Source: Streptomyces deccanensis (GTDB lineage Bacteria; Actinomycetota; Actinomycetes; Streptomycetales; Streptomycetaceae). Taken from it: DNA of 64,000 nt. The notes beneath the pieces were generated by a model. It was given only the letters and a program-made list of their open reading frames with translations. It did no database searches and was not told the origin of the DNA. Position numbers and translations under genes: made by a program. The DNA lies in assembly GCF_022385335.1 (NCBI RefSeq), contig NZ_CP092431.1, positions 8,804,001 through 8,868,000 on the forward strand. Reading direction: 5' to 3'. Numbering within the stretch: position 1 is the stretch's first letter; every line of letters begins with the position of its first letter. Of the stretch, positions 1 through 64,000 are shown piece after piece.

Positions 1-33
1 CGGGTGCAGCCGAGCAGGGCCAAGAAGACATGA
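1..33 (+). CDS. C-terminal end of a possible upstream gene (partial)
   Basis: The first bases read in one forward frame as RVQPSRAKKT followed by TGA at 31-33, directly before a hairpin at 38-65 that would serve convergent genes. A basic tail before a terminator is typical of a gene end, but ten codons cannot identify a protein and the frame could be chance. Confidence 0.3.
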   Translation, partial: RVQPSRAKKT

Positions 34-37
34 CGGC

Positions 38-65
38 GGCCCGTGCCCCTCGCGGGACACGGGCC
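38..65. terminator. Bidirectional hairpin terminator
   Basis: An 8-bp perfect stem, GGCCCGTG (38-45) with CACGGGCC (58-65), encloses a second CCC/GGG pairing. It lies 12 bases beyond the stop of the minus-strand gene ending at 78 and 4 bases after the possible plus-strand stop at 33. There is no clear U-tract, which is usual in Streptomyces. Confidence 0.6.
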
Positions 66-77
66 ACCTTCGGTTCC

Positions 78-2282
78 CTACAGTTCCTTGATCCGGATGT
101 CGCGGTAGGAGACGACGTCCGTCGTGCCGTGGACCTGGAGTCCGATGTAGCCGGAGGCGAACCGTCGCCCGTCCGTGCCCGGGTCGTCCGAGCGGGGCGG
201 GGTGAAGTCCTGGCCGCCGGTGTTGTCGAACTCGTTGATCAGGACGCCGTTGCGGTAGACCGAGTAGCGCTGGTCGACCACCCTGATCTCGTAGTCGTTC
301 CAGGTGCCCTTCTGGGTGACGCCCGCCCCGGCGAGCCCCACCCGGTCGAAGCCGTAGACCGACCCCGTCTTGTACATGTCGCCGTCGGGCCGGTCGAGGA
401 CCTGCACCTCATGGCCGTACTTGATGGCCACCCACTCCGGCCGTGACTCCTCCGGGTGGTCGTGGACGCCCGGGAAGCGCACGAACACACCGGAGTTGGC
501 GTTGCCGGTGCCGGGCGCGTCGTCCCGCCACTGCAGGCGCAGGGAGAAGTCGCCGTACTTCCGTTCGGGGAACCACAGCATGCCGAGCCCGGCCTTCGTC
601 GTGCCGGAGGTGATCGAGCCGTCGGTGTTCAGCCCGAACGAACCGCCGCCCACCTGCTGCCACTTGGCGAACGACTCGGCCGTGCCGTCCAGGATCGTGC
701 GGTAGCCCTCCGTCTGGCCGGGCCTGCCGATGCCGGACTCCTCCGCCGCCTCCTTCACGGCGGTGTACTCGCGCAGGTCGACGACCCCCTCCCGGAACAG
801 CTTGTCGAGAACGGTGTCCACGTGCTTCAGGAACAGCGCGTGGGACGTCCACTCCTTCTCGTCCTCGATCAACTCGTTGATGCGGCAACGGTTGTTGGTG
901 ACCCGGTTCGGCACGCCCGAGTCGACCGTGCCGACGAAGACCGTCAACCGCTCGTCGTACTCGGCGCAGTTGGGCGCGGGGACCCCGCCGCCGGCGACGA
1001 CGGTGAAGCTGACCGAGCGCGCGGCGGCCGTGTTGCCCGCCTTGTCGCTCGCCCGGTACGCGACCGTGTGGGTGCCCGCCCGGTCGACCACCACGGGGGC
1101 GGTGTAGGCGAGATAGGGGCCGCCGTCCAGCGAGTACTCGACGGCGGCCACGCCCGAGCCACCGTGGTCGGTCGCGCTCACGGTGACCTTCGCGCTCTTC
1201 AGGTACGCCCCGGCGGAGTTCCGGTCGCCCTCGACGGTCACGCCCGTCACCGGGGGTGTGGTGTCGGTGGCGGGCGGGGCGACGACGGTGAAGCCGACGC
1301 TCTTCGCGGCGGCGACGTTGCCCGCCTTGTCCGTGGCCCGGTACCGCACCTTGTGCGTGCCGACCTCGTGCACCATCACGGGCGCGGTGTACGGCTGCCA
1401 GGCCCCCGAGTCGCCGAGGGCGTACTCGATGGTGTTGACCCCCGACCCGGTGTCCGACGCGGAGACGGTGACCGTCGCCATGGACACGTAGTCGCCCTGC
1501 GGGTTCTTCTCGCCGGCCACGGTCGCCGAGGTCTCCGGCGCGGTCGCGTCGTCGGTCGGCGGTGCCACGACGGTGAAGCCGACGCTCTTCTCGGCCGCCG
1601 TGTTGCCCGCCTTGTCGACCGCGCGGTAGCGGATCTTGTGCGTGCCGACCTGGTCGACGACCACCGGCGTGGTGTACGGCAGCCAGGCTCCGGTGTCACC
1701 GACGGCGTACTCGATCCGCTCGACACCCGAGCCGCCCGGGTCGCTCGCGCTCACCGCCACGGAGGCCGAACCGACGTACGCGCCCTCCGAGTTCTGCGTC
1801 CCGGCGACCTGGGCCGAGGTCTCGGGCGCGGTGGTGTCCTCGCCGGTGCCCTCGGTCACCACGAGGATGCCCTGCATCTGGCCGTGCCCGGGGATCGTGC
1901 AGTAGTAGCGGTAGCGGCCGGGGGTGAGCGTGACCTCGGCGGTGTGGCGGCCGCCCTGGTCGTCGCCGGGGTTGGCGAGGATGTTGAGCGGCACGTCGTT
2001 GTTGTACTCCGGGTCGGAGACGTCGAACGTCAACGTGTGCGGCATGCCCATGGTGTTGCCCGTGGCCTTGCTGTTCTCGAACACGAGCGTGGTCGGGCCC
2101 GCCACCGCGGTCTGCGGCGCGGTCAGGTACTTGGTGATGTCGTCACCGGCGGTCCAGGTGAGCACCTGGGCGGCGGCCTTCTCCGGCGCCGCGTCCGTGC
2201 GGCCGGAGGCGGGCGTCGACGTGAGCCCGAGGACCATCAGCAGGGCCGCCACCAGGGCCGCCCACAGACGTCTTTCCCGCAT
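78..2282 (-). CDS. Secreted cupredoxin / OmpL47-repeat / DUF1080 (3-keto-disaccharide hydrolase) protein
   Basis: 734 aa. Residues 1-27 are a Sec signal (MRERRLWAALVAALLMVLGL). About 35-145 form a plastocyanin-like domain with type-1 copper ligands: a His in the PHTLTF segment, then Cys, His and Met in CTIPGHGQM. Three repeats of about 88 aa follow (roughly 150-420), each beginning TTAPETS-like and ending RYRAxDKAGN..SVGFTVVA; these are OmpL47-type beta repeats. A Cys-containing linker leads to a C-terminal DUF1080 domain (about 500-734, NSGVFVRFPG, GHEVQVLD). DUF1080 proteins are known to act on 3-keto-glycosides. The start is fixed by TGATG overlap with the gene upstream, so the two are translationally coupled. 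A longer in-frame extension to 2936 lies inside that gene and is rejected. Substrate is unknown; a role in extracellular sugar oxidation is inferred. Confidence 0.85.
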   Translation of the reverse strand: MRERRLWAALVAALLMVLGLTSTPASGRTDAAPEKAAAQVLTWTAGDDITKYLTAPQTAVAGPTTLVFENSKATGNTMGMPHTLTFDVSDPEYNNDVPLNILANPGDDQGGRHTAEVTLTPGRYRYYCTIPGHGQMQGILVVTEGTGEDTTAPETSAQVAGTQNSEGAYVGSASVAVSASDPGGSGVERIEYAVGDTGAWLPYTTPVVVDQVGTHKIRYRAVDKAGNTAAEKSVGFTVVAPPTDDATAPETSATVAGEKNPQGDYVSMATVTVSASDTGSGVNTIEYALGDSGAWQPYTAPVMVHEVGTHKVRYRATDKAGNVAAAKSVGFTVVAPPATDTTPPVTGVTVEGDRNSAGAYLKSAKVTVSATDHGGSGVAAVEYSLDGGPYLAYTAPVVVDRAGTHTVAYRASDKAGNTAAARSVSFTVVAGGGVPAPNCAEYDERLTVFVGTVDSGVPNRVTNNRCRINELIEDEKEWTSHALFLKHVDTVLDKLFREGVVDLREYTAVKEAAEESGIGRPGQTEGYRTILDGTAESFAKWQQVGGGSFGLNTDGSITSGTTKAGLGMLWFPERKYGDFSLRLQWRDDAPGTGNANSGVFVRFPGVHDHPEESRPEWVAIKYGHEVQVLDRPDGDMYKTGSVYGFDRVGLAGAGVTQKGTWNDYEIRVVDQRYSVYRNGVLINEFDNTGGQDFTPPRSDDPGTDGRRFASGYIGLQVHGTTDVVSYRDIRIKEL

Positions 2283-4762
2283 CACTCCGCCTTCCTCGCC
2301 AGCTCGCCGGCCGCCGGTGTCGGGCCGCCGCCCGTGTAGGTCACGCGCCACAACGCCGACTTGGCGTCCGAGGTGAAGAAGCCGCGTCCGTAGTCCAGGA
2401 CGTACAGCGCGCCGTCCGGACCGAACTTCCAGTCCATGAGGTTCCTGATGCCGTCCGCCCCGACCGGCACGATCTTCTTCAGGGACTCCGCGTGGACCGG
2501 GAGTCCGCCGCTGCCCTGGTTCTTCGGGTCCATGACCACCGCGTGGCGCGGCTGGTCGGCGTCGTAGAAGTCGCCGACGAACCACTTGCCGTCCCAGTAG
2601 GCGGGCCACCGGACGGAGTTGTCGACGGACTCGGTGTGCCGGTAGACCGGCCCGTTCATCGTCGCCTGGCCGCCGCCCTTGAGCCACGGCAGCAGGTACG
2701 TGGCCTCCTCGTTCTTGTACGAGGGGATGCCGCTCGCGTCCCGGGGGAAGTCGGGGGCGCCGCCTTGCGGCGCGTACCAGATGTTGTTGCCGGTCACCGG
2801 GGGCAGGTTGACGAGCCCGTCGTTGTTCGGGGACTCGTTCTTCGGGCGGTCGCAGTCGTACCAGCCGAGCGGTTTCGACGGGTCCGGCAGGTTGCGGTCC
2901 CGGTAGGGCTGCTTGTTGCCCATGCAGTACGGCCAACCCCGGTTGCCCGCCTCGGTGATGGCGGCGAAGGTGTCGTACTTGGCGGGCCCCCAGGTCGTCG
3001 ACGGCGCGCTCGCGTCGGGGCCGACCCAGCCGGCGTAGAGGACGTCGGTCTGCCGGTCGACGAAGATGCGGGCGGGGTTCCTGACCCCCATCACATAGAT
3101 CTCACCGCGTGTCTTGCCCCCGCCCTCGGCGGTCTCCTTGCCGGTGAAGAGGTTCCCCGCGGGCAGGGTGTAGGTGCCGTCGGGCTCCGGGTGGATGCGG
3201 AGGATCTTGCCGTTGAGGTTGTTGGTGTTCCCGGCGGTGCGGCGCGCGTCGGCGAAGGAGACGCCCTTGTAGTTCGGCTCGGGGTTGTTGCCCGAGTAAC
3301 CGGCGCTGAAGCCGCTGGAGTTGTTGTCGCCGGTCGCGATGTACAGGTTGCCCTTCGAGTCCCAGCTCATCCCGCCGCCGGAGTGGCAGCAACTGTGGAT
3401 CTGCACGGGCCACTTGAGCAGGACCTTCTCGCTGCTCAGGTTCAGCTTGTTGCTCGCGAGGTCGAGGGTGAAGCGGGAGACGCGGCGCTCGGCCATCCGG
3501 GTGTCACGGTCGATCCGCGAGTGCGGCGTGTAGTGCAGGTACACCCAGCCGTTCTGCTGGAAGGCGGGGTCCAACTCGATGCCCAGCAGGCCCTCTTCGA
3601 CCTTGATCAGCTCGTCGCCGCCGCCCTTGTTGCCGAAGACGGTGAGGGCGCCCGCGAGGGTGACCTTCTTCGTCCTCGGGTCGTAGACGTGGATCTCGCC
3701 CTTGCCCTTGCCGATGTCGGGGTTGTTCCAGTCGGTGACCACGGGCTGGGAGGAGTCGGCGCCGCCCCGGCCGATGTAGAGGACTCGCCCGTCGGGTGCG
3801 GTGACCAGGCCGTGCGGTTCACCGATCTGGTCGTTCTGCCCGGGCTGGTTGGGCTGGGTCAGCCGCTCGGCCTTGTAGTTGGCGGTGATGGTCGCCTTGC
3901 AGTCGGCCTGCGCGAGGCGGGAGGTCCAGAGCAGGGCGCCGCGCAGATGCGTACGGAAGTCGGTCTCGTCGTACGCGGAGACCGTCCCGCCCATGCCCGT
4001 GTAGAAGGAGCGTCCGCCGTCGTAGTCCCGGCACCAACTCACCGGGTGGTCCCAGCCGTTGGCGCCGGTGCCCGGCTGGTACGTCGACTCCCGCACCCGG
4101 GCCACGGTGTGCACGGAGCCCGACGGGTTCTTCGTCCAGTTGAGCCACTTGTCGGGCCGCTTCCACTGCGTCGGCAGGTCCTTGGTGGCCGGGTGTCGCC
4201 GGTCACCGACCTCGACGGTCGCCCGCTGCACGGTGGTCGGGCTCGACGGGGCCGGCCGGGCGCCGATCAGTCCGGTGAACCAGTCCGAGTACGGCTCGGC
4301 GCGGGCCGCGTCGTGGACGCCGACGAAACCGCCGCCCGCCTCCATATAGCTCTCCAGGCCCGCCTCCTGCTCCGGATCCAGGACGTCACCGCCGCCGGTC
4401 AGGAAGACGACGGCGTTGAACCCGCTCAGCCGGGCCTCGTCGGTGAAGACGGACGCGTCGTCGGTGGCCACGACCCCGAACCGCTCGGCGGCCGGCCCCG
4501 ACAGGCCGATCCGTTCGATCGCCTCGATCCCGGCGTTCACGACGGGGGACTCGTCCCCGGCCGCGGCGGAGCCGTGGAAGATCAGCACCCGAGGGCCCGA
4601 GCCGCCCGGGGGTGACGTGATCGACATCGTTGTCAGCGGTGGTTCCGGCGCCGGTCGCGCCTGGGCCGCGGGGCCCGACAGGAGTCCGGCGGTGACGACC
4701 GAGGCGGTCAGGGTGGCCGCCCAGGCCCGTCTCTTCGCGTCGCTCAACCCTCGTAAGTACAT
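2282..4762 (-). CDS. Secreted ThuA-like / glucose-sorbosone dehydrogenase-like protein
   Basis: 826 aa. An N-terminal signal (basic n-region, then AATLTASVVTAGLLSG, cleavage near AQA) precedes a ThuA-like glutamine-amidotransferase-fold domain (about 45-280; RVLIFHG, GGGFVGVHDAA). A six-bladed propeller of the soluble glucose/sorbosone dehydrogenase type follows (about 300-826; NGWVYLHYTPHS, CCHSGGGMSWD, LYIATGDN, VMGVRNPARI, GALYVLDYGRGFF). The start at 4762 is chosen because GAGGAGG sits 5 bases upstream; the ATG at 4780 overlaps that ribosome site. The gene is first in a two-gene unit, coupled by TGATG to the cupredoxin/DUF1080 gene, and divergent from a laccase. Family knowledge links ThuA to 3-keto-sugars. 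PQQ binding and the actual substrate cannot be read from the sequence. Confidence 0.85.
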   Translation of the reverse strand: MYLRGLSDAKRRAWAATLTASVVTAGLLSGPAAQARPAPEPPLTTMSITSPPGGSGPRVLIFHGSAAAGDESPVVNAGIEAIERIGLSGPAAERFGVVATDDASVFTDEARLSGFNAVVFLTGGGDVLDPEQEAGLESYMEAGGGFVGVHDAARAEPYSDWFTGLIGARPAPSSPTTVQRATVEVGDRRHPATKDLPTQWKRPDKWLNWTKNPSGSVHTVARVRESTYQPGTGANGWDHPVSWCRDYDGGRSFYTGMGGTVSAYDETDFRTHLRGALLWTSRLAQADCKATITANYKAERLTQPNQPGQNDQIGEPHGLVTAPDGRVLYIGRGGADSSQPVVTDWNNPDIGKGKGEIHVYDPRTKKVTLAGALTVFGNKGGGDELIKVEEGLLGIELDPAFQQNGWVYLHYTPHSRIDRDTRMAERRVSRFTLDLASNKLNLSSEKVLLKWPVQIHSCCHSGGGMSWDSKGNLYIATGDNNSSGFSAGYSGNNPEPNYKGVSFADARRTAGNTNNLNGKILRIHPEPDGTYTLPAGNLFTGKETAEGGGKTRGEIYVMGVRNPARIFVDRQTDVLYAGWVGPDASAPSTTWGPAKYDTFAAITEAGNRGWPYCMGNKQPYRDRNLPDPSKPLGWYDCDRPKNESPNNDGLVNLPPVTGNNIWYAPQGGAPDFPRDASGIPSYKNEEATYLLPWLKGGGQATMNGPVYRHTESVDNSVRWPAYWDGKWFVGDFYDADQPRHAVVMDPKNQGSGGLPVHAESLKKIVPVGADGIRNLMDWKFGPDGALYVLDYGRGFFTSDAKSALWRVTYTGGGPTPAAGELARKAE

Positions 4763-4952
4763 GGGCACCTCCTCGGTCACAGCAACAGCGCCAAGGAAGC
4801 TAGCCCGCTTTGACGCGACTCGCCAATAGCTATGACCGGAATGGTCTGAACTTTGTCCTGGGTGTGGATAAACAGTCGCGCGGCCGCTACCGTCTCACAG
4901 GTTGATCACAGCTGCGTCTCCGCAAGATCCGTATCGGCGTGGGGAGTTCCGC

Positions 4953-5996
4953 ATGGACGGGATGGACAGACGAGGGTTCAACCGGCGGATGCTGCTGGGT
5001 GGCGCGGCCGCCGCGACATCGTTGTCCGTGGCCATCGAGACCGTCGGCACCTCCGGGTCCGCGAGCGCCGCCACGCAGGTGAGGACGGCCCCGGCGGGCG
5101 GTGTGGTCCGACACCTCAAGATGTACGCCGAGAAGCTGCCCGACGGGCAGATGGGCTACGGCTTCGAGAAGGGCAAGGCCTCGATACCGGGCCCCCTGAT
5201 CGAACTCAACGAGGGCGACACCCTGCACATCGAGTTCGAGAACACGATGGACGTGGCGGCGAGCCTGCACGTCCACGGCCTGGACTACGAGATCTCCAGC
5301 GACGGCACCCGACAGAACAAGAGCCACGTCGAACCCGGCGGCACCCGCACCTACACCTGGCGCACCCACGCCCCCGGCGTCCGCAAGGACGGCACCTGGC
5401 GTGCGGGCAGCGCCGGTTACTGGCACTACCACGACCATGTCGTCGGCACCGAACACGGCACGGTCGGCGTCCGCAAGGGCCTCTACGGCCCCGTCATCGT
5501 CCGCCGCAAGGGTGACGTCCTGCCCGACAAGACCGTCACCGTCGTCTTCAACGACCTGCTCATCAACAACAAACCCGCGCACTCCGGCCCCAACTTCGAC
5601 GCCACGGTGGGCGATCGCGTCGAGTGGGTCGTCCTCACGCACGGGGAGTACTACCACACCTTCCACCTGCACGGTCACCGCTGGGCCGACAACCGCACCG
5701 GCATGCTCACCGGCCCCGACGACCCCAGCCAGGTCGTCGACAACAAGATCGTCGGCCCCGCCGACTCCTTCGGCTTCCAGGTCGTCGCGGGCGAAGGGGT
5801 GGGCGCGGGCGCCTGGATGTACCACTGCCACGTCCAGAGCCACTCCGACATGGGCATGGTGGGCCTCTTCCTGGTGCGCAGGACGGACGGGACGATCCCG
5901 GGGTACGAGCCGCACGAGCCGCACGAGCGCCGCGACTCGGAGGCGTCGGGGGCGTCGGAGGCGTCCGGGGGGTCCGAGGCGTCCCACGCCCACTGA
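4953..5996 (+). CDS. Two-domain small laccase (multicopper oxidase), Tat-exported
   Basis: 347 aa, the usual size of the Streptomyces small laccase SLAC. A Tat motif ([12 protein letters not shown]) starts the protein and cleavage is expected after SASA. All four copper-binding motifs are present: [18 protein letters not shown] and [12 protein letters not shown]. Two-domain laccases work as trimers, oxidise phenols and low-potential metal or copper donors, and reduce oxygen to water. The ATG at 4953 has GGGGAG 6 bases upstream; an upstream in-frame ATG at 4902 lacks a ribosome site. The tail is low-complexity (repeated EASG/EASH) and ends in histidine. It is divergent from a secreted cupredoxin operon, which suggests but does not prove a shared extracellular redox job. 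Confidence 0.93.
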
Positions 5997-6087
5997 GACT
6001 CACCGAGGGGAAGGCTGACCGGGCCGCACCCGCTCGGCCGGTGTGGAGATCCGCCGCGTAGTGGGCGACGACCGGTGGCCGAGGGTC

Positions 6088-6100
6088 GGGAGCGCTCTCA
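6088..6100. promoter_or_regulatory. LacI-type operator upstream of the lacI-family gene
   Basis: GGGAGCGCTCTCA shares the core GAGCGCTCTCA with the perfect palindrome at 8600-8613 in front of the glucanase gene. It lies about 20 bases before a -10-like TATCCT (6120-6125) and about 57 bases before the regulator's start, fitting autorepression. Assignment to this regulator is inferred from position. Confidence 0.6.
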
Positions 6101-6156
6101 GCGGGCTCTTTCCCAGGGCTATCCTGGGCGGAGCCGGCCCGGAGGAGTGTTTCGTA

Positions 6157-7233
6157 GTGACCGAGACAGCGTCGCGTCCCACGTTGGAGGCCGTGGCCGC
6201 GCGGGCCGGGGTGTCCAGGGCGACGGTGTCGCGGGTCGTCAACGGCGGCGAGGGCGTGCGGGAGCCCCTGGTCGAGCGGGTGCGGAAGGCGGTCGAGGAG
6301 CTCGGGTACGTGCCCAACCAGGCGGCCCGCAGCCTCGTCACCCGACGGCACGACGCCGTGGCCGTGGTGATCGCCGAGCCGGAGACCAGGGTCTTCGCCG
6401 ATCCCTTCTTCGCCCTGCAACTCCGGGGCATCAGCAAGGAGTTGACCACGCACGACTCGCAGCTCGTGCTGCTGCTCACCGAAGGACCCGAGGACTACGC
6501 CCGGGTGGGACGGTATCTCGCGGGCGGACACGTCGACGGGGCGCTCGTGTTCTCGCTGCACCTCGACGACCAACTGCCCGCGCTGATCCGGGGCGCGGGC
6601 GTCCCCACCGTGTTCGGCGGCCGTCCCGGCTGGGCCGACGGCGCGCGCGGCGACACGGCCACCGTGTACGTCGACAGCGACAACCGGGGCGGCGCGCGGG
6701 ACGCCGTACGCCATCTCGTCGGTCTCGGCCGCACCCGGATCGCCCACATCACCGGGCCCCTCGACCAGACCTCCGCCGTGGACCGGCTCGACGGGTTCCG
6801 GGACGTCATGGTGGACGCCGACCCCCGGCTGATCGTGGAGGGCGACTTCACCCCCGCCGGTGGGGAGCGGGCGATGCGGGAACTGCTCGGCCGCTGCCCC
6901 GAGGTGGACGCGGTGTTCGCCGCCAACGACGTGTCCGCGTCCGGCGCGCTGCGCGTGCTGCGGGAGTTCGGGCGACGGGTTCCCGAGGACGTCGCCGTGG
7001 TGGGCTTCGACGACATGCTGCCGGTGGCCGAGCAGTCCGATCCGCCGTTGACGACGGTCCGTCAGGACATAGAGGAGATGGGCCGGTTGATGGCCAGGCT
7101 CCTGCTCCGGGGCCTCGAACGGCGGACCCCCGGCGAGCCGGGCGAGCCGGACGGCCGGGGCGGCCAGAGTCTGGTCGGCACGCCGTCCAGTGTGGTCCTG
7201 CCGACCACCCTGGTACGGCGCGCCTCCGCGTAG
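6157..7233 (+). CDS. LacI-family transcriptional regulator
   Basis: 358 aa. An N-terminal LacI helix-turn-helix (TLEAVAARAGVSRATVSRVV, residues 8-27) with the hinge region (YVPNQAARSL) is followed by a periplasmic-binding-protein-like effector domain ending QDIEEMGRLMARLL. The GTG start at 6157 has GGAGGAG 9 bases upstream; the longer frame from ATG 6043 adds 38 residues with no family similarity and would span the operator-like site. It converges on a GH64 beta-1,3-glucanase gene whose upstream region carries the same palindrome as its own promoter, so it probably controls glucan use and represses itself. The inducer is likely a glucan oligosaccharide or another sugar. Confidence 0.9.
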   Translation: MTETASRPTLEAVAARAGVSRATVSRVVNGGEGVREPLVERVRKAVEELGYVPNQAARSLVTRRHDAVAVVIAEPETRVFADPFFALQLRGISKELTTHDSQLVLLLTEGPEDYARVGRYLAGGHVDGALVFSLHLDDQLPALIRGAGVPTVFGGRPGWADGARGDTATVYVDSDNRGGARDAVRHLVGLGRTRIAHITGPLDQTSAVDRLDGFRDVMVDADPRLIVEGDFTPAGGERAMRELLGRCPEVDAVFAANDVSASGALRVLREFGRRVPEDVAVVGFDDMLPVAEQSDPPLTTVRQDIEEMGRLMARLLLRGLERRTPGEPGEPDGRGGQSLVGTPSSVVLPTTLVRRASA

Positions 7234-7241
7234 GAGCCGCG

Positions 7242-7263
7242 GCCGTGCCCCGTGAGGGGCGGC
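7242..7263. terminator. Convergent terminator between lacI-family and GH64 genes
   Basis: GCCG(TG)CCCC-GTGA-GGGGCGGC forms an interrupted hairpin between stops at 7233 and 7280 of converging genes. Confidence 0.55.
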
Positions 7264-7279
7264 GTCACCGGCTGAGCGC

Positions 7280-8497
7280 TCAGGCGCCCACCGTCACCGT
7301 GAACCGGCGCGGATTGCCGTCGTGGGCCGCGCCCGACACGTCGGGCTGCCCGTCGGGCCGTACGTCGTCGTACGGGAAGGCGTATCCGATGGGCGAGTTG
7401 GCGTGCACCACGCGTGACCAGTGGTTCGTCACCGTCCCCCGGTAGTAGTCGGCCGCCGTCGCGCCGTTCGGCTGTGTGGGGTGGGTGAGCATGATCGAGC
7501 GGTTGAAGCCCGCCGCGAGCCGGGCGAGGAGGGCCTTCTTGTCGTCGGGGTCGCCCGGGTTGTTGGCGAACGGGCCGTGGTTGCAGGTGAAGATGTCCTT
7601 CGAGGCCGGCTTGGCGAAGGAGTGGCCGCCGGCGAAGGTGAGGGTGTCCCCGGACACCCGCCCGGCGAGGACGCCCCGGCCGCCCTGGAGGTCGATCCTC
7701 AGGTCCGTCGACCGGTACCTCTCCCACACCTGGTCGACGTAGGAGTTCCAGTAGGCGCGGAACGGCATCTGGTCCGGCCGGTCGAAGTACGGGGCCATCA
7801 GGTTCTGCGGTGAGATGACCCGCAGCACCCGGCCGTCGCCGCCCCGGATGACGAGCCGGTCCCAGGGCTGGCCGTCCCGCGCCGACTGCGCCACCAGGTC
7901 CGCGGCGATCCGGTCCACCGCCCCGTTCGGCAGCGGGGCGACCGTGTGGGTGCTGTCACCCTCCAGCGTCAGCCCGATCGGCAGGGCCGTCACCAGGTCG
8001 ACATAGCTGATGTTGGCGAACAGCTGCGTCGGATTGAACGTGAACTCGCAGAACGACCACGTCTTGCCGTAGTTGGCGTCGGCGGGTGTCGCGAACGCGG
8101 GCTCGACCAGGGCGGGGCCCGGGTTGAGGAAGAACTCCAGAGTGGTGTCGCGCACGAAGTAGACACGGGCGCCGAACATCTGAGGCAGCGTCAGTACCTT
8201 GGGCGCCGAGCCCGCCGCGCCGAGCGGGATCGCACAGTCGACCGGCAGGGGCGTCTGGGGCGCCGAGGGCGAGGTCGGCCGGTACACGCTCCCGTCGGCC
8301 CGCAGCAGCACCCAGGCACCCGTCGACTGCTCGTGCCCGGTGACGTACGCCCGGACCGTGCCCGGCAACGAGGCGTTCCGAAGGGCGAGTTGGCAGGTCG
8401 CGGGCGCGGCCTGGGCGGGCGCGCCGAGGGCACCCCCGACGGCGGTGGCGCCGACCGCGGCGGCGGCCGTGGACAGGAACGTACGGCGGGAGATCAC
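7280..8497 (-). CDS. Secreted GH64 beta-1,3-glucanase (laminaripentaose-producing type)
   Basis: 405 aa. A Tat signal (ISRRTFLSTAAAAVGATAVG, cleavage near AQAA) precedes a GH64 catalytic domain spanning the rest. Recognised segments include TLEFFLNPG, NYGKTWSFCEFTFN, ISYVDLVTALPIGL, YFDRP and TCNHGPF. GH64 enzymes cleave beta-1,3-glucan (laminarin, curdlan, fungal wall) to short oligosaccharides. No carbohydrate-binding module is attached. The GTG at 8497 is chosen because AGGAGG lies 5 bases upstream and the Tat motif follows at once; the open frame to 8737 has no such signal. The perfect palindrome at 8600-8613 about 100 bases upstream suggests control by the neighbouring LacI-family protein. 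Confidence 0.9.
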   Translation of the reverse strand: MISRRTFLSTAAAAVGATAVGGALGAPAQAAPATCQLALRNASLPGTVRAYVTGHEQSTGAWVLLRADGSVYRPTSPSAPQTPLPVDCAIPLGAAGSAPKVLTLPQMFGARVYFVRDTTLEFFLNPGPALVEPAFATPADANYGKTWSFCEFTFNPTQLFANISYVDLVTALPIGLTLEGDSTHTVAPLPNGAVDRIAADLVAQSARDGQPWDRLVIRGGDGRVLRVISPQNLMAPYFDRPDQMPFRAYWNSYVDQVWERYRSTDLRIDLQGGRGVLAGRVSGDTLTFAGGHSFAKPASKDIFTCNHGPFANNPGDPDDKKALLARLAAGFNRSIMLTHPTQPNGATAADYYRGTVTNHWSRVVHANSPIGYAFPYDDVRPDGQPDVSGAAHDGNPRRFTVTVGA

Positions 8498-8599
8498 GAT
8501 GGCCTCCTGGACGTGGGGGAGTGGAGGCACAGCGGACGGGGCCCCTGCTGTGGTTCCCCCACTGTTGCCAGGGGAAGTTGAGCCGTCAAGACTTATGAC

Positions 8600-8613
8600 T
8601 GAGAGCGCTCTCA
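8600..8613. promoter_or_regulatory. Perfect LacI-type palindrome upstream of GH64 gene
   Basis: TGAGAGCGCTCTCA is a 14-bp perfect palindrome of the CebR/LacI class. A -35-like TTGACG lies just downstream on the minus strand. The core matches the site in front of the LacI-family gene at 6157. Confidence 0.7.
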
Positions 8614-8776
8614 AGAACTGGGATGGGTTCAGGAGGTGATTGGAAGTCGGCGGAACCGCCGACGGCCTTCCACATCGCGGGCGCGCTCCGCCGCTGGGGG
8701 CGCGCTTGCGCATGAGGGGTCGCGCTTGTACCCCCATGGAACCTCGCCCGACATGCCGCCGGGGAGCGGAGATGCC

Positions 8777-9568
8777 CTAACCCTGCGGCTGCTCGCTCCT
8801 GATCACCGCGAACCGGGCGCCGTACGGGTCGGTGAGCTTGGCGAAACGGCCCGCCCCCGGGAGGTCGGTGGCTGGCGACCGGAGGACGCCGCCGCGCTCC
8901 AGCGCCCTGCTGACCGCGGCGTCCGTGTCCGGGACCTCGAAGTACGGCAGCCAGTACGGCCCCGAGTCCGCCTCGCCGGGGTCTTCGTCGAGGGGCACGA
9001 TGCCGGCGAACATCGACCGAGGTTCGGTGCCCGCCGGGTTCACACAGGTGTAGGTGGAGCCCGCGATGTCGATCGCGGAAGTCTCCCAGCCGAACACGGA
9101 GTTGAAGAACCCGGCCGCGGCGGGCAGATCCGGCGTGTAGAGCTCCAGCCAGCACAGCGAGCCCGGGGCCATGACGACGTCGAGCCCGGTGACGCGGGCG
9201 GGCTGCCACACGCCGAAGGGCACCCCCGCCCGGTCGGCGAGGATCGCCATCCGACCCTCGTCCGCCACGTCCATCGGCCGCATCAGCACGGTGCCGTGGG
9301 CCTGCTCGACCGCCTTCGCCGTGGCGTCGGCGTCCGGCGTCCGGAAGTAGATGTTCCAGGACGGCGGGCCCTGCTCCGGGGGGTTCTGCATACCGGCCGC
9401 GGCGGTACGGCCGTCGAGCCGGAAGAAGCCGTAGCCGCCCATCTCGGGGCCGGCCGACTCGAACTGCCAGCCGAAGAGATGGTGGTAGAAGGAGGCGGCT
9501 CCCTCGATGTCGGGAGTGCCGAGGTCGATCCAGTTCGGGGAGCCGGTGACATAGCGGGTGGTGAGCAT
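8777..9568 (-). CDS. Two-domain VOC (glyoxalase-fold) protein
   Basis: 263 aa with two tandem vicinal-oxygen-chelate modules. The first (about 8-125) opens WIDLGTPDIEGAASFYHHLFGW. The second (about 135-260) opens CWLELYTPDLPAAAGFFNSV. This is the common Streptomyces VOC pair, often called hydroxylase in older annotation, with no established reaction. The ATG at 9568 has GAGGAG 8 bases upstream; the open frame to 9649 adds residues unlike the family. It stands alone between the glucanase promoter and a WhiB-like gene on the opposite strand. Confidence 0.85.
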   Translation of the reverse strand: MLTTRYVTGSPNWIDLGTPDIEGAASFYHHLFGWQFESAGPEMGGYGFFRLDGRTAAAGMQNPPEQGPPSWNIYFRTPDADATAKAVEQAHGTVLMRPMDVADEGRMAILADRAGVPFGVWQPARVTGLDVVMAPGSLCWLELYTPDLPAAAGFFNSVFGWETSAIDIAGSTYTCVNPAGTEPRSMFAGIVPLDEDPGEADSGPYWLPYFEVPDTDAAVSRALERGGVLRSPATDLPGAGRFAKLTDPYGARFAVIRSEQPQG

Positions 9569-9871
9569 GGCTGTGCTCCTCTGAGGAGGTCCGAGATGGC
9601 CCGTCGTCCGTACCGCCGAGTCTGGCACCGCGCACGCGCGATCGCCCACGCAACGGACGGACGCGCCGCGAACGGTTCGCCGTGGTTCCCCGAAAGGCCG
9701 CCGCCGGCCTGGGCGCTGGCTGCGGTGACATCGGAGCCGACCTCCTCCACGAAGCCGACGTACTAGTGCCCCATCGGGCGCGGATCACCGATCGGCTCCG
9801 CTCCCCGGTAGGGCCACACGAGGCGTTGTGTTGATGGCGCGTTGATCGAACGTTTTTCGGCGCCCGGCACG
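9569..9871. other. Intergenic region, no gene recognised
   Basis: About 300 bases between divergent genes. I see no convincing ORF, RNA or repeat. It must hold the promoters of the VOC gene and the WhiB-like gene, but no strong consensus elements stand out. Confidence 0.4.
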
Positions 9872-10129
9872 ATGCTGTGCATGCTCAACGAAACGATCAC
9901 CCCGATCGACCGTGCCTGGCAGGAGCGGGCGCTGTGTGCGCAGACGGGGGCCGACTTCTTCTTTCCCGAGCCCGGCAGCTCGGTGCGTGAGGCGAAGCGC
10001 ATCTGCGGTATGTGCGAGATGCGCACCGCCTGTCTCGAGTACGCGCTGTCCAACGACGAACGGTTCGGCGTCTGGGGCGGACTCTCCGAGAAGGAGAGAC
10101 TGCGCCTGCGGCGCACCGACAACGGCTGA
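9872..10129 (+). CDS. WhiB-family (Wbl) iron-sulfur transcription factor
   Basis: 85 aa. Four cysteines of a [4Fe-4S] cluster are seen: RALCAQT, then CGMCEMRTAC. The G[VI]WGG turn (FGVWGG) and a basic tail (RLRLRRT) follow. Residues WQERALCAQT and CLEYALSNDERFGVWGGLSE closely resemble WhiB itself rather than WblA, WblE or WhiD. Wbl proteins bind sigma factors and respond to redox or nitric oxide. The start is uncertain: ATG 9872 or ATG 9881, neither with a clear ribosome site, so the transcript may be leaderless. An upstream TTG at 9842 is unlikely. Confidence 0.88.
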   Translation: MLCMLNETITPIDRAWQERALCAQTGADFFFPEPGSSVREAKRICGMCEMRTACLEYALSNDERFGVWGGLSEKERLRLRRTDNG

Positions 10130-10293
10130 CCCCTCTTGATATTCGATGGGCCCCGCCCAGAGCGGTCGCATAGGATCCGGGGGCGCGGTTCGGAGGCGAC
10201 GCGGAGGCAGGCGCACCGCCTCGGCCAGGCCGCACATGCTGGTACCCACCCGGTCGTCCGAACCGTGCTCGACGGATCGAGCGGGGGGCAGGC

Positions 10294-11634
10294 ATGGGCG
10301 AGAGCGCTGGGATCACCGAGGAGGAGCTGGCGGCCTTCCACCGTACGGTCGGCAGACTGCGGGCGCTGCCCGTGGACGACCCCGTGCGGCTACGGACCGA
10401 GCGGGTCGCCGCGTCCTTCGCGCGCGACGGCTGGAAGCGGCGCCGCAAGGCGCACAGCGCCCGGAAGTCCGCCGCGGACGCCGCCGTGTTGGCCGCGACG
10501 GCCACCGGAGCCCTGGACCGGCGCGAGGACGCCCCGCTGTCGGAGCGGGCGGCGGGCGGCGGGGGACGCCTCCTGAAATCCCGTCACTGCTACGTCTGCA
10601 AGTCGCTCTATCGACAGGTCGACGCGTTCTACCACCGGCTGTGCCCGGACTGCGCCGCCGACAACACCGCACGCCGCGCCCTCGGCACCGATCTGAGCGG
10701 GCGCCGCGTGCTGCTCACCGGCGGCCGGGTGAAGATCGGTTTCCAGCTGGCGCTGATGATGCTGCGCGACGGCGCCGAACTGCTTGTCACCAGCCGCTTC
10801 CCGCACGACACCGTGCGCCGCTTCCGCGCCGAGCCGGGCAGCGCGAAGTGGCTCGACCGGCTGACCGTCGTCGCCGTCGACCTGCGGGACCCACGCCAAG
10901 TACTGGGCCTGTGCGAGCAGTTGCGGCAGGAAGGCGAGCCGCTGGACATCCTGGTCAACAACGCGGCCCAGACGATACGGCGGCCGCCGGAGTCGTACGC
11001 GCTGCTGGCCGCCGGAGAGTACGACGCGCTGCCCGAAGGGGCGCGGCAGGCACCGGGGTTCACACCGATGCGGATGCTGGGCGCCGGGGCCGCCACACTG
11101 CCCGTCGCGCTGCGCGAGGCCGACGAGGCCGGGCTGCTGCCCGACCCCTCCCCGGAGAACTCCTGGTCGGCGCGGCTCGGCGAACTCGACCCGGCGGAGG
11201 TCCTGGAGACCCAGCTGGTCAACTCCCTCGCCCCGGCTCTCCTCTGCGACCGCCTGCTGCCGCTGCTGCTCGCCGCCCCGCGCCCCCGGCGCTACGTGGT
11301 CAACGTGACCGCCGTCGAGGGCCGTTTCGCGGTGCGGAACAAGACGGCCGGGCATCCGCACACCAACATGGCCAAGGCCGCCCTCAACATGCTCACCCGC
11401 ACCAGCGCCGCCGAACTCGCCGAGCAGGGCGTCCACATGTGCGCCGTCGACACCGGCTGGATCACCGACGAGAACCCCGCGCCCAAGAAGCGCCGGATGG
11501 CCGGCGCCGGGTTCCGCACCCCGCTCGACATCATCGACGGCGCGGCCCGCGTCTACGACCCGATCGTGCGCGGCGAGGCGGGCGACCCGCTGTCGGGCGT
11601 GTTCCTCAAGGACTACCGGGAGGCGGAGTGGTGA
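10294..11634 (+). CDS. SDR-family oxidoreductase with N-terminal zinc-ribbon-like segment
   Basis: 446 aa, far longer than a classical SDR of about 250. The first 95 residues are helical and basic. Cys99-x2-Cys102 (CYVC) and Cys117-x2-Cys120 (CPDC) form a probable zinc ribbon. A Rossmann domain follows: the nucleotide motif is TGGRVKIG instead of TGxxxGIG, and ILVNNAAQ is a normal NNAG-type motif. The classical catalytic Tyr-x3-Lys appears as Thr357-x3-Lys361 (TNMAK), so the usual proton-donating Tyr is absent. An insertion of about 70 residues lies after NNAAQ. The start ATG at 10294 follows a G-rich stretch. A tRNA gene follows 29 bases after the stop. Oxidoreductase chemistry is uncertain. 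Confidence 0.8.
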   Translation: MGESAGITEEELAAFHRTVGRLRALPVDDPVRLRTERVAASFARDGWKRRRKAHSARKSAADAAVLAATATGALDRREDAPLSERAAGGGGRLLKSRHCYVCKSLYRQVDAFYHRLCPDCAADNTARRALGTDLSGRRVLLTGGRVKIGFQLALMMLRDGAELLVTSRFPHDTVRRFRAEPGSAKWLDRLTVVAVDLRDPRQVLGLCEQLRQEGEPLDILVNNAAQTIRRPPESYALLAAGEYDALPEGARQAPGFTPMRMLGAGAATLPVALREADEAGLLPDPSPENSWSARLGELDPAEVLETQLVNSLAPALLCDRLLPLLLAAPRPRRYVVNVTAVEGRFAVRNKTAGHPHTNMAKAALNMLTRTSAAELAEQGVHMCAVDTGWITDENPAPKKRRMAGAGFRTPLDIIDGAARVYDPIVRGEAGDPLSGVFLKDYREAEW

Positions 11635-11662
11635 GGGCAGCGGCTAGGCTCACGGCCAAGGG

Positions 11663-11735
11663 TGGGGCGTAGCGCAGAGGCAGACGCGCCGGTCTCCAAA
11701 ACCGGAACACGCTGGTTCGAATCCAGCCGCCCCAC
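11663..11735 (+). tRNA. tRNA-Trp (anticodon CCA)
   Basis: All arms fold. The acceptor is TGGGGCG (11663-11669) with CGCCCCA (11728-11734). There is a short D arm with GG in the loop. The anticodon stem CCGGT/ACCGG carries loop CTCCAAA (anticodon CCA at 11696-11698). The T stem GCTGG/CCAGC encloses TTCGAAT. The 3' CCA is not encoded (C-rich sequence follows). The T-A first acceptor pair is unusual. Confidence 0.88.
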
Positions 11736-11741
11736 CCCCCT

Positions 11742-11789
11742 GCGCCGCAGGAACCCCGGCGCCGCAGGCACCCCGCGCCGCAGGAACCC
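11742..11789. repeat. Short tandem repeat after the tRNA
   Basis: Three copies of a 15-17-bp unit (GCGCCGCAGGAACCCCG and close variants) start 7 bases after the tRNA. No function is evident. Confidence 0.65.
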
Positions 11790-11816
11790 GCGCCACCTGC
11801 ACCCGCACTGCACCGG

Positions 11817-11842
11817 CGCCCACGCACCGGCGTGCGTGGGCG
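11817..11842. terminator. Hairpin between tRNA and desaturase gene
   Basis: A perfect 11-bp stem, CGCCCACGCAC (11817-11827) and GTGCGTGGGCG (11832-11842), with a 4-base loop. It lies between the plus-strand tRNA and the converging desaturase gene. Confidence 0.65.
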
Positions 11843-11850
11843 TCACGCGC

Positions 11851-11917
11851 CTGCGGTCGTCACGGTCCCCGCGGTCGTCACGCGCCCGCGGTCGTCACGC
11901 ACCTGCCGTCGTCACGC
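11851..11917. repeat. 17-bp tandem repeat overlapping the desaturase stop codon
   Basis: GTCGTCACG recurs at 11856, 11874, 11891 and 11908, a period of 17-18 bases. The last copy contains the TGA stop of the desaturase gene (11912-11914), so the stop triplet is repeated, in other frames, three more times downstream. Confidence 0.7.
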
Positions 11918-12889
11918 TCCCGCGCGCGCCGCCATTCGTGCCTTGCGTGCCGCGAGCTTCTCGTCGAACTTGCGGGCCTCCGCGTCGAGACCGCCCATGT
12001 AGAGGCCGAGTTCCTCCTGGGCCTTCATGCCCTCGGGGCCGAGGCCGTCGATCTCCATGATCTTCAGGAAGCGGATGACGGGCGCGAGGACGTCGTCGTG
12101 GTGGATGCGCATGTTGTAGACCTCGCCGATGGCCATCTGCGCGGCGGCCCGCTCGAAGCCGGGCATGCCGTGGCCGGGCATACGGAAGCCGACGACGACG
12201 TCCCGGACGGCCTGCATGGTGAGGTCCGGGGCGAATTCGAACGCGGCCTTCAGCAGGTTCCGGTAGAAGATCATGTGCAGGTTTTCGTCGGTCGCGATGC
12301 GCGCCAGCATCCGGTCGCACACGGGGTCACCGGAGTGGTGGCCGGTGTTGCGGTGCGAGACACGGGTGGCCAGCTCCTGGAAGGCGACGTACGCGACCGT
12401 GTGGAGCATCGAGTGCCGGTTGTCCGACTCGAAGCCCTCGCTCATGTGCGCCATACGGAACTCTTCGAGCTTGTCCGGGTCCACCGCGCGCGAGGCGAGC
12501 AGGTAGTCGCGCATCACGATGCCGTGCCGGCCCTCCTCCGCGGTCCAGCGGTGCACCCAGGTGCCCCAGGCGCCGTCACGGCCGAAGAGGGTGGCGATCT
12601 CGTGGTGGTAGCTGGGCAGGTTGTCCTCGGTGAGGAGGTTCACCACGAGGGCGATCCGGCCGACCTCGCTGACCTTCGACTGCCCCTTCTCCCACGCCTC
12701 GCCGTCCTCGAAGAAACCGGGGAAGTTGCGGCCGTCGCTCCACGGCACGTACTCGTGCGGCATCCAGTCCTTGGTGACCTTCAGATGCCGGTTGAGTTCC
12801 TTCTCGACGACTTCCTCCAGCGCGTACAGCAGCCGCGCGTCGGTCCATTCGCCGGACGGGCTGCCGAGATGGGGAGAAGTGATCGACAC
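11912..12889 (-). CDS. Acyl-ACP desaturase (ferritin-like diiron, DesA type)
   Basis: 325 aa. Diiron ligands of the plant-type soluble desaturase family are visible: E in ALEEVVEKELN, EExxH as EEGRHG, a third Glu near FQELATRVSH, and the second DENLH box (ATDENLHMIFYRN). These enzymes insert a cis double bond into acyl-ACP using ferredoxin and oxygen, adjusting membrane fluidity. The GTG at 12889 (MSITSPHLGS) has TGGAG about 7 bases upstream; the much longer open frame to 14215 only runs antisense-free through intergenic and DDAH sequence. The promoter region has a striking 50-bp triple palindrome (12951-13000), so it is probably under a TetR-type repressor. The 3' end lies in a tandem repeat. 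Confidence 0.92.
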   Translation of the reverse strand: MSITSPHLGSPSGEWTDARLLYALEEVVEKELNRHLKVTKDWMPHEYVPWSDGRNFPGFFEDGEAWEKGQSKVSEVGRIALVVNLLTEDNLPSYHHEIATLFGRDGAWGTWVHRWTAEEGRHGIVMRDYLLASRAVDPDKLEEFRMAHMSEGFESDNRHSMLHTVAYVAFQELATRVSHRNTGHHSGDPVCDRMLARIATDENLHMIFYRNLLKAAFEFAPDLTMQAVRDVVVGFRMPGHGMPGFERAAAQMAIGEVYNMRIHHDDVLAPVIRFLKIMEIDGLGPEGMKAQEELGLYMGGLDAEARKFDEKLAARKARMAARAGA

Positions 12890-12950
12890 AGAGGCTCCAG
12901 GGGGACGTGCGGGGACGGGACATGCGGCGCCGCCGCGGACGGGCGACCTG

Positions 12951-13000
12951 AACCTACGGCATCGTAGGCTACGAATCCGTAGGTTACGATGCCGTAGGTT
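12951..13000. promoter_or_regulatory. Triple palindromic operator of the desaturase gene
   Basis: Read on the minus strand, three direct 15-bp units occur: CCTACGGCATCGTAA, CCTACGGATTCGTAG and CCTACGATGCCGTAG. Each is an inverted repeat of the form CTACG-N4-CGTAG (one variant half-site), with centres at 60.5, 75.5 and 90.5 of the 12900s, i.e. exactly 15 bases apart. The outer 16 bases form a perfect inverted repeat. This fits cooperative binding by a TetR-like dimer; the protein is not identified in this window. Confidence 0.75.
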
Positions 13001-13113
13001 AAGTGCGCTGTAAAGATCCCTGATCAGCGGGGTCCCCGCCCATGATCCCCGGGCATGCCGAAGGCCCCGAGGACCCGCAGGTCCCGGGGCCGAAGGGGTG
13101 AAGCGATCACCCG

Positions 13114-13890
13114 TCAGGCGTACAGTCCACGCAGCCGCACCGAGAGGCATGTCACACAGCCCTCGAGCTTCTCGAACTCGCTGATGTCGACCACGACGGG
13201 CTCGTAGCCGAGGTCGGCGTACAGCTCGGCCGTCTTCGGCGCGCTCGCCGCCATCAGCAGTTTGTGGCCGCCGAGGAGCACCACATGCGCCCCGGCCTCC
13301 TCCGGCACCGGCAGGAAGCGCCCGAACAGCGACGGGGTGTCCATCTTCGGGATGTGCCCGACGACCGTGCCGTCGGGCAGCGCCGTGACCGCCGACTTCA
13401 GATGCAGCACCTTGCTCACCGGCGCGGAGACCACCCGCGCCCCGAGCGGCTCGAACGCGGCCCGCAGCTGCTGGACCCCGGCCGCATTGGTGCGTCCGCC
13501 CCGCCCGACGAACACGGTGTCGCCGACCTTCAGGACGTCGCCGCCCTCCAGTGTGCCCGGGTCCCAGACCCAGTTCACCGAGCAGCCGAGCGCGGCCACG
13601 GCCTCCTCGATCCCCTCGGTCTCGTCCCGCCGGGACTCGGCGCCGGGGCGCGCGATCAGCGCCACGTTCTTGTACATGACGACGGTGTCCTCGACGAACA
13701 CCGAGTCCGGGCAGTCGTCGGCCGGGTCCACCTCGATCGTCTCCCAGCCGTGGTCGCGCAGGGCCTCGCCGTACGCCTCCCACTGTTCGACCGCGAGGTC
13801 GACGTCCACCTCCGTGCGTTCGACGTGCGTGACGAGGCCTTCGGCCAGGCGGGGGCTGGGGCGGCGGACGAGGGCCTTCTTGCTGGGCAC
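13114..13890 (-). CDS. Dimethylarginine dimethylaminohydrolase (DDAH)
   Basis: 258 aa, the normal size for this pentein-fold family. Seen are the substrate loop SVFVEDT, LEGGDVL, GRGGRTN, the catalytic His in KVLHLKSAVT and the nucleophilic Cys near the C-terminus (EGCVTCLSVRL). DDAH hydrolyses methylated arginines to citrulline and methylamines. The GTG at 13890 (MPSKKALVRRP) has GGAG 8 bases upstream and gives the family length; the open frame to 14271 adds residues with no similarity. No neighbour gene belongs obviously to arginine metabolism. Confidence 0.88.
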   Translation of the reverse strand: MPSKKALVRRPSPRLAEGLVTHVERTEVDVDLAVEQWEAYGEALRDHGWETIEVDPADDCPDSVFVEDTVVMYKNVALIARPGAESRRDETEGIEEAVAALGCSVNWVWDPGTLEGGDVLKVGDTVFVGRGGRTNAAGVQQLRAAFEPLGARVVSAPVSKVLHLKSAVTALPDGTVVGHIPKMDTPSLFGRFLPVPEEAGAHVVLLGGHKLLMAASAPKTAELYADLGYEPVVVDISEFEKLEGCVTCLSVRLRGLYA

Positions 13891-14323
13891 GTGGGTGACT
13901 CCGAATCGAACGACGGTTTTCCGGCGCCCGATGAAGCGACGCCGGTCCGCCATCATGCAGTCCCGGCCCACGAGGACAAAACCGTTCCTGAAGACTGGGC
14001 AGGAGTGAGCCTGGCTCAGCCGCGCGCCCCGAACGGTCTTGGGCGAGCTGGTCCCCGGCGTACTCAACCCCGAGGCAGCGACACGCATCCTGTGCGTGGT
14101 CCGATCCCGGGAGGTCGGTTCCCTGTGCGACCTGGCCAGGTGGGTACGGCCAGTGGCGACGGGGAGGCCCCGGACCATCTCTCTGGTGGAGCGGGGCCCC
14201 GCACGCTGGCGCCATATCCGGTGTCCCAGATCGCGCGATGACGTTAACCCGGACGGCCCAGGGCGACGCAAGCCAGGAAGCCGACCATCACACGATCGAG
14301 TTAAAGCGGCCCTATGCGCGCTC
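13891..14323. other. Intergenic region upstream of DDAH, no gene recognised
   Basis: About 430 bases between the DDAH start and the ABC-F stop, both on the minus strand. Short frames exist on both strands but none has a credible start, ribosome site or recognisable protein. It presumably holds the DDAH promoter. Confidence 0.35.
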
Positions 14324-15967
14324 CTAGGCGAGTCGTGACTCGGCCGCCGCGATCTCCTCCGGGGTGGTCGCCCGCAGCTCTCCCTCCTCCATCAGCAGCC
14401 AGCGGGTGATTCCGATCGACTCCAGGAACGGCAGGTCGTGGCTGGCCACGATCAGCGCGCCCTCGTACCCCTCCAGGGCGGTCGTCAGTTGCCGCACGCT
14501 CGCCAGGTCGAGGTTGTTCGTCGGCTCGTCCAGCATCAGCAGCTGCGGGGCGGGCTCGGCGAGCATCAGGGCGGCGAGGGCGGCCCGGAAGCGTTCCCCG
14601 CCGGAGAGCGTGGCCGCCTGTTGGTCGGCCCGGGCGCCCCGGAACAGGAAGCGGGCCAGGCGCGCCCGGATCCGGTTGTTGGTGGCGTCGGGCGCGAACC
14701 GGGCGACGTTCTCGGCGACCGTCAGCTCGTCGTCGAGGACATCGAGCCGCTGCGGCAGGAACCGCAACGGCACATGTGCCTTCGTCTCACCGCTCAGCGG
14801 CTCCAACTCGCCCGCGATCGTCCGCAACAGCGTCGTCTTGCCCGAACCGTTGCGGCCGATCAACGCGACGCGCTCCGGGCCACGCAGGTCGAAGCCGCCG
14901 TTGACCCGGGCGCCGTACTTCAGCTCCAGGTCCAGCAGGGTGAGGACGCCGCGGCCCGGCGGCACGGCCGTGTACGGCAGCTCGACGCGGATCTCGTCCT
15001 CGTCCCGTACGGCCTCCACCGCCTCGTCGAGGCGCTCCTTCGCACCGGCGAGCCGCTCCTCGTGCAGGATGCGATGTTTGCCGGCGGACTCCTGGGCGGC
15101 CCGCTTGCGTGCGTGCGCGACGATCTTCGGAACCCGCTTCTGCTCCTGCATCTTCTGCCCGAACCGCTTGCGCCGGGCCAACTTCACCTGAGCGTCCACC
15201 AGTTCACGCTTCTGCTTCTTCAGATCGGACTCGGCGACCCGCACCATCCGTTCGGCCGCCTCCTGTTCGGTGGCGAGCGCCTCCTCGTACGCCGAGAAGT
15301 TGCCGCCGTACCAGGTGACCTCGCCGGAGTGCAGATCGGCGATCTGGTCGACCAGGTCCAGGAGTTCACGGTCGTGGCTGACCACGACCATCACCCCGGA
15401 CCACGCCTCGACCGCGTCGTACAGCCGACGCCGCGCGTACAGGTCGAGGTTGTTGGTCGGCTCGTCCAGGAGGAGGACGTCGGGGCGGCGCAGCAGCAGC
15501 GCCGCCAGTCGCAGCAGCACCGACTCGCCGCCGGAGACCTCGCCGATGGTGCGGTCCAGGTCGACGTGGCCCAGGCCGAGTTGGCCGAGGGTCGCGAGGG
15601 CGCGCTCCTCGACGTCCCAGTCGTCGCCGACCGCCGCGAAGTGCTCCTCGGCCACGTCGCCCGCCTCGATGGCGTGCAGCGCGGCGCGGGCGGTGGCGAT
15701 ACCGAGCGCCTCGTCGACCCGCAGGCCGGTGTCGAGCGTGACGTTCTGCGGGAGGTAGCCGACCTCGCCCGCCACCCGAACGGTGCCTTCGGACGGGGTC
15801 AGTTCACCGGCGACCAGCTTCAACAGGGTTGATTTCCCTGATCCGTTGACGCCGACGAGCCCGGTCCGGCCGGGGCCGAACGCGATCTGCAGATCCTCGA
15901 AGACGGGGGTGCCGTCGGGCCAGGCGAAGGAGAGGGAGGTGCAGGTGAGGGAAAGGGGAGTAGACAT
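14324..15967 (-). CDS. ABC-F family ATPase (ribosome protection / antibiotic resistance type)
   Basis: 547 aa, two ABC domains and no membrane segments. Domain 1 has Walker A GVNGSGKST, signature SGGES and Walker B LLLDEPTNN. The charged linker (about 235-330, KKQKRELVDAQ..RRKRFGQ) is the P-site tRNA interaction region of ABC-F proteins. Domain 2 has GRNGSGKTT, SGGER and LMLDEPTNN. ABC-F proteins bind the ribosome and displace macrolide, lincosamide or pleuromutilin drugs or rescue stalls. The ATG at 15967 has GAGG about 7 bases upstream. The roughly 225-base leader with its own promoter and a three-codon ORF argues for drug-induced attenuation. Confidence 0.92.
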   Translation of the reverse strand: MSTPLSLTCTSLSFAWPDGTPVFEDLQIAFGPGRTGLVGVNGSGKSTLLKLVAGELTPSEGTVRVAGEVGYLPQNVTLDTGLRVDEALGIATARAALHAIEAGDVAEEHFAAVGDDWDVEERALATLGQLGLGHVDLDRTIGEVSGGESVLLRLAALLLRRPDVLLLDEPTNNLDLYARRRLYDAVEAWSGVMVVVSHDRELLDLVDQIADLHSGEVTWYGGNFSAYEEALATEQEAAERMVRVAESDLKKQKRELVDAQVKLARRKRFGQKMQEQKRVPKIVAHARKRAAQESAGKHRILHEERLAGAKERLDEAVEAVRDEDEIRVELPYTAVPPGRGVLTLLDLELKYGARVNGGFDLRGPERVALIGRNGSGKTTLLRTIAGELEPLSGETKAHVPLRFLPQRLDVLDDELTVAENVARFAPDATNNRIRARLARFLFRGARADQQAATLSGGERFRAALAALMLAEPAPQLLMLDEPTNNLDLASVRQLTTALEGYEGALIVASHDLPFLESIGITRWLLMEEGELRATTPEEIAAAESRLA

Positions 15968-16149
15968 GAGGAACCTCGCGGGTGCGGGAAGCGGCCAGGG
16001 GCGACGCGTTCGAAACACCGCGAGGGCGACACACGACGAGGGCAAGAGAAAGCCCGCTGCCGAAGGGACGGCTCGTACGCCGAGGTCGCACGCTACGCAC
16101 ACAGGGACGCCGGGATACGGCGGGGTGTGTGACGCGGTGTCTCAGGACC
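15968..16149 (-). promoter_or_regulatory. Candidate attenuator in the ABC-F leader
   Basis: About 180 transcribed bases separate the tiny leader ORF from the ABC-F start. Several competing hairpins are possible, for example GCCG-TCCCTT-CGGC followed by AGCGGGCTTTCTCTT, and GGGC-TTTCTCTT-GCCC. Such nested structures are typical of ribosome-mediated attenuation; the folding is by eye only. Confidence 0.4.
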
Positions 16150-16161
16150 TCAGACGAGCAA
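16150..16161 (-). CDS. Candidate three-codon leader peptide (MLV) upstream of ABC-F
   Basis: TTG CTC GTC TGA follows GGAGAAGG (16172-16165) by 3 bases and lies about 30 bases after the predicted transcription start. A strong ribosome site on so short an ORF, ahead of an antibiotic-resistance ATPase, suggests a drug-sensing leader. It is too short for sequence-based proof. Confidence 0.4.
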   Translation of the reverse strand: MLV

Positions 16162-16198
16162 CGTCCTTCTCCAATCGACGGCAACAGGACCGTGTAAC

Positions 16199-16227
16199 AA
16201 CGTACGGAGGGGCCGGAAGGGTGTCAA
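16199..16227 (-). promoter_or_regulatory. Strong sigma-70-type promoter of the ABC-F gene
   Basis: On the minus strand TTGACA (16227-16222) and TACGTT (16204-16199) are separated by exactly 17 bases. Transcription would begin near 16192. Confidence 0.75.
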
Positions 16228-16270
16228 CGCAATTAATCACCGACCGGCAACCGGGTCTGGACCGGCACCC

Positions 16271-16687
16271 TCAGCAGGCGTCGCGCATCAGCTCGGCCAG
16301 GTCGTGGTCCAGGTCGACCTGGTGGTGTTCCAGACCGAGCGGCACCAGGTCCATCGAACGCTCCAGGAAACGGCGTACCTCGTCGGCGTGGACATGCACC
16401 ACGGCCGTGCCCTCGGGGGCGTGGAACTCCAGGACCAGCCGGTCGTAGCCGTACGGGCGGACCCGTACGTCCCCGTAGCCGACCGAGTCCTCCATGCCGG
16501 TGACGAGCAGTTCGCGGGCGAAGGTCCAGCAGACCTCGACGCCCTCCAGCGTGGCCGGGGCGGGGAAGGTCATACGGACGGCGAAGGGGTCGCTGCGGTC
16601 GTAGTGGAGCGTGGCGGGAATGCTCGGCATCCGCGGCGCGGCGGCGACGAGACGGGCCTCTACGGGCTGCTCGATGACGGTGGACAA
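16271..16687 (-). CDS. ssgD: SsgA-like sporulation protein, probably SsgD
   Basis: 138 aa. The SsgA-like (SALP) fold is recognised by PATLHYDRSDPFAVRMTF, VCWTFARELL, VGYGDVRVRPYG, and the closing GLEHHQVDLDHDLAELM. SALPs occur only in sporulating actinomycetes and steer septum placement and wall remodelling; SsgD is linked to lateral wall integrity. The SsgD label rests on my memory of the S. coelicolor gene order around SCO6722 and should be treated as likely, not certain. The TTG start at 16687 has GGGAG about 7 bases upstream. It reads towards the ABC-F promoter. Confidence 0.85.
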   Translation of the reverse strand: MSTVIEQPVEARLVAAAPRMPSIPATLHYDRSDPFAVRMTFPAPATLEGVEVCWTFARELLVTGMEDSVGYGDVRVRPYGYDRLVLEFHAPEGTAVVHVHADEVRRFLERSMDLVPLGLEHHQVDLDHDLAELMRDAC

Positions 16688-16934
16688 CGCCTTGCTCCCT
16701 TGTGACGGGTGGACGGATTCCGGTTGACTGCGGCCGGGCATGTGCAAAGACGCCGGATCGGGCCGATCCGTGCACATGAGGGTCGAGTGACCTCTGTCAC
16801 CGGGCCCAATCACTGTGGTGATCCATTTCTCATCCCGCGTTCCGGGATATGGGAGAGGACACCGGACGCAGCCCGGCGGTTCCCGGCCGAGGCCATCTGG
16901 ACGACACCTCGGCGGTGCACTAGCTTCGCCCGCC

Positions 16935-18029
16935 ATGAGGGGCTTGGGGCAGTCGAGATGGACGAGTCGGACGAGTCGGACGATGACGACGGGCCTGGCC
17001 GCGGCGGCACTCGCCGCCGCCCTGGCGGTGCCCGCGCAGGCGCACGGGGAGGGCCGTCCCCCGCACTGGGAACTGAAGGAGACCGGCACTGACGTGCGGT
17101 TTCGCGGGCTGGCCGCGGTCAGCCGGAACAGCGCGTGGCTGGCGGGTTCCGCGGGCACCGTGCTCCGCACCGGCGACGGGGGCAGGACCTGGCGCGATGT
17201 CTCACCGCCCGGCGCACAGGAGTTGCAGTTCCGGGACATCGAGGCATTCGACGCACGCAGGGCGGTCGTCCTGGCCATCGGCGAGGGCGAGGCCTCCCGC
17301 GTGTACCGCACGGACGACGGCGGGGCGACCTGGACCGAGTCCTTCCGCAACACCGATCCGCGCGCCTTCTACGACTGCCTCACCTTCTTCGACCCCCGCC
17401 ACGGGCTCGCCATGAGCGACCCGGTGGACGGGAGATTCCGCATCCTGTCCACGCAGGACGGCGGCCGCTCCTGGGAGGTCCTGCCGAACGAGGGCATGCC
17501 GCCCGCTCTGGAGGGTGAGGCGGGCTTCGCGGCGAGCGGGCAGTGCCTGGTCAGCTCGGGGCCCCGCGACGTGTGGCTGGCGACCGGTGGGGCGGCACGC
17601 GCGCGTGTGCTGCACTCCGCCGACCGGGGGCGCACCTGGACGGTCGCCGACACTCCCGTGCCGGCCGGAGACCCCGCCCGGGGCGTCTTCGCGCTGGCCT
17701 TCCGCGACCGGGCCCACGGCATCGCCGTCGGCGGCGACTACCGCGCCGACCAGCCGTCCCCGCGGGCCGCGGCCACCACCGGCGACGCGGGCCGCACCTG
17801 GAAGCCCGCCGCGCAGCCCCCGCCCGCCTACCGCTCCGGCGTGGCCTGGCTCCCGTACAGCCGCGACGCCGCCCTCGCCGTCGGCCCCACCGGCACCGAT
17901 CTCACCACCGACGGCGGCCGCACCTGGCGCACGGTCGACACCGGGTCCTACGACACGGTCGACTGCACACCGGACCGGGGCTGCTGGGCGGCGGGGGAGC
18001 GGGGGCGGGTGGCCCGGCTGGAGAACTGA
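16935..18029 (+). CDS. Secreted BNR/Asp-box beta-propeller protein (YCF48-like)
   Basis: 364 aa. The basic n-region and AAAALAAALAVPAQA form a Sec signal peptide of about 40 residues. The rest is a beta-propeller with six Asp-boxes: TGDGGRTW, TDDGGATW, TQDGGRSW, SADRGRTW, TGDAGRTW and TTDGGRTW. Such proteins include the photosystem assembly factor YCF48 and sialidase-like lectins; in Streptomyces they are often just called oxidoreductase without evidence. No catalytic residues can be assigned. ATG 16935 is preferred; ATG 16983 would leave a shorter signal. Confidence 0.82.
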   Translation: MRGLGQSRWTSRTSRTMTTGLAAAALAAALAVPAQAHGEGRPPHWELKETGTDVRFRGLAAVSRNSAWLAGSAGTVLRTGDGGRTWRDVSPPGAQELQFRDIEAFDARRAVVLAIGEGEASRVYRTDDGGATWTESFRNTDPRAFYDCLTFFDPRHGLAMSDPVDGRFRILSTQDGGRSWEVLPNEGMPPALEGEAGFAASGQCLVSSGPRDVWLATGGAARARVLHSADRGRTWTVADTPVPAGDPARGVFALAFRDRAHGIAVGGDYRADQPSPRAAATTGDAGRTWKPAAQPPPAYRSGVAWLPYSRDAALAVGPTGTDLTTDGGRTWRTVDTGSYDTVDCTPDRGCWAAGERGRVARLEN

Positions 18030-18127
18030 CCCGCGCGGCGGCGTTCCCGCAGGTGGGCGGGTGCGGGGTTGTTCCGGCCGAGAGGGGTACTTGTGGCGTG
18101 TTCGAATTACGAGAGGAGTGATCGGTC

Positions 18128-18454
18128 ATGCCACGCGGTTCGAGCCCGAAGAGGGAACGCCAGTACGAGCACATCAAGGAGAGCGCCGAGGACCGCGGTG
18201 AGAGCGAGTCGCGCGCCAAGGAGATCGCCGCGCGGACCGTCAACAAGGAACGCGCCCGCTCCGGCGAGTCCAAGACCGCGAGCCGCAGCTCCACCCAGGA
18301 CATGTCGTCGGGCAAGCGTGGTGGGCAGCGTTCCCACAAGGGATCCGGGGGGCCCACGTACGACCAGCTCTACGCCGAGGCCAAGCGGCGCAACATCCAG
18401 GGCCGTTCGGACATGAACAAGAGCCAGCTCCAGCGCGCCCTCGGCAACAAGTAG
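18128..18454 (+). CDS. Small basic conserved protein (plasmid-stabilization-like)
   Basis: 108 aa, highly charged and rich in Lys, Arg, Glu and Ser, without hydrophobic segments. The N-terminal half (RERQYEHIKESAEDRGESES) is helical. The C-terminal part (TYDQLYAEAKRRNIQGRSDM) resembles a Rho N-terminal-like SAP fold (helix-extended-helix). Streptomyces homologues are commonly labelled plasmid stabilization protein; a nucleic-acid-binding role is plausible but unproven. GAGAGGAG precedes the ATG by about 8 bases. Confidence 0.8.
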   Translation: MPRGSSPKRERQYEHIKESAEDRGESESRAKEIAARTVNKERARSGESKTASRSSTQDMSSGKRGGQRSHKGSGGPTYDQLYAEAKRRNIQGRSDMNKSQLQRALGNK

Positions 18455-18500
18455 CCCGGGGCCGCGCGCCCCTGCCCGGATGCGTACGCTCGTCGGCACC

Positions 18501-19190
18501 ATGACGACCGTACGCATCCCGGCGGGCTGGCCCGCCACCGAAGAGCAAGCCCTCGCCGTGCAGGACGAGTTGCGGGGGAAGGTGGTGCTCGACGAGACCG
18601 GACCACCGCCGGGCACCGGACACGTCACCGGGGTCGACGTGGCGTACGACGACGAGCGGGACGTGGTCGCGGCGGCGGCCGTGGTGCTGGACGCGGCCAC
18701 GCTCGACGTGGTCGCCGAGGCCACGGCGATCGGGCAGGTCTCCTTCCCCTACGTCCCCGGCCTGCTGGCCTTCCGCGAGACCCCGACCGTGCTGGCCGCC
18801 CTCGACGCGCTGCCGTGCGACCCCGGCCTCGTCGTCTGCGACGGCTACGGTCTCGCGCATCCGCGCCGCTTCGGCCTCGCCGCACACCTCGGCGTCCTCA
18901 CCGGCCTGCCCACGATCGGCGTCGCCAAGAACCCGTTCACCTTCACCTACGACGACCCGGGGGCCGCGCGCGGCAACACGTCCCCGCTCCTCGCCGGCAC
19001 CGAGGAGGTGGGCCGCGCCCTGCGCACCCGCGACGCCGTCAAGCCGGTCTTCGTCTCCGTCGGCCACCGCGTCGCCCTCGACAACGCCTGCGCCCACACC
19101 CTCGCCCTCACCCCGGCCTACCGCCTCCCGGAAACCACCCGCAGAGCCGACTCCCTCTGCCGCCGCGCTCTGCGGACCACGACGGCCTGA
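18501..19190 (+). CDS. nfi: Endonuclease V (deoxyinosine 3' endonuclease)
   Basis: 229 aa. Conserved endonuclease V features: GVDVAYD (metal-binding Asp), FPYVPGLLAFRETP (the tip and catalytic Glu), VVCDGYGLAHPRRFGLAAHLG (second Asp and His), and IGVAKNPF. The enzyme nicks DNA near deaminated adenine. ATG 18501 (MTTVRIPAGWP) is chosen over ATG 18480 by the usual N-terminus; neither has a strong ribosome site. It stands alone downstream of the small basic protein gene. Confidence 0.92.
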   Translation: MTTVRIPAGWPATEEQALAVQDELRGKVVLDETGPPPGTGHVTGVDVAYDDERDVVAAAAVVLDAATLDVVAEATAIGQVSFPYVPGLLAFRETPTVLAALDALPCDPGLVVCDGYGLAHPRRFGLAAHLGVLTGLPTIGVAKNPFTFTYDDPGAARGNTSPLLAGTEEVGRALRTRDAVKPVFVSVGHRVALDNACAHTLALTPAYRLPETTRRADSLCRRALRTTTA

Positions 19191-19305
19191 CCGGCGCTCG
19201 CCCGACGGGAGGGGCTCGCCGCCAGCCGGGTGCTCGAGTACCTGAGTACGAACTGAGTACCTGTACGGATGCCGGTGCGTCGTCATGATCGGCAGGCTGT
19301 GCCGT

Positions 19306-19452
19306 ATGACGACGCACCGAGCCCCGAAGCCCGCCGCCAGCCCCACCCAGTCCGTCGAGCGGGCCGTGACGACCGGCCTGCTCCTCGCCCTGCTCGCCGG
19401 ACTGGCCTGGATCGCCGGGATGGTCTACACGCTGACCGGGTGGGCGCAGTAG
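19306..19452 (+). CDS. Small single-pass membrane protein
   Basis: 48 aa, MTTHRAPKPAASPTQ start, followed by a hydrophobic helix (TTGLLLALLAGLAWIAGMVY) and the tail TLTGWAQ. Codon use is strongly GC-biased at third positions. It is tucked between endonuclease V and a convergent gene, 7 bases from that gene's stop. Function unknown. Confidence 0.65.
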   Translation: MTTHRAPKPAASPTQSVERAVTTGLLLALLAGLAWIAGMVYTLTGWAQ

Positions 19453-19459
19453 CCCCGGG

Positions 19460-20641
19460 TCAGCGGGTCGCCGCCACCCGGAACGTGATCCCCGCCGCGC
19501 GCAGCCGCTCGATCAGCGCGTCGCCCATCGCCACCGCCGTCGTGACCTGCCCCGTCGTGGCCGGGAGGTCGTCGAAGGCCAGGCACAGGGCGGACTCGGC
19601 GAACATCTTCGCCGTCTCGCCGTAGCCGGGGTCGCCGCCCGCGACCTCCGTGAAGACCCGGCGCCCGCCGCCCTCGCCGACGAACCGCACCGAGAACCAG
19701 CTCTTCGCCCGCTTCTCCTCGCTCGGCCCCTCACCCGGCTTGAGCCGGTCGCCCAGCCAGCGCCGTACGGGCGGGACCTGGGCGGCGGCGACGACCGCGC
19801 CGACGAACGCGACCCCGCCCACCGCGAACGGGAGGGTCTTCACGGCGGCGTAGTGGCGGTAGCGGAAGTCCGGCCCGTAGCGGGGCAGGGCGCGCGCCGA
19901 GCGCTGCACCACCTGCGCGTCGATGGTCGGCAGCGGCAGCGCCCAGGCCCCGACCTCCTTGGCGAAGCGGGGCGCGCTCACCGGCGCGTACGCCCGGCGC
20001 CCCACGAGGCGCGGTTCGTGCCGCTTGCGGTCCTGCGCGGCGGCCATCGTCTGCCGGCCGCGGGAGAACCCGGTGAGCGCGGAGTTGAACGTGCCGCCCG
20101 AGAACATGCCCTCGGCGCGCACGAAACCGTCCACCGTGATCGGCACGTCCTCCGGGAGCTGCCGCACCGTGAAGTACGCGCCCAGGTCGTGCGGTATCGA
20201 GTCGAAGCCGGCCGCGTGCACGATGCGGGCGCCGGTCTCCCGGGCGCGGGCGTCGTGCCGGACGAACGTCAGATCGACGAACTCGGGTTCACCGGTGAGA
20301 TCCAGGTAGTCGGTGCCCTCGTCCGCGCAGGCCGCCACCAACTCCGCGCCGTGGGTGATGTACGGGCCGACGGTCGTGGCCACCACCCGCGCCTGGCGGG
20401 CGAGTTCGCGCACGGCGTCCGGATCGGACCCGTCCGCCCGGAGCACACCGATCCCCGCGCCGCCGGGCAGCCGCTCGCGCAGCGCGGCGAGCTTCTCCGC
20501 GTTGCGCCCGGCGATCGCCCAGCGCAGTCCGTCGGGGGCGTGCGCGGCGAGATACTCCGCGGTGAGCTCCCCGACGAACCCCGTGGCCCCGTAGAGCACG
20601 ATGTCGTACGGCCGCTCCGCCCTGTCCTGCCCGTTGCTCAT
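19460..20641 (-). CDS. Saccharopine-dehydrogenase-like / trans-acting enoyl reductase family protein
   Basis: 393 aa. An N-terminal Rossmann fold (DIVLYGATGFVGELTAEYLA) with a following AGRN motif marks the saccharopine-dehydrogenase NADP-binding family. The middle has VHAAGFDSIPHDLGAYF, shared with mycobacterial trans-acting enoyl reductases and eukaryotic SCCPDH. A hydrophobic stretch lies near residue 280 (FAVGGVAFVGAVVAAAQ). The substrate is unknown. The ATG at 20641 has GAGGGG 5 bases upstream. Divergent from the MmcQ/YjbR gene. Confidence 0.85.
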   Translation of the reverse strand: MSNGQDRAERPYDIVLYGATGFVGELTAEYLAAHAPDGLRWAIAGRNAEKLAALRERLPGGAGIGVLRADGSDPDAVRELARQARVVATTVGPYITHGAELVAACADEGTDYLDLTGEPEFVDLTFVRHDARARETGARIVHAAGFDSIPHDLGAYFTVRQLPEDVPITVDGFVRAEGMFSGGTFNSALTGFSRGRQTMAAAQDRKRHEPRLVGRRAYAPVSAPRFAKEVGAWALPLPTIDAQVVQRSARALPRYGPDFRYRHYAAVKTLPFAVGGVAFVGAVVAAAQVPPVRRWLGDRLKPGEGPSEEKRAKSWFSVRFVGEGGGRRVFTEVAGGDPGYGETAKMFAESALCLAFDDLPATTGQVTTAVAMGDALIERLRAAGITFRVAATR

Positions 20642-20743
20642 GGAACCCCTCAGCACTCGCCACGGCCCGCCCACGCGCCGTTGTCGGTGGCTGAGGCTAG
20701 CGTGAAGGACGAGCGATCGAGTGCGCGGGATCCGGAGGTGGCC

Positions 20744-21124
20744 GTGACGGTACCGAAGAACGCCCTGAAAAAATGGGAGAAGGTGCGCGAGTTCGCCCTC
20801 GGGATGCCCGGCGCGGTCGAGGAGTTCCCGTGGGGCGAGAGCGTCGCGAAGGTCAACAAGAAGGTGTTCGTGTTCCTCGGGACGGACGACGGCGGCTATC
20901 CGTTGGGTGTCACCGTGAAGCTCAAGGACGACGAGACGCACGCCCACGCCCTGAGCTGCCCCGGCGCCGAACCCGCGGGGTACGGCCTGGGCAGGTCCGG
21001 CTGGGTGCGGGTGCCGCTGGAGGAGAAGGGCGCCCCGGGCGCGGAGCTGCTCTGCGACTGGGTGGAGGAGAGCTACCGCGTGATCGCCCCGAAGCGGCTG
21101 ATAGCGGAGCTGGAGGCCCGCTGA
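20744..21124 (+). CDS. MmcQ/YjbR-family protein
   Basis: 126 aa with the CyaY-like MmcQ/YjbR fold: MPGAVEEFPWGESVAKVNKK and the closing ELLCDWVEESYRVIAPKRL. Homologues bind DNA in some structures but have no settled function. The GTG at 20744 has GGAGG 5 bases upstream. Confidence 0.85.
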   Translation: MTVPKNALKKWEKVREFALGMPGAVEEFPWGESVAKVNKKVFVFLGTDDGGYPLGVTVKLKDDETHAHALSCPGAEPAGYGLGRSGWVRVPLEEKGAPGAELLCDWVEESYRVIAPKRLIAELEAR

Positions 21125-21196
21125 GTGCGGCGCACGCGGCGCGGCGGGGACGGGCTGACACCTGCCGCGACTCCGGGCACAATGACCGAGCAGGTG

Positions 21197-21213
21197 ACTA
21201 AGCGTTTGCTCAT
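21197..21213. promoter_or_regulatory. Imperfect palindrome upstream of the beta-oxidation operon
   Basis: GACTAAGCGTTTGCTCA resembles TetR-type operators of fatty-acid genes (AAGC..GCTT core). It lies about 80 bases before the CoA-transferase start. Confidence 0.4.
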
Positions 21214-21230
21214 TCGGGGCTTGTGCGGAG

Positions 21231-21244
21231 TGGAACACGTTCTT
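21231..21244. promoter_or_regulatory. KstR-like operator (TNNAACNNGTTNNA minus one position)
   Basis: TGGAACACGTTCTT matches TNNAACNNGTTNNA, the consensus recalled for KstR-type TetR repressors of lipid and sterol catabolism, at all fixed positions but the last. It sits about 50 bases before the operon start. Confidence 0.45.
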
Positions 21245-21291
21245 AGCATCACTGGTGTTACATCGTTTGTGTCATAGAGCTTGGGGGCTCG

Positions 21292-22488
21292 ATGTCAGTG
21301 GCGAAGACGCCCGGGCACGGTCCGCTCGCCGGTGTGCGCGTGGTCGAACTCGCGGGCATCGGCCCGGGACCGTTCGCCGCCATGCTCCTCGGCGACCTCG
21401 GCGCCGACGTCGTCCGCGTCGACCGACCGGGCGGCGCGGGCCTCGCGGTGAACCCGCTGTACGACGTCACCAACCGCAACAAGCGGTCGGTGATCGTCGA
21501 CCTGAAGTCCGCCGACGGCCCGGACACCGTCCTCGACCTGGCCGAACGCGCCGACATCCTGATCGAGGGCTACCGGCCGGGCGTCGCGGAACGCCTCGGC
21601 GTCGGCCCCGAGACCTGCCACGCCCGCAACCCGAGGCTGGTCTACGGCCGGATGACCGGCTGGGGCCAGCAGGGCCCGCTCGCCCAGCGCGCCGGCCACG
21701 ACATCGCGTACATCGCCCTGACCGGCACCCTCGGCATGACCGGAGCCCCGGGCACCCCGCCCGTCGCCCCCGCCAACCTCCTCGGCGACTACGCCGGCGG
21801 CTCCCTCTACCTCGTCGTCGGCGTCCTCGCCGCCCTCCACCACGCCCGCGCGACCGGCGCCGGGCAGGTCGTGGACGCGGCGATCGTCGACGGCACCTCG
21901 CACCTCTCCGCGATGCTCCACGGCATGCTCGCCGCCGGCGGCTGGCAGGACCGCCGCGCCGCCAACCTCCTCGACGGCGGCTGCCCCTTCTACGGCACCT
22001 ACGAGACCGCCGACGGCCGGTACGTCGCCGTGGGCGCCCTCGAGCAACAGTTCTACGCGGAGTTCGTCGAGCTCCTGGGCATTGCGGACCGGGCCCCGGC
22101 CCGCAAGGACACGGCGGCCTGGGGCGACCTGCGCGAGACGGTCGCGGCCCGCTTCAAGACCCGTACGAGGGACGAGTGGACGGCCGTCTTCGAGGGCTCC
22201 GACGCCTGTGTGGCCCCCGTCCTGTCGCTGCGCGAGGCACCGCACCACGCGCACCTCGCGGCCCGGGGCACCTTCACCGACTTCGGCGGCATCACCCAGC
22301 CCGCCCCCGCGCCCCGCTTCTCCGCCACCCATACCTCGATCCGCACCGGTCCCGCCCAGCCGGGCGCCGACACGGCGGACGTGGCCCACGACTGGGGCAT
22401 AGCGGGCCTCCTGCCGGAGGGGTCCGCCGAGACCGCCTCCGCCCAGACCACCTCCGCCGAGGCCGCCGCCGCGAAGGACACCGACTGA
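21292..22488 (+). CDS. CaiB/BaiF CoA-transferase family, alpha-methylacyl-CoA racemase-like
   Basis: 398 aa. The N-terminal domain has [20 protein letters not shown] and [12 protein letters not shown], with [12 protein letters not shown] (the family Asp/Glu region). [11 protein letters not shown] and GGSLYLVVG are as in AMACR-type racemases, which epimerise 2-methylacyl-CoA before beta-oxidation. The tail is Ala/Thr/Ser-rich low complexity. The ATG at 21292 follows TTGGGGG. It is first in a three-gene unit with a thiolase and a FadB-type enzyme, which supports branched-acyl-CoA catabolism. Confidence 0.88.
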
Positions 22489-22535
22489 CACCGGCCCCCG
22501 GGCCGCACCCTCCCGCCACTGGAAAGGCCAGACTC

Positions 22536-23750
22536 GTGAGCACCGAAGCGTATGTGTACGACGCGATCCGCACCCCGCGCGGCCGCGGCAAGGCGAACGG
22601 CTCCCTGCACGGCACCAAGCCCATCGACCTCGTCGTCGGACTGATCCACGAGGTCCGGGGCCGCTTCCCCGGCCTCGACCCGGCCGCCGTCGACGACGTC
22701 GTGCTCGGTGTCGTGGGCCCGGTCGGCGACCAGGGCTCCGACATCGCCCGGACCGCCGCGATCGCCGCCGGACTGCCCGACACCGTGGCCGGCGTCCAGG
22801 AGAACCGCTTCTGTGCCTCGGGCCTGGAGGCCGTCAACATGGCCGCCGCGAAGATCCGGTCGGGCTGGGAGGACCTGGTGCTCGCGGGCGGTGTCGAGTC
22901 GATGTCCCGGGTGCCGATGGCGTCGGACGGCGGCGCCTGGTTCAACGACCCGATGACCAACCTGGAGGTCAACTTCGTACCGCAGGGCATCGGCGCCGAC
23001 CTCATCGCCACGATCGAGGGATTCTCCCGGCGCGACGTCGACGAGTACGCGGCACTGTCCCAGGAGCGCGCGGCGGCCGCCTGGAAGGACGGCCGGTTCG
23101 ACCGCTCCGTCGTCCCCGTCAAGGACCGCGCCGGACTCGTCGTCCTCGACCACGACGAGTACCTGCGCCCCGGCACCACCGCCGACTCGCTCGCCAAGCT
23201 GAAGCCGTCCTTCGCGGACATCGGCGAACTGGGCGGCTTCGACGCGGTGGCGCTGCAGGAGTACCACTGGGTCGAGGAGATCGACCACGTGCACCACGCG
23301 GGCAACTCGTCCGGCATCGTCGACGGCGCCTCCCTCGTCGCCATCGGCAGCAAGGAGATCGGGGAGCGCTATGGGCTGCGCCCGCGCGCCCGGATCGTCT
23401 CCGCCGCCGTCTCCGGTTCCGAGCCCACCATCATGCTCACCGGCCCCGCGCCCGCGACCCGCAAGGCCCTCGCCCGGGCCGGGCTGACCATCGACGACAT
23501 CGACCTCGTCGAGATCAACGAGGCGTTCGCCGCCGTAGTCCTCCGCTTCGTCAAGGACATGGGTCTCTCGCTCGACAAGGTCAATGTCAACGGCGGCGCG
23601 ATCGCGCTCGGCCACCCGCTCGGCGCGACGGGCGCGATGATCCTCGGCACGCTGGTCGACGAACTGGAGCGCCAGGACAAGCGGTACGGGCTGGCCACGC
23701 TCTGCGTGGGCGGCGGCATGGGCATCGCGACGATCGTCGAACGCGTCTGA
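22536..23750 (+). CDS. Acetyl-CoA acyltransferase (thiolase, FadA type)
   Basis: 404 aa. All thiolase signatures are seen: nucleophilic Cys in [35 protein letters not shown] and the second Cys in TLCVGGGMG. It releases acetyl-CoA from 3-ketoacyl-CoA in beta-oxidation. The GTG at 22536 has GGAAAGG 8 bases upstream. It lies 47 bases after the racemase-like gene and 40 before the FadB-type gene. Confidence 0.95.
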
Positions 23751-23790
23751 CACCCCAGCGGAACCAAGAGACTTCAACGGAGACCCCGCC

Positions 23791-25965
23791 ATGACCGAGA
23801 GCACCACCATCCGCTGGGAACAGGACCGCACGGGCCTCGTCACCCTCGTCATCGACGACCCCGACCAGTCCGCGAACACCATGAACCAGGCGTTCCGCGA
23901 CTCCCTCGCGGTGATCACCGACCGCCTGGAGGCCGAGAAGGACACCATCCGCGGCGTCATCATCACCTCCGCCAAGAAGACCTTCTTCGCCGGCGGCGAC
24001 CTCCGCGACCTCATCAAGGTCACCCCCGACACCGCACAGCAACTGTTCGACGGCGGCCTGGAGATCAAGCGCAACCTGCGCCGCATCGAGACCCTCGGCA
24101 AGCCGGTCGTCGCGGCGATCAACGGCGCCGCCCTCGGCGGCGGCTACGAGCTGGCCCTCGCCTGCCACCACCGCGTCGCCCTCGACGCCCCCGGCTCCAA
24201 GATCGGCTGCCCCGAGGTCACCCTCGGCCTCCTCCCCGGAGGCGGCGGCGTCGTCCGCACCGTCCGGCTCCTCGGCATCACCGACGCCCTGCTGAAGGTG
24301 CTCCTCCAGGGCACCCAGTACTCCCCGCGGCGCGCCCTGGACAACGGCCTGATCCATGAAGTGGCCGCCACCCGGGACGAGTTGATGGACAAGGCCCGCG
24401 CGTTCATCGACGCCAACCCCGAGTCCCAGCAGCCCTGGGACAAGCCCGGCTACCGCATCCCCGGCGGCACTCCCGCCCACCCGAAGTTCGCGGCGAACCT
24501 GCCCGCCTTCCCCGCCACCCTCCGCAAGCAGACGAACGGCGCGCCCTATCCGGCGCCGCGCCGCATCCTCGCCGCGGCCGTCGAGGGAGCCCAGGTCGAC
24601 TTCGAGACCGCCCAGGTCATCGAGGCCCGCTACTTCGTGGAGCTGGCCGCCGGGCAGACCTCGAAGAACATGATCCAGGCCTTCTTCTTCGACCTCCAGG
24701 CCGTCAACTCCGGCGCCAACCGCCCCCGGGGCATCGAGCCCCGCCAGGTCCGCAGGGTCGCCGTCCTCGGCGCCGGGATGATGGGCGCCGGCATCGCGTA
24801 CTCCTGCGCCCGCGCGGGCATCGAGGTCGTCCTGAAGGACGTGACCCCCGAGGCGGCCGCGAAGGGCAAGGGGTACTCGGAGAAGCTCTGCGCCAAGGCG
24901 GTCGCCAAGGGCCGCACCACCCAGGAGAAGGCCGACGCCCTCCTCGCCCTGATCACCCCCACCGCCGACCCGGCCGACCTCGCGGGCTGCGACGCCGTCA
25001 TCGAGGCCGTGTTCGAGAACACCGAGCTCAAGCACAAGGTCTTCCAGGAGATCGAGGGCGTCGTGGCACCGGACGCCCTGCTCTGCTCCAACACCTCGAC
25101 CCTGCCCATCACAGAGCTGGCCGAGGGCGTCGTCCGCCGGTCCGACTTCATCGGTCTGCACTTCTTCTCACCCGTCGACAAGATGCCGCTGGTCGAGATC
25201 ATCAAGGGCGAGCAGACCGGCGACGAGGCACTGGCCCGCGCCTTCGACCTGGTCCGCCAGATCAAGAAGACCCCGATCGTCGTCAACGACTCGCGCGGCT
25301 TCTTCACCTCCCGGGTCATCGGCCACTTCATCAACGAGGGTGTCGCGATGGTCGGCGAGGGCATCGAGCCCGCCTCCGTCGAACAGGCGGCGGCCCAGGC
25401 CGGCTACCCCGCCAAGGTCCTCTCCCTCATGGACGAGCTGACCCTCACCCTGCCCCGCAAGATCCGCGCCGAGTCCCGGCGGGCCGTGGAGGAGGCGGGC
25501 GGCACCTGGACCGTGCATCCCGCCGAGGCCGTGATCGACCGCATGGTCGACGAGTTCGGACGAACCGGCCGCAGCGGGCGTGCCGGGTTCTACGACTACG
25601 GGCCCGACGGGCGCCGTGCCAAGCTCTGGCCCGGACTGCGGGAGCACTTCACGAAGCCGGGGTACCGGATTCCGTTCCGGGACATGCAGGAGCGGATGCT
25701 CTTCTCCGAGGCGCTGGACACGGTGCGGCTGCTGGAGGAAGGGGTGCTCACGTCCGTCGCCGACGCCAACATCGGGTCGATCTTCGGGATCGGGTTCCCG
25801 GGGTGGACCGGTGGGGTGCTGCAGTACATCAACGGGTACGAGGGTGGGCTGCCGGGGTTCGTGGCGCGGGCGCGGGAGTTGGCCGGGCTGTATGGGGAGC
25901 GGTTCGAGCCGCCGGGGCTGTTGGTGGAGAAGGCGGAGGCGGGGGAGCGGTTCGGGGACGGGTGA
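23791..25965 (+). CDS. Bifunctional enoyl-CoA hydratase / 3-hydroxyacyl-CoA dehydrogenase (FadB/FadJ type)
   Basis: 724 aa. Residues 1-300 are a crotonase domain (FFAGGDLRDL, NGAALGGGYELALAC, the two Glu region GCPEVTLGLLPGGGG). Residues about 323-510 are the NAD-binding domain (VLGAGMMGAGIAYSCARAG; SNTSTLPI; GLHFFSPVDKMPLVEII). The C-terminal dehydrogenase domain follows (NDSRGFFTSRV). With the thiolase upstream this forms the trifunctional beta-oxidation complex. The ATG at 23791 follows AACGGAGACC. Confidence 0.95.
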   Translation: MTESTTIRWEQDRTGLVTLVIDDPDQSANTMNQAFRDSLAVITDRLEAEKDTIRGVIITSAKKTFFAGGDLRDLIKVTPDTAQQLFDGGLEIKRNLRRIETLGKPVVAAINGAALGGGYELALACHHRVALDAPGSKIGCPEVTLGLLPGGGGVVRTVRLLGITDALLKVLLQGTQYSPRRALDNGLIHEVAATRDELMDKARAFIDANPESQQPWDKPGYRIPGGTPAHPKFAANLPAFPATLRKQTNGAPYPAPRRILAAAVEGAQVDFETAQVIEARYFVELAAGQTSKNMIQAFFFDLQAVNSGANRPRGIEPRQVRRVAVLGAGMMGAGIAYSCARAGIEVVLKDVTPEAAAKGKGYSEKLCAKAVAKGRTTQEKADALLALITPTADPADLAGCDAVIEAVFENTELKHKVFQEIEGVVAPDALLCSNTSTLPITELAEGVVRRSDFIGLHFFSPVDKMPLVEIIKGEQTGDEALARAFDLVRQIKKTPIVVNDSRGFFTSRVIGHFINEGVAMVGEGIEPASVEQAAAQAGYPAKVLSLMDELTLTLPRKIRAESRRAVEEAGGTWTVHPAEAVIDRMVDEFGRTGRSGRAGFYDYGPDGRRAKLWPGLREHFTKPGYRIPFRDMQERMLFSEALDTVRLLEEGVLTSVADANIGSIFGIGFPGWTGGVLQYINGYEGGLPGFVARARELAGLYGERFEPPGLLVEKAEAGERFGDG

Positions 25966-25983
25966 GGTTGCGTGGGGCGGCTC

Positions 25984-26117
25984 GGGTTTTTTCTCGCCCC
26001 CGCCGCCCCTACCCATCCCGTCCCCAGGGGCTGCGCCCCTTCGACCCCCTCGGTGCGTACTTCGGCTGCGGGTGGGTGGGGCTTCTCGCGCAGTTCGCCG
26101 CGCCCCTTACGGGGCGC
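25984..26117 (+). repeat. Dispersed GC-rich intergenic repeat, copy 1
   Basis: The first part (25984-26040, GGTTTTTTCTCGCCCCCGCC ... CTGCGCCCCT) matches 37896-37950 in reverse orientation almost base for base. The second part (26081-26117) holds CTTCTCGCGCAGTTCGCC and the hairpin GCGCCCC-TTAC-GGGGCGC. Located just after the FadB-type gene, it may terminate transcription. Confidence 0.75.
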
Positions 26118-26195
26118 AGATCCCCGCGCCCCTGGCGGAGCGCTCGGTTTTGGTCGAGTGTGGTCCAACCAGTGGGTCGTGGGAGGGAGTTGGGC

Positions 26196-26957
26196 GTGGT
26201 GGTGGCCGGGAACATCGACGAGGTGGTGGACGGGCTCGCCGGGGTCGTGCGGGAGGCGCGGCGGGGCGGTGATCGGGTGGGGTACTTCGCGGCGCTGTAC
26301 CGACAGGTGACCGTCGAGGTCCGCAGGGCCATTCACGAGGGGCTGTTCGACGACGGAGCCCGGATGGACCGCTTCGACACCCTCTTCGGCAACCGCTACT
26401 TCGAGGCGTACGACGCCTGGCGCCGCGACCGGAGCGGGCCGCGCTGCTGGCGCGAGACGTTCGGGCTGCTCGACGACGCCGACACCGTCATCGTCCAGCA
26501 CCTGCTCCTCGGCGTGAACGCGCACATCAACCTGGACCTGGCGGTCGCCGCGGCGCGGACCAGCCCCGGCGAGGACATCCGCGCCCTGCGGCACGACTTC
26601 CTGCTGATCAACGACATCCTCGGGCGGGTCGTGCTCGCCGTGCAGGAATCGCTCGGCGCCCTGTCGCCCCTGATGTCGCTGCTGGACCAGATCGGAGCCC
26701 GCACCGACGAGCGGATCCTCGACTTCAGCGTGCGGCGGTCGAGGGAGGAGGCCTGGTTCAACGCGGTGCTGCTCGCCGGCCAGAGCGAGGAGGAACGCGC
26801 GGCGACCATCGAACGGCTCGACATCCGGGCCGCCGTCCTCGCCCGCCTGATCGCCCGCCCCGGCGGCCTCGTCCGTCCCGCCCTGCAGCTGATCCGGAGC
26901 ACCGAGAGCGACGACGTGTCCGCCGTCATCACCCACCTGGACCGCGCCGTGCGGTGA
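26196..26957 (+). CDS. DUF5995 family protein
   Basis: 253 aa, mostly alpha-helical. Recognised by VGYFAALYRQVTVEVRRAI, RFDTLFGNRYFEAYDAW, and VQHLLLGVNAHINLDLAVA, the DUF5995 core with its conserved His-Asn pair. A related all-helical soluble protein family occurs in actinobacteria and fungi; function unknown. Three GTG codons occur in a row at 26196; GGAGGGAG ends 6 bases before the first. It converges on a MerR-family gene 10 bases away. Confidence 0.8.
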   Translation: MVVAGNIDEVVDGLAGVVREARRGGDRVGYFAALYRQVTVEVRRAIHEGLFDDGARMDRFDTLFGNRYFEAYDAWRRDRSGPRCWRETFGLLDDADTVIVQHLLLGVNAHINLDLAVAAARTSPGEDIRALRHDFLLINDILGRVVLAVQESLGALSPLMSLLDQIGARTDERILDFSVRRSREEAWFNAVLLAGQSEEERAATIERLDIRAAVLARLIARPGGLVRPALQLIRSTESDDVSAVITHLDRAVR

Positions 26958-26967
26958 CCCCCGCGGT

Positions 26968-27687
26968 TCAGGACTCCGCCGCCCACTGGCTCAGCTCGTC
27001 CTTCAGCGAGCGCTGAAAGGTCGTCAACAGCGCCTGCACCACGAGGGGTTGCATATGGGCCGACAGAGACTTCACGGCCTGCGGATCGCGTTCCGCCACC
27101 GCGTCGCGGAACAGTCGCGACAACGCCTGGGCCGCCGCGCGCGAGTGCTCGATCAGCACGGTCCGCGCGGCCCGGATCGACTCCTCCGACAGGGGGACGC
27201 CGAGCAGCTCCACGCCCAACCGCAGCAGCCCCGGGTCCACCCGGAGACCGTCATCGACCCGTTCGACGACGCCCATCGCCACGAGCCGTTCCACGTCCTC
27301 CTCGCCCAGGGGCCGCCCCGCCCGCCGGTCGAGTTCCTCCCGCGTGACCGTCGCCACCGCGTCCGGCGCCCAGGAGGCCACCACCGCGCGTTGGAGGGCG
27401 AGTTCGTGCGGGGTGAGGTCCGGCGGCAGCCGGCGCAGGTACCCCTCGATGGCCGCGAGGGTCATGCCCTGCCGCTGCAGCTCCTCGATCAGCGCGAGCC
27501 GTGCGAGATGGCCCCGACCGTAGTGCCCGACCCGGCGGGGCCCGATCTCCGGCGGCGGCAGCAGGCCCCGGGTGCCGTAGAAGCGGACCGTCCGCACCGT
27601 GACCCCCGCCCGCGCGGCCAGCTCGTCCACGGTGAGCACGATCTCCTCGGAGCCGGAGCCCGGGCTCTCCCCGATGTCGGTCGTCAT
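26968..27687 (-). CDS. MerR-family transcriptional regulator
   Basis: 239 aa. The winged helix-turn-helix is LTVDELAARAGVTVRTVRFY at about 18-37, followed by the RGLLPPPE wing and a dimer helix (LARLALIEELQRQGMTLAAI). The long C-terminal domain has no recognisable metal-binding cysteines, so the signal is unlikely to be a metal. The ATG at 27687 lies about 11 bases after a -10-like GATACT, suggesting a short leader. Direct CGCTGT repeats lie in the divergent region with the ATP-synthase-b-like gene, a possible joint control site. Confidence 0.88.
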   Translation of the reverse strand: MTTDIGESPGSGSEEIVLTVDELAARAGVTVRTVRFYGTRGLLPPPEIGPRRVGHYGRGHLARLALIEELQRQGMTLAAIEGYLRRLPPDLTPHELALQRAVVASWAPDAVATVTREELDRRAGRPLGEEDVERLVAMGVVERVDDGLRVDPGLLRLGVELLGVPLSEESIRAARTVLIEHSRAAAQALSRLFRDAVAERDPQAVKSLSAHMQPLVVQALLTTFQRSLKDELSQWAAES

Positions 27688-27849
27688 GCACAGCAGTATC
27701 GCTGTCCCACCAGCGCTGTGACACCTCGAACGGCACCGACTGCCGGTGCCGCCCCGGCACGGGACAGCGGTGACGGTGTACGACCACGGGGACCGAACCC
27801 GGGGCGCGCGGCGCGGTACCGCACGCCCGCGAACGGGTAGGGCACCGGT

Positions 27850-28326
27850 ATGGATCTTCTCCCGATGGACATCGGCCCGCTGAACCCCGTCGTCGGTGAA
27901 CTCGTCGTCGCGGCCGTGCTGTTCGCGCTCGTGTTCCTCTTCTTCGTCCGGTTCGTGCCCCGGATCCAGCACGTCCTGGACGAACGGGAGGCGGCGACGA
28001 AGGGCACCGAGGCGGAGGCCGAAGCGCTGCGGGAGCAGGCCCGGATCAAGCGGGAGGAGGTCGCGGCGGCCCTGGCCGAAGCCCGGCACGAGGCCGCGCG
28101 CATCCGTCAGCGTGCCTTCGAGGAGGGCGCCGCCCTGATCGCCGAGGCCCGCGCCGACGGCCGACGCGAGCACACCGCCCTCCTGGCCCAGGGCCACGCC
28201 CGCCTGACCGAGGACCGCGCCACGGCCGAGGCCGAACTCCGCGTCCAGGTATCCGAACTGGCCTCGAACCTGGCGAGCAGAATCATCGGAGAACCGATCG
28301 AGGCACAGGCCCGCCAAAGGCCGTGA
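27850..28326 (+). CDS. Orphan ATP synthase F0 subunit b-like protein
   Basis: 158 aa. One membrane helix (about 16-40, ELVVAAVLFALVFLFFVRFV) is followed by a long charged amphipathic helix with many Ala, Glu and Arg (AEALREQARIKREEVAAALAEARHEAARI), as in AtpF. The segment RIQHVLDERE is the typical start of the b-subunit stalk. No other ATP-synthase gene is near, so this is a stand-alone paralogue. It may partner another complex or act as a membrane-anchored coiled coil. The ribosome site is weak (GGGTAGGG). Confidence 0.8.
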   Translation: MDLLPMDIGPLNPVVGELVVAAVLFALVFLFFVRFVPRIQHVLDEREAATKGTEAEAEALREQARIKREEVAAALAEARHEAARIRQRAFEEGAALIAEARADGRREHTALLAQGHARLTEDRATAEAELRVQVSELASNLASRIIGEPIEAQARQRP

Positions 28327-28348
28327 AAGAGGGCGCAGCCCTTCTTTC
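28323..28348. terminator. Hairpin terminator at the end of the b-subunit-like gene
   Basis: TGAAAGAGGGC - GCA - GCCCTTCTTTCA forms a stem of 11 pairs with one bulge, and includes the TGA stop codon itself. Confidence 0.75.
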
Positions 28349-28376
28349 AGGGGCGCGGGGAACTGCGCGACGAGCC
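28346..28376 (+). repeat. Dispersed intergenic repeat, copy 2
   Basis: CAGGGGCGCGGGGAACTGCG followed by CGACGAGCC is the common core also seen at 37841-37866 and, reversed, at 26081-26117 and 49871-49903. Confidence 0.7.
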
Positions 28377-28420
28377 ACGACGAACGCGAGGCCAGAAACC
28401 GACCGCAACCTCCCGAGCCC

Positions 28421-28642
28421 TCAGCGCCCGTGCCCCTGTCCGTGCCCCCGCTCACGCTCATGAACGGAGTTCGTCGCCGCGATCCCCTTCCCGGACTTCG
28501 GCGCCTTACGAGCACCGGCCGCAGCCACCCCCACCTCGTCGGCCTCCGCCACCCCCGGCTTCACCGGCTGGTACAGCGACGTGTCGGGGAGCGCGTGCGC
28601 GTCCGTGGGGAACGCCGCCGCGCGAAGCTGTTCGGAGCCCAT
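28421..28642 (-). CDS. Small hypothetical protein
   Basis: 73 aa, begins MGSEQLRAAAFPTDAHALPD, with a basic, Gly/His-rich end (HERERGHGQGHGR). No membrane helix or domain recognised. AGGGA lies 5 bases before the ATG at 28642. Its reading frame has Streptomyces-like third-position GC, but it could be spurious. Confidence 0.5.
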   Translation of the reverse strand: MGSEQLRAAAFPTDAHALPDTSLYQPVKPGVAEADEVGVAAAGARKAPKSGKGIAATNSVHERERGHGQGHGR

Positions 28643-28814
28643 TCAGTCCCTGTGAGCCCGGCCGTGTCCATGGCCGCCCCCGTCGCACGATCGCCATTCG
28701 GCCGCCATGAGCGATCCCGTCCCACGCCCCTTTCCGGCCACACCGTGGCCGAAGTCCCACGAGTTCCCAACAGTCCCTCTGTCGCACGGGAGTTGACCGC
28801 AGTACCGTCCGCGC

Positions 28815-30782
28815 ATGCCGATACCTGTGCGACGCACACACCTCACGACCTGGAGAACGCTCGCGACGGCGGCCGTGGCCGCCGCCCTCACGGCCACGTT
28901 CCTCACCCCGGCGGCCGCCGGCACCCCGGCACCCCGGAAGAGCGAGCCGATCTACTCCTACGACGACGCCGTCCGCGAATCCGTCTGGGTGGACACCGGG
29001 CTCGACGGCGACCGCGACGGGAAGCCGGACCGGGTCGCCGTCGACATCGTCCGCCCGAGTGAACCCGCTCAGCGGGGCCGCAGGATCCCCGTGATCATGG
29101 ACGCCAGCCCTTACTACTCCTGCTGTGGACGCGGCAACGAGGGACAGCGCAAGACGTACGACGCGAACGGGAACGTCGTCCAGATGCCGCTGTTCTACGA
29201 CAACTACTTCGTGCCCCGCGGCTACGCCTTCGTCGCCGTCGACCTCGCCGGAACCAACCGCTCCGACGGCTGTGTCGACGTCGGCGGCCGCTCCGACATC
29301 CAGTCGGCCAAGGCGGTCGTCGACTGGCTCAACGGCCGCGGCAGGGCGTACACCACCCGTACGGGCGCGACGAAGGCGAAGGCCGCCGGCTGGACCAACG
29401 GCAGGACCGGCATGATCGGCAAGAGCTACGACGGCACGATCGCCAACGGCGTGGCCGCCACCGGCGTCGAGGGCCTGGAGACCATCGTCCCGATCGGCGC
29501 GATCTCCTCCTGGTACGACTACTACTTCGCCAAGGGCGCCCCTCTCTACAACTCGGGCCCCGAGTGGCTGTCCGACTACGTCGAGAGCCCCGACGCCCGC
29601 GCCAAGTGCGGCCACGTCCAGCGGGAACTCGTCGCCGGCGCCCCGCGCACCGGCGACTGGACCCCGTTGTGGACGGAACGCGACTACGTCAAGGACGTCC
29701 GGAAGATCGACGCCAGCGTCTTCGTCGTCCACGGTCAGCAGGACCTCAACGTCCGTCCCAAGCACTTCGGCCAGTGGTGGGACGCGCTGGCCAAGCACGG
29801 CGTCGAGCGCAAGATCTGGCTCTCCGAGGTCGGCCACGTCGACCCGTTCGACTTCCGCCGCGCCGCCTGGGTCGACACCCTGCACCGCTGGTTCGACCAC
29901 GAACTCCTCGGCTACGACAACGGCATCGACGACGAGCCGATGGCCGACATCGAACGCCACCCGGACCAGTGGGAGACGTCCAGGGTCTGGCCGCCGCGCG
30001 CCACCAAGGCCACGACCCTGCGTCCGGCCGAGGGCGACGCGCCCGGTGTCGGCACCCTCGGCCTGCGCAAACGGTCCGGCACCGAGACCTTCACCGACGA
30101 CCCCGCGCTGAACGAGACCGACTGGGCCGCCCACGTCGACCGGTCCACCCCGGAGAAGGCGGGCTTCGTCACCGCGCCCCTCACCAAGGACCTGCGTCTG
30201 TCCGGCTCCTCCAGGGTGACCGTCACCGCCACGCCGACCACGTCCACCGCCCATCTCTCGGCGGTCCTCGTGGACCTCGGCCCGGACACCATCCGCGACT
30301 ACTCCGCCACCGGCGAGGGCATCACCACCCTCACCGAGCGCACCTGCTGGGGACCGAGCACCGCCGGTGACAGTTCCTGCTTCCGGGAGACGAAGGCGAG
30401 GACCGCCGACGTCGACTACACGATCTTCAGTCGCGGCTGGGCCGACCTCGGCAACCACTCCTCCGCGACGGGAGCCCCGCTCACCCCCGGCACCCCGTAC
30501 ACGATCACCCTCGACCTGCACGCGAGCGATCACGTCGTCCCGGCGGGGCACCGCCTCGCGCTGATCATCGCGGGCACCGACGAGGACCTCATCGACCCGC
30601 CGTCGAGCACCCCCACCCTCACCATCGACCTCCGGCGCACCTCCGCGCAGGTCCCGCTGGTCGGCGGCAGCGCGGCCTTCGAGAAGGCGACCTCGGGCGC
30701 CACCGCACGCCCGGAGACCTCGGTCCTCGACGGCGTACGCGACCCGGGCCGGGCCGCCCGCGTCCCGGGCGATGGCGCATGA
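28815..30782 (+). CDS. Secreted Xaa-Pro dipeptidyl-peptidase (S15 family)
   Basis: 655 aa. A Sec signal ([20 protein letters not shown], cleavage near AAAG) is followed by an alpha/beta-hydrolase domain with the S15 nucleophile in GKSYDG, the catalytic Asp in [10 protein letters not shown] and His in [11 protein letters not shown]-terminal jelly-roll (PepX_C) domain ends near TIDLRRT. S15 peptidases release Xaa-Pro dipeptides. The last four bases (ATGA) overlap the start of a secreted carboxypeptidase, so both are made together, probably to digest extracellular peptides. Confidence 0.9.
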
Positions 30783-32086
30783 GGGCCCGCATCGCGGCGC
30801 TGATCGCCACGGCGCTCACCGTGCCCCTGCTGTCGACGCCCGCGCACGCGACGGACACCGCCCCGCCGCGCACGGGATTCGAGCGGTCGGGCGGCGCCCG
30901 CTGGACCAGCCAGCCCGAGGAGCAGACGTTCCTGGCCGCCGTCGACCGGGCGAGCGACCGGGTGTCGACGACCCGGATCGGCACCACCGAGCAGGGGCGC
31001 CCGCTCCAACTCGTCCGGATCGGCACCCGCCCCACCTCGCGCACGGTCCTGCTCATCTGCAGTCAGCACGGCGACGAGCCTTCCGGCCGCGAAGCCTGCC
31101 TCACCACCCTGCGCGACCTCGCCTTCGCCAGGGACGCGCGGACCGCACGGCTGCTGAGATCGACCACCGTGCTCGTCGTCCCCACCGCCAACCCCGACGG
31201 CCGCGCCGCCGACACCCGGGGCAACGGCGACGGCGTCGACATCAACCGCGACCACCTCGCCCTGCGGACCGCCGAGGCACGGGCCCTCGCCGCCGTCCTC
31301 CGCGACCGCAAGCCCGACATCGTCTACGACCTGCACGAATACGGTGCCACCCCGCAGTACTACGACAAGGACCTCTTCGACCTCTGGCCACGCAACCTCA
31401 ACACCGACCCGGCCGTCCACACCGAGGCCCGCAAGCTCTCCCTCGACCACGTACGCCCGACGGCCGGGACCGCCGGCTACACGACCGGCACCTACGGCAT
31501 CTGGACCGACCCGGTCACCGGTGACCCGATCCGCCAGGTCGCCGGCGACGGCCAGGAACGCATCCTGCGCAACATGTCCGGAATCAAGCACTCGGTCGGC
31601 CTGCTGATCGAGAGCCGGGTGGAACCGCCGACGGCCGACACCCCGGAACCGGTCAACAACCTGCGCCGGGTGCACTCCCAACTCGCCGCCCTCAAGGGCC
31701 TGTTCGGCTTCGCCACCGAACGCGGCCGACAGGTCGACCAGGCCACCGGCGCGGCCCGTCTCGCCGGCCTCCGCGACACCGGCCCGGTCTACGTCGGCGG
31801 CGCCGACAACGACCCCGCGGAACCCGCCGAGGTGATCCAGGACCCGCCCTGCGGCTACCGGCTCACCGCACAGCAGTACGAGGAGTTCGCGGACGAGCTG
31901 GCGCTGCACGGCGTCCGCGTGCGGCCGGAAAGCAACGGTGACGGCCACGGTGACAGCGACGGTGGCAGCGTCGGGGACGGCGTCCTCGTACCGCTGCGCC
32001 AGCCGCTGCGCGCGCTGGTCCCGCTGTTGTTCGACGAGCGGGCGCCGTACCGCCTGGCGGTGGGGGTGCCCGACACCGCCTGTTGA
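30779..32086 (+). CDS. Secreted M14-family zinc carboxypeptidase
   Basis: 435 aa. Sec signal [23 protein letters not shown]. The M14 domain shows zinc ligands in [10 protein letters not shown] (His, Glu) and the third His in YDLHEYG. DINRDH is the Asn-Arg carboxylate-binding segment, and LLIESRV probably holds the catalytic Glu. The C-terminal part has a Gly/Asp/Ser-rich linker ([15 protein letters not shown]) before a short tail. It starts within the last codons of the S15 peptidase gene (ATGA), implying coupled translation. Confidence 0.87.
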
Positions 32087-32170
32087 AAGAGAAAGGATCG
32101 CGGTCACATGTGGTAGGGGTTCCTGGGCAGGAGAAGGTCAGTTCCAGCCACTCGCTGAAAGGTTCCACCT

Positions 32171-33895
32171 GTGACGCACGATCATCACACCACCCACCAC
32201 GGGGGAGGCGCGCTTCCAGGTTCGGAGGCGGGTCTCCCCGGCGGCGGGCGGCCCCGGACGGACCGCGTCGTGTTCGGTGTGACGGCGGCGCTGACCTTGG
32301 CCTTCGTGCTCTGGGGCGCCATCTGGACCGACGCGCTCGAGACCGCCTCCGACAAGATGCTGAACGGCCTGCTCCACAACGGTGGCTGGGCGTTCATGCT
32401 GGCCGCCTCCGGCTTCGTCGTCTTCGCCCTGTGGCTCGCGGTCAGCCGCTACGGCCGCATCCACCTCGGCGTCGAGGGCGAGAAACCCGAGTTCCGCACG
32501 GTCTCCTGGGTCGCCATGATGTTCAGCGCCGGCATGGGCATCGGCCTGATGTTCTACGGCGTCAGTGAGCCCCTCGCCCACTACACCACGCCCCCGCCGG
32601 GCACGGGCCCCGAGGGCTCCGGGGAACGCATGGAAACGGCCATGGCGACCACCCTCTTCCACTGGACGCTGCACCCCTGGGCGATCTACGCGGTGGTCGG
32701 CCTCGGCATCGCCTACAGCACCTTCCGCAAGCAGCGCCGCCAGACCATCAGCGCCGTCTTCACCCCGCTGATCGGCGAGAAGCACGCGAACGGCACCGTC
32801 GGCCGGGCCATCGACATCCTGGCGATCATCGCCACGATCTTCGGCTCGGCGGCCTCCCTGGGCCTCGGCGCCCTCCAGATCGGCTCGGGCTTCCGCGAAC
32901 TGGGCTGGATGGAGAAGGCGGGCACCGGGCTGCTCGTCGCCATCATCGCCGTCCTGACCCTGGCCTTCGTCGCGTCCGCCGTCTCCGGGGTGGAGAAGGG
33001 CATCCAGTGGCTGTCCAACACCAACATGGTGCTGGCCCTGTTGCTCGTGATCTTCGTGTTCGTCGCGGGCCCGACGATCCTCGTCCTCGACCTGCTGCCC
33101 ACCTCGCTCTTCTCCTACCTGGGCGACCTGCCCCAGCTCGCGGGCCGCACCGAGGCGTCCGGAGGCGAGGGCGTGGCCGACTGGCTCGGCAGCTGGACCG
33201 TCTTCTACTGGGCGTGGTGGATCTCCTGGACGCCCTTCGTCGGCATGTTCATCGCCCGCATCAGCCGCGGCCGTACCATCCGCCAGTTCGTCGGCGGTGT
33301 CATCCTCGTGCCCAGCACGGTCAGCCTCATCTGGTTCGCGGTCTTCGGCGGCACGGCGATGAAGCTCCAGGAGCAGGGCCGGCTCGGCGAGGAGGCCACA
33401 CCGGAGGGCCAGCTCTTCGCCGTCCTGCACGAGTTCCCCCTCGCCACGGTCTCCAGCCTGCTCGTGATGATCCTCGTCGGCATCTTCTTCGTCTCCGGCG
33501 CCGACGCCGCGTCCATCGTCATGGGCACGCTGTCCCAGCGGGGCGCCCTCGAACCCGGTCGCTTCGTCGTCGTGTTCTGGGGCATGGTCACCGGGGCCGT
33601 CGCCGCGATCATGCTCCTCGTCGGCAGCGGTCAGGGCGACGCCCTGACCGGCCTGCAGAACCTCACGATCCTGGCCGCCGCGCCATTCGTCCTGGTGATG
33701 ATCGGCATGTGTGTGGCGATGATGCGCGACCTGCGCCGGGACCCCGTGATGGTCCGCGAGGAGATGGCCTCCGAAGCGGTCGAACTGGCCGTCATCGAGG
33801 GCCACAAGCGCTACGACGGCGAGTTCGAGATCCGCGTCGGCCCGGGCCAGGGCACGGAGATCGAGGGCGACCCGATCGGTCACCGCGCCGAGTAG
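32171..33895 (+). CDS. BCCT-family betaine/choline/carnitine transporter
   Basis: 574 aa. About twelve membrane helices. The BCCT substrate box is seen as WTVFYWAWWISWTPFVGMFIARISRGRTIR, in pieces WAWWISW and GMFIARISRGRT, with earlier GMGIGLMFYGVSEPL. The His-rich N-terminus (HDHHTTHHGG) is unusual for the family. BCCT carriers import glycine betaine or related compounds with sodium for osmoprotection; the substrate cannot be told from sequence. The GTG at 32171 follows GAAAGG by 8 bases. Transcription ends at the hairpin at 33914. Confidence 0.92.
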   Translation: MTHDHHTTHHGGGALPGSEAGLPGGGRPRTDRVVFGVTAALTLAFVLWGAIWTDALETASDKMLNGLLHNGGWAFMLAASGFVVFALWLAVSRYGRIHLGVEGEKPEFRTVSWVAMMFSAGMGIGLMFYGVSEPLAHYTTPPPGTGPEGSGERMETAMATTLFHWTLHPWAIYAVVGLGIAYSTFRKQRRQTISAVFTPLIGEKHANGTVGRAIDILAIIATIFGSAASLGLGALQIGSGFRELGWMEKAGTGLLVAIIAVLTLAFVASAVSGVEKGIQWLSNTNMVLALLLVIFVFVAGPTILVLDLLPTSLFSYLGDLPQLAGRTEASGGEGVADWLGSWTVFYWAWWISWTPFVGMFIARISRGRTIRQFVGGVILVPSTVSLIWFAVFGGTAMKLQEQGRLGEEATPEGQLFAVLHEFPLATVSSLLVMILVGIFFVSGADAASIVMGTLSQRGALEPGRFVVVFWGMVTGAVAAIMLLVGSGQGDALTGLQNLTILAAAPFVLVMIGMCVAMMRDLRRDPVMVREEMASEAVELAVIEGHKRYDGEFEIRVGPGQGTEIEGDPIGHRAE

Positions 33896-33913
33896 GCACG
33901 CGACGAAGCCGGT

Positions 33914-33941
33914 GTGCCGCGCCCTTCGGGGCGCGGGGCAC
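33914..33941. terminator. Convergent hairpin (also a short copy of the intergenic repeat)
   Basis: GTGCCGCGCCC - TTCG - GGGCGCGGGGCAC pairs over about 12 positions. It lies between the BCCT gene (stop 33895) and the converging oxidase gene (stop 34002), and carries the CGCGGGGCACCGCGCGAC part of the dispersed repeat. Confidence 0.7.
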
Positions 33942-34001
33942 CGCGCGACCGGCCGGACGCCCCACACCGCGCGACCGGCCCCACGGCCTGGGACGCCGTG
34001 C

Positions 34002-34952
34002 TCAGCCCGCCGCGAGCCGTGCGGCCTCCCTCGCGCATCCCCACGCCACCGTGACGCCGGCCCCGCCGTGCCCGTAGTTGTGCACCAACGTCCGCCCGCC
34101 CGGCAGGAGTTCGCGTTCCAGACGGACCGCCGGGCGCGCGGGCCGCAGCCCGACCCGGTGCTCGATGATCCGGGCCCCCGCGATCTCGGGCCGCATCGCC
34201 GCGCACCGCCGCACGATCTCCTCCGCGATCACCGGGTCCGGCGCCAGCGACCAGGCGTCCTCCTCCGCCGTACCGCCGAGGATCAGCCCGCCCGGCTGCG
34301 GCATGAAGTACGTGCTCTTGGAACCGGAGTGGTCCACCGAGGTGAGCCAGGTGGTCACCCCGGGGTTCTCCACCACGACCAACTGCCCCCGCACCGGCCG
34401 CACGGAAGGATCCGGCACCAGCTCCCGAGCCCCCAGCCCCGTGCAGTTGACGACCACGGGTGCCTCGACCGCCGCGAGATCGGTCACCGTGCGCTCCTCC
34501 ACCGCACCGCCCGCCGCGACGAACCGCTCGCGCAGCCACCGCAGATGGGTCGGCATGTCGATCAGCGGCAGCCGCGCCCACAGCCCGACCCCCGGGTACT
34601 CCCCGGCCGTCGCCGCGCGCAGCCCGGCCACGCGCGAGGCCCACGCGCCGAGCGTGTCCAGCGACGTCCCGCCGTGTACGCCCTCGACCACACGTACGCC
34701 TGTCTCGTCCGGCCGGGCCGCCAACTCCTCGTACACCGCGAGGGTGTCGAGCGCCCACGCGCCGACCAGTTCCTCCGGCTCGATCCGGTAGGGCCACCAC
34801 AGTCCGCCCGCGACGCCGGACGTGGCGCGCTCCCCGGGCTCCCGCGCCCACACCCGGACCCGCCGGCCGCTCTCCGCCAGGACGACGGCGCTGGTGAGAC
34901 CGACGACTCCGGCACCGACCACGATCACATCACTGTTCGATTCACTGGTCAC
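34002..34952 (-). CDS. D-amino-acid oxidase-like FAD-dependent oxidoreductase
   Basis: 316 aa, the size of D-amino-acid and D-aspartate oxidases. The FAD motif is VIVVGAGVVGLTSAVVLAESG. The family's VNCTGLGARELV, PVRGQLVVVENPG and near-C-terminal GLRPARPAVRLE with HNYGHGGAGVTVAWG are all present. These enzymes oxidise D-amino acids to keto acids and hydrogen peroxide. The GTG at 34952 lies about 10 bases after a predicted start (minus-strand -10 CATATT at 34974-34969), so the leader is very short. Confidence 0.88.
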   Translation of the reverse strand: MTSESNSDVIVVGAGVVGLTSAVVLAESGRRVRVWAREPGERATSGVAGGLWWPYRIEPEELVGAWALDTLAVYEELAARPDETGVRVVEGVHGGTSLDTLGAWASRVAGLRAATAGEYPGVGLWARLPLIDMPTHLRWLRERFVAAGGAVEERTVTDLAAVEAPVVVNCTGLGARELVPDPSVRPVRGQLVVVENPGVTTWLTSVDHSGSKSTYFMPQPGGLILGGTAEEDAWSLAPDPVIAEEIVRRCAAMRPEIAGARIIEHRVGLRPARPAVRLERELLPGGRTLVHNYGHGGAGVTVAWGCAREAARLAAG

Positions 34953-35018
34953 CCGGGGACGTTAACGGAATATGTCATGCCGTGCTCACAAGTCTGCCTT
35001 TGTGGGGATACTCACACC

Positions 35019-36047
35019 ATGTCTGCCGAGTACGCGACCTTCGGCCTGGCACCGGCGATGCGAGCCGGTGGCGTCCTCGCCAACGGTGATTACCAAGTGC
35101 ACCGGGACTTCGTGGACTTCATCGTCGACGGACGCCCGCTGCTGTTCCAGCTCTCCGACCTCGACGCCGTCTCCCCCCTCGCCTCCGACGTCCCGCCCTC
35201 GATCTTCACCGCCCAGGTGCGCAGTCTGCTCCTGGAAGCCGAACCACCCCTGACGAGCGGCCGTTACGTCATCTACGGCTGTCCCGAATGCGCCGACCTC
35301 GCCTGCGGAGCGGTGACCGCGGTGATAGAGCGGGACGGCGAGGACTTCGTGTGGCGGGACTTCGCCTGGCAGACCGAGGAGGAGGCCGACCTCAAGCTCA
35401 ACGGCTACACCGGCATCGGCCCCTTCCGTTTCCACGGCTCCGAGTACCGCGGCGCCCTGCGGTCCCTGTTGCGCGAGTCGGGCGCCGAGCCGTCGGCCCG
35501 GCGCAGGGTCCTCCTCATCGGCGCCCGCGTCTCCGTGCTCGCCAGACTCGCCGCCGCCCTGCGCGCCATCGGCATCGGCGCCGACATAGCGCAGGACGCC
35601 ACCGGCGTGCTGCCGGAGGAACTGCGCGCCTACGGCGCCGTGGCCTTCGGACGGGCCGTCGGCGAGGCGGACCGCGCCGCCGTACGGCTGGCCTTCGACC
35701 GCGCGGGGGTCCAGGTCGCCTACGTCGACGGCCTCGCCCCGATCATCCCGCTCCTCGTCGCCCAGATCGAGAACGCCCTCGACCGCAGCCCGGCCGAACA
35801 GCGCCGTCTCACCCGTCTCGTCGCGGCCGGTGGACAGGCCGGCATCGAGATCACCTCCACCTGCCGGGTGGAGCTCACCGCCTACCGCCTCGACCGTCTC
35901 TACCGCCCCCACACCTACCGCTTCTTCGACGGCATCCTCCCGGCCGGCCGGCACCGCATCGGCCTGGACCCGAAGGCGGTGAAGGGAGAATCGTTCATCG
36001 TGGCCCGCACGACGGGAACGGTACTGGTGGAACCGATGGCCCAGTAG
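35019..36047 (+). CDS. Conserved actinobacterial protein of unknown function
   Basis: 342 aa. I do not recognise a named domain. The N-terminal half holds YGCPECADLACGAVT, a cluster of three cysteines that could bind metal, and WRDFAWQTEE. The C-terminal half (about 165-245) looks Rossmann-like (RRVLLIGARVSVLARLAAAL). Homologues in Streptomyces are sometimes labelled oxidoreductase without support. GGGGA lies 10 bases before the ATG. It is followed by a separate ABC-F gene. Confidence 0.7.
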   Translation: MSAEYATFGLAPAMRAGGVLANGDYQVHRDFVDFIVDGRPLLFQLSDLDAVSPLASDVPPSIFTAQVRSLLLEAEPPLTSGRYVIYGCPECADLACGAVTAVIERDGEDFVWRDFAWQTEEEADLKLNGYTGIGPFRFHGSEYRGALRSLLRESGAEPSARRRVLLIGARVSVLARLAAALRAIGIGADIAQDATGVLPEELRAYGAVAFGRAVGEADRAAVRLAFDRAGVQVAYVDGLAPIIPLLVAQIENALDRSPAEQRRLTRLVAAGGQAGIEITSTCRVELTAYRLDRLYRPHTYRFFDGILPAGRHRIGLDPKAVKGESFIVARTTGTVLVEPMAQ

Positions 36048-36108
36048 GGGCCGGGGGAACCGCGCGCACGGCGTCCGAGGCAGAGCCCCGAGGCGGTGCC
36101 GGGGGCCG

Positions 36109-36114
36109 TAAAAT
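36109..36114 (+). promoter_or_regulatory. -10 element suggesting leaderless transcription of ABC-F
   Basis: TAAAAT ends 8 bases before the GTG at 36123 and no ribosome site is present, so transcription probably starts at or next to the start codon. Confidence 0.5.
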
Positions 36115-36122
36115 CTCCCCCT

Positions 36123-37763
36123 GTGACCGCCACCCTCGTCGTCAAGAACCTCGCCGCCGGACACGGCGACCGCCCGCTCTTCTCCGGGCTGGACCTCGTA
36201 GTCGCCCCCGGAGACGTCATCGGCCTGGTCGGCGCCAACGGCGCGGGCAAATCCACCCTCCTCCGCCTCCTCGCCGGACTGCTCCCACCGGAGGAGGGCG
36301 AGCTGCGGCTGTCCCCGCCCACGGCGACCGTGGGACACCTGCCGCAGGAACCGGAGCGGCGGGCGGGCGAGACCGTACGGGAGTTCCTGGCCCGGCGCAC
36401 GGGCGTGGCCGAGGCCCAGCGGATCATGGACGAGGCCACCCAGGCGCTGGTGGAGGGCGCGCCGGGCGCCGACGACGCGTACTCGGTGAGCCTGGAGCGC
36501 TGGCTCGATCTGGGCGGCGCCGATCTCGACGAGCGGGCGGAGGAGGTCGCCGACACCCTCGGTCTCGGCGTCGACCTGGACCAGCCGATGACCAGCCTCT
36601 CCGGCGGCCAGGCCGCCCGCGCCGGACTCGCCTCGCTGCTCCTCTCCCGCTACGACGTCTTCCTCCTCGACGAGCCCACCAACGACCTCGACCTGGACGG
36701 CCTGGACCGACTCGAACGCTTCGTCTCCGGCCTGCGCGCGGGCACGGTCGTCGTCAGCCACGACCGCGAGTTCCTCACCCGCACGGTCACCAAGGTCCTC
36801 GAACTCGATCTCGCCCAGAACCAGATCAACCTCTACGGCGGTGGCTACGAGGCCTACCTGGAGGAACGCGAGACGGCCCGCCGGCACGCCCGCGAGGACT
36901 ACGAGGAGTACGCCGACAAGAAGGCCGCCCTCCAGGACCGCGCCCAGACGCAGCGCTCCTGGATGGACAAGGGCGTCAAGAACGCCCGGCGCAAGGCGGG
37001 CAACGACAACGACAAGATCGGCCGCAAGTTCCGCAGCGAGGCGAGCGAGAAGCAGGCCGCCAAGGCCCGGCAGACCCAGCGCATGATCGAACGGCTCGAC
37101 GTGGTGGAGGAGCCGCGCAAGGAGTGGGAGCTGCGCATGGAGATCGCGGCGGCCCCGCGCTCCGGTGCCGTGGTCGCCACGATGCGCGACGCGGAGGTGC
37201 GGCGCGGCGACTTCGCCTTCGGCCCGGTCTCACTGCAGATCGACTGGGCCGACCGCATCGCCATCACCGGTGCGAACGGCGCCGGCAAGTCGACGCTCCT
37301 GGGCGCGCTGCTCGGCCGGGTCCCCCTGGACTCGGGCCACGCCGCCCTGGGCTCCGGTGTCCTGGTCGGCGAGGTCGACCAGGCCCGTGCCCTCTTCCAC
37401 GGCCCCGAGTCCCTCCTCGACGCCTTCTGCGCGGCCGTCCCCGACACCGAGCCCGCCGAGGTCCGCACCCTGCTCGCCAAGTTCGGCCTCAAGGCGGCCC
37501 ACGTCCTGCGCCCGGCGATCACCCTCTCCCCGGGAGAACGCACCCGCGCGGCGCTCGCACTGCTCCAAGGCCGAGGAGTCAACCTCCTGATCCTCGACGA
37601 GCCCACCAACCACCTGGACCTCCCCGCGATCGAACAACTGGAGTCGGCCCTCGACACCTACGAGGGCACGCTGCTCCTGGTGACCCACGACCGCCGCATG
37701 CTGGACGCGGTGAGGGTGACCCGCCGATTGACGGTGGAGTCGGGCAAGGTGACGGAGAACTGA
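36123..37763 (+). CDS. ABC-F family ATPase (second copy in window)
   Basis: 546 aa, two ABC domains. Domain 1: GANGAGKST, LSGGQAARAG, FLLDEPTND. The linker (about 230-330) is strongly basic (KGVKNARRKAGNDNDKIGRK) as in ribosome-binding ABC-F proteins. Domain 2: GANGAGKST, a divergent signature LSPGERTRA in place of LSGGQ, and LILDEPTNHLD. It differs from the ABC-F protein at 14.3 kb in linker and leader: this one has no long 5' leader and appears leaderless. It may be a housekeeping translation factor or resistance protein. Confidence 0.9.
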   Translation: MTATLVVKNLAAGHGDRPLFSGLDLVVAPGDVIGLVGANGAGKSTLLRLLAGLLPPEEGELRLSPPTATVGHLPQEPERRAGETVREFLARRTGVAEAQRIMDEATQALVEGAPGADDAYSVSLERWLDLGGADLDERAEEVADTLGLGVDLDQPMTSLSGGQAARAGLASLLLSRYDVFLLDEPTNDLDLDGLDRLERFVSGLRAGTVVVSHDREFLTRTVTKVLELDLAQNQINLYGGGYEAYLEERETARRHAREDYEEYADKKAALQDRAQTQRSWMDKGVKNARRKAGNDNDKIGRKFRSEASEKQAAKARQTQRMIERLDVVEEPRKEWELRMEIAAAPRSGAVVATMRDAEVRRGDFAFGPVSLQIDWADRIAITGANGAGKSTLLGALLGRVPLDSGHAALGSGVLVGEVDQARALFHGPESLLDAFCAAVPDTEPAEVRTLLAKFGLKAAHVLRPAITLSPGERTRAALALLQGRGVNLLILDEPTNHLDLPAIEQLESALDTYEGTLLLVTHDRRMLDAVRVTRRLTVESGKVTEN

Positions 37764-37805
37764 GAGCGCGTTGCCGGGTGCGGGTGGGTGGAGGCTTCTC
37801 GCGGG

Positions 37806-37843
37806 CCTGGAAAAAGCCGGGGCGCAGCCCCGCTTTTTCCAGG
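37806..37843. terminator. Strong convergent hairpin terminator
   Basis: CCTGGAAAAAGCCGGGGC and GCCCCGCTTTTTCCAGG pair around a GCA loop with a single bulge. The hairpin lies between the ABC-F gene (stop 37763) and the converging tex gene, and is embedded in the dispersed repeat. Confidence 0.85.
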
Positions 37844-37950
37844 GGCGCGGGGAACTGCGCGATCAGCCCCCACCGGACGGACGCCTGGGGGTCATAGGGG
37901 CGCAGCCCCTGAGGGATGGGACGGGTAGGGGCGGCGGGGGCGAGAAAACC
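37841..37950 (-). repeat. Dispersed intergenic repeat, copy 3 (composite)
   Basis: Positions 37841-37866 carry the CAGGGGCGCGGGGAACTGCG core. Positions 37896-37950 are the reverse complement of 25984-26040 with only a few differences. The repeat overlaps the frameshifted end of the tex reading frame. Confidence 0.75.
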
Positions 37951-40358
37951 CCCGCCGACACCTCAGCCCCGCTTCTTGTCCACCAACCCCGCCCGCCGCA
38001 ACGCATCAGCCATCGCACTGTTCGAAGGAGCCGGCGCGGACGACCCCCTTGCCGGCCCCCACCCCCACGCCCCTGCTGCCGAGGCGCCTGCCCCCCACGG
38101 GAACCCCGCTGAGACCGAGCCCCTCCACCGCCGGCCTGCCCGGCGGACGCCCCCTTCGGCGCCGCCTCGTCGTCCAACCGCAGCGTCAACGAGATCCGCT
38201 TCCGCGGAATGTCGACGTCGAGCACCTTCACCTTCACGATGTCCCCGGGCTTGACCACGTCCCGCGGATCCTTCACGAACGTCCTGGACAGCGCGGAGAC
38301 ATGCGCCAGCCCGTCCTGGTGGACACCGACGTCGATGAACGCCCCGAACGCCGCGACGTTCGTCACGACCCCCTCCAGGACCATCCCGGACTCAAGGTCG
38401 GAGATCTTCTCGACGCCCTCCTTGAAGGTGGCCGTCTTGAAGGCCGGCCGGGGGTCACGCCCCGGCTTCTCCAGTTCCTTCAGAATGTCCGACACGGTCG
38501 GCAGACCGAAGGTCTCGTCCACGAAGTCGTGCGGCTTCAGCGAGCGGAGCACGCCCGTGTTGCCGATGAGCGCCGCCACCTCCTGCCCGGAGGTCTTCAC
38601 CATCCGCCGTACGACGGGGTACGCCTCGGGGTGCACGCTGGACGCGTCCAGCGGGTCGGAGCCGCCCCGGATCCGCAGGAAGCCCGCGCACTGCTCGTAC
38701 GCCTTGGGGCCGAGCCGCGCCACGCCCTTCAGCTCGGAGCGCGAGGTGAAGGGGCCGTTGGCGTCGCGGTGGGCCACGATGTTCTCCGCGAGCCCGGAGG
38801 AGATGCCGGAGACCCGGGCCAGCAGCGGCGCGGAGGCCGTGTTCACGTCCACGCCCACGCCGTTCACACAGTCCTCCACCACTGCGTCCAGTGAACGCGA
38901 CAGCTTCACCTCGGACAGGTCGTGCTGGTACTGACCGACACCGATCGACTTGGGGTCGATCTTGACCAGCTCGGCCAGCGGGTCCTGCAGACGGCGCGCG
39001 ATGGAGACGGCGCCCCGCAGCGAGACGTCCATCCCGGGCAGCTCCTGCGAGGCGAACGCCGACGCCGAGTACACCGACGCCCCCGCCTCCGACACCATCA
39101 CCTTGGTGAGCTTCAACTCCGCGTGCCTGGTGATCAGTTCACCGGCGAGCTTGTCGGTCTCCCGGGACGCCGTGCCGTTGCCGATCGCGATCAGCTCGAC
39201 CGCGTGCTCCTTGGCCAGGCGCGCCAGCTTGGCGATGGCCTCGTCCCACTTGTTGGCCGGGACGTGCGGGTAGATGACGTCGGTGGCGACGACCTTGCCG
39301 GTGCCGTCCACCACGGCGACCTTCACACCCGTGCGGAAGCCGGGGTCCAGGCCCAGCGTCGCGCGGGTCCCGGCCGGGGCGGCGAGGAGCAGGTCGCGCA
39401 GGTTCGCCGCGAACACGTTCACCGCCTCGTCCTCGGCGGCCGTCCGCAGCCGCAGCCGCAGGTCGATGCCGAGGTGGACGAGGATGCGGGTCCGCCACGC
39501 CCAACGGACCGTGTCCGTCAGCCACTTGTCGGCCGGCCGGCCGCGGTCGGCGATCTGGAAGCGATGCGCGACGATCCCCTCGTACGAGGAGGGTCCAGGC
39601 TGGTCGGAGGGCTCCTCCGGCTCCAGGACGAGATCGAGGACGTCCTCCTTCTCACCGCGCAGCATCGCCAGGATGCGGTGGGACGGCAGCTCGGTGAACG
39701 GCTCCGCGAAGTCGAAGTAGTCGGCGAACTTGGCGCCCGCCTCCTCCTTGCCCTCCTTGACCTTGGCGGCGAGCCGGCCCCGTACCCACATGCGCTCGCG
39801 CAGCTCGCCGATCAGGTCGGCGTCCTCGGAGAACCGCTCGGTGAGGATCGCCCGCGCGCCGTCCAGGGCGGCCTGCGGGTCGGTGACGCCCTTGTCGGCG
39901 TCCACGAACGCCGCGGCGGCGGCCAGCGGCTCGACGCCCGGGTCGCCGAGCAGACCGTCGGCCAGCGGTTCGAGACCGGCCTCGCGGGCGATCTGCGCCT
40001 TGGTGCGCCGCTTCGGCTTGAAGGGGAGGTAGATGTCCTCCAGGCGGGCCTTGGTCTCGGCGCCGCGGATCCGCTCCTCGATCTCGGGCGTCAACTTGCC
40101 CTGCTCGCGCACCGAGTCCAGGATCGCGGTCCGCCGCTCCTCCAGCTCCCGCAGATAGCGCAGCCGCTCCTCGAGCGTGCGCAGCTGCGCGTCGTCGAGC
40201 ATCTCGGTCGCTTCCTTGCGGTAGCGGGCGATGAAGGGCACGGTCGAACCGCCGTCGAGCAGCTCCACCGCGGCCTTGACCTGCCGCTCCCGTACGCCGA
40301 GCTCCTCGGCGATCCTGCCTTCGATGGACCGTACTTCGATGGACCCGGGTGTCGTCAC
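37863..40358 (-). CDS. tex: Tex-family RNA-binding transcription accessory protein, with apparent frameshift near the end
   Basis: Tex N-terminal helical domain, a YqgF-like RNase H domain ([16 protein letters not shown]), helix-hairpin-helix ([22 protein letters not shown]) and a C-terminal S1 RNA-binding domain ([31 protein letters not shown], in parts). The GTG at 40358 ([11 protein letters not shown]) is preferred; GGAGAAGG lies 12 bases upstream. After the Gly/Arg/Gln-rich tail the open frame runs on to 37863 with non-family residues, while the -1 frame encodes a natural Tex ending, [20 protein letters not shown], and stops at 37963. One base is therefore missing, or the ribosome shifts, in the G-rich run 38041-38075. 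The likely true end is 37963. Confidence 0.88.
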
Positions 40359-40450
40359 GTTCCCGTACCGCCTTCTCCACTGAGGTTGCGCGGCAATTGT
40401 GGCAGGTGGCACGGACACCGGGGGCTCAGGGAGGGAAACGCACGGCCGGG

Positions 40451-40517
40451 ACGGCGAGAGAGCCGGATGGCGGGAGAGCCGGTACAGCGGGGGAGCCGGA
40501 CAGCGGGGAGCCGGACG
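40451..40517. repeat. Four tandem copies of a GGAGAGCCGGA unit
   Basis: Units of 16-18 bases with the core GGGAGAGCCGGA recur four times upstream of tex and run into the hairpin at 40506. Confidence 0.6.
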
Positions 40518-40537
40518 CGATCGCGCGTCCGGCTCCC
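40506..40537. terminator. Perfect 14-bp hairpin after the LPFR gene
   Basis: GGGAGCCGGACGCG (40506-40519) and CGCGTCCGGCTCCC (40524-40537) pair perfectly around ATCG. It lies 37 bases beyond the stop of the LPFR small protein gene on the minus strand. A second 8-bp hairpin, CCGGCCCG/CGGGCCGG, is at 40548-40567. Confidence 0.8.
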
Positions 40538-40573
40538 ATGCTCACGCCCGGCCCGTCCTCGGGCCGGCCTTCC

Positions 40574-40717
40574 TCAGGCCCGGCGGGCCCGCCCGGTGCG
40601 GCGCGTCGAACTCGACGCGCCTCCGAAGAGCCGGGCCACGGCCCGGAACGGCAGCGTGACCACCGTCGCGATGGCTCCACCGATCTGCCGCAACACGTCT
40701 GCGATCGCACGGAACAC
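40574..40717 (-). CDS. LPFR motif small protein
   Basis: 47 aa, MFRAIADVLRQIGG start, an amphipathic/hydrophobic helix (AIATVVTLPFRAVARLFGGA) and a basic tail (RRTGRARR). The LPFRAVARLFGGA segment is the hallmark of a conserved family of tiny Streptomyces proteins of unknown role, probably membrane-associated. The GTG at 40717 has GGGGAG 4 bases upstream. Confidence 0.75.
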   Translation of the reverse strand: MFRAIADVLRQIGGAIATVVTLPFRAVARLFGGASSSTRRTGRARRA

Positions 40718-40804
40718 GTAACTCCCCTTTCGTCTCCCGGCTGGCTGGGCCAGGAACGATCGGGTACCGCGCCCGGCACCGTTCATGCCTGTGTCATCCG
40801 TGCG

Positions 40805-41671
40805 TCAGCTCTTGGCGATCATCCCCGCCGGAAACGCCCCCGCGCCGAGCAGCGTCGTCACCAGGCCGCTCATCAGCTCGGTGAGCCGCTGCACCCCGGC
40901 CGCGCCCAGACGCTCGTACGGGGCCAGGTCCAGTCGGTCCGTCGCGTCCTCGATCTCCCCGCGGAGGGCGACGCCCGCCTCCGTCAGCCCGCCCTCGGTG
41001 TCGAGCAGCCCGCGCTCCCGGAGCCGGGCGCAGGCAGCGTCCCAGTCGTCCCGCGTCCAGCCGCGCGTGGCGGTGGCCCACTTCGGGGACATGCCCTTCC
41101 CGGTCGCGGCGTGGCTGGCCAGCGCCTCGACCGGGTCGAGACCGGCGTCGAGGAGCACGGCGAGATGTCCGTCGCCCCGGTGCTCGCGCAGCAGGGTGGC
41201 CGCGTGCCAGAGCGCGAGATGGGGGCGCTCGGGTACGGGGAGATCGGCGTGCGCCGCGTACAGGGGGCGCGCGGTCCGCACGCACGCTTCCGTGGCGCGC
41301 AGCGCCAGCTCCGCCGCCTCGGCGACCTCCTCGGAGGCGATCAGCTCCTCGCCGAGCAGTCGTCGCAGCGTGGCGTCGACGGCCCGCTCACGGGCCGCCA
41401 GCACCACGGCCGGCGACGCGGTCTTCCACACGGCGGGCACGTGCTCCGCCACCAGCTCGTGACGGAAGTTGAAGAACGTCGCCGTCACCACGCCCGCTCC
41501 GACGCCGCCCAGCGCGGCGGCCCGTACGGCGAAGTACGCCGCCTTCGGGTCCTCGATCCCCACGGCGGCCAGCTCCCGCCCGAGGTCCGGCGAGAAGTAG
41601 TGCGCGGAGTGGAACGGATTGAGGAGGCTGTGGCAGCGCCGCCCGGCGCGCTCCGGCAGGGATGAGGTCAT
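40805..41671 (-). CDS. SCO6745-family protein
   Basis: 288 aa, largely alpha-helical. Recognised from the family opening ERAGRRCHSLLNPFHSAHYF and a C-terminal winged-helix-like part (WDAACARLRERGLLDTEGGLTEAG). The function is unknown; the C-terminal segment resembles MarR-type winged helices, so DNA binding is possible. The start ATG at 41671 has no clear ribosome site. Confidence 0.8.
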   Translation of the reverse strand: MTSSLPERAGRRCHSLLNPFHSAHYFSPDLGRELAAVGIEDPKAAYFAVRAAALGGVGAGVVTATFFNFRHELVAEHVPAVWKTASPAVVLAARERAVDATLRRLLGEELIASEEVAEAAELALRATEACVRTARPLYAAHADLPVPERPHLALWHAATLLREHRGDGHLAVLLDAGLDPVEALASHAATGKGMSPKWATATRGWTRDDWDAACARLRERGLLDTEGGLTEAGVALRGEIEDATDRLDLAPYERLGAAGVQRLTELMSGLVTTLLGAGAFPAGMIAKS

Positions 41672-41794
41672 ACCAGCAGGTTACCGACTGGTTGGTACGC
41701 GGGCGGAGGGCGGTCCTGCCCGACTCCCGCGATGGCAGGAAAGGTGGGGTACTCGTCATTGCGGTCATGCCCCGGCCGCCCAAGAATCGAAGGC

Positions 41795-42754
41795 ATGCGA
41801 ACAGTCCTGTTCCTCCTCTTCGACGGCGTGCAGAGCCTCGACGTCACCGGCCCGCTGGAGGTCTTCGCCGGTGCGGAACAGCACACGCCGGGGACCTACC
41901 GCGTCAGCACGGCCTCCCTGGACGGCGCACCCGTGCGCACCAGCAGCGGCCTCACCCTGGTCCCGGACCAGGCCCTCGCCGCCGCTCCCGCCCCGCACAC
42001 CGTGCTCGTCCCGGGCGGCCAGGGCACGCGGAATCCAGCCCCCGGGGTCGTCGACTGGCTGCGCGAGCACGGTCCGCGCGCGGAGCGGCTGGTCTCGGTC
42101 TGCACCGGCGCCATCCTGCTGGCCGAGGCGGGCTTCCTGGACGGCCGCCGGGCGACCACCCACTGGGCGTACTGCGAGACACTGGCCCGCCGGCACCCGG
42201 CGATCGAGGTCGACCCCGACCCCATCTACGTCCGTGACGGGCACATCGCCACCTCCGCCGGCGTCACCTCCGGCATCGACCTCGCCCTGGCGCTCGTCGA
42301 GGAGGACATCGGCCGTGAGGCCGCCCTCACCCTCGCCCGTCATCTCGTCGTGTTCCTGCGCCGCCCGGGCAACCAGGCCCAGTTCAGCGCCCAGCTCGCG
42401 GCCCAGACCGCGCAACGGGAACCGCTGCGCGAGGTCCAGCGATGGATCACCGAGCACCCCGGCGACGACCTGAGCGTCGAGCACCTGGCCGCCCGTGCCC
42501 GCCTCTCGCCCCGCCACTTCGCCCGCGCCTTCCGGACCGAGACGGGCATGACCCCGGGCCGCTACGTCGACCGCGTCCGTCTCGAACACGCCCGCCGTCT
42601 GCTGGAGGACACCTCCGACGGAGTGGAGGAGATCTCCCGCACCTGCGGCTACGGCACCGCCGAGGCCATGCGCCGCGCCTTCGTGAAGGCCCTCGCCACC
42701 TCCCCGGCGGAGTACCGCCGCCGCTTCCGCCCGGCCGCCTCGCCCGCCCACTGA
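41795..42754 (+). CDS. GlxA-type regulator: DJ-1/PfpI domain plus AraC helix-turn-helix
   Basis: 319 aa. Residues 1-190 are a class-I glutamine-amidotransferase-like (DJ-1/PfpI) domain with VPGG and the nucleophile-elbow Cys in SVCTGAILLAEAG. Residues about 210-310 carry two AraC helix-turn-helices (LSVEHLAARARLSPRHFARAF; GVEEISRTCGYGTAEAMRRAF). Relatives sense small molecules and control transport or catabolism. The ATG at 41795 is preferred by alignment to the usual start; the ribosome site is poor. A second DJ-1/PfpI gene lies downstream at 44248, now separated by an IS110 element; before insertion the gap was about 48 bases. Confidence 0.88.
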   Translation: MRTVLFLLFDGVQSLDVTGPLEVFAGAEQHTPGTYRVSTASLDGAPVRTSSGLTLVPDQALAAAPAPHTVLVPGGQGTRNPAPGVVDWLREHGPRAERLVSVCTGAILLAEAGFLDGRRATTHWAYCETLARRHPAIEVDPDPIYVRDGHIATSAGVTSGIDLALALVEEDIGREAALTLARHLVVFLRRPGNQAQFSAQLAAQTAQREPLREVQRWITEHPGDDLSVEHLAARARLSPRHFARAFRTETGMTPGRYVDRVRLEHARRLLEDTSDGVEEISRTCGYGTAEAMRRAFVKALATSPAEYRRRFRPAASPAH

Positions 42755-42806
42755 AAGGATTCCCAATGGAGTTGTCAACCCGCGTTGGTGACTCGCTGTG
42801 AGCGTG

Positions 42807-44018
42807 TCAGCCCAGCATGACGGGGGTCTGCGGTGCCGTGAGTTCGAAGGCGCGGCCGTCGCGTATGAGTGCCCACAGGACGTTCAGGCGGCGTCGTGCG
42901 AGGGCGATGATTGCCTGCTTGTGGCCCTTGCCCTCGGCTCGTTTGCGCTCGTAGAAGGCTTTGGAGACGGGGCAGGAGCGGGCGGCGACCATGGCGGACA
43001 TGTAGAAGACCCGCAGCAGGCGTCGGCAGTAGCGGCGTGGGCGGCGCATGTTGCCGCTGATGCGTCCGGAGTCCTTGGGGACCGGGGCCAGGCCGGCGAC
43101 GCCGGCGAGGCGGTCAGCGCTGGCGAAGACGCTCAGGTCTCCGCCGGTGTGAGCGATGAACTCGGCGCCCAGGACGGGGCCGAGGCCGGGCATGCTCAGG
43201 ATGACCTCGGCGTGCGGGTGGTCGCGAAACCGGCCCTCGATCAGGGCGTCGGTCTCGGCGATCTCCTCGTCGAGGGCCATCACCTCCCTCGCGAGCCTGG
43301 CCACCATGGCGGCGGCCAGCTTCTCCCCGGCGACGGCGGTGTGCTGGGCCTCGGCGGCCTCCACCGCGGTGGCCGCAACGAGCTGATAGTTGCGGACCTT
43401 GCGGTTCTTCAGCCAGGTCGCGAGCCGGGTCCTGCCGACGCGCCGGAGGGCGGCCGGGGTCTGGTACTGCGTCAGCAGCACCAGGGCCGCCTTGGACGTC
43501 TTGTAGTCGAAGGCGCGTTCCAGGGCGGGGAAGTACTCCAGCATCTGGGCTCGCAGCCGGTTGATGGTCCTGGTGCGGTCGGCGGCCAGGTCCAGGCGGC
43601 GCGAGGTGAGGATGCGCAGGTCCACGGCGATGTCGTCGCCTCGGTGCACAGGTTCCAGGTCGCGGCGCATGCGGGCCTGGTCGGCGATGACGAAGGCGTC
43701 CTTGGCGTCGCTCTTGCCGTCGCCCCGGTAGGAGCCGGAGGCGTGATGGACGGTGCGGCCGGGGATGTAGAGGACCTGCTGGCCGTTGTCGGTCAGCAGC
43801 GCGATCATCAGCGCGGCCCCGCCGGCGTTGAGGTCGATCGCCCAGGTCACCGGGGCGCCGTCGCTCAGCTCCAGCACATCGGCGATCAGCTTCAGCAGCG
43901 CGGTCTCGTCGTTGTCCACCCGCCGCGACAGCCGGCGCTTGCCGTCCGCGTCGAGCACCACGCAGTGATGCGCGGCCTTGCCCGCATCCGTACCGGCCCA
44001 CAGCTCGGGCACGGCCAC
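42807..44018 (-). CDS. IS110-family transposase (DEDD / Transposase_20)
   Basis: 403 aa. An N-terminal RuvC-like DEDD domain (GTDAGKAAHHCVV; DLNAGGAALM; SDAKDAFVIADQAR) is followed by a coiled linker. A C-terminal Transposase_20 domain has the serine-recombinase-like region (LSMPGLGPVLGAEFIAHTGG; SGRISGNMRRPRRYCRRLL; then a Ser-containing ARSCPVSKAFYERKR). All key regions are intact and there is no frameshift, so it may be active. IS110 enzymes are now known to be guided by a bridge RNA encoded next to the transposase. Confidence 0.93.
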   Translation of the reverse strand: MAVPELWAGTDAGKAAHHCVVLDADGKRRLSRRVDNDETALLKLIADVLELSDGAPVTWAIDLNAGGAALMIALLTDNGQQVLYIPGRTVHHASGSYRGDGKSDAKDAFVIADQARMRRDLEPVHRGDDIAVDLRILTSRRLDLAADRTRTINRLRAQMLEYFPALERAFDYKTSKAALVLLTQYQTPAALRRVGRTRLATWLKNRKVRNYQLVAATAVEAAEAQHTAVAGEKLAAAMVARLAREVMALDEEIAETDALIEGRFRDHPHAEVILSMPGLGPVLGAEFIAHTGGDLSVFASADRLAGVAGLAPVPKDSGRISGNMRRPRRYCRRLLRVFYMSAMVAARSCPVSKAFYERKRAEGKGHKQAIIALARRRLNVLWALIRDGRAFELTAPQTPVMLG

Positions 44019-44220
44019 CTCCGAAGTCGTATCCGTTCACAGCCCAGCAGACGACCTCGCCAGCGTGTCCTTACCAAGCGATCTTGTGCCGCGCATCCCA
44101 ATGAGTGGTCGAGTCGTCGCGGGATGCCGAGCGGCCAATCCTTTCAAGCCACCAGTGGGCGGAAACCCATGAGCCACACCCAGCATCCCCGGGTCTTTCG
44201 ATCCTACGAGTGACCGAAAC
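44019..44220 (-). ncRNA. Candidate bridge-RNA region of the IS110 element
   Basis: In IS110 elements the bridge RNA lies in the long non-coding end upstream of the transposase. Here that end is about 200 bases. It contains a perfect 7-bp stem, GCATCCC/GGGATGC (44093-44099 and 44121-44127), around a 21-base internal loop, and a smaller CCAC-TG-GTGG hairpin. These are reasonable bridge-RNA loops; guide sequences were not assigned. Confidence 0.4.
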
Positions 44221-44247
44221 CAACCCACCTACAACGTAAGGAACCCC

Positions 44248-44883
44248 ATGCAGATCGCCATCGTCCTCTTCGACCGTTTCACCGCGCTCGACGCGGTGGG
44301 CCCCTACGAGACCCTCGGCCGTCTCCCCGACGCCGAACTCGTCTTCGTCGCCGAGGAGGCGGGCCCCGTCCGCTCCGACACCGGCGCGCTCGCGCTCGTC
44401 GCCGACAGGACGCTCGCCGAGGTCCCGCGTCCCGACGTCGTCGTGGTGCCGGGCGGCCCCGGCCAGTTCGCCCAGATGGAGAACGAGACCCTCTTCGACT
44501 GGCTGCGCACGGCCGACCGCGCGAGCACCTGGACGACCTCCGTGTGCACCGGCTCCCTGATCCTGGCCGGCGCCGGGCTCCTCGAAGGCCGCCGCGCCAC
44601 CTCGCACTGGCTGGCGCTGGACTTCCTGAAGCAGTACGGCGCCGAACCGACCGGGGAGCGGGTGGTGTTCGACGGCAAGTACGTCACCGCGGCCGGGGTG
44701 TCCTCCGGCATCGACATGGGCCTGACCCTGGTCGGCAGGATCGCGGGCGACGAGCATGCCATGGCCGTACAGCTGATGACCGAGTACGACCCGCAGCCGC
44801 CCTACGACGCGGGCGCCCCGCACAAGGCGCCGGCCCACCTCGTGGAGGAGTTCCGCACCAACAGCCGCTTCGCCCTGATGTGA
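44248..44883 (+). CDS. DJ-1/PfpI-family protein
   Basis: 211 aa, a single DJ-1/PfpI domain: opening QIAIVLFDRFTALDAVGPYE, VVVPGGPGQ, and the nucleophile-elbow Cys in SVCTGSLILAGAGLLEGRRATSHW (in parts). It closely parallels the first domain of the GlxA-type regulator upstream but lacks a DNA-binding domain. It might be an isonitrile-hydratase-like enzyme or a partner of that regulator. AAGGA lies 6 bases before the ATG. The IS110 element just upstream may have cut its original promoter or operon link. Confidence 0.87.
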   Translation: MQIAIVLFDRFTALDAVGPYETLGRLPDAELVFVAEEAGPVRSDTGALALVADRTLAEVPRPDVVVVPGGPGQFAQMENETLFDWLRTADRASTWTTSVCTGSLILAGAGLLEGRRATSHWLALDFLKQYGAEPTGERVVFDGKYVTAAGVSSGIDMGLTLVGRIAGDEHAMAVQLMTEYDPQPPYDAGAPHKAPAHLVEEFRTNSRFALM

Positions 44884-44901
44884 CCGCCGGCGGCCCCGCC
44901 C

Positions 44902-45645
44902 TCACACCGACCAGGTGAACCGGGGCGCTCGGCGCTCCAGGAACGCGGCGACACCCTCGGCGGTGTCGCCGCTGCCGCGCGCCTGCTCCGCCCAGTGGGC
45001 GTCGCGGTCGGTGCGGCCGTTCGCGAACTCCTTGGCCGCCGCCTGGGTCAGTCGCGAGCGTGAGACCAGCACCCGGGTGAACTCCGCGACCCGCTCGGCG
45101 AGTTCGCCGTCGGGCAGCACCTCGTCCACCAGCCCGGTGCGCAGCGCCCGCTCCGCGTCGATCAACTCGCCCGAGAACAGCAGGTACTTGGCGGTGCTCG
45201 GCCCGACCAGCGCCACCAGCCGCCGGGTGGAGGAGGCCGGATAGACGAGCCCCAGCTTCGCCGGGGTGATCCCGAACAGCGCCCCCTCCTGCGCGAACCG
45301 CAGGTCGCAGGCCGCCGCCAACTGGGCGCCACCGCCCACGCAGTGCCCCCGGATCGCCGCCAAGGTCGGCTTCGGAAAGGCGGCGAGAGCCTCCTCGGCG
45401 CGGCACGCCAGCGTCTGGGCCTCGTCGGGGGACCCCCGCAGCGTGGAGATGTCGGCCCCCGCGCAGAACGTCCCGCCTTCCCCGGTGAGCACCATGGCCC
45501 GTACCCCGGGGTCGGCGGCCAGCCGGTCGAGCAGCGGCGGCAGCGCCCGCCACATCCCGGCCGTCATGGCGTTGCGCTTGGCGGGGTGGTGGATGACGAC
45601 GGTCGCGATCCCGTCGGCGACGGTGTCCAGCAGTTGAGGCTCCAT
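44902..45645 (-). CDS. Enoyl-CoA hydratase/isomerase family protein
   Basis: 247 aa crotonase-fold protein. Oxyanion-hole segments FCAGADISTLRG and GHCVGGGAQLAAACDLRFA are intact. The position of the second catalytic Glu reads KLGLVYPASST, without a clear acid (usually GLxPxxG), so it may be an isomerase-like or other CoA-processing enzyme rather than a hydratase. The ATG at 45645 follows GGGG closely. It converges on the DJ-1 gene with an 18-base gap. Confidence 0.85.
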   Translation of the reverse strand: MEPQLLDTVADGIATVVIHHPAKRNAMTAGMWRALPPLLDRLAADPGVRAMVLTGEGGTFCAGADISTLRGSPDEAQTLACRAEEALAAFPKPTLAAIRGHCVGGGAQLAAACDLRFAQEGALFGITPAKLGLVYPASSTRRLVALVGPSTAKYLLFSGELIDAERALRTGLVDEVLPDGELAERVAEFTRVLVSRSRLTQAAAKEFANGRTDRDAHWAEQARGSGDTAEGVAAFLERRAPRFTWSV

Positions 45646-45920
45646 GCCCCGGATGCTAACCACTCGCCCTCCGGGCAGTGCACGGAGAGTGAGGGCCCGA
45701 GGGAGGATTCGGGCGAGACCGGCGTCAAACCCGTACAACCCGAATAGTTCCGAAAGCGACGCAGCTCGAAAAGGCGCGGTCATGTGCCCGACCGACTCGC
45801 TCATGAGTGATCCAGAAGTCGTCGATACACGCTGACTTCTGTTCAGTCCTCCGCATGCGGCGTCGAGTTACCAACACTCGACATGTGGTGACAATCGAGC
45901 GCAAGGGTGGCGACCGGACC

Positions 45921-46436
45921 ATGGACGACCAAGGGCGCGGGAGCGACCCACGCCCTGACGGCGGCGGGCACGGCCCCGACGCCCCGAGGCCGCCGGAGCC
46001 ACTGCCCTACGAAGGGGTCTGGCGGTTCACCGCTGCCGCCGTCGACGCCTCGGTGCCGCAGTCGCGGCGCGCCGTCCGTGACCTGCTCGCCCGGCAGGGC
46101 GTGCCGATCTCGGACGACCTCGTCCAAGGACTCCTGCTGATCGTCTCCGAGCTGGTGACGAACGCCGTGAAACACGCGGCGCTCCTGTCGCCCACGCTCG
46201 CCGTCGAGGTCGCCGTCGGAGCCGAGTGGGTGCGGGTCTCGGTGGAGGACAACCACCCCTACCGCCCGACCGCCCTGGAGACCGACCACGGCCGGCTGGG
46301 CGGCCGTGGTCTGCTCCTGGTGCGGGAGATCACGCTGGAGGCGGGCGGGGTCTGCGACGTGGAGCACACCGCGAGCGGCGGCAAGGTGGTCTGGGTGGCC
46401 GTGCCGCTCAAACCCGCACATCTGATCCAGGGGTGA
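45921..46436 (+). CDS. Anti-sigma-like ATP-binding protein (RsbW-type HATPase_c)
   Basis: 171 aa. A disordered Gly/Pro/Asp-rich N-terminus of about 40 residues precedes a GHKL ATPase with N box LIVSELVTNAVKHA and G boxes VEDNHPYRPT and GGRGLLLVREI. Streptomyces has dozens of such stand-alone kinases, which regulate sigma factors or anti-sigma antagonists. No antagonist or sigma gene lies nearby. The start is unsettled: ATG 45921 (AAGGGTGG about 10 upstream) or the in-frame GTG at 45888. Confidence 0.83.
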   Translation: MDDQGRGSDPRPDGGGHGPDAPRPPEPLPYEGVWRFTAAAVDASVPQSRRAVRDLLARQGVPISDDLVQGLLLIVSELVTNAVKHAALLSPTLAVEVAVGAEWVRVSVEDNHPYRPTALETDHGRLGGRGLLLVREITLEAGGVCDVEHTASGGKVVWVAVPLKPAHLIQG

Positions 46437-46448
46437 GGGGCGCGGGCC

Positions 46449-46466
46449 CCGGGCCGAAGGCCCCGG
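46449..46466. terminator. Weak convergent hairpin
   Basis: CCGGGCC-GAA-GGCCCCGG lies between the ATPase stop (46436) and the idi stop (46467). Confidence 0.4.
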
Positions 46467-47060
46467 TCACCAGCCCGCGGCCGGCCCCGTCAGCTCCCTG
46501 ACCGCCGGCCGCGCCGCGTCCAGGACCGTCATGAACCAGGCCGAGAAGGGCGCCTTGGCGTGCCGCTCCGCCAGCTCGGCCGGGGTGACGAACGCGGTGT
46601 CCCCGACCTCCTCGGGATCCGGCCGGAGCGGGGACTGCAGCAGCCCGACGAACAGGTGGTTGAACTCCTGCTCCACCAGACCCGAGTCCGGGTCCGGGTG
46701 GTTGTAGCGGACCGTGCCCGCCTCGCCGAGCAGCGCCGGGGAGACCCCCAGCTCCTCGTGGGTGCGCCGCGCGGCCGCCGCGAACGGGGACTCGCCCGGG
46801 TAGGGGTGGCCGCAGCAGGTGTTCGACCACACACCGGGGGAGTGGTACTTGCCGAGGGCCCGCTGCTGCAGCAGCAGCCGCCCGCGCTCGTCGAAGAGGA
46901 AGACGGAGAACGCCCGGTGCAGCTGACCGGGCGGTTGATGAGCGGCCAGCTTCTCCGCGGTGCCGATCGTGGTGCCGTCCTCGTCGACCAGCTCCAGCAG
47001 GATCGCTTCCGTGGTGCCGCTCTCGGGACTGTGCATCGCGGTGGCAGGTGTGATCGGCAT
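46467..47060 (-). CDS. idi: Isopentenyl-diphosphate delta-isomerase, type 1
   Basis: 197 aa Nudix-fold protein with the catalytic Cys in SNTCCGHP and the active-site Glu region EQEFNHLFVG; the fold is also marked by RTHEELG. It converts IPP to DMAPP, the allylic starter for isoprenoids. The ATG at 47060 has AAGGA 5 bases upstream; the ATG at 47066 overlaps that site. It sits about 10 kb from the hopanoid genes, which need its product. Confidence 0.95.
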   Translation of the reverse strand: MPITPATAMHSPESGTTEAILLELVDEDGTTIGTAEKLAAHQPPGQLHRAFSVFLFDERGRLLLQQRALGKYHSPGVWSNTCCGHPYPGESPFAAAARRTHEELGVSPALLGEAGTVRYNHPDPDSGLVEQEFNHLFVGLLQSPLRPDPEEVGDTAFVTPAELAERHAKAPFSAWFMTVLDAARPAVRELTGPAAGW

Positions 47061-47184
47061 GCCCATCCTTCGCCTCGTTCTTCGAGCCTCAAGTCTGCCG
47101 CACGAAACCGGCGCACCCGGCACTTCGCGGTCGACCCGCATGTCCTACCCGCGCACCCCCGCCGAAGACACCTGGGCCCGTGGA

Positions 47185-47703
47185 TCAGACCCCGAAAGCG
47201 GTCGCATACCTGATGGTGCCGGACGCCACCGGCGCCGAACCGTCGAGGACCAGCGCCATCATCGCCTCGTCCGGTACCTCGAACCCCGGCCGGATGCCGT
47301 ACTCGGACGCACGTACGAAGCCGAACCGCGGGTAGTACTCGGGATGCCCGAGGACGAGGACGAGCCCCTCCCCACGCGCGCGTGCCGCCTCCAGCACGGC
47401 GCGTACGACGGCCGCTCCCGCCCCCTGCCGCTGGTGGTCCGGGAGCACCGCGACGGGGGCCAGCGCCAGCGCGGGCGTCTCGTCGACATGGCAGCGGGTG
47501 ATCAGCGCGTACGCCGCGATCGTGCCGTCCGGGGCCTCGGCGACGTACGACAGGTCCGCCAGCCAGGCGCCGGGGTCCTCGCGCAGCGCGTCGACCAGCC
47601 TGGCCTCCGCGTCGGTCTCGAAGGCGGCGGCGTTGACGGCGTACACCCCCTCGCGGTCGGCGGACGTCTCCGCTCGGGTGATCCAGTCGGTGGTCAGTGA
47701 CAC
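47185..47703 (-). CDS. GNAT-family N-acetyltransferase (YhbS-like)
   Basis: 172 aa. Acetyl-CoA-binding motif A is PVAVLPDHQRQGAGAAVVRA and the YhbS-type ending is LVLVLGHPEYYPRFGFVRAS. The substrate is unknown. The GTG at 47703 overlaps the last 10 bases of the CDF transporter gene, so the two are co-translated. Confidence 0.87.
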   Translation of the reverse strand: MSLTTDWITRAETSADREGVYAVNAAAFETDAEARLVDALREDPGAWLADLSYVAEAPDGTIAAYALITRCHVDETPALALAPVAVLPDHQRQGAGAAVVRAVLEAARARGEGLVLVLGHPEYYPRFGFVRASEYGIRPGFEVPDEAMMALVLDGSAPVASGTIRYATAFGV

Positions 47704-48632
47704 AGCTTCGCCTCGTGTTCCGCGTGGCCGCCCGGCTCCAGTTGGAAGGTGCAGTGCTCGACGTCGAAGTGGTCGCCGATGCAGCCCTGGAGGTCGTGCA
47801 GCACCTTCTCGTGGCCGATGGAGTCCAGCGTCTCCGAGCTGACCACCACATGGGCGGAGAGCACCGGCATGCCGGAGGTGATGGTCCAGGCGTGCAGATC
47901 GTGCACGTCCTCCACGCCGGGCAGCGCCAGGATATGGGCCCGCACCTCAGCCATGTCGACGTTTTTCGGCGCCGCCTCCAGCAGGACGTCGAGGGTCTCG
48001 CGCAGCAGCTTCACCGTACGCGGGATGATCATCACACCGATGGCGAGCGAGGCGATCGGGTCGGCGGCCTGCCAGCCGGTGAGCAGGATGACCGTCGCGG
48101 AGATGATCACCGCCAGCGAGCCGAGCGCGTCCGCGGCCACCTCCAGGAAGGCGCCCCGGACGTTCAGGCTCTCCTTCTGGCCCCGCATCAGCAGGGACAG
48201 CGAGATCATGTTCGCGACCAGACCGATCGCGCCGAAGACGACGGTCAGTCCGCCCTGGGTCCCGACCGGTGTGATGAACCGCTGGATCGCCTCGTACAGC
48301 ACATAGCCGCCCACGCCGAGCAGCAGCAGACAGTTGGCGAGCGCCGCGAGTATCTCGGCGCGGGCGTAGCCGAAGGTGCGGTTGCCGCTCGGCGGGCGGT
48401 TCGCGAAGTGGATCGCGAGGAGCGCCATGCCGAGGCCCACCGCGTCCGTCGCCATGTGCGCCGCGTCGGCGATGAGCGCCAGCGAATCGGCGAGCACGCC
48501 GCCGACGATCTCGACCACCATGACGGTGAGCGTGATCGACAGCGCGACCCGCAGCCGCCCGCGGTACGCGGCTGCCGCCGTACCGCTGGTCGGCGCGTGA
48601 TGCGCGTGCCCGTGGTCGTGACCGGCCCCCAT
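47694..48632 (-). CDS. Cation diffusion facilitator (zinc/cobalt/cadmium exporter, CzcD-like)
   Basis: 312 aa. A His-rich start (GAGHDHGHAHHAP) is followed by six membrane helices. The metal site is seen as DSLALIADAAHMATDAVG (helix 2) and VAADALGSLAVI with DPIAS (helix 5). The cytoplasmic domain (about 210-312) has DVHDLHAWTITSG and FDVEHCTFQLE, typical of CzcD/ZitB. Exports divalent metal in exchange for protons. The ATG at 48632 has GGAGAGAGG 8 bases upstream. Confidence 0.92.
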   Translation of the reverse strand: MGAGHDHGHAHHAPTSGTAAAAYRGRLRVALSITLTVMVVEIVGGVLADSLALIADAAHMATDAVGLGMALLAIHFANRPPSGNRTFGYARAEILAALANCLLLLGVGGYVLYEAIQRFITPVGTQGGLTVVFGAIGLVANMISLSLLMRGQKESLNVRGAFLEVAADALGSLAVIISATVILLTGWQAADPIASLAIGVMIIPRTVKLLRETLDVLLEAAPKNVDMAEVRAHILALPGVEDVHDLHAWTITSGMPVLSAHVVVSSETLDSIGHEKVLHDLQGCIGDHFDVEHCTFQLEPGGHAEHEAKLCH

Positions 48633-48734
48633 GGGATCCGCCTCTCTCCATGCGTCCGTGTGTTCGGCTCCGGATCACAGTGAACTACGGGTGGGGGGTA
48701 TCCGGCAACGCGGCACTGAACACCGTTGTCATGT

Positions 48735-48769
48735 GCTCTGACCTGCGGAAACGATACGCAGGTCAGAGC
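48735..48769. terminator. Perfect 13-bp hairpin downstream of galE
   Basis: GCTCTGACCTGCG (48735-48747) and CGCAGGTCAGAGC (48757-48769) pair perfectly around GAAACGATA. On the minus strand it lies between the end of galE and the CDF promoter. No U-tract follows, so an operator function cannot be excluded. Confidence 0.65.
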
Positions 48770-48811
48770 GCTGCCATGATCGGGACGGCTGCCGGGAAAG
48801 GCCGGGAAAGG

Positions 48812-49783
48812 TCAGAGACCGCGATGCAGTCGCCAGCCCGCCCAGGCCGACTCGACCATCTCGCGCACCCCGCGCCGGGCCGTCCAGCCGAGCTCGCGCC
48901 GGGCCCGCTCGGCCGAGGCGACCGCGCGCGGGGCGTCCCCGGGGCGGCGGGGCTCGACGAGCGCGGTACGGCGGTCCCCGGTCACCTCGCCGATGAGGTC
49001 GACGAGTTCGCGGACCGAAACGCCCTCGCCCCGGCCGATGTTCACGGTCAGGTCGCCCGAGACGCCGCCGGCGCTGAGCCGTCGGGCCGCCGCGAGGTGC
49101 GCGTCGGCCAGATCGGCGACGTGGATGTAGTCCCGGACACAGGTGCCGTCCGGGGTCGGGTAGTCGTCGCCGAAGATCCTCGGGGCCTCGTCACGGGTGA
49201 GACGGTCGAAGACCATCGGGACGACGTTGAAGATGCCGGTGTCGGCCAGGGCGGGTTCGGCGGCGCCGGCCACGTTGAAGTAGCGCAGACACACGGTGGC
49301 GATGCCGTGGGCCTGCCCGGCCGCCCGGACCAGCCACTCCCCGGCCAGCTTGGTCTCGCCGTACGGGCTCATCGGGGCGCACAGGGTGTCCTCCGTGATG
49401 AGGTCCACGTCCGGGTTGCCGTAGACGGCCGCGGAGGAGGAGAAGAGGAAGCGCTCCACCCCGGCGGCGGCCGCAGCCTCCAGCAGCGTCGCGAGACCGC
49501 CGACGTTCTCCTGGTAGTACCGGGTGGGCTGGGCGACGGACTCGCCCACCTGCTTGCGGGCCGCGAGGTGGACGACACCGGTCACCGCGTGCTCGGCGAG
49601 CACGCGCTTGAGGAGGTCGCCGTCGAGGGCGGAGCCGTGGATCAGGGGGATGTCCTCGGAGAGGCGGCCGCGGACCCCCGCGGAGAGGTCGTCGAGCGCG
49701 ACGACCCGTTCGCCGGCCTCGGTCATGACCTTCGCCACGTGTGCGCCGATGTAGCCCGCCCCGCCTGTGATCAGCCATGTCAT
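48812..49783 (-). CDS. galE: UDP-glucose 4-epimerase
   Basis: 323 aa extended SDR. NAD motif TGGAGYIGAHVAKV, catalytic Ser in FSSSAAVYG and Tyr-Lys in SPYGETKLAGE, with LRYFNVAGA and RDYIHVADL as in GalE. It interconverts UDP-glucose and UDP-galactose. It is divergent from the polyol-phosphate/exporter cluster and may supply its sugar donor. Confidence 0.92.
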   Translation of the reverse strand: MTWLITGGAGYIGAHVAKVMTEAGERVVALDDLSAGVRGRLSEDIPLIHGSALDGDLLKRVLAEHAVTGVVHLAARKQVGESVAQPTRYYQENVGGLATLLEAAAAAGVERFLFSSSAAVYGNPDVDLITEDTLCAPMSPYGETKLAGEWLVRAAGQAHGIATVCLRYFNVAGAAEPALADTGIFNVVPMVFDRLTRDEAPRIFGDDYPTPDGTCVRDYIHVADLADAHLAAARRLSAGGVSGDLTVNIGRGEGVSVRELVDLIGEVTGDRRTALVEPRRPGDAPRAVASAERARRELGWTARRGVREMVESAWAGWRLHRGL

Positions 49784-50184
49784 GCGGTCACCTTATGCGG
49801 GGGGTGTGGTGTGCCTATTCGCCGTAGGGGGTGTGCAGGGTTGGCGGGTGAAGGGTCGTCGGTGGTTGCCCGCGCAGTTCCCCGCGCCCCTGAAGGGCCG
49901 CGGATCCGGGCCCTCGTCGAGGAGTCGGACCATACCTTCATCCCCTATCCACCGATATACGCACCGGAGTTTGTGGCGTAACCCCCACATCCCCGATGAT
50001 GATCGCGGCGGAGGGCCGACGGCTTGAGCAGGCCGAACTGATCCGGGCGTGAACGGGCGGTGAACGCCCGCTTCTCTTCATCCGATAACCTCTGCCGACA
50101 CGCCGCCGGGTCGCAGCGGGCCGGGGCGCCTCCACCACGTACACGTCCGGCGCGGTCGCGTCGGCACCCAGGGAGTGAGTTCGT
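49784..50184. other. Divergent intergenic region with a dispersed repeat copy
   Basis: 400 bases between galE and the cluster. It holds copy 4 of the repeat at 49871-49903 (CGCGCAGTTCCCCGCGCCCC then TGAAGGGCCGCGG) and presumably both promoters. No gene is seen. Confidence 0.55.
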
Positions 50185-51990
50185 CTGTCGACCGCCATCC
50201 TCACCGGTCAGCCGGTCCCCGGATCGTCGCTGGAGGGCGATCTGCGGTCGCTCGGCTTCGACGTGCGGACCGCCTCCGACGCCGGTGACACCGAGACGCT
50301 CCTGGCGACGGTGCCCGCGGACCAGCGGGTCGCGATCGTCGACGCCCGTTTCGTGGGCCATGTGCACGCGCTGCGCCTGGGACTCACCGACCCCCGCTTC
50401 GAGGCCGCCGCCCTCCCGGGCGCCGTGACCGTGCGGCCCGCCGCCCGTCAGGCGCTGACCCGGGCGCTGGCCCGCGAGAGCGCGGACGCCGGCGGCACCA
50501 CGGCCGTCGCCGTCGACAGCGTCGCCGACCGCGTCGTCGCCGCCCTCGACGCCGACGGCGTCAGCCTCCACCGGCCCGAACTCGGCACCCTGGTCGCCGC
50601 CGTCCCCGCCGACCCGCAGGCCCGCAACGAGGCCCGCCAGGCGGTCGCCGCCGTCGACGACGAGGCCGTACGGCTGCGCACGGCGGTGAAGTCCCGCGAC
50701 GGCTTCTTCACCACGTACTTCATCAGCCCGTACTCCCGCTACATCGCCCGCTGGTGCGCCCGCCGGGGCCTGACCCCGAACCAGGTCACCACGGCCTCGC
50801 TGATCACCGCCCTGATCGCGGCCGGCTGCGCGGCCACCGGCACGCGCGGCGGGTTCGTCGCGGCCGGCCTCCTCCTGCTCTTCTCCTTCGTCCTGGACTG
50901 CACCGACGGCCAGCTGGCCCGCTACTCGCTGCAGTACTCGACGCTCGGCGCCTGGCTCGACGCCACCTTCGACCGCGCCAAGGAGTACGCCTACTACGCG
51001 GGCCTCGCCCTCGGCGCCGCGCGCGGCGGTGACGACGTATGGGCCCTGGCCCTCGGCGCGATGGTCCTGCAGACCTGCCGTCACGTCGTCGACTTCTCCT
51101 TCAACGAGGCGAACCACGACGCCACCGCCAACACCAGCCCCACCGCCGCCCTCTCCGGCAAGCTCGACAGCGTCGGCTGGACGGTCTGGATCCGCCGCAT
51201 GATCGTCCTGCCGATCGGCGAGCGCTGGGCGATGATCGCGGTCCTCACGGCGGTCACCACACCCCGCATCACCTTCTACGCGCTGCTCATCGGCTGCGCC
51301 TTCGCCGCGACCTACACCACGGCGGGCCGCGTGCTGCGCTCGCTGACCCGCAAGGCGCAGCGCACGGACCGGGCGGCGCGGGCGCTGGCGGACCTCGCGG
51401 ACACCGGCCCGCTCGCCGAAGCGCTGGCGCGGCTCCTGCCGAGCCCGCCGCGCAAGACGGCACTGCTCAGCGCGGCCTTCGGAGCCGTGGCCGTGGTGAC
51501 CGCCGCCTGGGTCTGGGGCCCCTCCTGGCAGGTCGTCCTCGCGGCCGGGCTCCATGTCCTGCTGTCGGCGGAAGCCGTCGAGCGCCCCCTCAAGGGCGCC
51601 CTCGACTGGCTCGTTCCGCCCCTCTTCCGCGCCGCCGAGTACTGCGTCGTCCTGCTGCTCGCGGCCAAAGCCGAGGTGAACGGCGCCCTTCCTGCGGCTT
51701 TCGGGCTGGTGGCGGCCGTCGCCTACCATCACTACGACACGGTGTACCGCATCCGCGGCGACGCCGGCGCGCCGCCGCGGTGGCTGGTGCGGGCGATCGG
51801 CGGTCACGAAGGCAGGACCCTGCTGGTCACCGTCCTGGCCGCGCTGCTCGCGCCCACAGAGTTCACAGTCGCGCTCACGGCTCTCGCCGTGGCCGTGGCC
51901 CTGCTGGTGCTCCTCGAGAGCATCCGCTTCTGGGTGACCGCCCATAAAACAGGCGCACCCGCCGTACACGATGAAGGAGAACCCGCATGA
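50185..51990 (+). CDS. CDP-alcohol phosphatidyltransferase with DUF5941 domain
   Basis: 601 aa from CTG 50185, or 575 from GTG 50263. The N-terminal 175 residues have no recognised domain. The CDP-alcohol phosphotransferase motif D-x2-DG-x2-AR-x8-G-x3-D-x3-D is complete (DCTDGQLAR ... GAWLDATFD) at about 260-285 within a set of membrane helices. A C-terminal helical DUF5941 part has YHHYDTVYRIR and GGHEGRTLL. The upstream residues STAILTGQPVPGSSLEGDL look native, and GGGAG lies 9 bases before the CTG, so the true start may be that rare codon. First gene of the cluster; ATGA overlap with the next. Confidence 0.82.
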   Translation: MSTAILTGQPVPGSSLEGDLRSLGFDVRTASDAGDTETLLATVPADQRVAIVDARFVGHVHALRLGLTDPRFEAAALPGAVTVRPAARQALTRALARESADAGGTTAVAVDSVADRVVAALDADGVSLHRPELGTLVAAVPADPQARNEARQAVAAVDDEAVRLRTAVKSRDGFFTTYFISPYSRYIARWCARRGLTPNQVTTASLITALIAAGCAATGTRGGFVAAGLLLLFSFVLDCTDGQLARYSLQYSTLGAWLDATFDRAKEYAYYAGLALGAARGGDDVWALALGAMVLQTCRHVVDFSFNEANHDATANTSPTAALSGKLDSVGWTVWIRRMIVLPIGERWAMIAVLTAVTTPRITFYALLIGCAFAATYTTAGRVLRSLTRKAQRTDRAARALADLADTGPLAEALARLLPSPPRKTALLSAAFGAVAVVTAAWVWGPSWQVVLAAGLHVLLSAEAVERPLKGALDWLVPPLFRAAEYCVVLLLAAKAEVNGALPAAFGLVAAVAYHHYDTVYRIRGDAGAPPRWLVRAIGGHEGRTLLVTVLAALLAPTEFTVALTALAVAVALLVLLESIRFWVTAHKTGAPAVHDEGEPA

Positions 51991-52739
51991 TCGGCCTCGT
52001 GCTGGCGGCCGGCGCCGGACGGCGTCTTCGCCCCTACACCGACACCCTCCCCAAGGCTCTGGTGCCGGTCGGCCCCGAGGGCGACGAGGAGAGCCTCACG
52101 GTTCTCGACCTCACCCTCGGCAACTTCGCCGAGATCGGCCTGACCGAGGTCGCGATCATCGTCGGGTACCGCAAGGAGGCCGTCTACGAGCGCCGCGAGG
52201 CGCTGGAGGCCAAGTACGGGCTCAAGATCACCCTGATCGACAACGACAAGGCCGAGGAGTGGAACAACGCCTACTCCCTGTGGTGCGGCCGTGACGCCAT
52301 CAAGCACTCGGTGATCCTCGCCAACGGCGACACCGTGCACCCGGTCTCCGTCGAGAAGACCCTGCTCGCCGCCCGCGGCGACGGCAAGAAGATCATCCTC
52401 GCCCTCGACACGGTGAAGTCCCTCGCCGACGAGGAGATGAAGGTCGTCGTCGGCCCCGAGGGCGGCATGACCAAGATCACCAAGCTGATGGACCCGGCCG
52501 AGGCGACCGGCGAGTACATCGGCGTCACCCTCATCGAGGGCGAGGCCGCCGACGAGCTGGCCGACGCCCTGAAGACGGTCTTCGAGACGGACCCGCAGCA
52601 GTTCTACGAGCACGGCTACCAGGAGCTCGTGAACCGCGGCTTCCGCATCGACGTCGCGCCCATCGGTGACGTCAAGTGGGTCGAGATCGACAACCACGAC
52701 GACCTCGCCAAGGGACGTGAGATCGCGTGCCAGTACTGA
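51987..52739 (+). CDS. Sugar/polyol-phosphate nucleotidyltransferase (probable cytidylyltransferase)
   Basis: 250 aa. The N-terminal signature LVLAAGAGRRLRPYTDTLPKAL is that of the NTP-transferase fold, and the pattern (WNNAYSLW, ANGDTVHP) is close to LicC-type phosphocholine cytidylyltransferases. It would form a CDP- (or other NDP-) activated alcohol for the neighbouring CDP-alcohol phosphotransferases. Nucleotide and substrate are inferred from context. ATGA start overlaps the upstream stop, and its own end overlaps the next gene by 13 bases. Confidence 0.85.
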   Translation: MIGLVLAAGAGRRLRPYTDTLPKALVPVGPEGDEESLTVLDLTLGNFAEIGLTEVAIIVGYRKEAVYERREALEAKYGLKITLIDNDKAEEWNNAYSLWCGRDAIKHSVILANGDTVHPVSVEKTLLAARGDGKKIILALDTVKSLADEEMKVVVGPEGGMTKITKLMDPAEATGEYIGVTLIEGEAADELADALKTVFETDPQQFYEHGYQELVNRGFRIDVAPIGDVKWVEIDNHDDLAKGREIACQY

Positions 52740-53791
52740 CGAGGCTCATCCCCTCGCCGGTCGTCGTGGACATCCGTCCCGGCGCGCTCGATGATCTGGC
52801 GACGATCCTGTCGGACCAGCGCATCGCGCCGTCGGGCCGGCTGGCCTTCGCGATCAGCGGCGGCTCCGGGGCCGCGCTGCGCGACCGGTTCGCCCCCGCG
52901 CTGCCGGAGGCGGACTGGTTCTGCGACGCCGACGGCACCATCGACGGAGCGGTACGGCTCGCCGACTCGATCAAGAAGGGCGGTCACTACGACGCCGTGG
53001 TCGGGCTCGGCGGCGGCAAGGTCATCGACTGCGCCAAGTACGCGGCCGCCCGGGTGGGCCTGCCGCTGGTCGCCGTCGCCACCAACCTGGCCAACGACGG
53101 TCTGTGCTCCCCGGTGGCGACCCTCGACAACGACGCGGGCCGCGGCTCCTACGGGGTGCCGAACCCGATCGGCATCGTCATCGACCTGGACGTCATCCGT
53201 GAGGCCCCGGTGCGCTTCGTGCGGGCCGGCATCGGCGACGTGATCTGCAAGATCTCCGCTGTCGCCGACTGGGAGCTGTCCAGCCGGGAGACCGGTGAGA
53301 AGGTCGACGGACTGGCCGCCGCCATGGCCCGCCAGGCCGCCGAGGCAGTCCTGCGCCACCCCGGCGGGGTCGGCGACGACGACTTCCTGACCACGCTCTC
53401 CGAGTCCCTCGTGCTGTGCGGGATCTCCATGTCCGTGGCCGGCGACAGCCGTCCCGCCTCGGGCGCCTGTCATGAGATCAGCCACGCGTTCGACCTGACG
53501 TTCCCCAAGCGGAACGCCCTGCACGGCGAACAGTGCGGTCTCGGCGGCGCGTTCGCCACCTTCCTGCGCGGCCACCACGAGATCGCGGGCCAGATGACCG
53601 AGGTGCTGCGCCACCACGGCCTGCCCGTCCTCCCGGACGAGATCGGCTTCACGGTCGACGAGTTCGTCCAGGTCGTGGAGTTCGCCCCGCAGACCCGGCC
53701 GGGCCGCTACACCATCCTGGAACACCTCGAACTGAGCACCGAACAGATCAAGGACGCCTACGCCGACTATGCCAAAGCCATCAGTAGCTGA
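52727..53791 (+). CDS. Iron-containing alcohol dehydrogenase family, glycerol-1-phosphate dehydrogenase-like
   Basis: 354 aa. NAD site GLGGGKVIDCAKYAA, VATNLANDGLCSPVA, and metal ligands Asp/His/His in ICKISAVADWEL, HEISHAFD and NALHGEQ. These place it with EgsA/AraM sn-glycerol-1-phosphate dehydrogenases rather than with ordinary alcohol dehydrogenases. Such enzymes reduce dihydroxyacetone phosphate to glycerol-1-phosphate, the archaeal-type stereoisomer, rare in bacteria. The GTG start lies inside the upstream gene, and its end overlaps the next gene by 23 bases. Product identity is unproven. Confidence 0.85.
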   Translation: MPVLTRLIPSPVVVDIRPGALDDLATILSDQRIAPSGRLAFAISGGSGAALRDRFAPALPEADWFCDADGTIDGAVRLADSIKKGGHYDAVVGLGGGKVIDCAKYAAARVGLPLVAVATNLANDGLCSPVATLDNDAGRGSYGVPNPIGIVIDLDVIREAPVRFVRAGIGDVICKISAVADWELSSRETGEKVDGLAAAMARQAAEAVLRHPGGVGDDDFLTTLSESLVLCGISMSVAGDSRPASGACHEISHAFDLTFPKRNALHGEQCGLGGAFATFLRGHHEIAGQMTEVLRHHGLPVLPDEIGFTVDEFVQVVEFAPQTRPGRYTILEHLELSTEQIKDAYADYAKAISS

Positions 53792-54548
53792 GCTGCGCCC
53801 GGTCGTGCACCCCCCGGGTGTGAAGGACCGGCGCAGCGGTGAGCACTGGGCCGGCCGGCTCTACATGCGCGAGATCTCGCTGCGGATAGACCGGCACCTG
53901 GTGAACACCCGGGTCACGCCCAACCAGCTGACCTACCTGATGACCGTCTTCGGCGTCCTCGCCGCCCCGGCCCTGCTGGTGCCGGGCATCCCGGGCGCCG
54001 TCCTCGGTGTGCTGATGGTCCAGCTGTACCTGCTGTTCGACTGCGTCGACGGCGAGCTCGCCCGCTGGCGCAAGCAGTACTCGATGACCGGCGTCTACGT
54101 CGACCGGGTCGGCGCCTACCTGTGCGATGCCGCCGTCCTCGTCGGCTTCGGGCTGCGCGCGGCCGACCTGTGGGGCACCGGCCGCATCGACTGGCTGTGG
54201 GCCTTCCTCGGCACGCTGGCCGCGCTCGGCGCGATCCTGATCAAGGCCGAGACGGACCTCGTCGGCGTCGCCCGGCACCAGACGGGCAAGCCGCCGGTCC
54301 AGGAGTCGGCCGCCGAGCCGCGCTCCTCCGGCATGGCGCTGGCCCGCAGGGCCGCCGCCGCCCTGAAGTTCCACCGGCTGATCCTCGGCGTCGAGGCCTC
54401 CCTGCTGATCCTGGCCCTCGCGGTCGTGGACCAGATCCGGGGCGACCTCTTCTTCTCCCGGGTGGGCGTCGCCGTCCTGGCCGGTATCGCGCTGCTCCAG
54501 ACCCTGCTGCACCTGGTGTCGATCCTCGTCTCCAGCAGGCTGAAGTGA
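53769..54548 (+). CDS. CDP-alcohol phosphatidyltransferase family protein (second copy)
   Basis: 259 aa, about six membrane helices. The motif reads DCVDGELAR ... GVYVDRVGA: the last Asp of D-x2-DG-x2-AR-x8-G-x3-D-x3-D is Ala. That Asp is normally the catalytic base, so either this subfamily uses another residue or the enzyme has altered activity. RVTPNQLTYLM is typical of actinobacterial members. It follows the G1P-dehydrogenase-like gene with a 23-base overlap and is coupled to the glycosyltransferase by GTGA. Confidence 0.85.
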   Translation: MPKPSVAELRPVVHPPGVKDRRSGEHWAGRLYMREISLRIDRHLVNTRVTPNQLTYLMTVFGVLAAPALLVPGIPGAVLGVLMVQLYLLFDCVDGELARWRKQYSMTGVYVDRVGAYLCDAAVLVGFGLRAADLWGTGRIDWLWAFLGTLAALGAILIKAETDLVGVARHQTGKPPVQESAAEPRSSGMALARRAAAALKFHRLILGVEASLLILALAVVDQIRGDLFFSRVGVAVLAGIALLQTLLHLVSILVSSRLK

Positions 54549-55429
54549 GCGGCGGCATGAAGGTCGGCGCGGTGATCATCACCATGGGCAACCGCCCCGA
54601 CGAGCTCCGCGCCCTCCTCGACTCGGTCGCCAAGCAGGAGGGCGACCGGGTCGAGGCGGTCGTCGTCGGCAACGGCTCGCCCGTCCCGGACGTCCCCGAG
54701 GGCGTCCGGACGGTCGAGCTGCCCGAGAACCTCGGCATCCCCGGCGGCCGCAACGTCGGCATAGAGGCGTTCGGCCCCAGCGGCCGGGACGTCGACGTCC
54801 TGCTCTTCCTCGACGACGACGGCCTGCTCGCCCACCACGACACCGCCGAACTCTGCCGGCAGGCCTTCGAGGCCGACCCGAGGCTCGGCATAGTCAGCTT
54901 CCGCATAGCCGACCCCGACAACGGCGAGACCCAGCGCCGGCACGTGCCCCGGCTGCGGGCCTCCGACCCGATGCGCTCCTCCCGGGTCACCACCTTCCTC
55001 GGCGGCGCCAACGCCGTCCGCACCCAGGTCTTCGCCGAAGTCGGCGGTCTCCCGGACGAATTCTTCTACGCGCACGAGGAAACCGACCTGGCATGGCGGG
55101 CCCTCGACGCGGGCTGGATGATCGACTACCGGTCCGACATGGTGCTGTACCACCCCACGACCGCGCCCTCCCGGCACGCGGTCTACCACCGCATGGTCGC
55201 GCGCAACCGCGTCTGGCTCGCCCGCCGCAACCTCCCGGCCCCGCTCGTCCCGGTCTACCTGGGCGTCTGGCTGCTGCTGACGCTTCTCCGCAAGCCGTCC
55301 GGACCGGCGCTGAAGGCCTGGTTCGGCGGCTTCAAGGAGGGCTGGACGAGCACCTGCGGTCTCCGCCGGCCCATGAAGTGGCGTACGGTGTGGCGGCTGA
55401 CCCGGCTGGGACGGCCTCCCGTCATCTGA
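54545..55429 (+). CDS. GT2-family glycosyltransferase
   Basis: 294 aa GT-A fold: AVIITMGNRPDELRALLDSV, PENLGIPGGRNVGIE, metal-binding LFLDDDG, and acceptor motif FYAHEETDLAWRALDAGW. Resembles rhamnosyl- or galactofuranosyl-type transferases acting on lipid-linked or surface glycans. Starts at GTG 54545 (overlap with the upstream stop) or ATG 54557. A C-terminal hydrophobic segment (VYLGVWLLLTLL) suggests membrane attachment. Confidence 0.87.
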   Translation: MSGGMKVGAVIITMGNRPDELRALLDSVAKQEGDRVEAVVVGNGSPVPDVPEGVRTVELPENLGIPGGRNVGIEAFGPSGRDVDVLLFLDDDGLLAHHDTAELCRQAFEADPRLGIVSFRIADPDNGETQRRHVPRLRASDPMRSSRVTTFLGGANAVRTQVFAEVGGLPDEFFYAHEETDLAWRALDAGWMIDYRSDMVLYHPTTAPSRHAVYHRMVARNRVWLARRNLPAPLVPVYLGVWLLLTLLRKPSGPALKAWFGGFKEGWTSTCGLRRPMKWRTVWRLTRLGRPPVI

Positions 55430-55524
55430 CAAGCTCGAAATCTGAGAGCATTCGGCCGTACCCGGTCCAGGTTTCCGCCTCGGCCCGACCAGGCTGCGCA
55501 CTTTGAGGACGAAAGTTTCCATTT

Positions 55525-56454
55525 GTGAGTGAGACAACGCATGACGGCAGGGTTGTGGTGAGCGACCGTCCGTCGCCCGACGACGGGCTCTCCGCGACGG
55601 AACTGGCCGCCAAGTACGGGCTCGCCGTGAGCGGCGCCCGGCCCGGACTCGTGGAGTACGTCCGCCAGATGTGGGGGCGGCGCCACTTCATCCTCGCCTT
55701 CTCCCAGGCGAAGCTCACCGCGCAGTACAGCCAGGCCAAGCTCGGCCAGCTGTGGCAGGTGGCCACCCCGCTGCTCAACGCGCTGGTGTACTTCCTGATC
55801 TTCGGCCTGATCCTCAACGCCGACCGGGGCATGTCGCGCGAGGTCTACATCCCGTTCCTGGTCACGGGTGTCTTCGTGTTCACCTTCACGCAGAGCTCGG
55901 TGATGGCCGGCGTCCGCGCGATCTCCGGCAACCTGGGCCTCGTGCGCGCCCTGCACTTCCCGCGCGCCTCGCTGCCCATCTCCTTCGCGCTCCAGCAGCT
56001 CCAGCAGCTGATGTTCTCGATGATCGTGCTGTTCTGCGTCGCGGTCGGCTTCGGCAGCTATCCGCGTCTGTCCTGGCTGCTGATCATCCCGGTGCTGGTG
56101 CTGCAGTTCCTCTTCAACACCGGCCTCGCCCTGATCATGGCCCGCATGGGCGCGAAGACCCCGGACCTCGCGCAGCTGATGCCGTTCGTGATGCGGACCT
56201 GGATGTACGCCTCCGGCGTCATGTTCTCCATCCCGGTCATGCTCGCCGACCACCCCAAGTGGATCGCCGACGTCCTCCAGTGGAACCCGGCGGCGATCTA
56301 CATGGACCTGATGCGCTTCGCGCTGATCGACGGCTACGGCTCCGAGAACCTGCCCCCGCACGTGTGGGCGGTCGCCGGCGGCTGGGCCGTGCTGATCGCG
56401 CTCGGCGGCTTCGTGTACTTCTGGAAGGCGGAGGAGAGGTACGGCCGTGGCTGA
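55525..56454 (+). CDS. ABC-2 type polysaccharide/polyol-phosphate exporter permease (TagG-like)
   Basis: 309 aa. A cytoplasmic N-terminus of about 65 residues leads to six membrane helices (NALVYFLIFGLIL; FLVTGVFVFTFTQSSVMAGV and others). SQAKLGQLWQVATPLLNAL is the ABC2_membrane entrance helix of TagG, Wzm and RfbD permeases. It moves lipid-linked glycopolymers across the membrane together with the ATPase encoded next, whose start overlaps it by 8 bases. The GTG at 55525 follows GAAAGTTTCC. Confidence 0.9.
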   Translation: MSETTHDGRVVVSDRPSPDDGLSATELAAKYGLAVSGARPGLVEYVRQMWGRRHFILAFSQAKLTAQYSQAKLGQLWQVATPLLNALVYFLIFGLILNADRGMSREVYIPFLVTGVFVFTFTQSSVMAGVRAISGNLGLVRALHFPRASLPISFALQQLQQLMFSMIVLFCVAVGFGSYPRLSWLLIIPVLVLQFLFNTGLALIMARMGAKTPDLAQLMPFVMRTWMYASGVMFSIPVMLADHPKWIADVLQWNPAAIYMDLMRFALIDGYGSENLPPHVWAVAGGWAVLIALGGFVYFWKAEERYGRG

Positions 56455-57214
56455 GTCACTCATCCCCACCGTCATCGCGGACGAGTTGCACATCGTCTAC
56501 CGCGTCAACGGCGCCAAGACCGGCAAGGGCAGCGCGACCGCCGCCCTCAGCCGCATCCTCAAGCGCGGCGAGGAGCGGGGCGTCCGCAAGGTGCACGCCG
56601 TCAAGGGCGTCTCCTTCGTCGCCTACCGGGGTGAGGCCATCGGCCTCATCGGCTCCAACGGCTCCGGCAAGTCCACCCTGCTGCGGGCGATCGCCGGTCT
56701 GCTGCCGGCGGAGAAGGGCAAGGTCTACACCGACGGCCAGCCCTCGCTGCTCGGCGTCAACGCCGCCCTGATGAACGACCTCACGGGCGAGCGCAACGTC
56801 ATATTGGGCGGCCTGGCGATGGGCATGTCCCGCGACCAGATCAAGGAGCGCTACCAGGGGATCGTCGACTTCTCCGGCATCAACGAGAAGGGCGACTTCA
56901 TCACCCTGCCGATGCGCACCTACTCCTCCGGCATGGCGGCCCGGCTGCGCTTCTCCATCGCGGCCGCGAAGGACCACGACGTGCTGATGATCGACGAGGC
57001 CCTCGCCACCGGCGACCGCGCCTTCCAGAAGCGCTCCGAGGCCCGCATCCGCGAACTGCGCAAGGAGGCCGGCACGGTCTTCCTGGTCAGCCACAACAAC
57101 AAGTCCATCCGCGACACCTGCGACCGCGTCCTGTGGTTGGAACGCGGCGAACTCCGCATGGACGGCCCGACCGACGAGGTGCTCAAGGAATACGAGAAGT
57201 TCACGGGCAAGTAG
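56447..57214 (+). CDS. ABC-2 exporter ATP-binding protein (TagH-like)
   Basis: 255 aa. Walker A GSNGSGKST, the polysaccharide-exporter signature YSSGMAARLRFSIA, Walker B VLMIDEALATGD and H-loop LVSHNNKSI. Its length and lack of a C-terminal extension show there is no Wzt-type glycan-binding domain, as in TagH. Partner of the permease upstream. It closes the cluster 11 bases before a strong terminator. Confidence 0.92.
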   Translation: MAESLIPTVIADELHIVYRVNGAKTGKGSATAALSRILKRGEERGVRKVHAVKGVSFVAYRGEAIGLIGSNGSGKSTLLRAIAGLLPAEKGKVYTDGQPSLLGVNAALMNDLTGERNVILGGLAMGMSRDQIKERYQGIVDFSGINEKGDFITLPMRTYSSGMAARLRFSIAAAKDHDVLMIDEALATGDRAFQKRSEARIRELRKEAGTVFLVSHNNKSIRDTCDRVLWLERGELRMDGPTDEVLKEYEKFTGK

Positions 57215-57225
57215 CCCCGCACGAC

Positions 57226-57260
57226 CCGGGCCCCGCCGGAACTGCTCCGGCGGGGCCCGG
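57226..57260 (+). terminator. Strong terminator of the cluster
   Basis: A perfect 15-bp stem, CCGGGCCCCGCCGGA with TCCGGCGGGGCCCGG, around ACTGC, 11 bases after the exporter ATPase stop. Confidence 0.9.
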
Positions 57261-57581
57261 CGTCTGCAAGGGATACCGGGGGAGGCGCTCGTCCGGCACA
57301 CCGGGGACGGCATCCGCAAAGGAAACGCCAACTTCGGCAAGGAAGCGTCAACTCCGGCCGCCCATAGGAATCTTGGGGGCAATCGGTGCGTTCTTGTGAT
57401 GTGCAGGACACCCCCACGGAGCATGGTGCGTTGTAGAACGTAAGCTGTACCGGTGCCGAATCGCGGCAAGTAGGTCCATAATGCGCGACACCCGGCATCA
57501 GCCGCAGACGCCGCCCACCGGGCGGCGTGTCCGAAATAGTGGGTATTGGGTCGGCAGTGTAGAACGGGAGATGTGACGGCC
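57261..57581 (+). promoter_or_regulatory. Promoter and leader region of the hopanoid operon
   Basis: About 320 bases without a convincing long ORF. It contains a CATAAT -10-like element near 57477 and, in the would-be leader, a perfect hairpin CGCCGCCC-ACC-GGGCGGCG (57509-57527). Two GGTGCGTT copies lie further upstream. No regulator site could be named. Confidence 0.45.
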
Positions 57582-57647
57582 ATGGCTACGGAGACTCCCC
57601 AGCGCAACCACGCTTCTGCCGTTCCCGCGCCGGGTGACGAGCGGTGA
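57582..57647 (+). CDS. Candidate 21-codon leader ORF upstream of hpnC
   Basis: ATG at 57582 reads MATETPQRNHASAVPAPGDE then R and TGA at 57645-57647, which overlaps the GTG start of hpnC (GTGA). GGGAG lies 11 bases upstream. The overlap suggests translational coupling of hpnC to this small frame, or that hpnC translation is gated by it. It may equally be chance. Confidence 0.4.
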   Translation: MATETPQRNHASAVPAPGDER

Positions 57648-58546
57648 CCGAAACCGGGACGGCGCGCACCGCGGACCCGGAGCGCGACACCCTCGACAAG
57701 GCCGGGGCCGAGAACTTTCCCGTCGCCCCGTTCTTCCTGCCCAGGGCCTGGCGCGACGACCTCATGGCCGTCTACGGCTTCGCCCGCCTCGTCGACGACA
57801 TCGGCGACGGCGACCTCGCCCCCGGCGGCGCCGACGCCCGCCTCCTGGGCCTCGCCCCGCAGGACGCCGACGACCGGCTGCTCCTCCTGGACGCCTTCGA
57901 GGCCGACCTCGGCAAGGTCTTCGACGGCACCCCGAACCACCCCCTGCTGCGCAGGCTGCGGCACACCGTCCGCCGCCGCTCCCTCGCCCCCGAGCCGTTC
58001 CTCGCGCTGATCGCCGCCAACCGCCAGGACCAGCTGGTCAAGCGGTACGAGACCTACGACGACCTGCTCGCCTACTGCGCGCTGTCCGCCAACCCCGTCG
58101 GCCGGCTGGTCCTCGCCGTCACCGGAGCGACCACCCCCGAGCGGGTCCGGCACTCGGACGCGATCTGCACCGCGCTGCAGATCGTCGAACACCTCCAGGA
58201 CGTCGCCGAGGACCTGCGCCGCGACCGGGTCTATCTGCCCGCCGCGGACCTGAAGCGCTTCCACGTCCAGGAGACGGACCTCGCCGCGCCCACCGCGGGC
58301 GCGTCGGTGCGCGCGCTGATCGCGTACGAGGCGGAACGCGCCGGAGCCCTCCTCGACGAGGGCGCCCCCCTCGTGGGCAGCGTCCACGGCAGGCTGAGGC
58401 TGCTCCTCGCCGGGTTCGTGGCGGGCGGAAGGGCGGCCGTCCACGCGATCGCCGCCGCCGAGTTCGACGTACTTCCCGGCCCGCCCAAGCCCGGCAAGCT
58501 CCGGCTGCTGCGCGAGGTGGGCGCGACCCTGCGAGGAGAGGGGTGA
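57644..58546 (+). CDS. hpnC: Hydroxysqualene synthase-type protein HpnC
   Basis: 300 aa squalene/phytoene synthase family. The two Asp-rich motifs are ARLVDDIGD and AEDLRRDRVYLP; AENFPVAPFFLP is the HpnC opening. In the three-enzyme bacterial route HpnD makes presqualene diphosphate, HpnC converts it to hydroxysqualene and HpnE reduces that to squalene. The GTG start overlaps a small upstream frame, and its stop overlaps the hpnD start (GTGA). Confidence 0.92.
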   Translation: MTETGTARTADPERDTLDKAGAENFPVAPFFLPRAWRDDLMAVYGFARLVDDIGDGDLAPGGADARLLGLAPQDADDRLLLLDAFEADLGKVFDGTPNHPLLRRLRHTVRRRSLAPEPFLALIAANRQDQLVKRYETYDDLLAYCALSANPVGRLVLAVTGATTPERVRHSDAICTALQIVEHLQDVAEDLRRDRVYLPAADLKRFHVQETDLAAPTAGASVRALIAYEAERAGALLDEGAPLVGSVHGRLRLLLAGFVAGGRAAVHAIAAAEFDVLPGPPKPGKLRLLREVGATLRGEG

Positions 58547-59493
58547 TCCGGACCGTGGAGTCGGAACCACACGTGTCCGCGCCGGTACTCGCCGCCTACA
58601 GCTACTGCGAGGCCGTCACCGGACAGCAGGCCCGCAACTTCGCCTACGGCATCAGGCTGCTGCCGACGCCCAAGCGCCGCGCGATGTCCGCGCTGTACGC
58701 GCTCTCCCGACGGGTCGACGACATCGGTGACGGCGCCCTCGCGATCGAGGTCAAGGCGGCCCGCCTGGAGGAGACCAGAGCACTGCTGACCCGCGTCAGG
58801 GACGGCTCGGTCGACGAGGACGACACCGACCCCGTCGCCGTCGCCCTCGCCCACGCGGCGGCCGCCTTCCCGATCCCGCTCGACGCCCTCGACGAACTCA
58901 TCGACGGCGTCCTCATGGACGTACAAGGCGAGCACTATGAGACCTGGGACGACCTGAAGGTCTACTGCCGCTGTGTCGCCGGAGCCATCGGGCGGCTCTC
59001 GCTCGGTGTCTTCGGCACGGAACCCGGGGCGCGCGGTGCGGAACGCGCGCCCGAGTACGCCGACACCCTCGGACTCGCGCTCCAACTCACCAACATCCTC
59101 AGGGACGTTCGCGAGGACGCGGAGGGCGGGCGCACCTATCTGCCGTCCGACGACCTCGCCAAGTTCGGCTGCTCGGCGGGGTTCGCCGGGCCGCTGCCAC
59201 CCGCCGACTCCGACTTCGCGGGTCTGGTGCACTTCGAGGTGCGCCGGGCCCGCGCCCTGTTCGCCGAGGGGTACCGGCTGCTGCCGATGCTCGACCGCCG
59301 CAGCGGCGCCTGTGTCGCCGCCATGGCAGGCATCTACCGCCGGTTGCTCGACCGCATCGAGCGCGAGCCGGAGGCCGTGCTGCGCGGGCGCGTCTCACTG
59401 CCCGGCAGGGAGAAGGCCTACGTCGCCGTGCGCGGCCTCTCCGGTCTGGACGCCCGCCATGTGTCACGCCGTACCGTCAGGAGGCGCGTGTGA
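58543..59493 (+). CDS. hpnD: Presqualene diphosphate synthase HpnD
   Basis: 316 aa. Asp-rich motifs SRRVDDIGDG and NILRDVREDAEGGRTYLP, with RNFAYGIRLLP and YCRCVAGAIGRLS, identify the HpnD branch. It condenses two farnesyl diphosphates. The GTG at 58543 overlaps the hpnC stop; GTG 58555 is an alternative. About 136 bases separate it from hpnE. Confidence 0.92.
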   Translation: MIRTVESEPHVSAPVLAAYSYCEAVTGQQARNFAYGIRLLPTPKRRAMSALYALSRRVDDIGDGALAIEVKAARLEETRALLTRVRDGSVDEDDTDPVAVALAHAAAAFPIPLDALDELIDGVLMDVQGEHYETWDDLKVYCRCVAGAIGRLSLGVFGTEPGARGAERAPEYADTLGLALQLTNILRDVREDAEGGRTYLPSDDLAKFGCSAGFAGPLPPADSDFAGLVHFEVRRARALFAEGYRLLPMLDRRSGACVAAMAGIYRRLLDRIEREPEAVLRGRVSLPGREKAYVAVRGLSGLDARHVSRRTVRRRV

Positions 59494-59629
59494 GGGACAA
59501 TACGGCCCAAGGCGAACCCATCGGCGAAAAGTGGTACGCAACCCTCCGCACCGACAGCGCGTCCCAGGATGCGACGGCCCGCCGCGCACCGCTCCGGCAC
59601 CCCGGCGGACCGGCAGGGGAGGGTGCACG

Positions 59630-61057
59630 ATGACCGACGGCGCACAGTCCGAGGAACCCCGGGACGCGGACCGCGAGGGCCGGCCCCGGAGCACGGCCGT
59701 GGTGGTCGGCGGAGGGCTCGCGGGCATCACCGCCGCGCTCTCGCTCGCCGACGCGGGCGTACAGGTCACCCTCCTGGAGGGGCGGCCCCGCCTCGGCGGT
59801 CTCGCCTTCTCCTTCCAGCGCGGCGACCTGACCGTCGACAACGGACAGCATGTTTACCTGCGGTGCTGCACCGCCTACCGCTGGTTCCTCGACCGGGTCG
59901 ACGCGACCGCGCTCGCGCCCCTGCAGGACCGTCTCGACGTGCCGGTCCTCGACGCCGACGGGCGGCCGGGCAGGCGGCTCGGCAGACTGCGGCGCGACGC
60001 GCTGCCCGTACCGCTGCACCTGGGACGCAGCCTCGCCACGTACACCCATCTCTCGCTCGCCGAGCGCGCGAAGGTGGGGCGGGCCGCGCTGGCACTCAAG
60101 GCGCTCGACCTCGACGATCCCGCGCTGGACGAACGGGACTTCGGCGGCTGGCTGGCCGCGCACGGGCAGTCGGCGCGGGCCGTCGAGGCGCTGTGGGACC
60201 TCGTGGGGGTCGCCACCCTCAACGCGGTCGCCGGCGACGCGTCCCTCGCGCTCGCCGCGATGGTGTTCAAGACGGGACTGCTGTCCGAGCCGGGCGCCGC
60301 CGACATCGGCTGGGCCCGGGTCCCGCTCGGTGAACTGCACGACCGGCAGGCCCGCAAGGCGCTCGACTCGGCGGGCGTCCGTACCGTGCTCCGCGCCCGC
60401 GCCACCTCCGTCTCCCGTACGGAGAACGGCGGTTGGCGGGTCGAGGTGCCCGGCGAGACCCTCGACGTGGACGCGGTCGTGCTCGCCGTGCCCCAGCGCG
60501 AGACGCACGACCTGCTGCCCGAGCAAGCCCTCGACGAGCCCGGACGGCTGCTGGAGATCGGCACCGCGCCGATCCTCAACGTCCACGTGGTGTACGACCG
60601 GAAGGTGCTCGGCAAGCCCTTCTTCGCGGCGCTCGGCACGCCCGTGCAGTGGGTCTTCGACCGGACCGAGGCCTCGGGCCTGCGCGACGGCCAGTACCTG
60701 GCGCTGTCGCAGTCGGCCGCGCGGAGCGAGATCGACGCACCGGTCAACGTCCTGCGCGAGCGGTATCTGCCCGAGCTGGAACGGCTGTTGCCCGGCGCGC
60801 GCGGCGCCGAGGTGAAGGACTTCTTCGTGACCCGGGAGCGCACCGCGACGTTCGCTCCCACCCCCGGCGTCGGACGGCTCAGGCCCGGCGCCCGCACCAA
60901 GGCACCCGGCCTGTACCTGGCCGGAGCGTGGACCGCCACCGGGTGGCCCGCGACCATGGAGAGTGCGGTCCGCAGCGGCATCGGCGCGGCGGACGCCGCC
61001 CTCGCCGCGCTGGGCCGCCCCCGCGAACACCTCTTCCGCTTTGAGGAGGCGGCGTGA
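59630..61057 (+). CDS. hpnE: Hydroxysqualene dehydroxylase HpnE
   Basis: 475 aa FAD amine-oxidase-type protein: VVVGGGLAGITAALSLADAG, the LLEGRPRLGG second FAD motif, VDNGQHVYLRCC and C-terminal GLYLAGAWTATGWPATMESAVRSG (in parts). It uses FAD to remove the hydroxyl of hydroxysqualene, yielding squalene. The ATG at 59630 has GGGGAGGG 6 bases upstream. The stop overlaps the next gene's GTG (GTGA). Confidence 0.92.
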   Translation: MTDGAQSEEPRDADREGRPRSTAVVVGGGLAGITAALSLADAGVQVTLLEGRPRLGGLAFSFQRGDLTVDNGQHVYLRCCTAYRWFLDRVDATALAPLQDRLDVPVLDADGRPGRRLGRLRRDALPVPLHLGRSLATYTHLSLAERAKVGRAALALKALDLDDPALDERDFGGWLAAHGQSARAVEALWDLVGVATLNAVAGDASLALAAMVFKTGLLSEPGAADIGWARVPLGELHDRQARKALDSAGVRTVLRARATSVSRTENGGWRVEVPGETLDVDAVVLAVPQRETHDLLPEQALDEPGRLLEIGTAPILNVHVVYDRKVLGKPFFAALGTPVQWVFDRTEASGLRDGQYLALSQSAARSEIDAPVNVLRERYLPELERLLPGARGAEVKDFFVTRERTATFAPTPGVGRLRPGARTKAPGLYLAGAWTATGWPATMESAVRSGIGAADAALAALGRPREHLFRFEEAA

Positions 61058-62199
61058 CGCTCGAAGCGCACCTGACCGGATCCCGCACTCTCGGTACCAC
61101 GAACACATCGACATCTGGAGAGACTGTGCCCACTGTGCCCCCGGCCGTGACGGCCGCCGCGAGGACCGCGGTGGACGTGACCGCGCTCCTGGAGCGCGGG
61201 CGGACCCTGGCCACCCCCGTGCTGCGGGCGGCCGTCGACCGGCTGGCGCCCCCCATGGACACCGTCGCCGCCTACCACTTCGGCTGGATCGACGCTCACG
61301 GCAACCCGGCGGACGGCGACGGCGGCAAGGCCGTACGCCCCGCGCTCGCCGTCATGTCCGCCGAGGTCACCGGCGCCGCGCCCGAGGTCGGTATCCCCGG
61401 CGCGGTCGCCGTGGAGCTGGTGCACAACTTCTCGCTGCTGCACGACGACCTGATGGACGGCGACGAACAGCGCCGCCACCGCGACACCGTGTGGAAGGTG
61501 CACGGCCCCGCCCAGGCCATCCTCGTCGGCGACGCCCTGATGGTCCTCGCCAACGAGATCCTCCTCGAACTCGGCACCGCCGAGGCGGCCCGCGCCACCC
61601 GCCGCGTCACCACGGCGACCCGTGCCCTCATCGACGGACAGGCCCAGGACATCTCCTACGAGCACCGCGAGCGGGTCACCGTCGAGGAGTGCCTGGAGAT
61701 GGAGGGCAACAAGACCGGCGCCCTGCTCGCCTGCGCCTGCTCCATCGGCGCGGTCCTCGGCGGCGCCGACGACCGCACCGCCGACACGCTGGAGAGGTAC
61801 GGCTACCACCTCGGCCTCGCCTTCCAGGCCGTGGACGACCTGCTGGGCATCTGGGGCGACCCGGTCTCCACCGGCAAGCAGACCTGGAGCGACCTGCGCC
61901 AGCGCAAGAAGTCCCTGCCGGTCGTGGCCGCGCTCGCGGCCGGCGGCCCGGCCTCCGAACAACTGGGCGAACTCCTCGCCGCCGACGCCAAGGCCAGCGA
62001 CTTCGAGAACTTCTCCGAGGAGGAGTTCGCCGCGCGCGCCGCCCTCATCGAGGAGGCGGGCGGCCGTGAGTGGGCCGTCGAGGAGGCCCGCCGCCAGCAC
62101 GCGATCGCCATCGAGGCACTGGACTCGATCCGGATGCCCGAGCGGGTCCGGGAGGAGTTCGCGGCGCTCGCGGACTTCGTCGTCGTACGGAAGAGATGA
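61054..62199 (+). CDS. Polyprenyl diphosphate synthase (farnesyl/geranylgeranyl type)
   Basis: 381 aa from GTG 61054, or 357 from GTG 61126, which has GGAGA upstream and better fits the family. First Asp-rich motif LLHDDLMDGDEQRR and second FQAVDDLLGIWGD, with KAVRPALAV (the isoprenyl-binding KxxRP). Chain length is not clear from the sequence. In hopanoid operons this enzyme is thought to supply farnesyl diphosphate to HpnD. It overlaps hpnE by GTGA. Confidence 0.9.
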   Translation: MTLEAHLTGSRTLGTTNTSTSGETVPTVPPAVTAAARTAVDVTALLERGRTLATPVLRAAVDRLAPPMDTVAAYHFGWIDAHGNPADGDGGKAVRPALAVMSAEVTGAAPEVGIPGAVAVELVHNFSLLHDDLMDGDEQRRHRDTVWKVHGPAQAILVGDALMVLANEILLELGTAEAARATRRVTTATRALIDGQAQDISYEHRERVTVEECLEMEGNKTGALLACACSIGAVLGGADDRTADTLERYGYHLGLAFQAVDDLLGIWGDPVSTGKQTWSDLRQRKKSLPVVAALAAGGPASEQLGELLAADAKASDFENFSEEEFAARAALIEEAGGREWAVEEARRQHAIAIEALDSIRMPERVREEFAALADFVVVRKR

Positions 62200-62336
62200 G
62201 CACCATCCCCCAGGAGCCGACCGTCATCGGTCGAATAGCCCTCGCGTAGTCGCCGGCCGGTGCCCGTCACCGGAGACGCACCGGCCGACGGCTGACCCAC
62301 CGCAGAGAGATCCGTCCACTGCACGAAGGGGAAGCC

Positions 62337-64000
62337 ATGACAGCGACGACCGACGGAAGCACCGGGGCCCTGCCGCCCCGCGCCCCCTCGGCCAGCGACA
62401 CCGACCACGACACCCCGCAGGCGGCCGGGGTCCAGGACGCCGCCGCGCACGCCGTACGGCGTTCCACCGACTTCCTCCTCTCCCGGCAGGACGACCAGGG
62501 CTGGTGGAAGGGCGACCTGGAGACCAACGTCACCATGGACGCCGAGGACCTGCTGCTCCGTCAGTTCCTCGGCATCCGCGACGAGAGGACCACCCGGGCC
62601 GCCGCCCTGTTCATCAGGGGCGAGCAGCGCCCGGACGGCACCTGGGCCACGTTCTACGGCGGCCCGCCCGACCTGTCCGCCACCGTCGAGGCGTACGTCG
62701 CGCTGCGACTGGCCGGGGACGACCCCGGCGCCCCGCACATGGCGCGGGCGTCCGCGTGGATCCGGGAGCGGGGCGGGATCGCCGCCGCCCGGGTCTTCAC
62801 CCGCATCTGGCTGGCGCTGTTCGGCTGGTGGAAGTGGGACGACCTGCCGGAGATGCCGCCGGAGATCGTCTGGTTCCCGAAGTGGATGCCGCTCAACATC
62901 TACGACTTCGGATGCTGGGCCCGGCAGACGATCGTGCCCCTGACGGTGGTCTCGGCGATGCGTCCGGTGCGGCCCGCGCCGTTCCCGCTGGACGAGCTGC
63001 ACACCGACCCGGGCCGGCCGAACCCGCCCAGACCCCTGGATCCGCTCGGCAGTTGGGAGGGCGCCTTCCAGCGGCTCGACAAGGTCCTGCACGGCTACCA
63101 CAAGGTCGCGCTGAAGCGGCTGCGCAAGGCCGCGATGAACAGCGCCGCCCGCTGGATCATCGAGCGGCAGGAGAACGACGGCTGCTGGGGCGGCATCCAG
63201 CCGCCGGCCGTGTACTCGCTGATCGCGCTGCGGCTGCTCGGCTACGACCTCCAGCACCCCGTCATGCGGGCCGGGCTTGCGTCGCTCGACCGGTTCGCCG
63301 TGTGGCGCGAGGACGGGGCCCGGATGATCGAGGCCTGCCAGTCGCCGGTGTGGGACACCTGCCTCGCCACCATCGCGCTCGCCGACGCGGGTCTGCCCGC
63401 CGACCACCCCCAACTCGTCAAGGCCGCCGACTGGATGCTCGGCGAGGAGATCGTCCGCCCCGGCGACTGGGCGGTGAAGCGGCCCCAACTCCCTCCCGGT
63501 GGCTGGGCGTTCGAGTTCCACAACGACAACTATCCCGACATCGACGACACCGCCGAGGTCGTCCTCGCGCTGCGCCGGGTGGCTCACCACGACCCGGAGC
63601 GCGTGGAGAAGGCCGTTCGGCGAGGGGTGCGCTGGACCCTCGGCATGCAGTCGAGGAACGGCGCGTGGGGCGCCTTCGACGTCGACAACACGAGCCCCTT
63701 CCCCAACCGGCTGCCGTTCTGCGACTTCGGCGAGGTCATCGACCCGCCGTCCGCCGATGTCACCGCGCACGTGGTGGAGATGCTCGCGGTCGAGGGCCTG
63801 TCCCACGACCCGCGCACCCGGCGCGCCATCGAGTGGCTGCTCGCCGAACAGGAGCCCAGCGGCGCGTGGTTCGGGCGCTGGGGCGTCAACTACGTGTACG
63901 GCACGGGGTCGGTGGTCCCCGCGCTGGTGACGGCCGGGCTGCCCGCCGCGCACCCCGCGATCCGCCGGGCCGTGGCCTGGCTGGAGACCGTGCAGAACGA
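62337..64000 (+). CDS. shc: Squalene-hopene cyclase (3' end beyond the window)
   Basis: 554 codons are present before the sequence ends. The catalytic acid motif DIDDTA (in NYPDIDDTAEVV) starts protonation of squalene. Several QW repeats (QDDQGWWKG, QENDGCWGG, QSRNGAWGAF, QEPSGAWFG) and the hydrophobic segment RIWLALFGWW are seen. The N-terminal 35 residues are Ala/Asp/Pro-rich and extend beyond usual cyclases. It makes hopene and hopanol. AAGGGGA lies 5 bases before the ATG. 138 bases separate it from the polyprenyl synthase gene. Confidence 0.95.
   Translation, partial: MTATTDGSTGALPPRAPSASDTDHDTPQAAGVQDAAAHAVRRSTDFLLSRQDDQGWWKGDLETNVTMDAEDLLLRQFLGIRDERTTRAAALFIRGEQRPDGTWATFYGGPPDLSATVEAYVALRLAGDDPGAPHMARASAWIRERGGIAAARVFTRIWLALFGWWKWDDLPEMPPEIVWFPKWMPLNIYDFGCWARQTIVPLTVVSAMRPVRPAPFPLDELHTDPGRPNPPRPLDPLGSWEGAFQRLDKVLHGYHKVALKRLRKAAMNSAARWIIERQENDGCWGGIQPPAVYSLIALRLLGYDLQHPVMRAGLASLDRFAVWREDGARMIEACQSPVWDTCLATIALADAGLPADHPQLVKAADWMLGEEIVRPGDWAVKRPQLPPGGWAFEFHNDNYPDIDDTAEVVLALRRVAHHDPERVEKAVRRGVRWTLGMQSRNGAWGAFDVDNTSPFPNRLPFCDFGEVIDPPSADVTAHVVEMLAVEGLSHDPRTRRAIEWLLAEQEPSGAWFGRWGVNYVYGTGSVVPALVTAGLPAAHPAIRRAVAWLETVQN

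Follow-up and report, generated by a model that had tools for sequence, protein, structure and literature searches.

The described systems closest to the locus analyzed here are the wall teichoic acid pathway (TagD, TagF, TagGH), the dehydrogenases EgsA of archaea and AraM of Bacillus subtilis, the IPCT-DIPPS and AF2299 proteins, and the eukaryotic enzymes CHPT1 and CEPT1, with catalytic Glu and His residues identified in CHPT1 (E129/H133; PMC10182977). In published phylogenies, the glycerol-1-phosphate dehydrogenase (G1PDH) genes of bacteria group as a deep clan (PMC6431249). According to the accessible text of a 2021 paper, CDP-1-glycerol is likely absent from bacteria, and free Gro1P is absent in the vast majority (PMC8262930). 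A 2026 synteny paper described a Streptomyces locus with araM, tagG, tagH, a CDP-alcohol transferase, a GT2, a nucleotidyltransferase and crtB as teichoic-acid-associated (PMC13118837); unlike the present reading, the accessible part of that paper proposes neither a pathway nor a role for glycerol-1-phosphate (G1P) or CDP-1-glycerol.

We analyzed a 64,000-nucleotide stretch of Streptomyces deccanensis DNA (the window), which contains a set of seven genes, A–G. The locus has the CDP-glycerol logic and a TagH-like ATPase in common with the teichoic acid pathway, but it holds no TagF, has CDP-alcohol phosphotransferases instead of PF04464 enzymes, and is predicted to use the opposite glycerol enantiomer. 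It differs from the EgsA and AraM systems in that the dehydrogenase, gene C, falls in a separate bacterial clan and is partnered by a cytidylyltransferase. The same two chemistries as in IPCT-DIPPS and AF2299 are found in gene A, which fuses a cytidylyltransferase-like N-terminal domain to a transferase, but the locus adds a separate cytidylyltransferase (gene B), a G1PDH-type enzyme, a C-terminal DUF5941, a GT2 glycosyltransferase and an exporter. We consider it slightly better than an even bet that these genes specify a dedicated route to CDP-activated sn-glycerol 1-phosphate and to a lipid-linked glycoconjugate made from it.

The seven-gene locus and its conservation

The seven genes of the original prediction lie on one strand and in the order given there, and a Pfam scan bore out their families (Table 1).

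Table 1. Features of the locus, with positions in the window
Feature	Position	Strand	Evidence
galE, UDP-glucose 4-epimerase, divergent neighbour	48812..49783	-	TIGR01179, 318 bits (cut-off 262)
Gene A, CDP-alcohol phosphotransferase, 601 aa	50185..51990	+	Pfam, motif, AlphaFold model
Gene B, NTP_transferase, predicted CTP:glycerol-1-phosphate cytidylyltransferase	51987..52739	+	Pfam, PDB relatives, pairing with C
Gene C, glycerol-1-phosphate-dehydrogenase-type enzyme	52727..53791	+	Fold, profile, metal site
Gene D, second CDP-OH_P_transf protein	53769..54548	+	Pfam over cut-off; fourth motif Asp replaced by Ala
Gene E, GT2 glycosyltransferase	54557..55429	+	PF00535, E 2.8e-11; start ATG 54557
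Gene F, ABC-2 permease, galactan Wzm/KpsM-like	55525..56454	+	PF01061; NF050109 3.8e-13, under cut-off
Gene G, ABC ATPase, TagH/Wzt-like	56447..57214	+	PRK13546 (TagH), E 4.8e-54
GC-rich hairpin, likely terminator	57223..57264	+	-43.1 kcal/mol, z -6.28; 0/200 shuffles as stable

Stop-start overlaps had been proposed throughout, and they exist at A/B (-4), B/C (-13), C/D (-23) and F/G (-8), but D/E and E/F are separated by gaps of 8 and 95 bp. Among 16 Streptomyces loci, the overlapping junctions were identical in 16 (A/B), 16 (B/C), 15 (C/D) and 13 (F/G). The CTG start codon of gene A is in the correct frame, and most of the 16 relatives start with TTG or GTG at the same place or at most three codons away, with gene A called longer in two of them (L088 and L096). 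A strong hairpin, probably the terminator expected at the end of the cluster, has no T-run and was therefore missed by a T-dependent terminator scan. The divergent galE was also confirmed, and is a possible source of UDP-Gal.

Gene C was present in all 150 Streptomyces genomes sampled. We fetched 20 Streptomyces loci, of which 15 were main loci and five held a second copy of C, accompanied by B in some cases. All 15 main loci carried A–G followed by the hopanoid genes hpnC and hpnD, as did 18 of 18 named Streptomyces loci, one of which (L185) is cut inside A by a contig end. The conservation is thus beyond chance, and the A–G cluster is real and conserved. A full-text literature search for SCO6753–SCO6758, the presumed locus numbers, gave a single match, unrelated by its title and abstract.

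Outside Streptomyces, B adjoins C in 19 of 27 bacterial loci, 13 of them in Actinomycetota and the rest in four phyla, whereas none of 35 archaeal loci had B beside C. A similar module was seen in two Bacillota, and a GT2, an ABC exporter or a polysaccharide flippase lies beside the module in several phyla.

Genes B and C as a predicted pair

In structural comparisons, the predicted model of gene C was nearer to archaeal G1PDH and B. subtilis AraM than to any glycerol dehydrogenase listed except 3ce9, which tied, and it was close to a G1PDH with dihydroxyacetone phosphate (DHAP) bound. Gene C scored 220.8 bits against the G1PDH equivalog profile PRK00843, below the cut-off of 413, and for this reason we refer to it as G1PDH-type. 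We take D171, H249 and H266 to be its metal ligands, presumably forming an Asp/His/His site. In two sets of relatives, the Asp was present in 19/20 (Glu in L071) and 22/22, and both His residues in all. An SRPxSG stretch was likewise present in 19/20 (the R is replaced in L106) and 22/22, and absent from the three GldAs compared; it is not diagnostic, however, because it doubled as a search pattern and is missing from a Shinella protein annotated as G1PDH. By fold and profile, gene C groups with the G1P enzymes and apart from most glycerol dehydrogenases, in line with the original prediction, and it is predicted to make G1P from DHAP.

The tree placed gene C in a bacterial clan separate from archaeal G1PDHs, but rooting against GldA, AraM and DHQS did not decide its wider position (p-AU 0.123 for a clade excluding GldA and DHQS, with a long GldA branch and long-branched outgroups). 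Archaeal G1PDHs formed a starred group of their own, into which one sequence labelled as bacterial (L202) fell; recent transfer of gene C from archaea is unsupported.

The nearest solved relatives of gene B, an NTP_transferase-domain protein, were LicC (4.3e-12), a PntC fusion (4.7e-7) and the nucleotidyl transferase 4jd0 (7.3e-7), and an inositol-1-phosphate cytidylyltransferase profile matched below its cut-off (5e-11). The best 120 matches in a homologue search were near copies only. Judged from its sequence, gene B is a LicC/PntC-type cytidylyltransferase, predicted to act on CTP and G1P, and the cytidylyltransferase-like protein foreseen at this position is the usual bacterial neighbour of gene C in several phyla.

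The same architecture might serve another alcohol, with C reducing a different phosphorylated ketone and B activating the resulting polyol. This would fit the sub-cut-off score of C, its separation from the archaeal clan and the distance of B from every named cytidylyltransferase; we judge it unlikely in view of the closeness of C to the DHAP-bound enzyme and, with the reservation made above, the SRPxSG stretch.

In B. subtilis, AraM supplies PcrB, and a similar route to an archaeal-type ether lipid would account for a G1PDH-type enzyme. For some Streptomyces, the accessible part of one survey (PMC6431249) also lists orthologues of G1PDH, GGGPS and DGGGPS. PcrB/GGGPS (PF01884) was, however, found in 0/150 Streptomyces, against 7 of 14 genomes used as controls, making such a lipid unlikely, and B would have no role in its synthesis. 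We regard this explanation as nearly refuted.

Ordinary teichoic acid enzymes had been reported absent. For TagD this holds throughout the genome, where TIGR01518 had no match and PF01467 matched only NadD- and CoaD-like proteins, as judged by eye. TagB and TagF are absent from the locus but not from the genome, which has four PF04464 genes at 4.07–4.10 Mb. No TagD exceeded the TIGR01518 cut-off in any of the 150 Streptomyces, which makes a new route to CDP-glycerol plausible. B and C might then replace TagD as a housekeeping supply of CDP-glycerol for TagF-family polymerases elsewhere, with A and D as a side use. PF04464 occurs in 142/150 Streptomyces, galE/F/G paralogues (66, 68 and 85%) share a region with the TagF-like genes of this genome, and a TagF-like gene is divergent from B–C in L081 and near the module in L064. 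Another lies within the fetched stretch of four of the five second copies, which is weak evidence, as TagF-like genes may sit near that site anyway. Against this, none of the 15 main Streptomyces loci had a TagF-like gene within the stretch fetched, C was retained in the eight genomes without a PF04464 match, and 61/150 genomes had a distant TagD-like protein (E 1.1e-13 or better). The capsule polymerase Cps7C, moreover, takes only CDP-3-Gro, according to the accessible text of its description (PMC11666461). On balance, we think a housekeeping supply fairly unlikely and favor the dedicated route.

Phosphotransferases, glycosyltransferase and exporter

The model of gene A (pLDDT 89.9) has a cytidylyltransferase-like fold at residues 1–157, the phosphotransferase motif at 238–263 and DUF5941 at 395–601; a full-text literature search for DUF5941 found nothing. 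An NTP_transf_3 label was attached to nine of 120 listed relatives, and a rescan of four of these placed three just below the Pfam cut-off and found no match in the fourth. Comparison of DUF5941 with helices 3–6 aligned the helix expected of an internal repeat, but not significantly (E 0.083 and 0.16), and a third cut (E 0.032) aligned another stretch.

The motif D1xxD2GxxAR...GxxxD3xxxD4 is intact in gene A and in 29 of its 30 best matches, taken one per locus. Six of the 29 (L073–L076, L078, L080) are other, partial CDP-OH matches, and the single exception (L082) is a called fragment of 18 aa. Fold matches were AF2299, IspD/PntC and CEPT1/CHPT1. Foldseek preferred AF2299, giving only E 0.011 for CHPT1/CEPT1, although ten-helix cholinephosphotransferases fitted the membrane part best in one of two comparisons. 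Neither the catalytic Glu nor the His of CHPT1 occurs at what we take to be the equivalent places in the gene A motif, whereas D4 is kept. We class gene A as a CDP-alcohol phosphotransferase, possibly of a lipid-acceptor type.

In a Kennedy-type route, A would put glycerol-1-phosphate from CDP-1-glycerol on diacylglycerol, yielding ordinary phosphatidylglycerol with its natural head-group stereochemistry; phosphatidylglycerol is counted among the Gro1P-containing molecules in the accessible text of the 2021 paper (PMC8262930). This appears quite improbable, given the missing CHPT1-specific residues and the preference for AF2299, and it would leave the recurring GT2 and exporter unexplained. 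Soluble compatible solutes of the diglycerol phosphate or glycerophosphoinositol type occur in Archaeoglobus, and the N-terminal and catalytic parts of A resemble AF2299 and IPCT-DIPPS, but the glycosyltransferases, exporters and flippases beside the module make such a product very unlikely here. A phosphonate product was rejected as the general function: PEP mutase was over the cut-off (319.6 bits) in 2/61 genomes, against 150/150 for the locus, with five more of the 61 at 277–313 bits and no match in the window's genome.

Two CDP-alcohol phosphotransferases had been proposed. This stands for A; D exceeds the Pfam cut-off and keeps the first three Asp residues, but lacks D4, as do 24/24 orthologues (Ala in 14, His in 10), and its relatives in two Bacillota have Arg at this position. 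Gene G falls below the TagH equivalog cut-off (183.5 bits vs 320), and F/G would work like a TagGH exporter, as originally predicted; in other phyla, too, the module comes with exporters of this kind or with flippases.

The predicted pathway and its meaning

Gene set, folds and motifs uphold the predicted type of pathway, in which a CDP-activated polyol is transferred to a lipid, glycosylated and exported. From its fold, family and metal site, C would convert dihydroxyacetone phosphate to G1P, and B, by family and conserved pairing, would join G1P and CTP to give CDP-1-glycerol. To judge from its intact motif and its fold, A would place the glycerol-1-phosphate of the CDP-alcohol on a lipid alcohol in the membrane. 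D, a paralogue without the base, may assist, regulate or carry out a different chemistry. E would add a sugar, conceivably galactose by way of galE, and F/G, from their TagGH/Wzm-Wzt-like families and the flippases beside B–C in other phyla, would carry the lipid-linked product outward.

More broadly, and tentatively, at somewhat under even chances, several phyla, including all sampled Streptomyces, may share an opposite-handed CDP-glycerol pathway, in which a G1PDH with its own cytidylyltransferase and a Kennedy-type phosphotransferase lead to exported lipid-linked sn-glycerol-1-phosphate glycans. If true, G1P and CDP-1-glycerol would be predicted in bacteria, contrary to the expectation in the accessible text of the 2021 paper (PMC8262930). 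Bacterial G1PDH genes would gain a use without archaeal lipid, and would therefore bear on the lipid-divide debate. In that case, the glycerol enantiomer of archaea would count as a surface precursor that is old and widespread in bacteria and has no tie to the lipids of archaea. For Streptomyces, this reading would give predicted substrates to a conserved envelope locus beside hopanoid synthesis.

Gene Content and Conservation of the Cluster

Gene calls and domain families bore out the original prediction of a seven-gene set, A–G, in this 10.1 Mb, single-contig genome, with galE divergent from it. The genes had been expected to overlap throughout; this holds for A/B, B/C, C/D and F/G, but gaps of 8 and 95 bp separate D/E and E/F, respectively. 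A hairpin of −43.1 kcal/mol lies 3' of the set.

Features of the cluster and of related loci (window positions unless prefixed; A–G by domain families)
Feature	Position	Assignment
A	50185–51990	CDP-OH_P_transf + DUF5941
DUF5941 of A	51367–51987	A residues 395–601
B	51987–52739	NTP_transferase
C	52727–53791	Fe-ADH_2
D	53769–54548	CDP-OH_P_transf
E	54557–55429	GT2
F	55525–56454	ABC-2 permease
G	56447–57214	ABC ATPase
hpnC/hpnD	57644–59493	names via L105 annotation
ORF	47185–47703	see text
Second envelope region	G000:C1:4071578–4099211	four PF04464 genes
C relative	L104:11983–13032	Nitratidesulfovibrio plasmid
TagD-like protein, 168 aa	L114:702–1941	Streptomyces

The hpnC/hpnD genes follow the cluster, a placement that could reflect a functional link to hopanoids. 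The ORF at 47185–47703, which we take by eye to be acetyltransferase-like, sits between idi and a cation-efflux gene; these two are adjacent in S. fungicidicus (L105).

C was found in all 150 sampled Streptomyces genomes at E 1e-30 or better, and at 1e-25 in 43 of 396 Actinomycetota genomes, 31 of them outside Streptomyces. The named near matches of B, among the matches listed, are from Streptomyces. Twenty Streptomyces loci were fetched, including 15 main loci that all have A–G followed by hpnC–hpnD (15/15); about 3 kb separates G from hpnC in L086 and L096. The other five (L091, L095, L097, L099, L100) are second copies, of which three have C with B, L097 has a broken B, and L095 has none. 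Their site is flanked by what are presumably, as recognized by eye, RNase E-like and ribosomal protein L21/Obg-like genes. Gene order was the same in 18 of 18 named Streptomyces loci from the C-family profile set (L185 is cut in A), and junction lengths recur among 16 loci compared.

The D paralogue has no fourth motif Asp, a conserved state (L064–L107, L133, L137), and an intact CDP-alcohol phosphotransferase accompanies it in most D-holding modules, with none seen in L071, L072, L166 and L175. Judged from sequence, D could be either a pseudo-enzyme partner or an enzyme of new chemistry. In A, DUF5941 could conceivably represent the helix 7–10 half of a CEPT1-like fold; among the 120 relatives of A listed, 9 are labeled NTP_transf_3.

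Pairing of B with C Outside Streptomyces

Among 20 loci from distant actinobacteria, six share B, C, D and E (L064, L066–L069, L071); A is present in most of these, and F and G in some. In L072 the set is C-D-E, and in L070, on a short contig, A and C. Another six (L065, L073, L077, L079, L081, L082) pair B with C but lack D, and in six more (L074–L076, L078, L080, L083) C stands without B.

Pairing was also scored in the best 80 of 585 loci by C-family profile, a sample drawn with an actinobacteria-weighted query and thus no census. B lay within 1 kb of C at none of 35 archaeal loci, at 19 of 27 bacterial loci from outside Streptomyces and at all 18 from Streptomyces; farther away, it was found once, once and not at all in about 322, 269 and 241 kb of these groups, respectively. 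The 19 bacterial pairs came from Actinomycetota (13), Bacillota (3), Kerfeldbacteria, Chloroflexota and WOR-3 (Caldifarciminota; one each), whereas three loci from Alphaproteobacteria and two further WOR-3 loci in this sample showed no B neighbor. The archaeal loci examined thus have the C-type enzyme without B, whereas bacteria often have an adjoining B, as expected if G1P is directed to CDP-glycerol rather than ether lipid. The best relatives of B among solved structures are LicC and PntC.

Larger modules also occur elsewhere. Pfam identifies GT2, D-type, B, C, ABC permease and A-type genes in Marinithermofilum, where similarity to G adds an ATPase; in Marininema, D-type, B, C, F, G and A-type genes were recognized by tblastn and motif. 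A polysaccharide flippase lies directly upstream of B–C in one Kerfeldbacteria and one WOR-3 locus. L081, placed near Solirubrobacteraceae through its relative L131, has a TagF-like gene divergent from B–C; further TagF-like genes are found in L064 and close to four of the five Streptomyces second copies. The family has a different context on the Nitratidesulfovibrio plasmid, where the relative of C has no annotated B neighbor and lies near secretion-system genes.

CDP-Glycerol Supply and the Predicted Pathway

PF04464 (TagF-family) genes are present in 142 of 150 Streptomyces genomes. The second envelope region of the window's genome holds all four of its own, together with paralogues of F (68% identity), G (85%) and galE (66%). 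Neither TagD over the curated cut-off nor PcrB was found in any of the 150 genomes (0/150 each). Weaker TagD-profile matches occur in 100 of 150 at E 0.001, with distant relatives at 1.1e-13 or better in 61; at one such listed Streptomyces locus, L114, the TagD-like protein adjoins another CDP-alcohol phosphotransferase. Given the PF04464 genes and the lack of PcrB and of TagD over the cut-off, B–C is the best candidate for the source of CDP-glycerol in this genome, perhaps for more than its own locus.

In the predicted pathway, DHAP would be converted to G1P and G1P to CDP-1-glycerol, followed by transfer to a lipid, glycosylation and export of the product. A 2026 synteny paper already labels the locus as associated with teichoic acid (PMC13118837). 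We found no proposal in the open-licence literature searched that bacteria make CDP-1-glycerol from their own G1P. Passages of PMC8262930 describe CDP-1-Gro as likely absent in bacteria; they also report enzymes able to form CDP-glycerol in vitro from either enantiomer, and an Archaeoglobus activity that prefers Gro1P. CDP-1-Gro is also a term in work on mammals, and was the rejected enantiomer in an enzyme assay (PMC11666461). The parts of the system are of known kinds; their combination and the predicted precursor represent a new variation.
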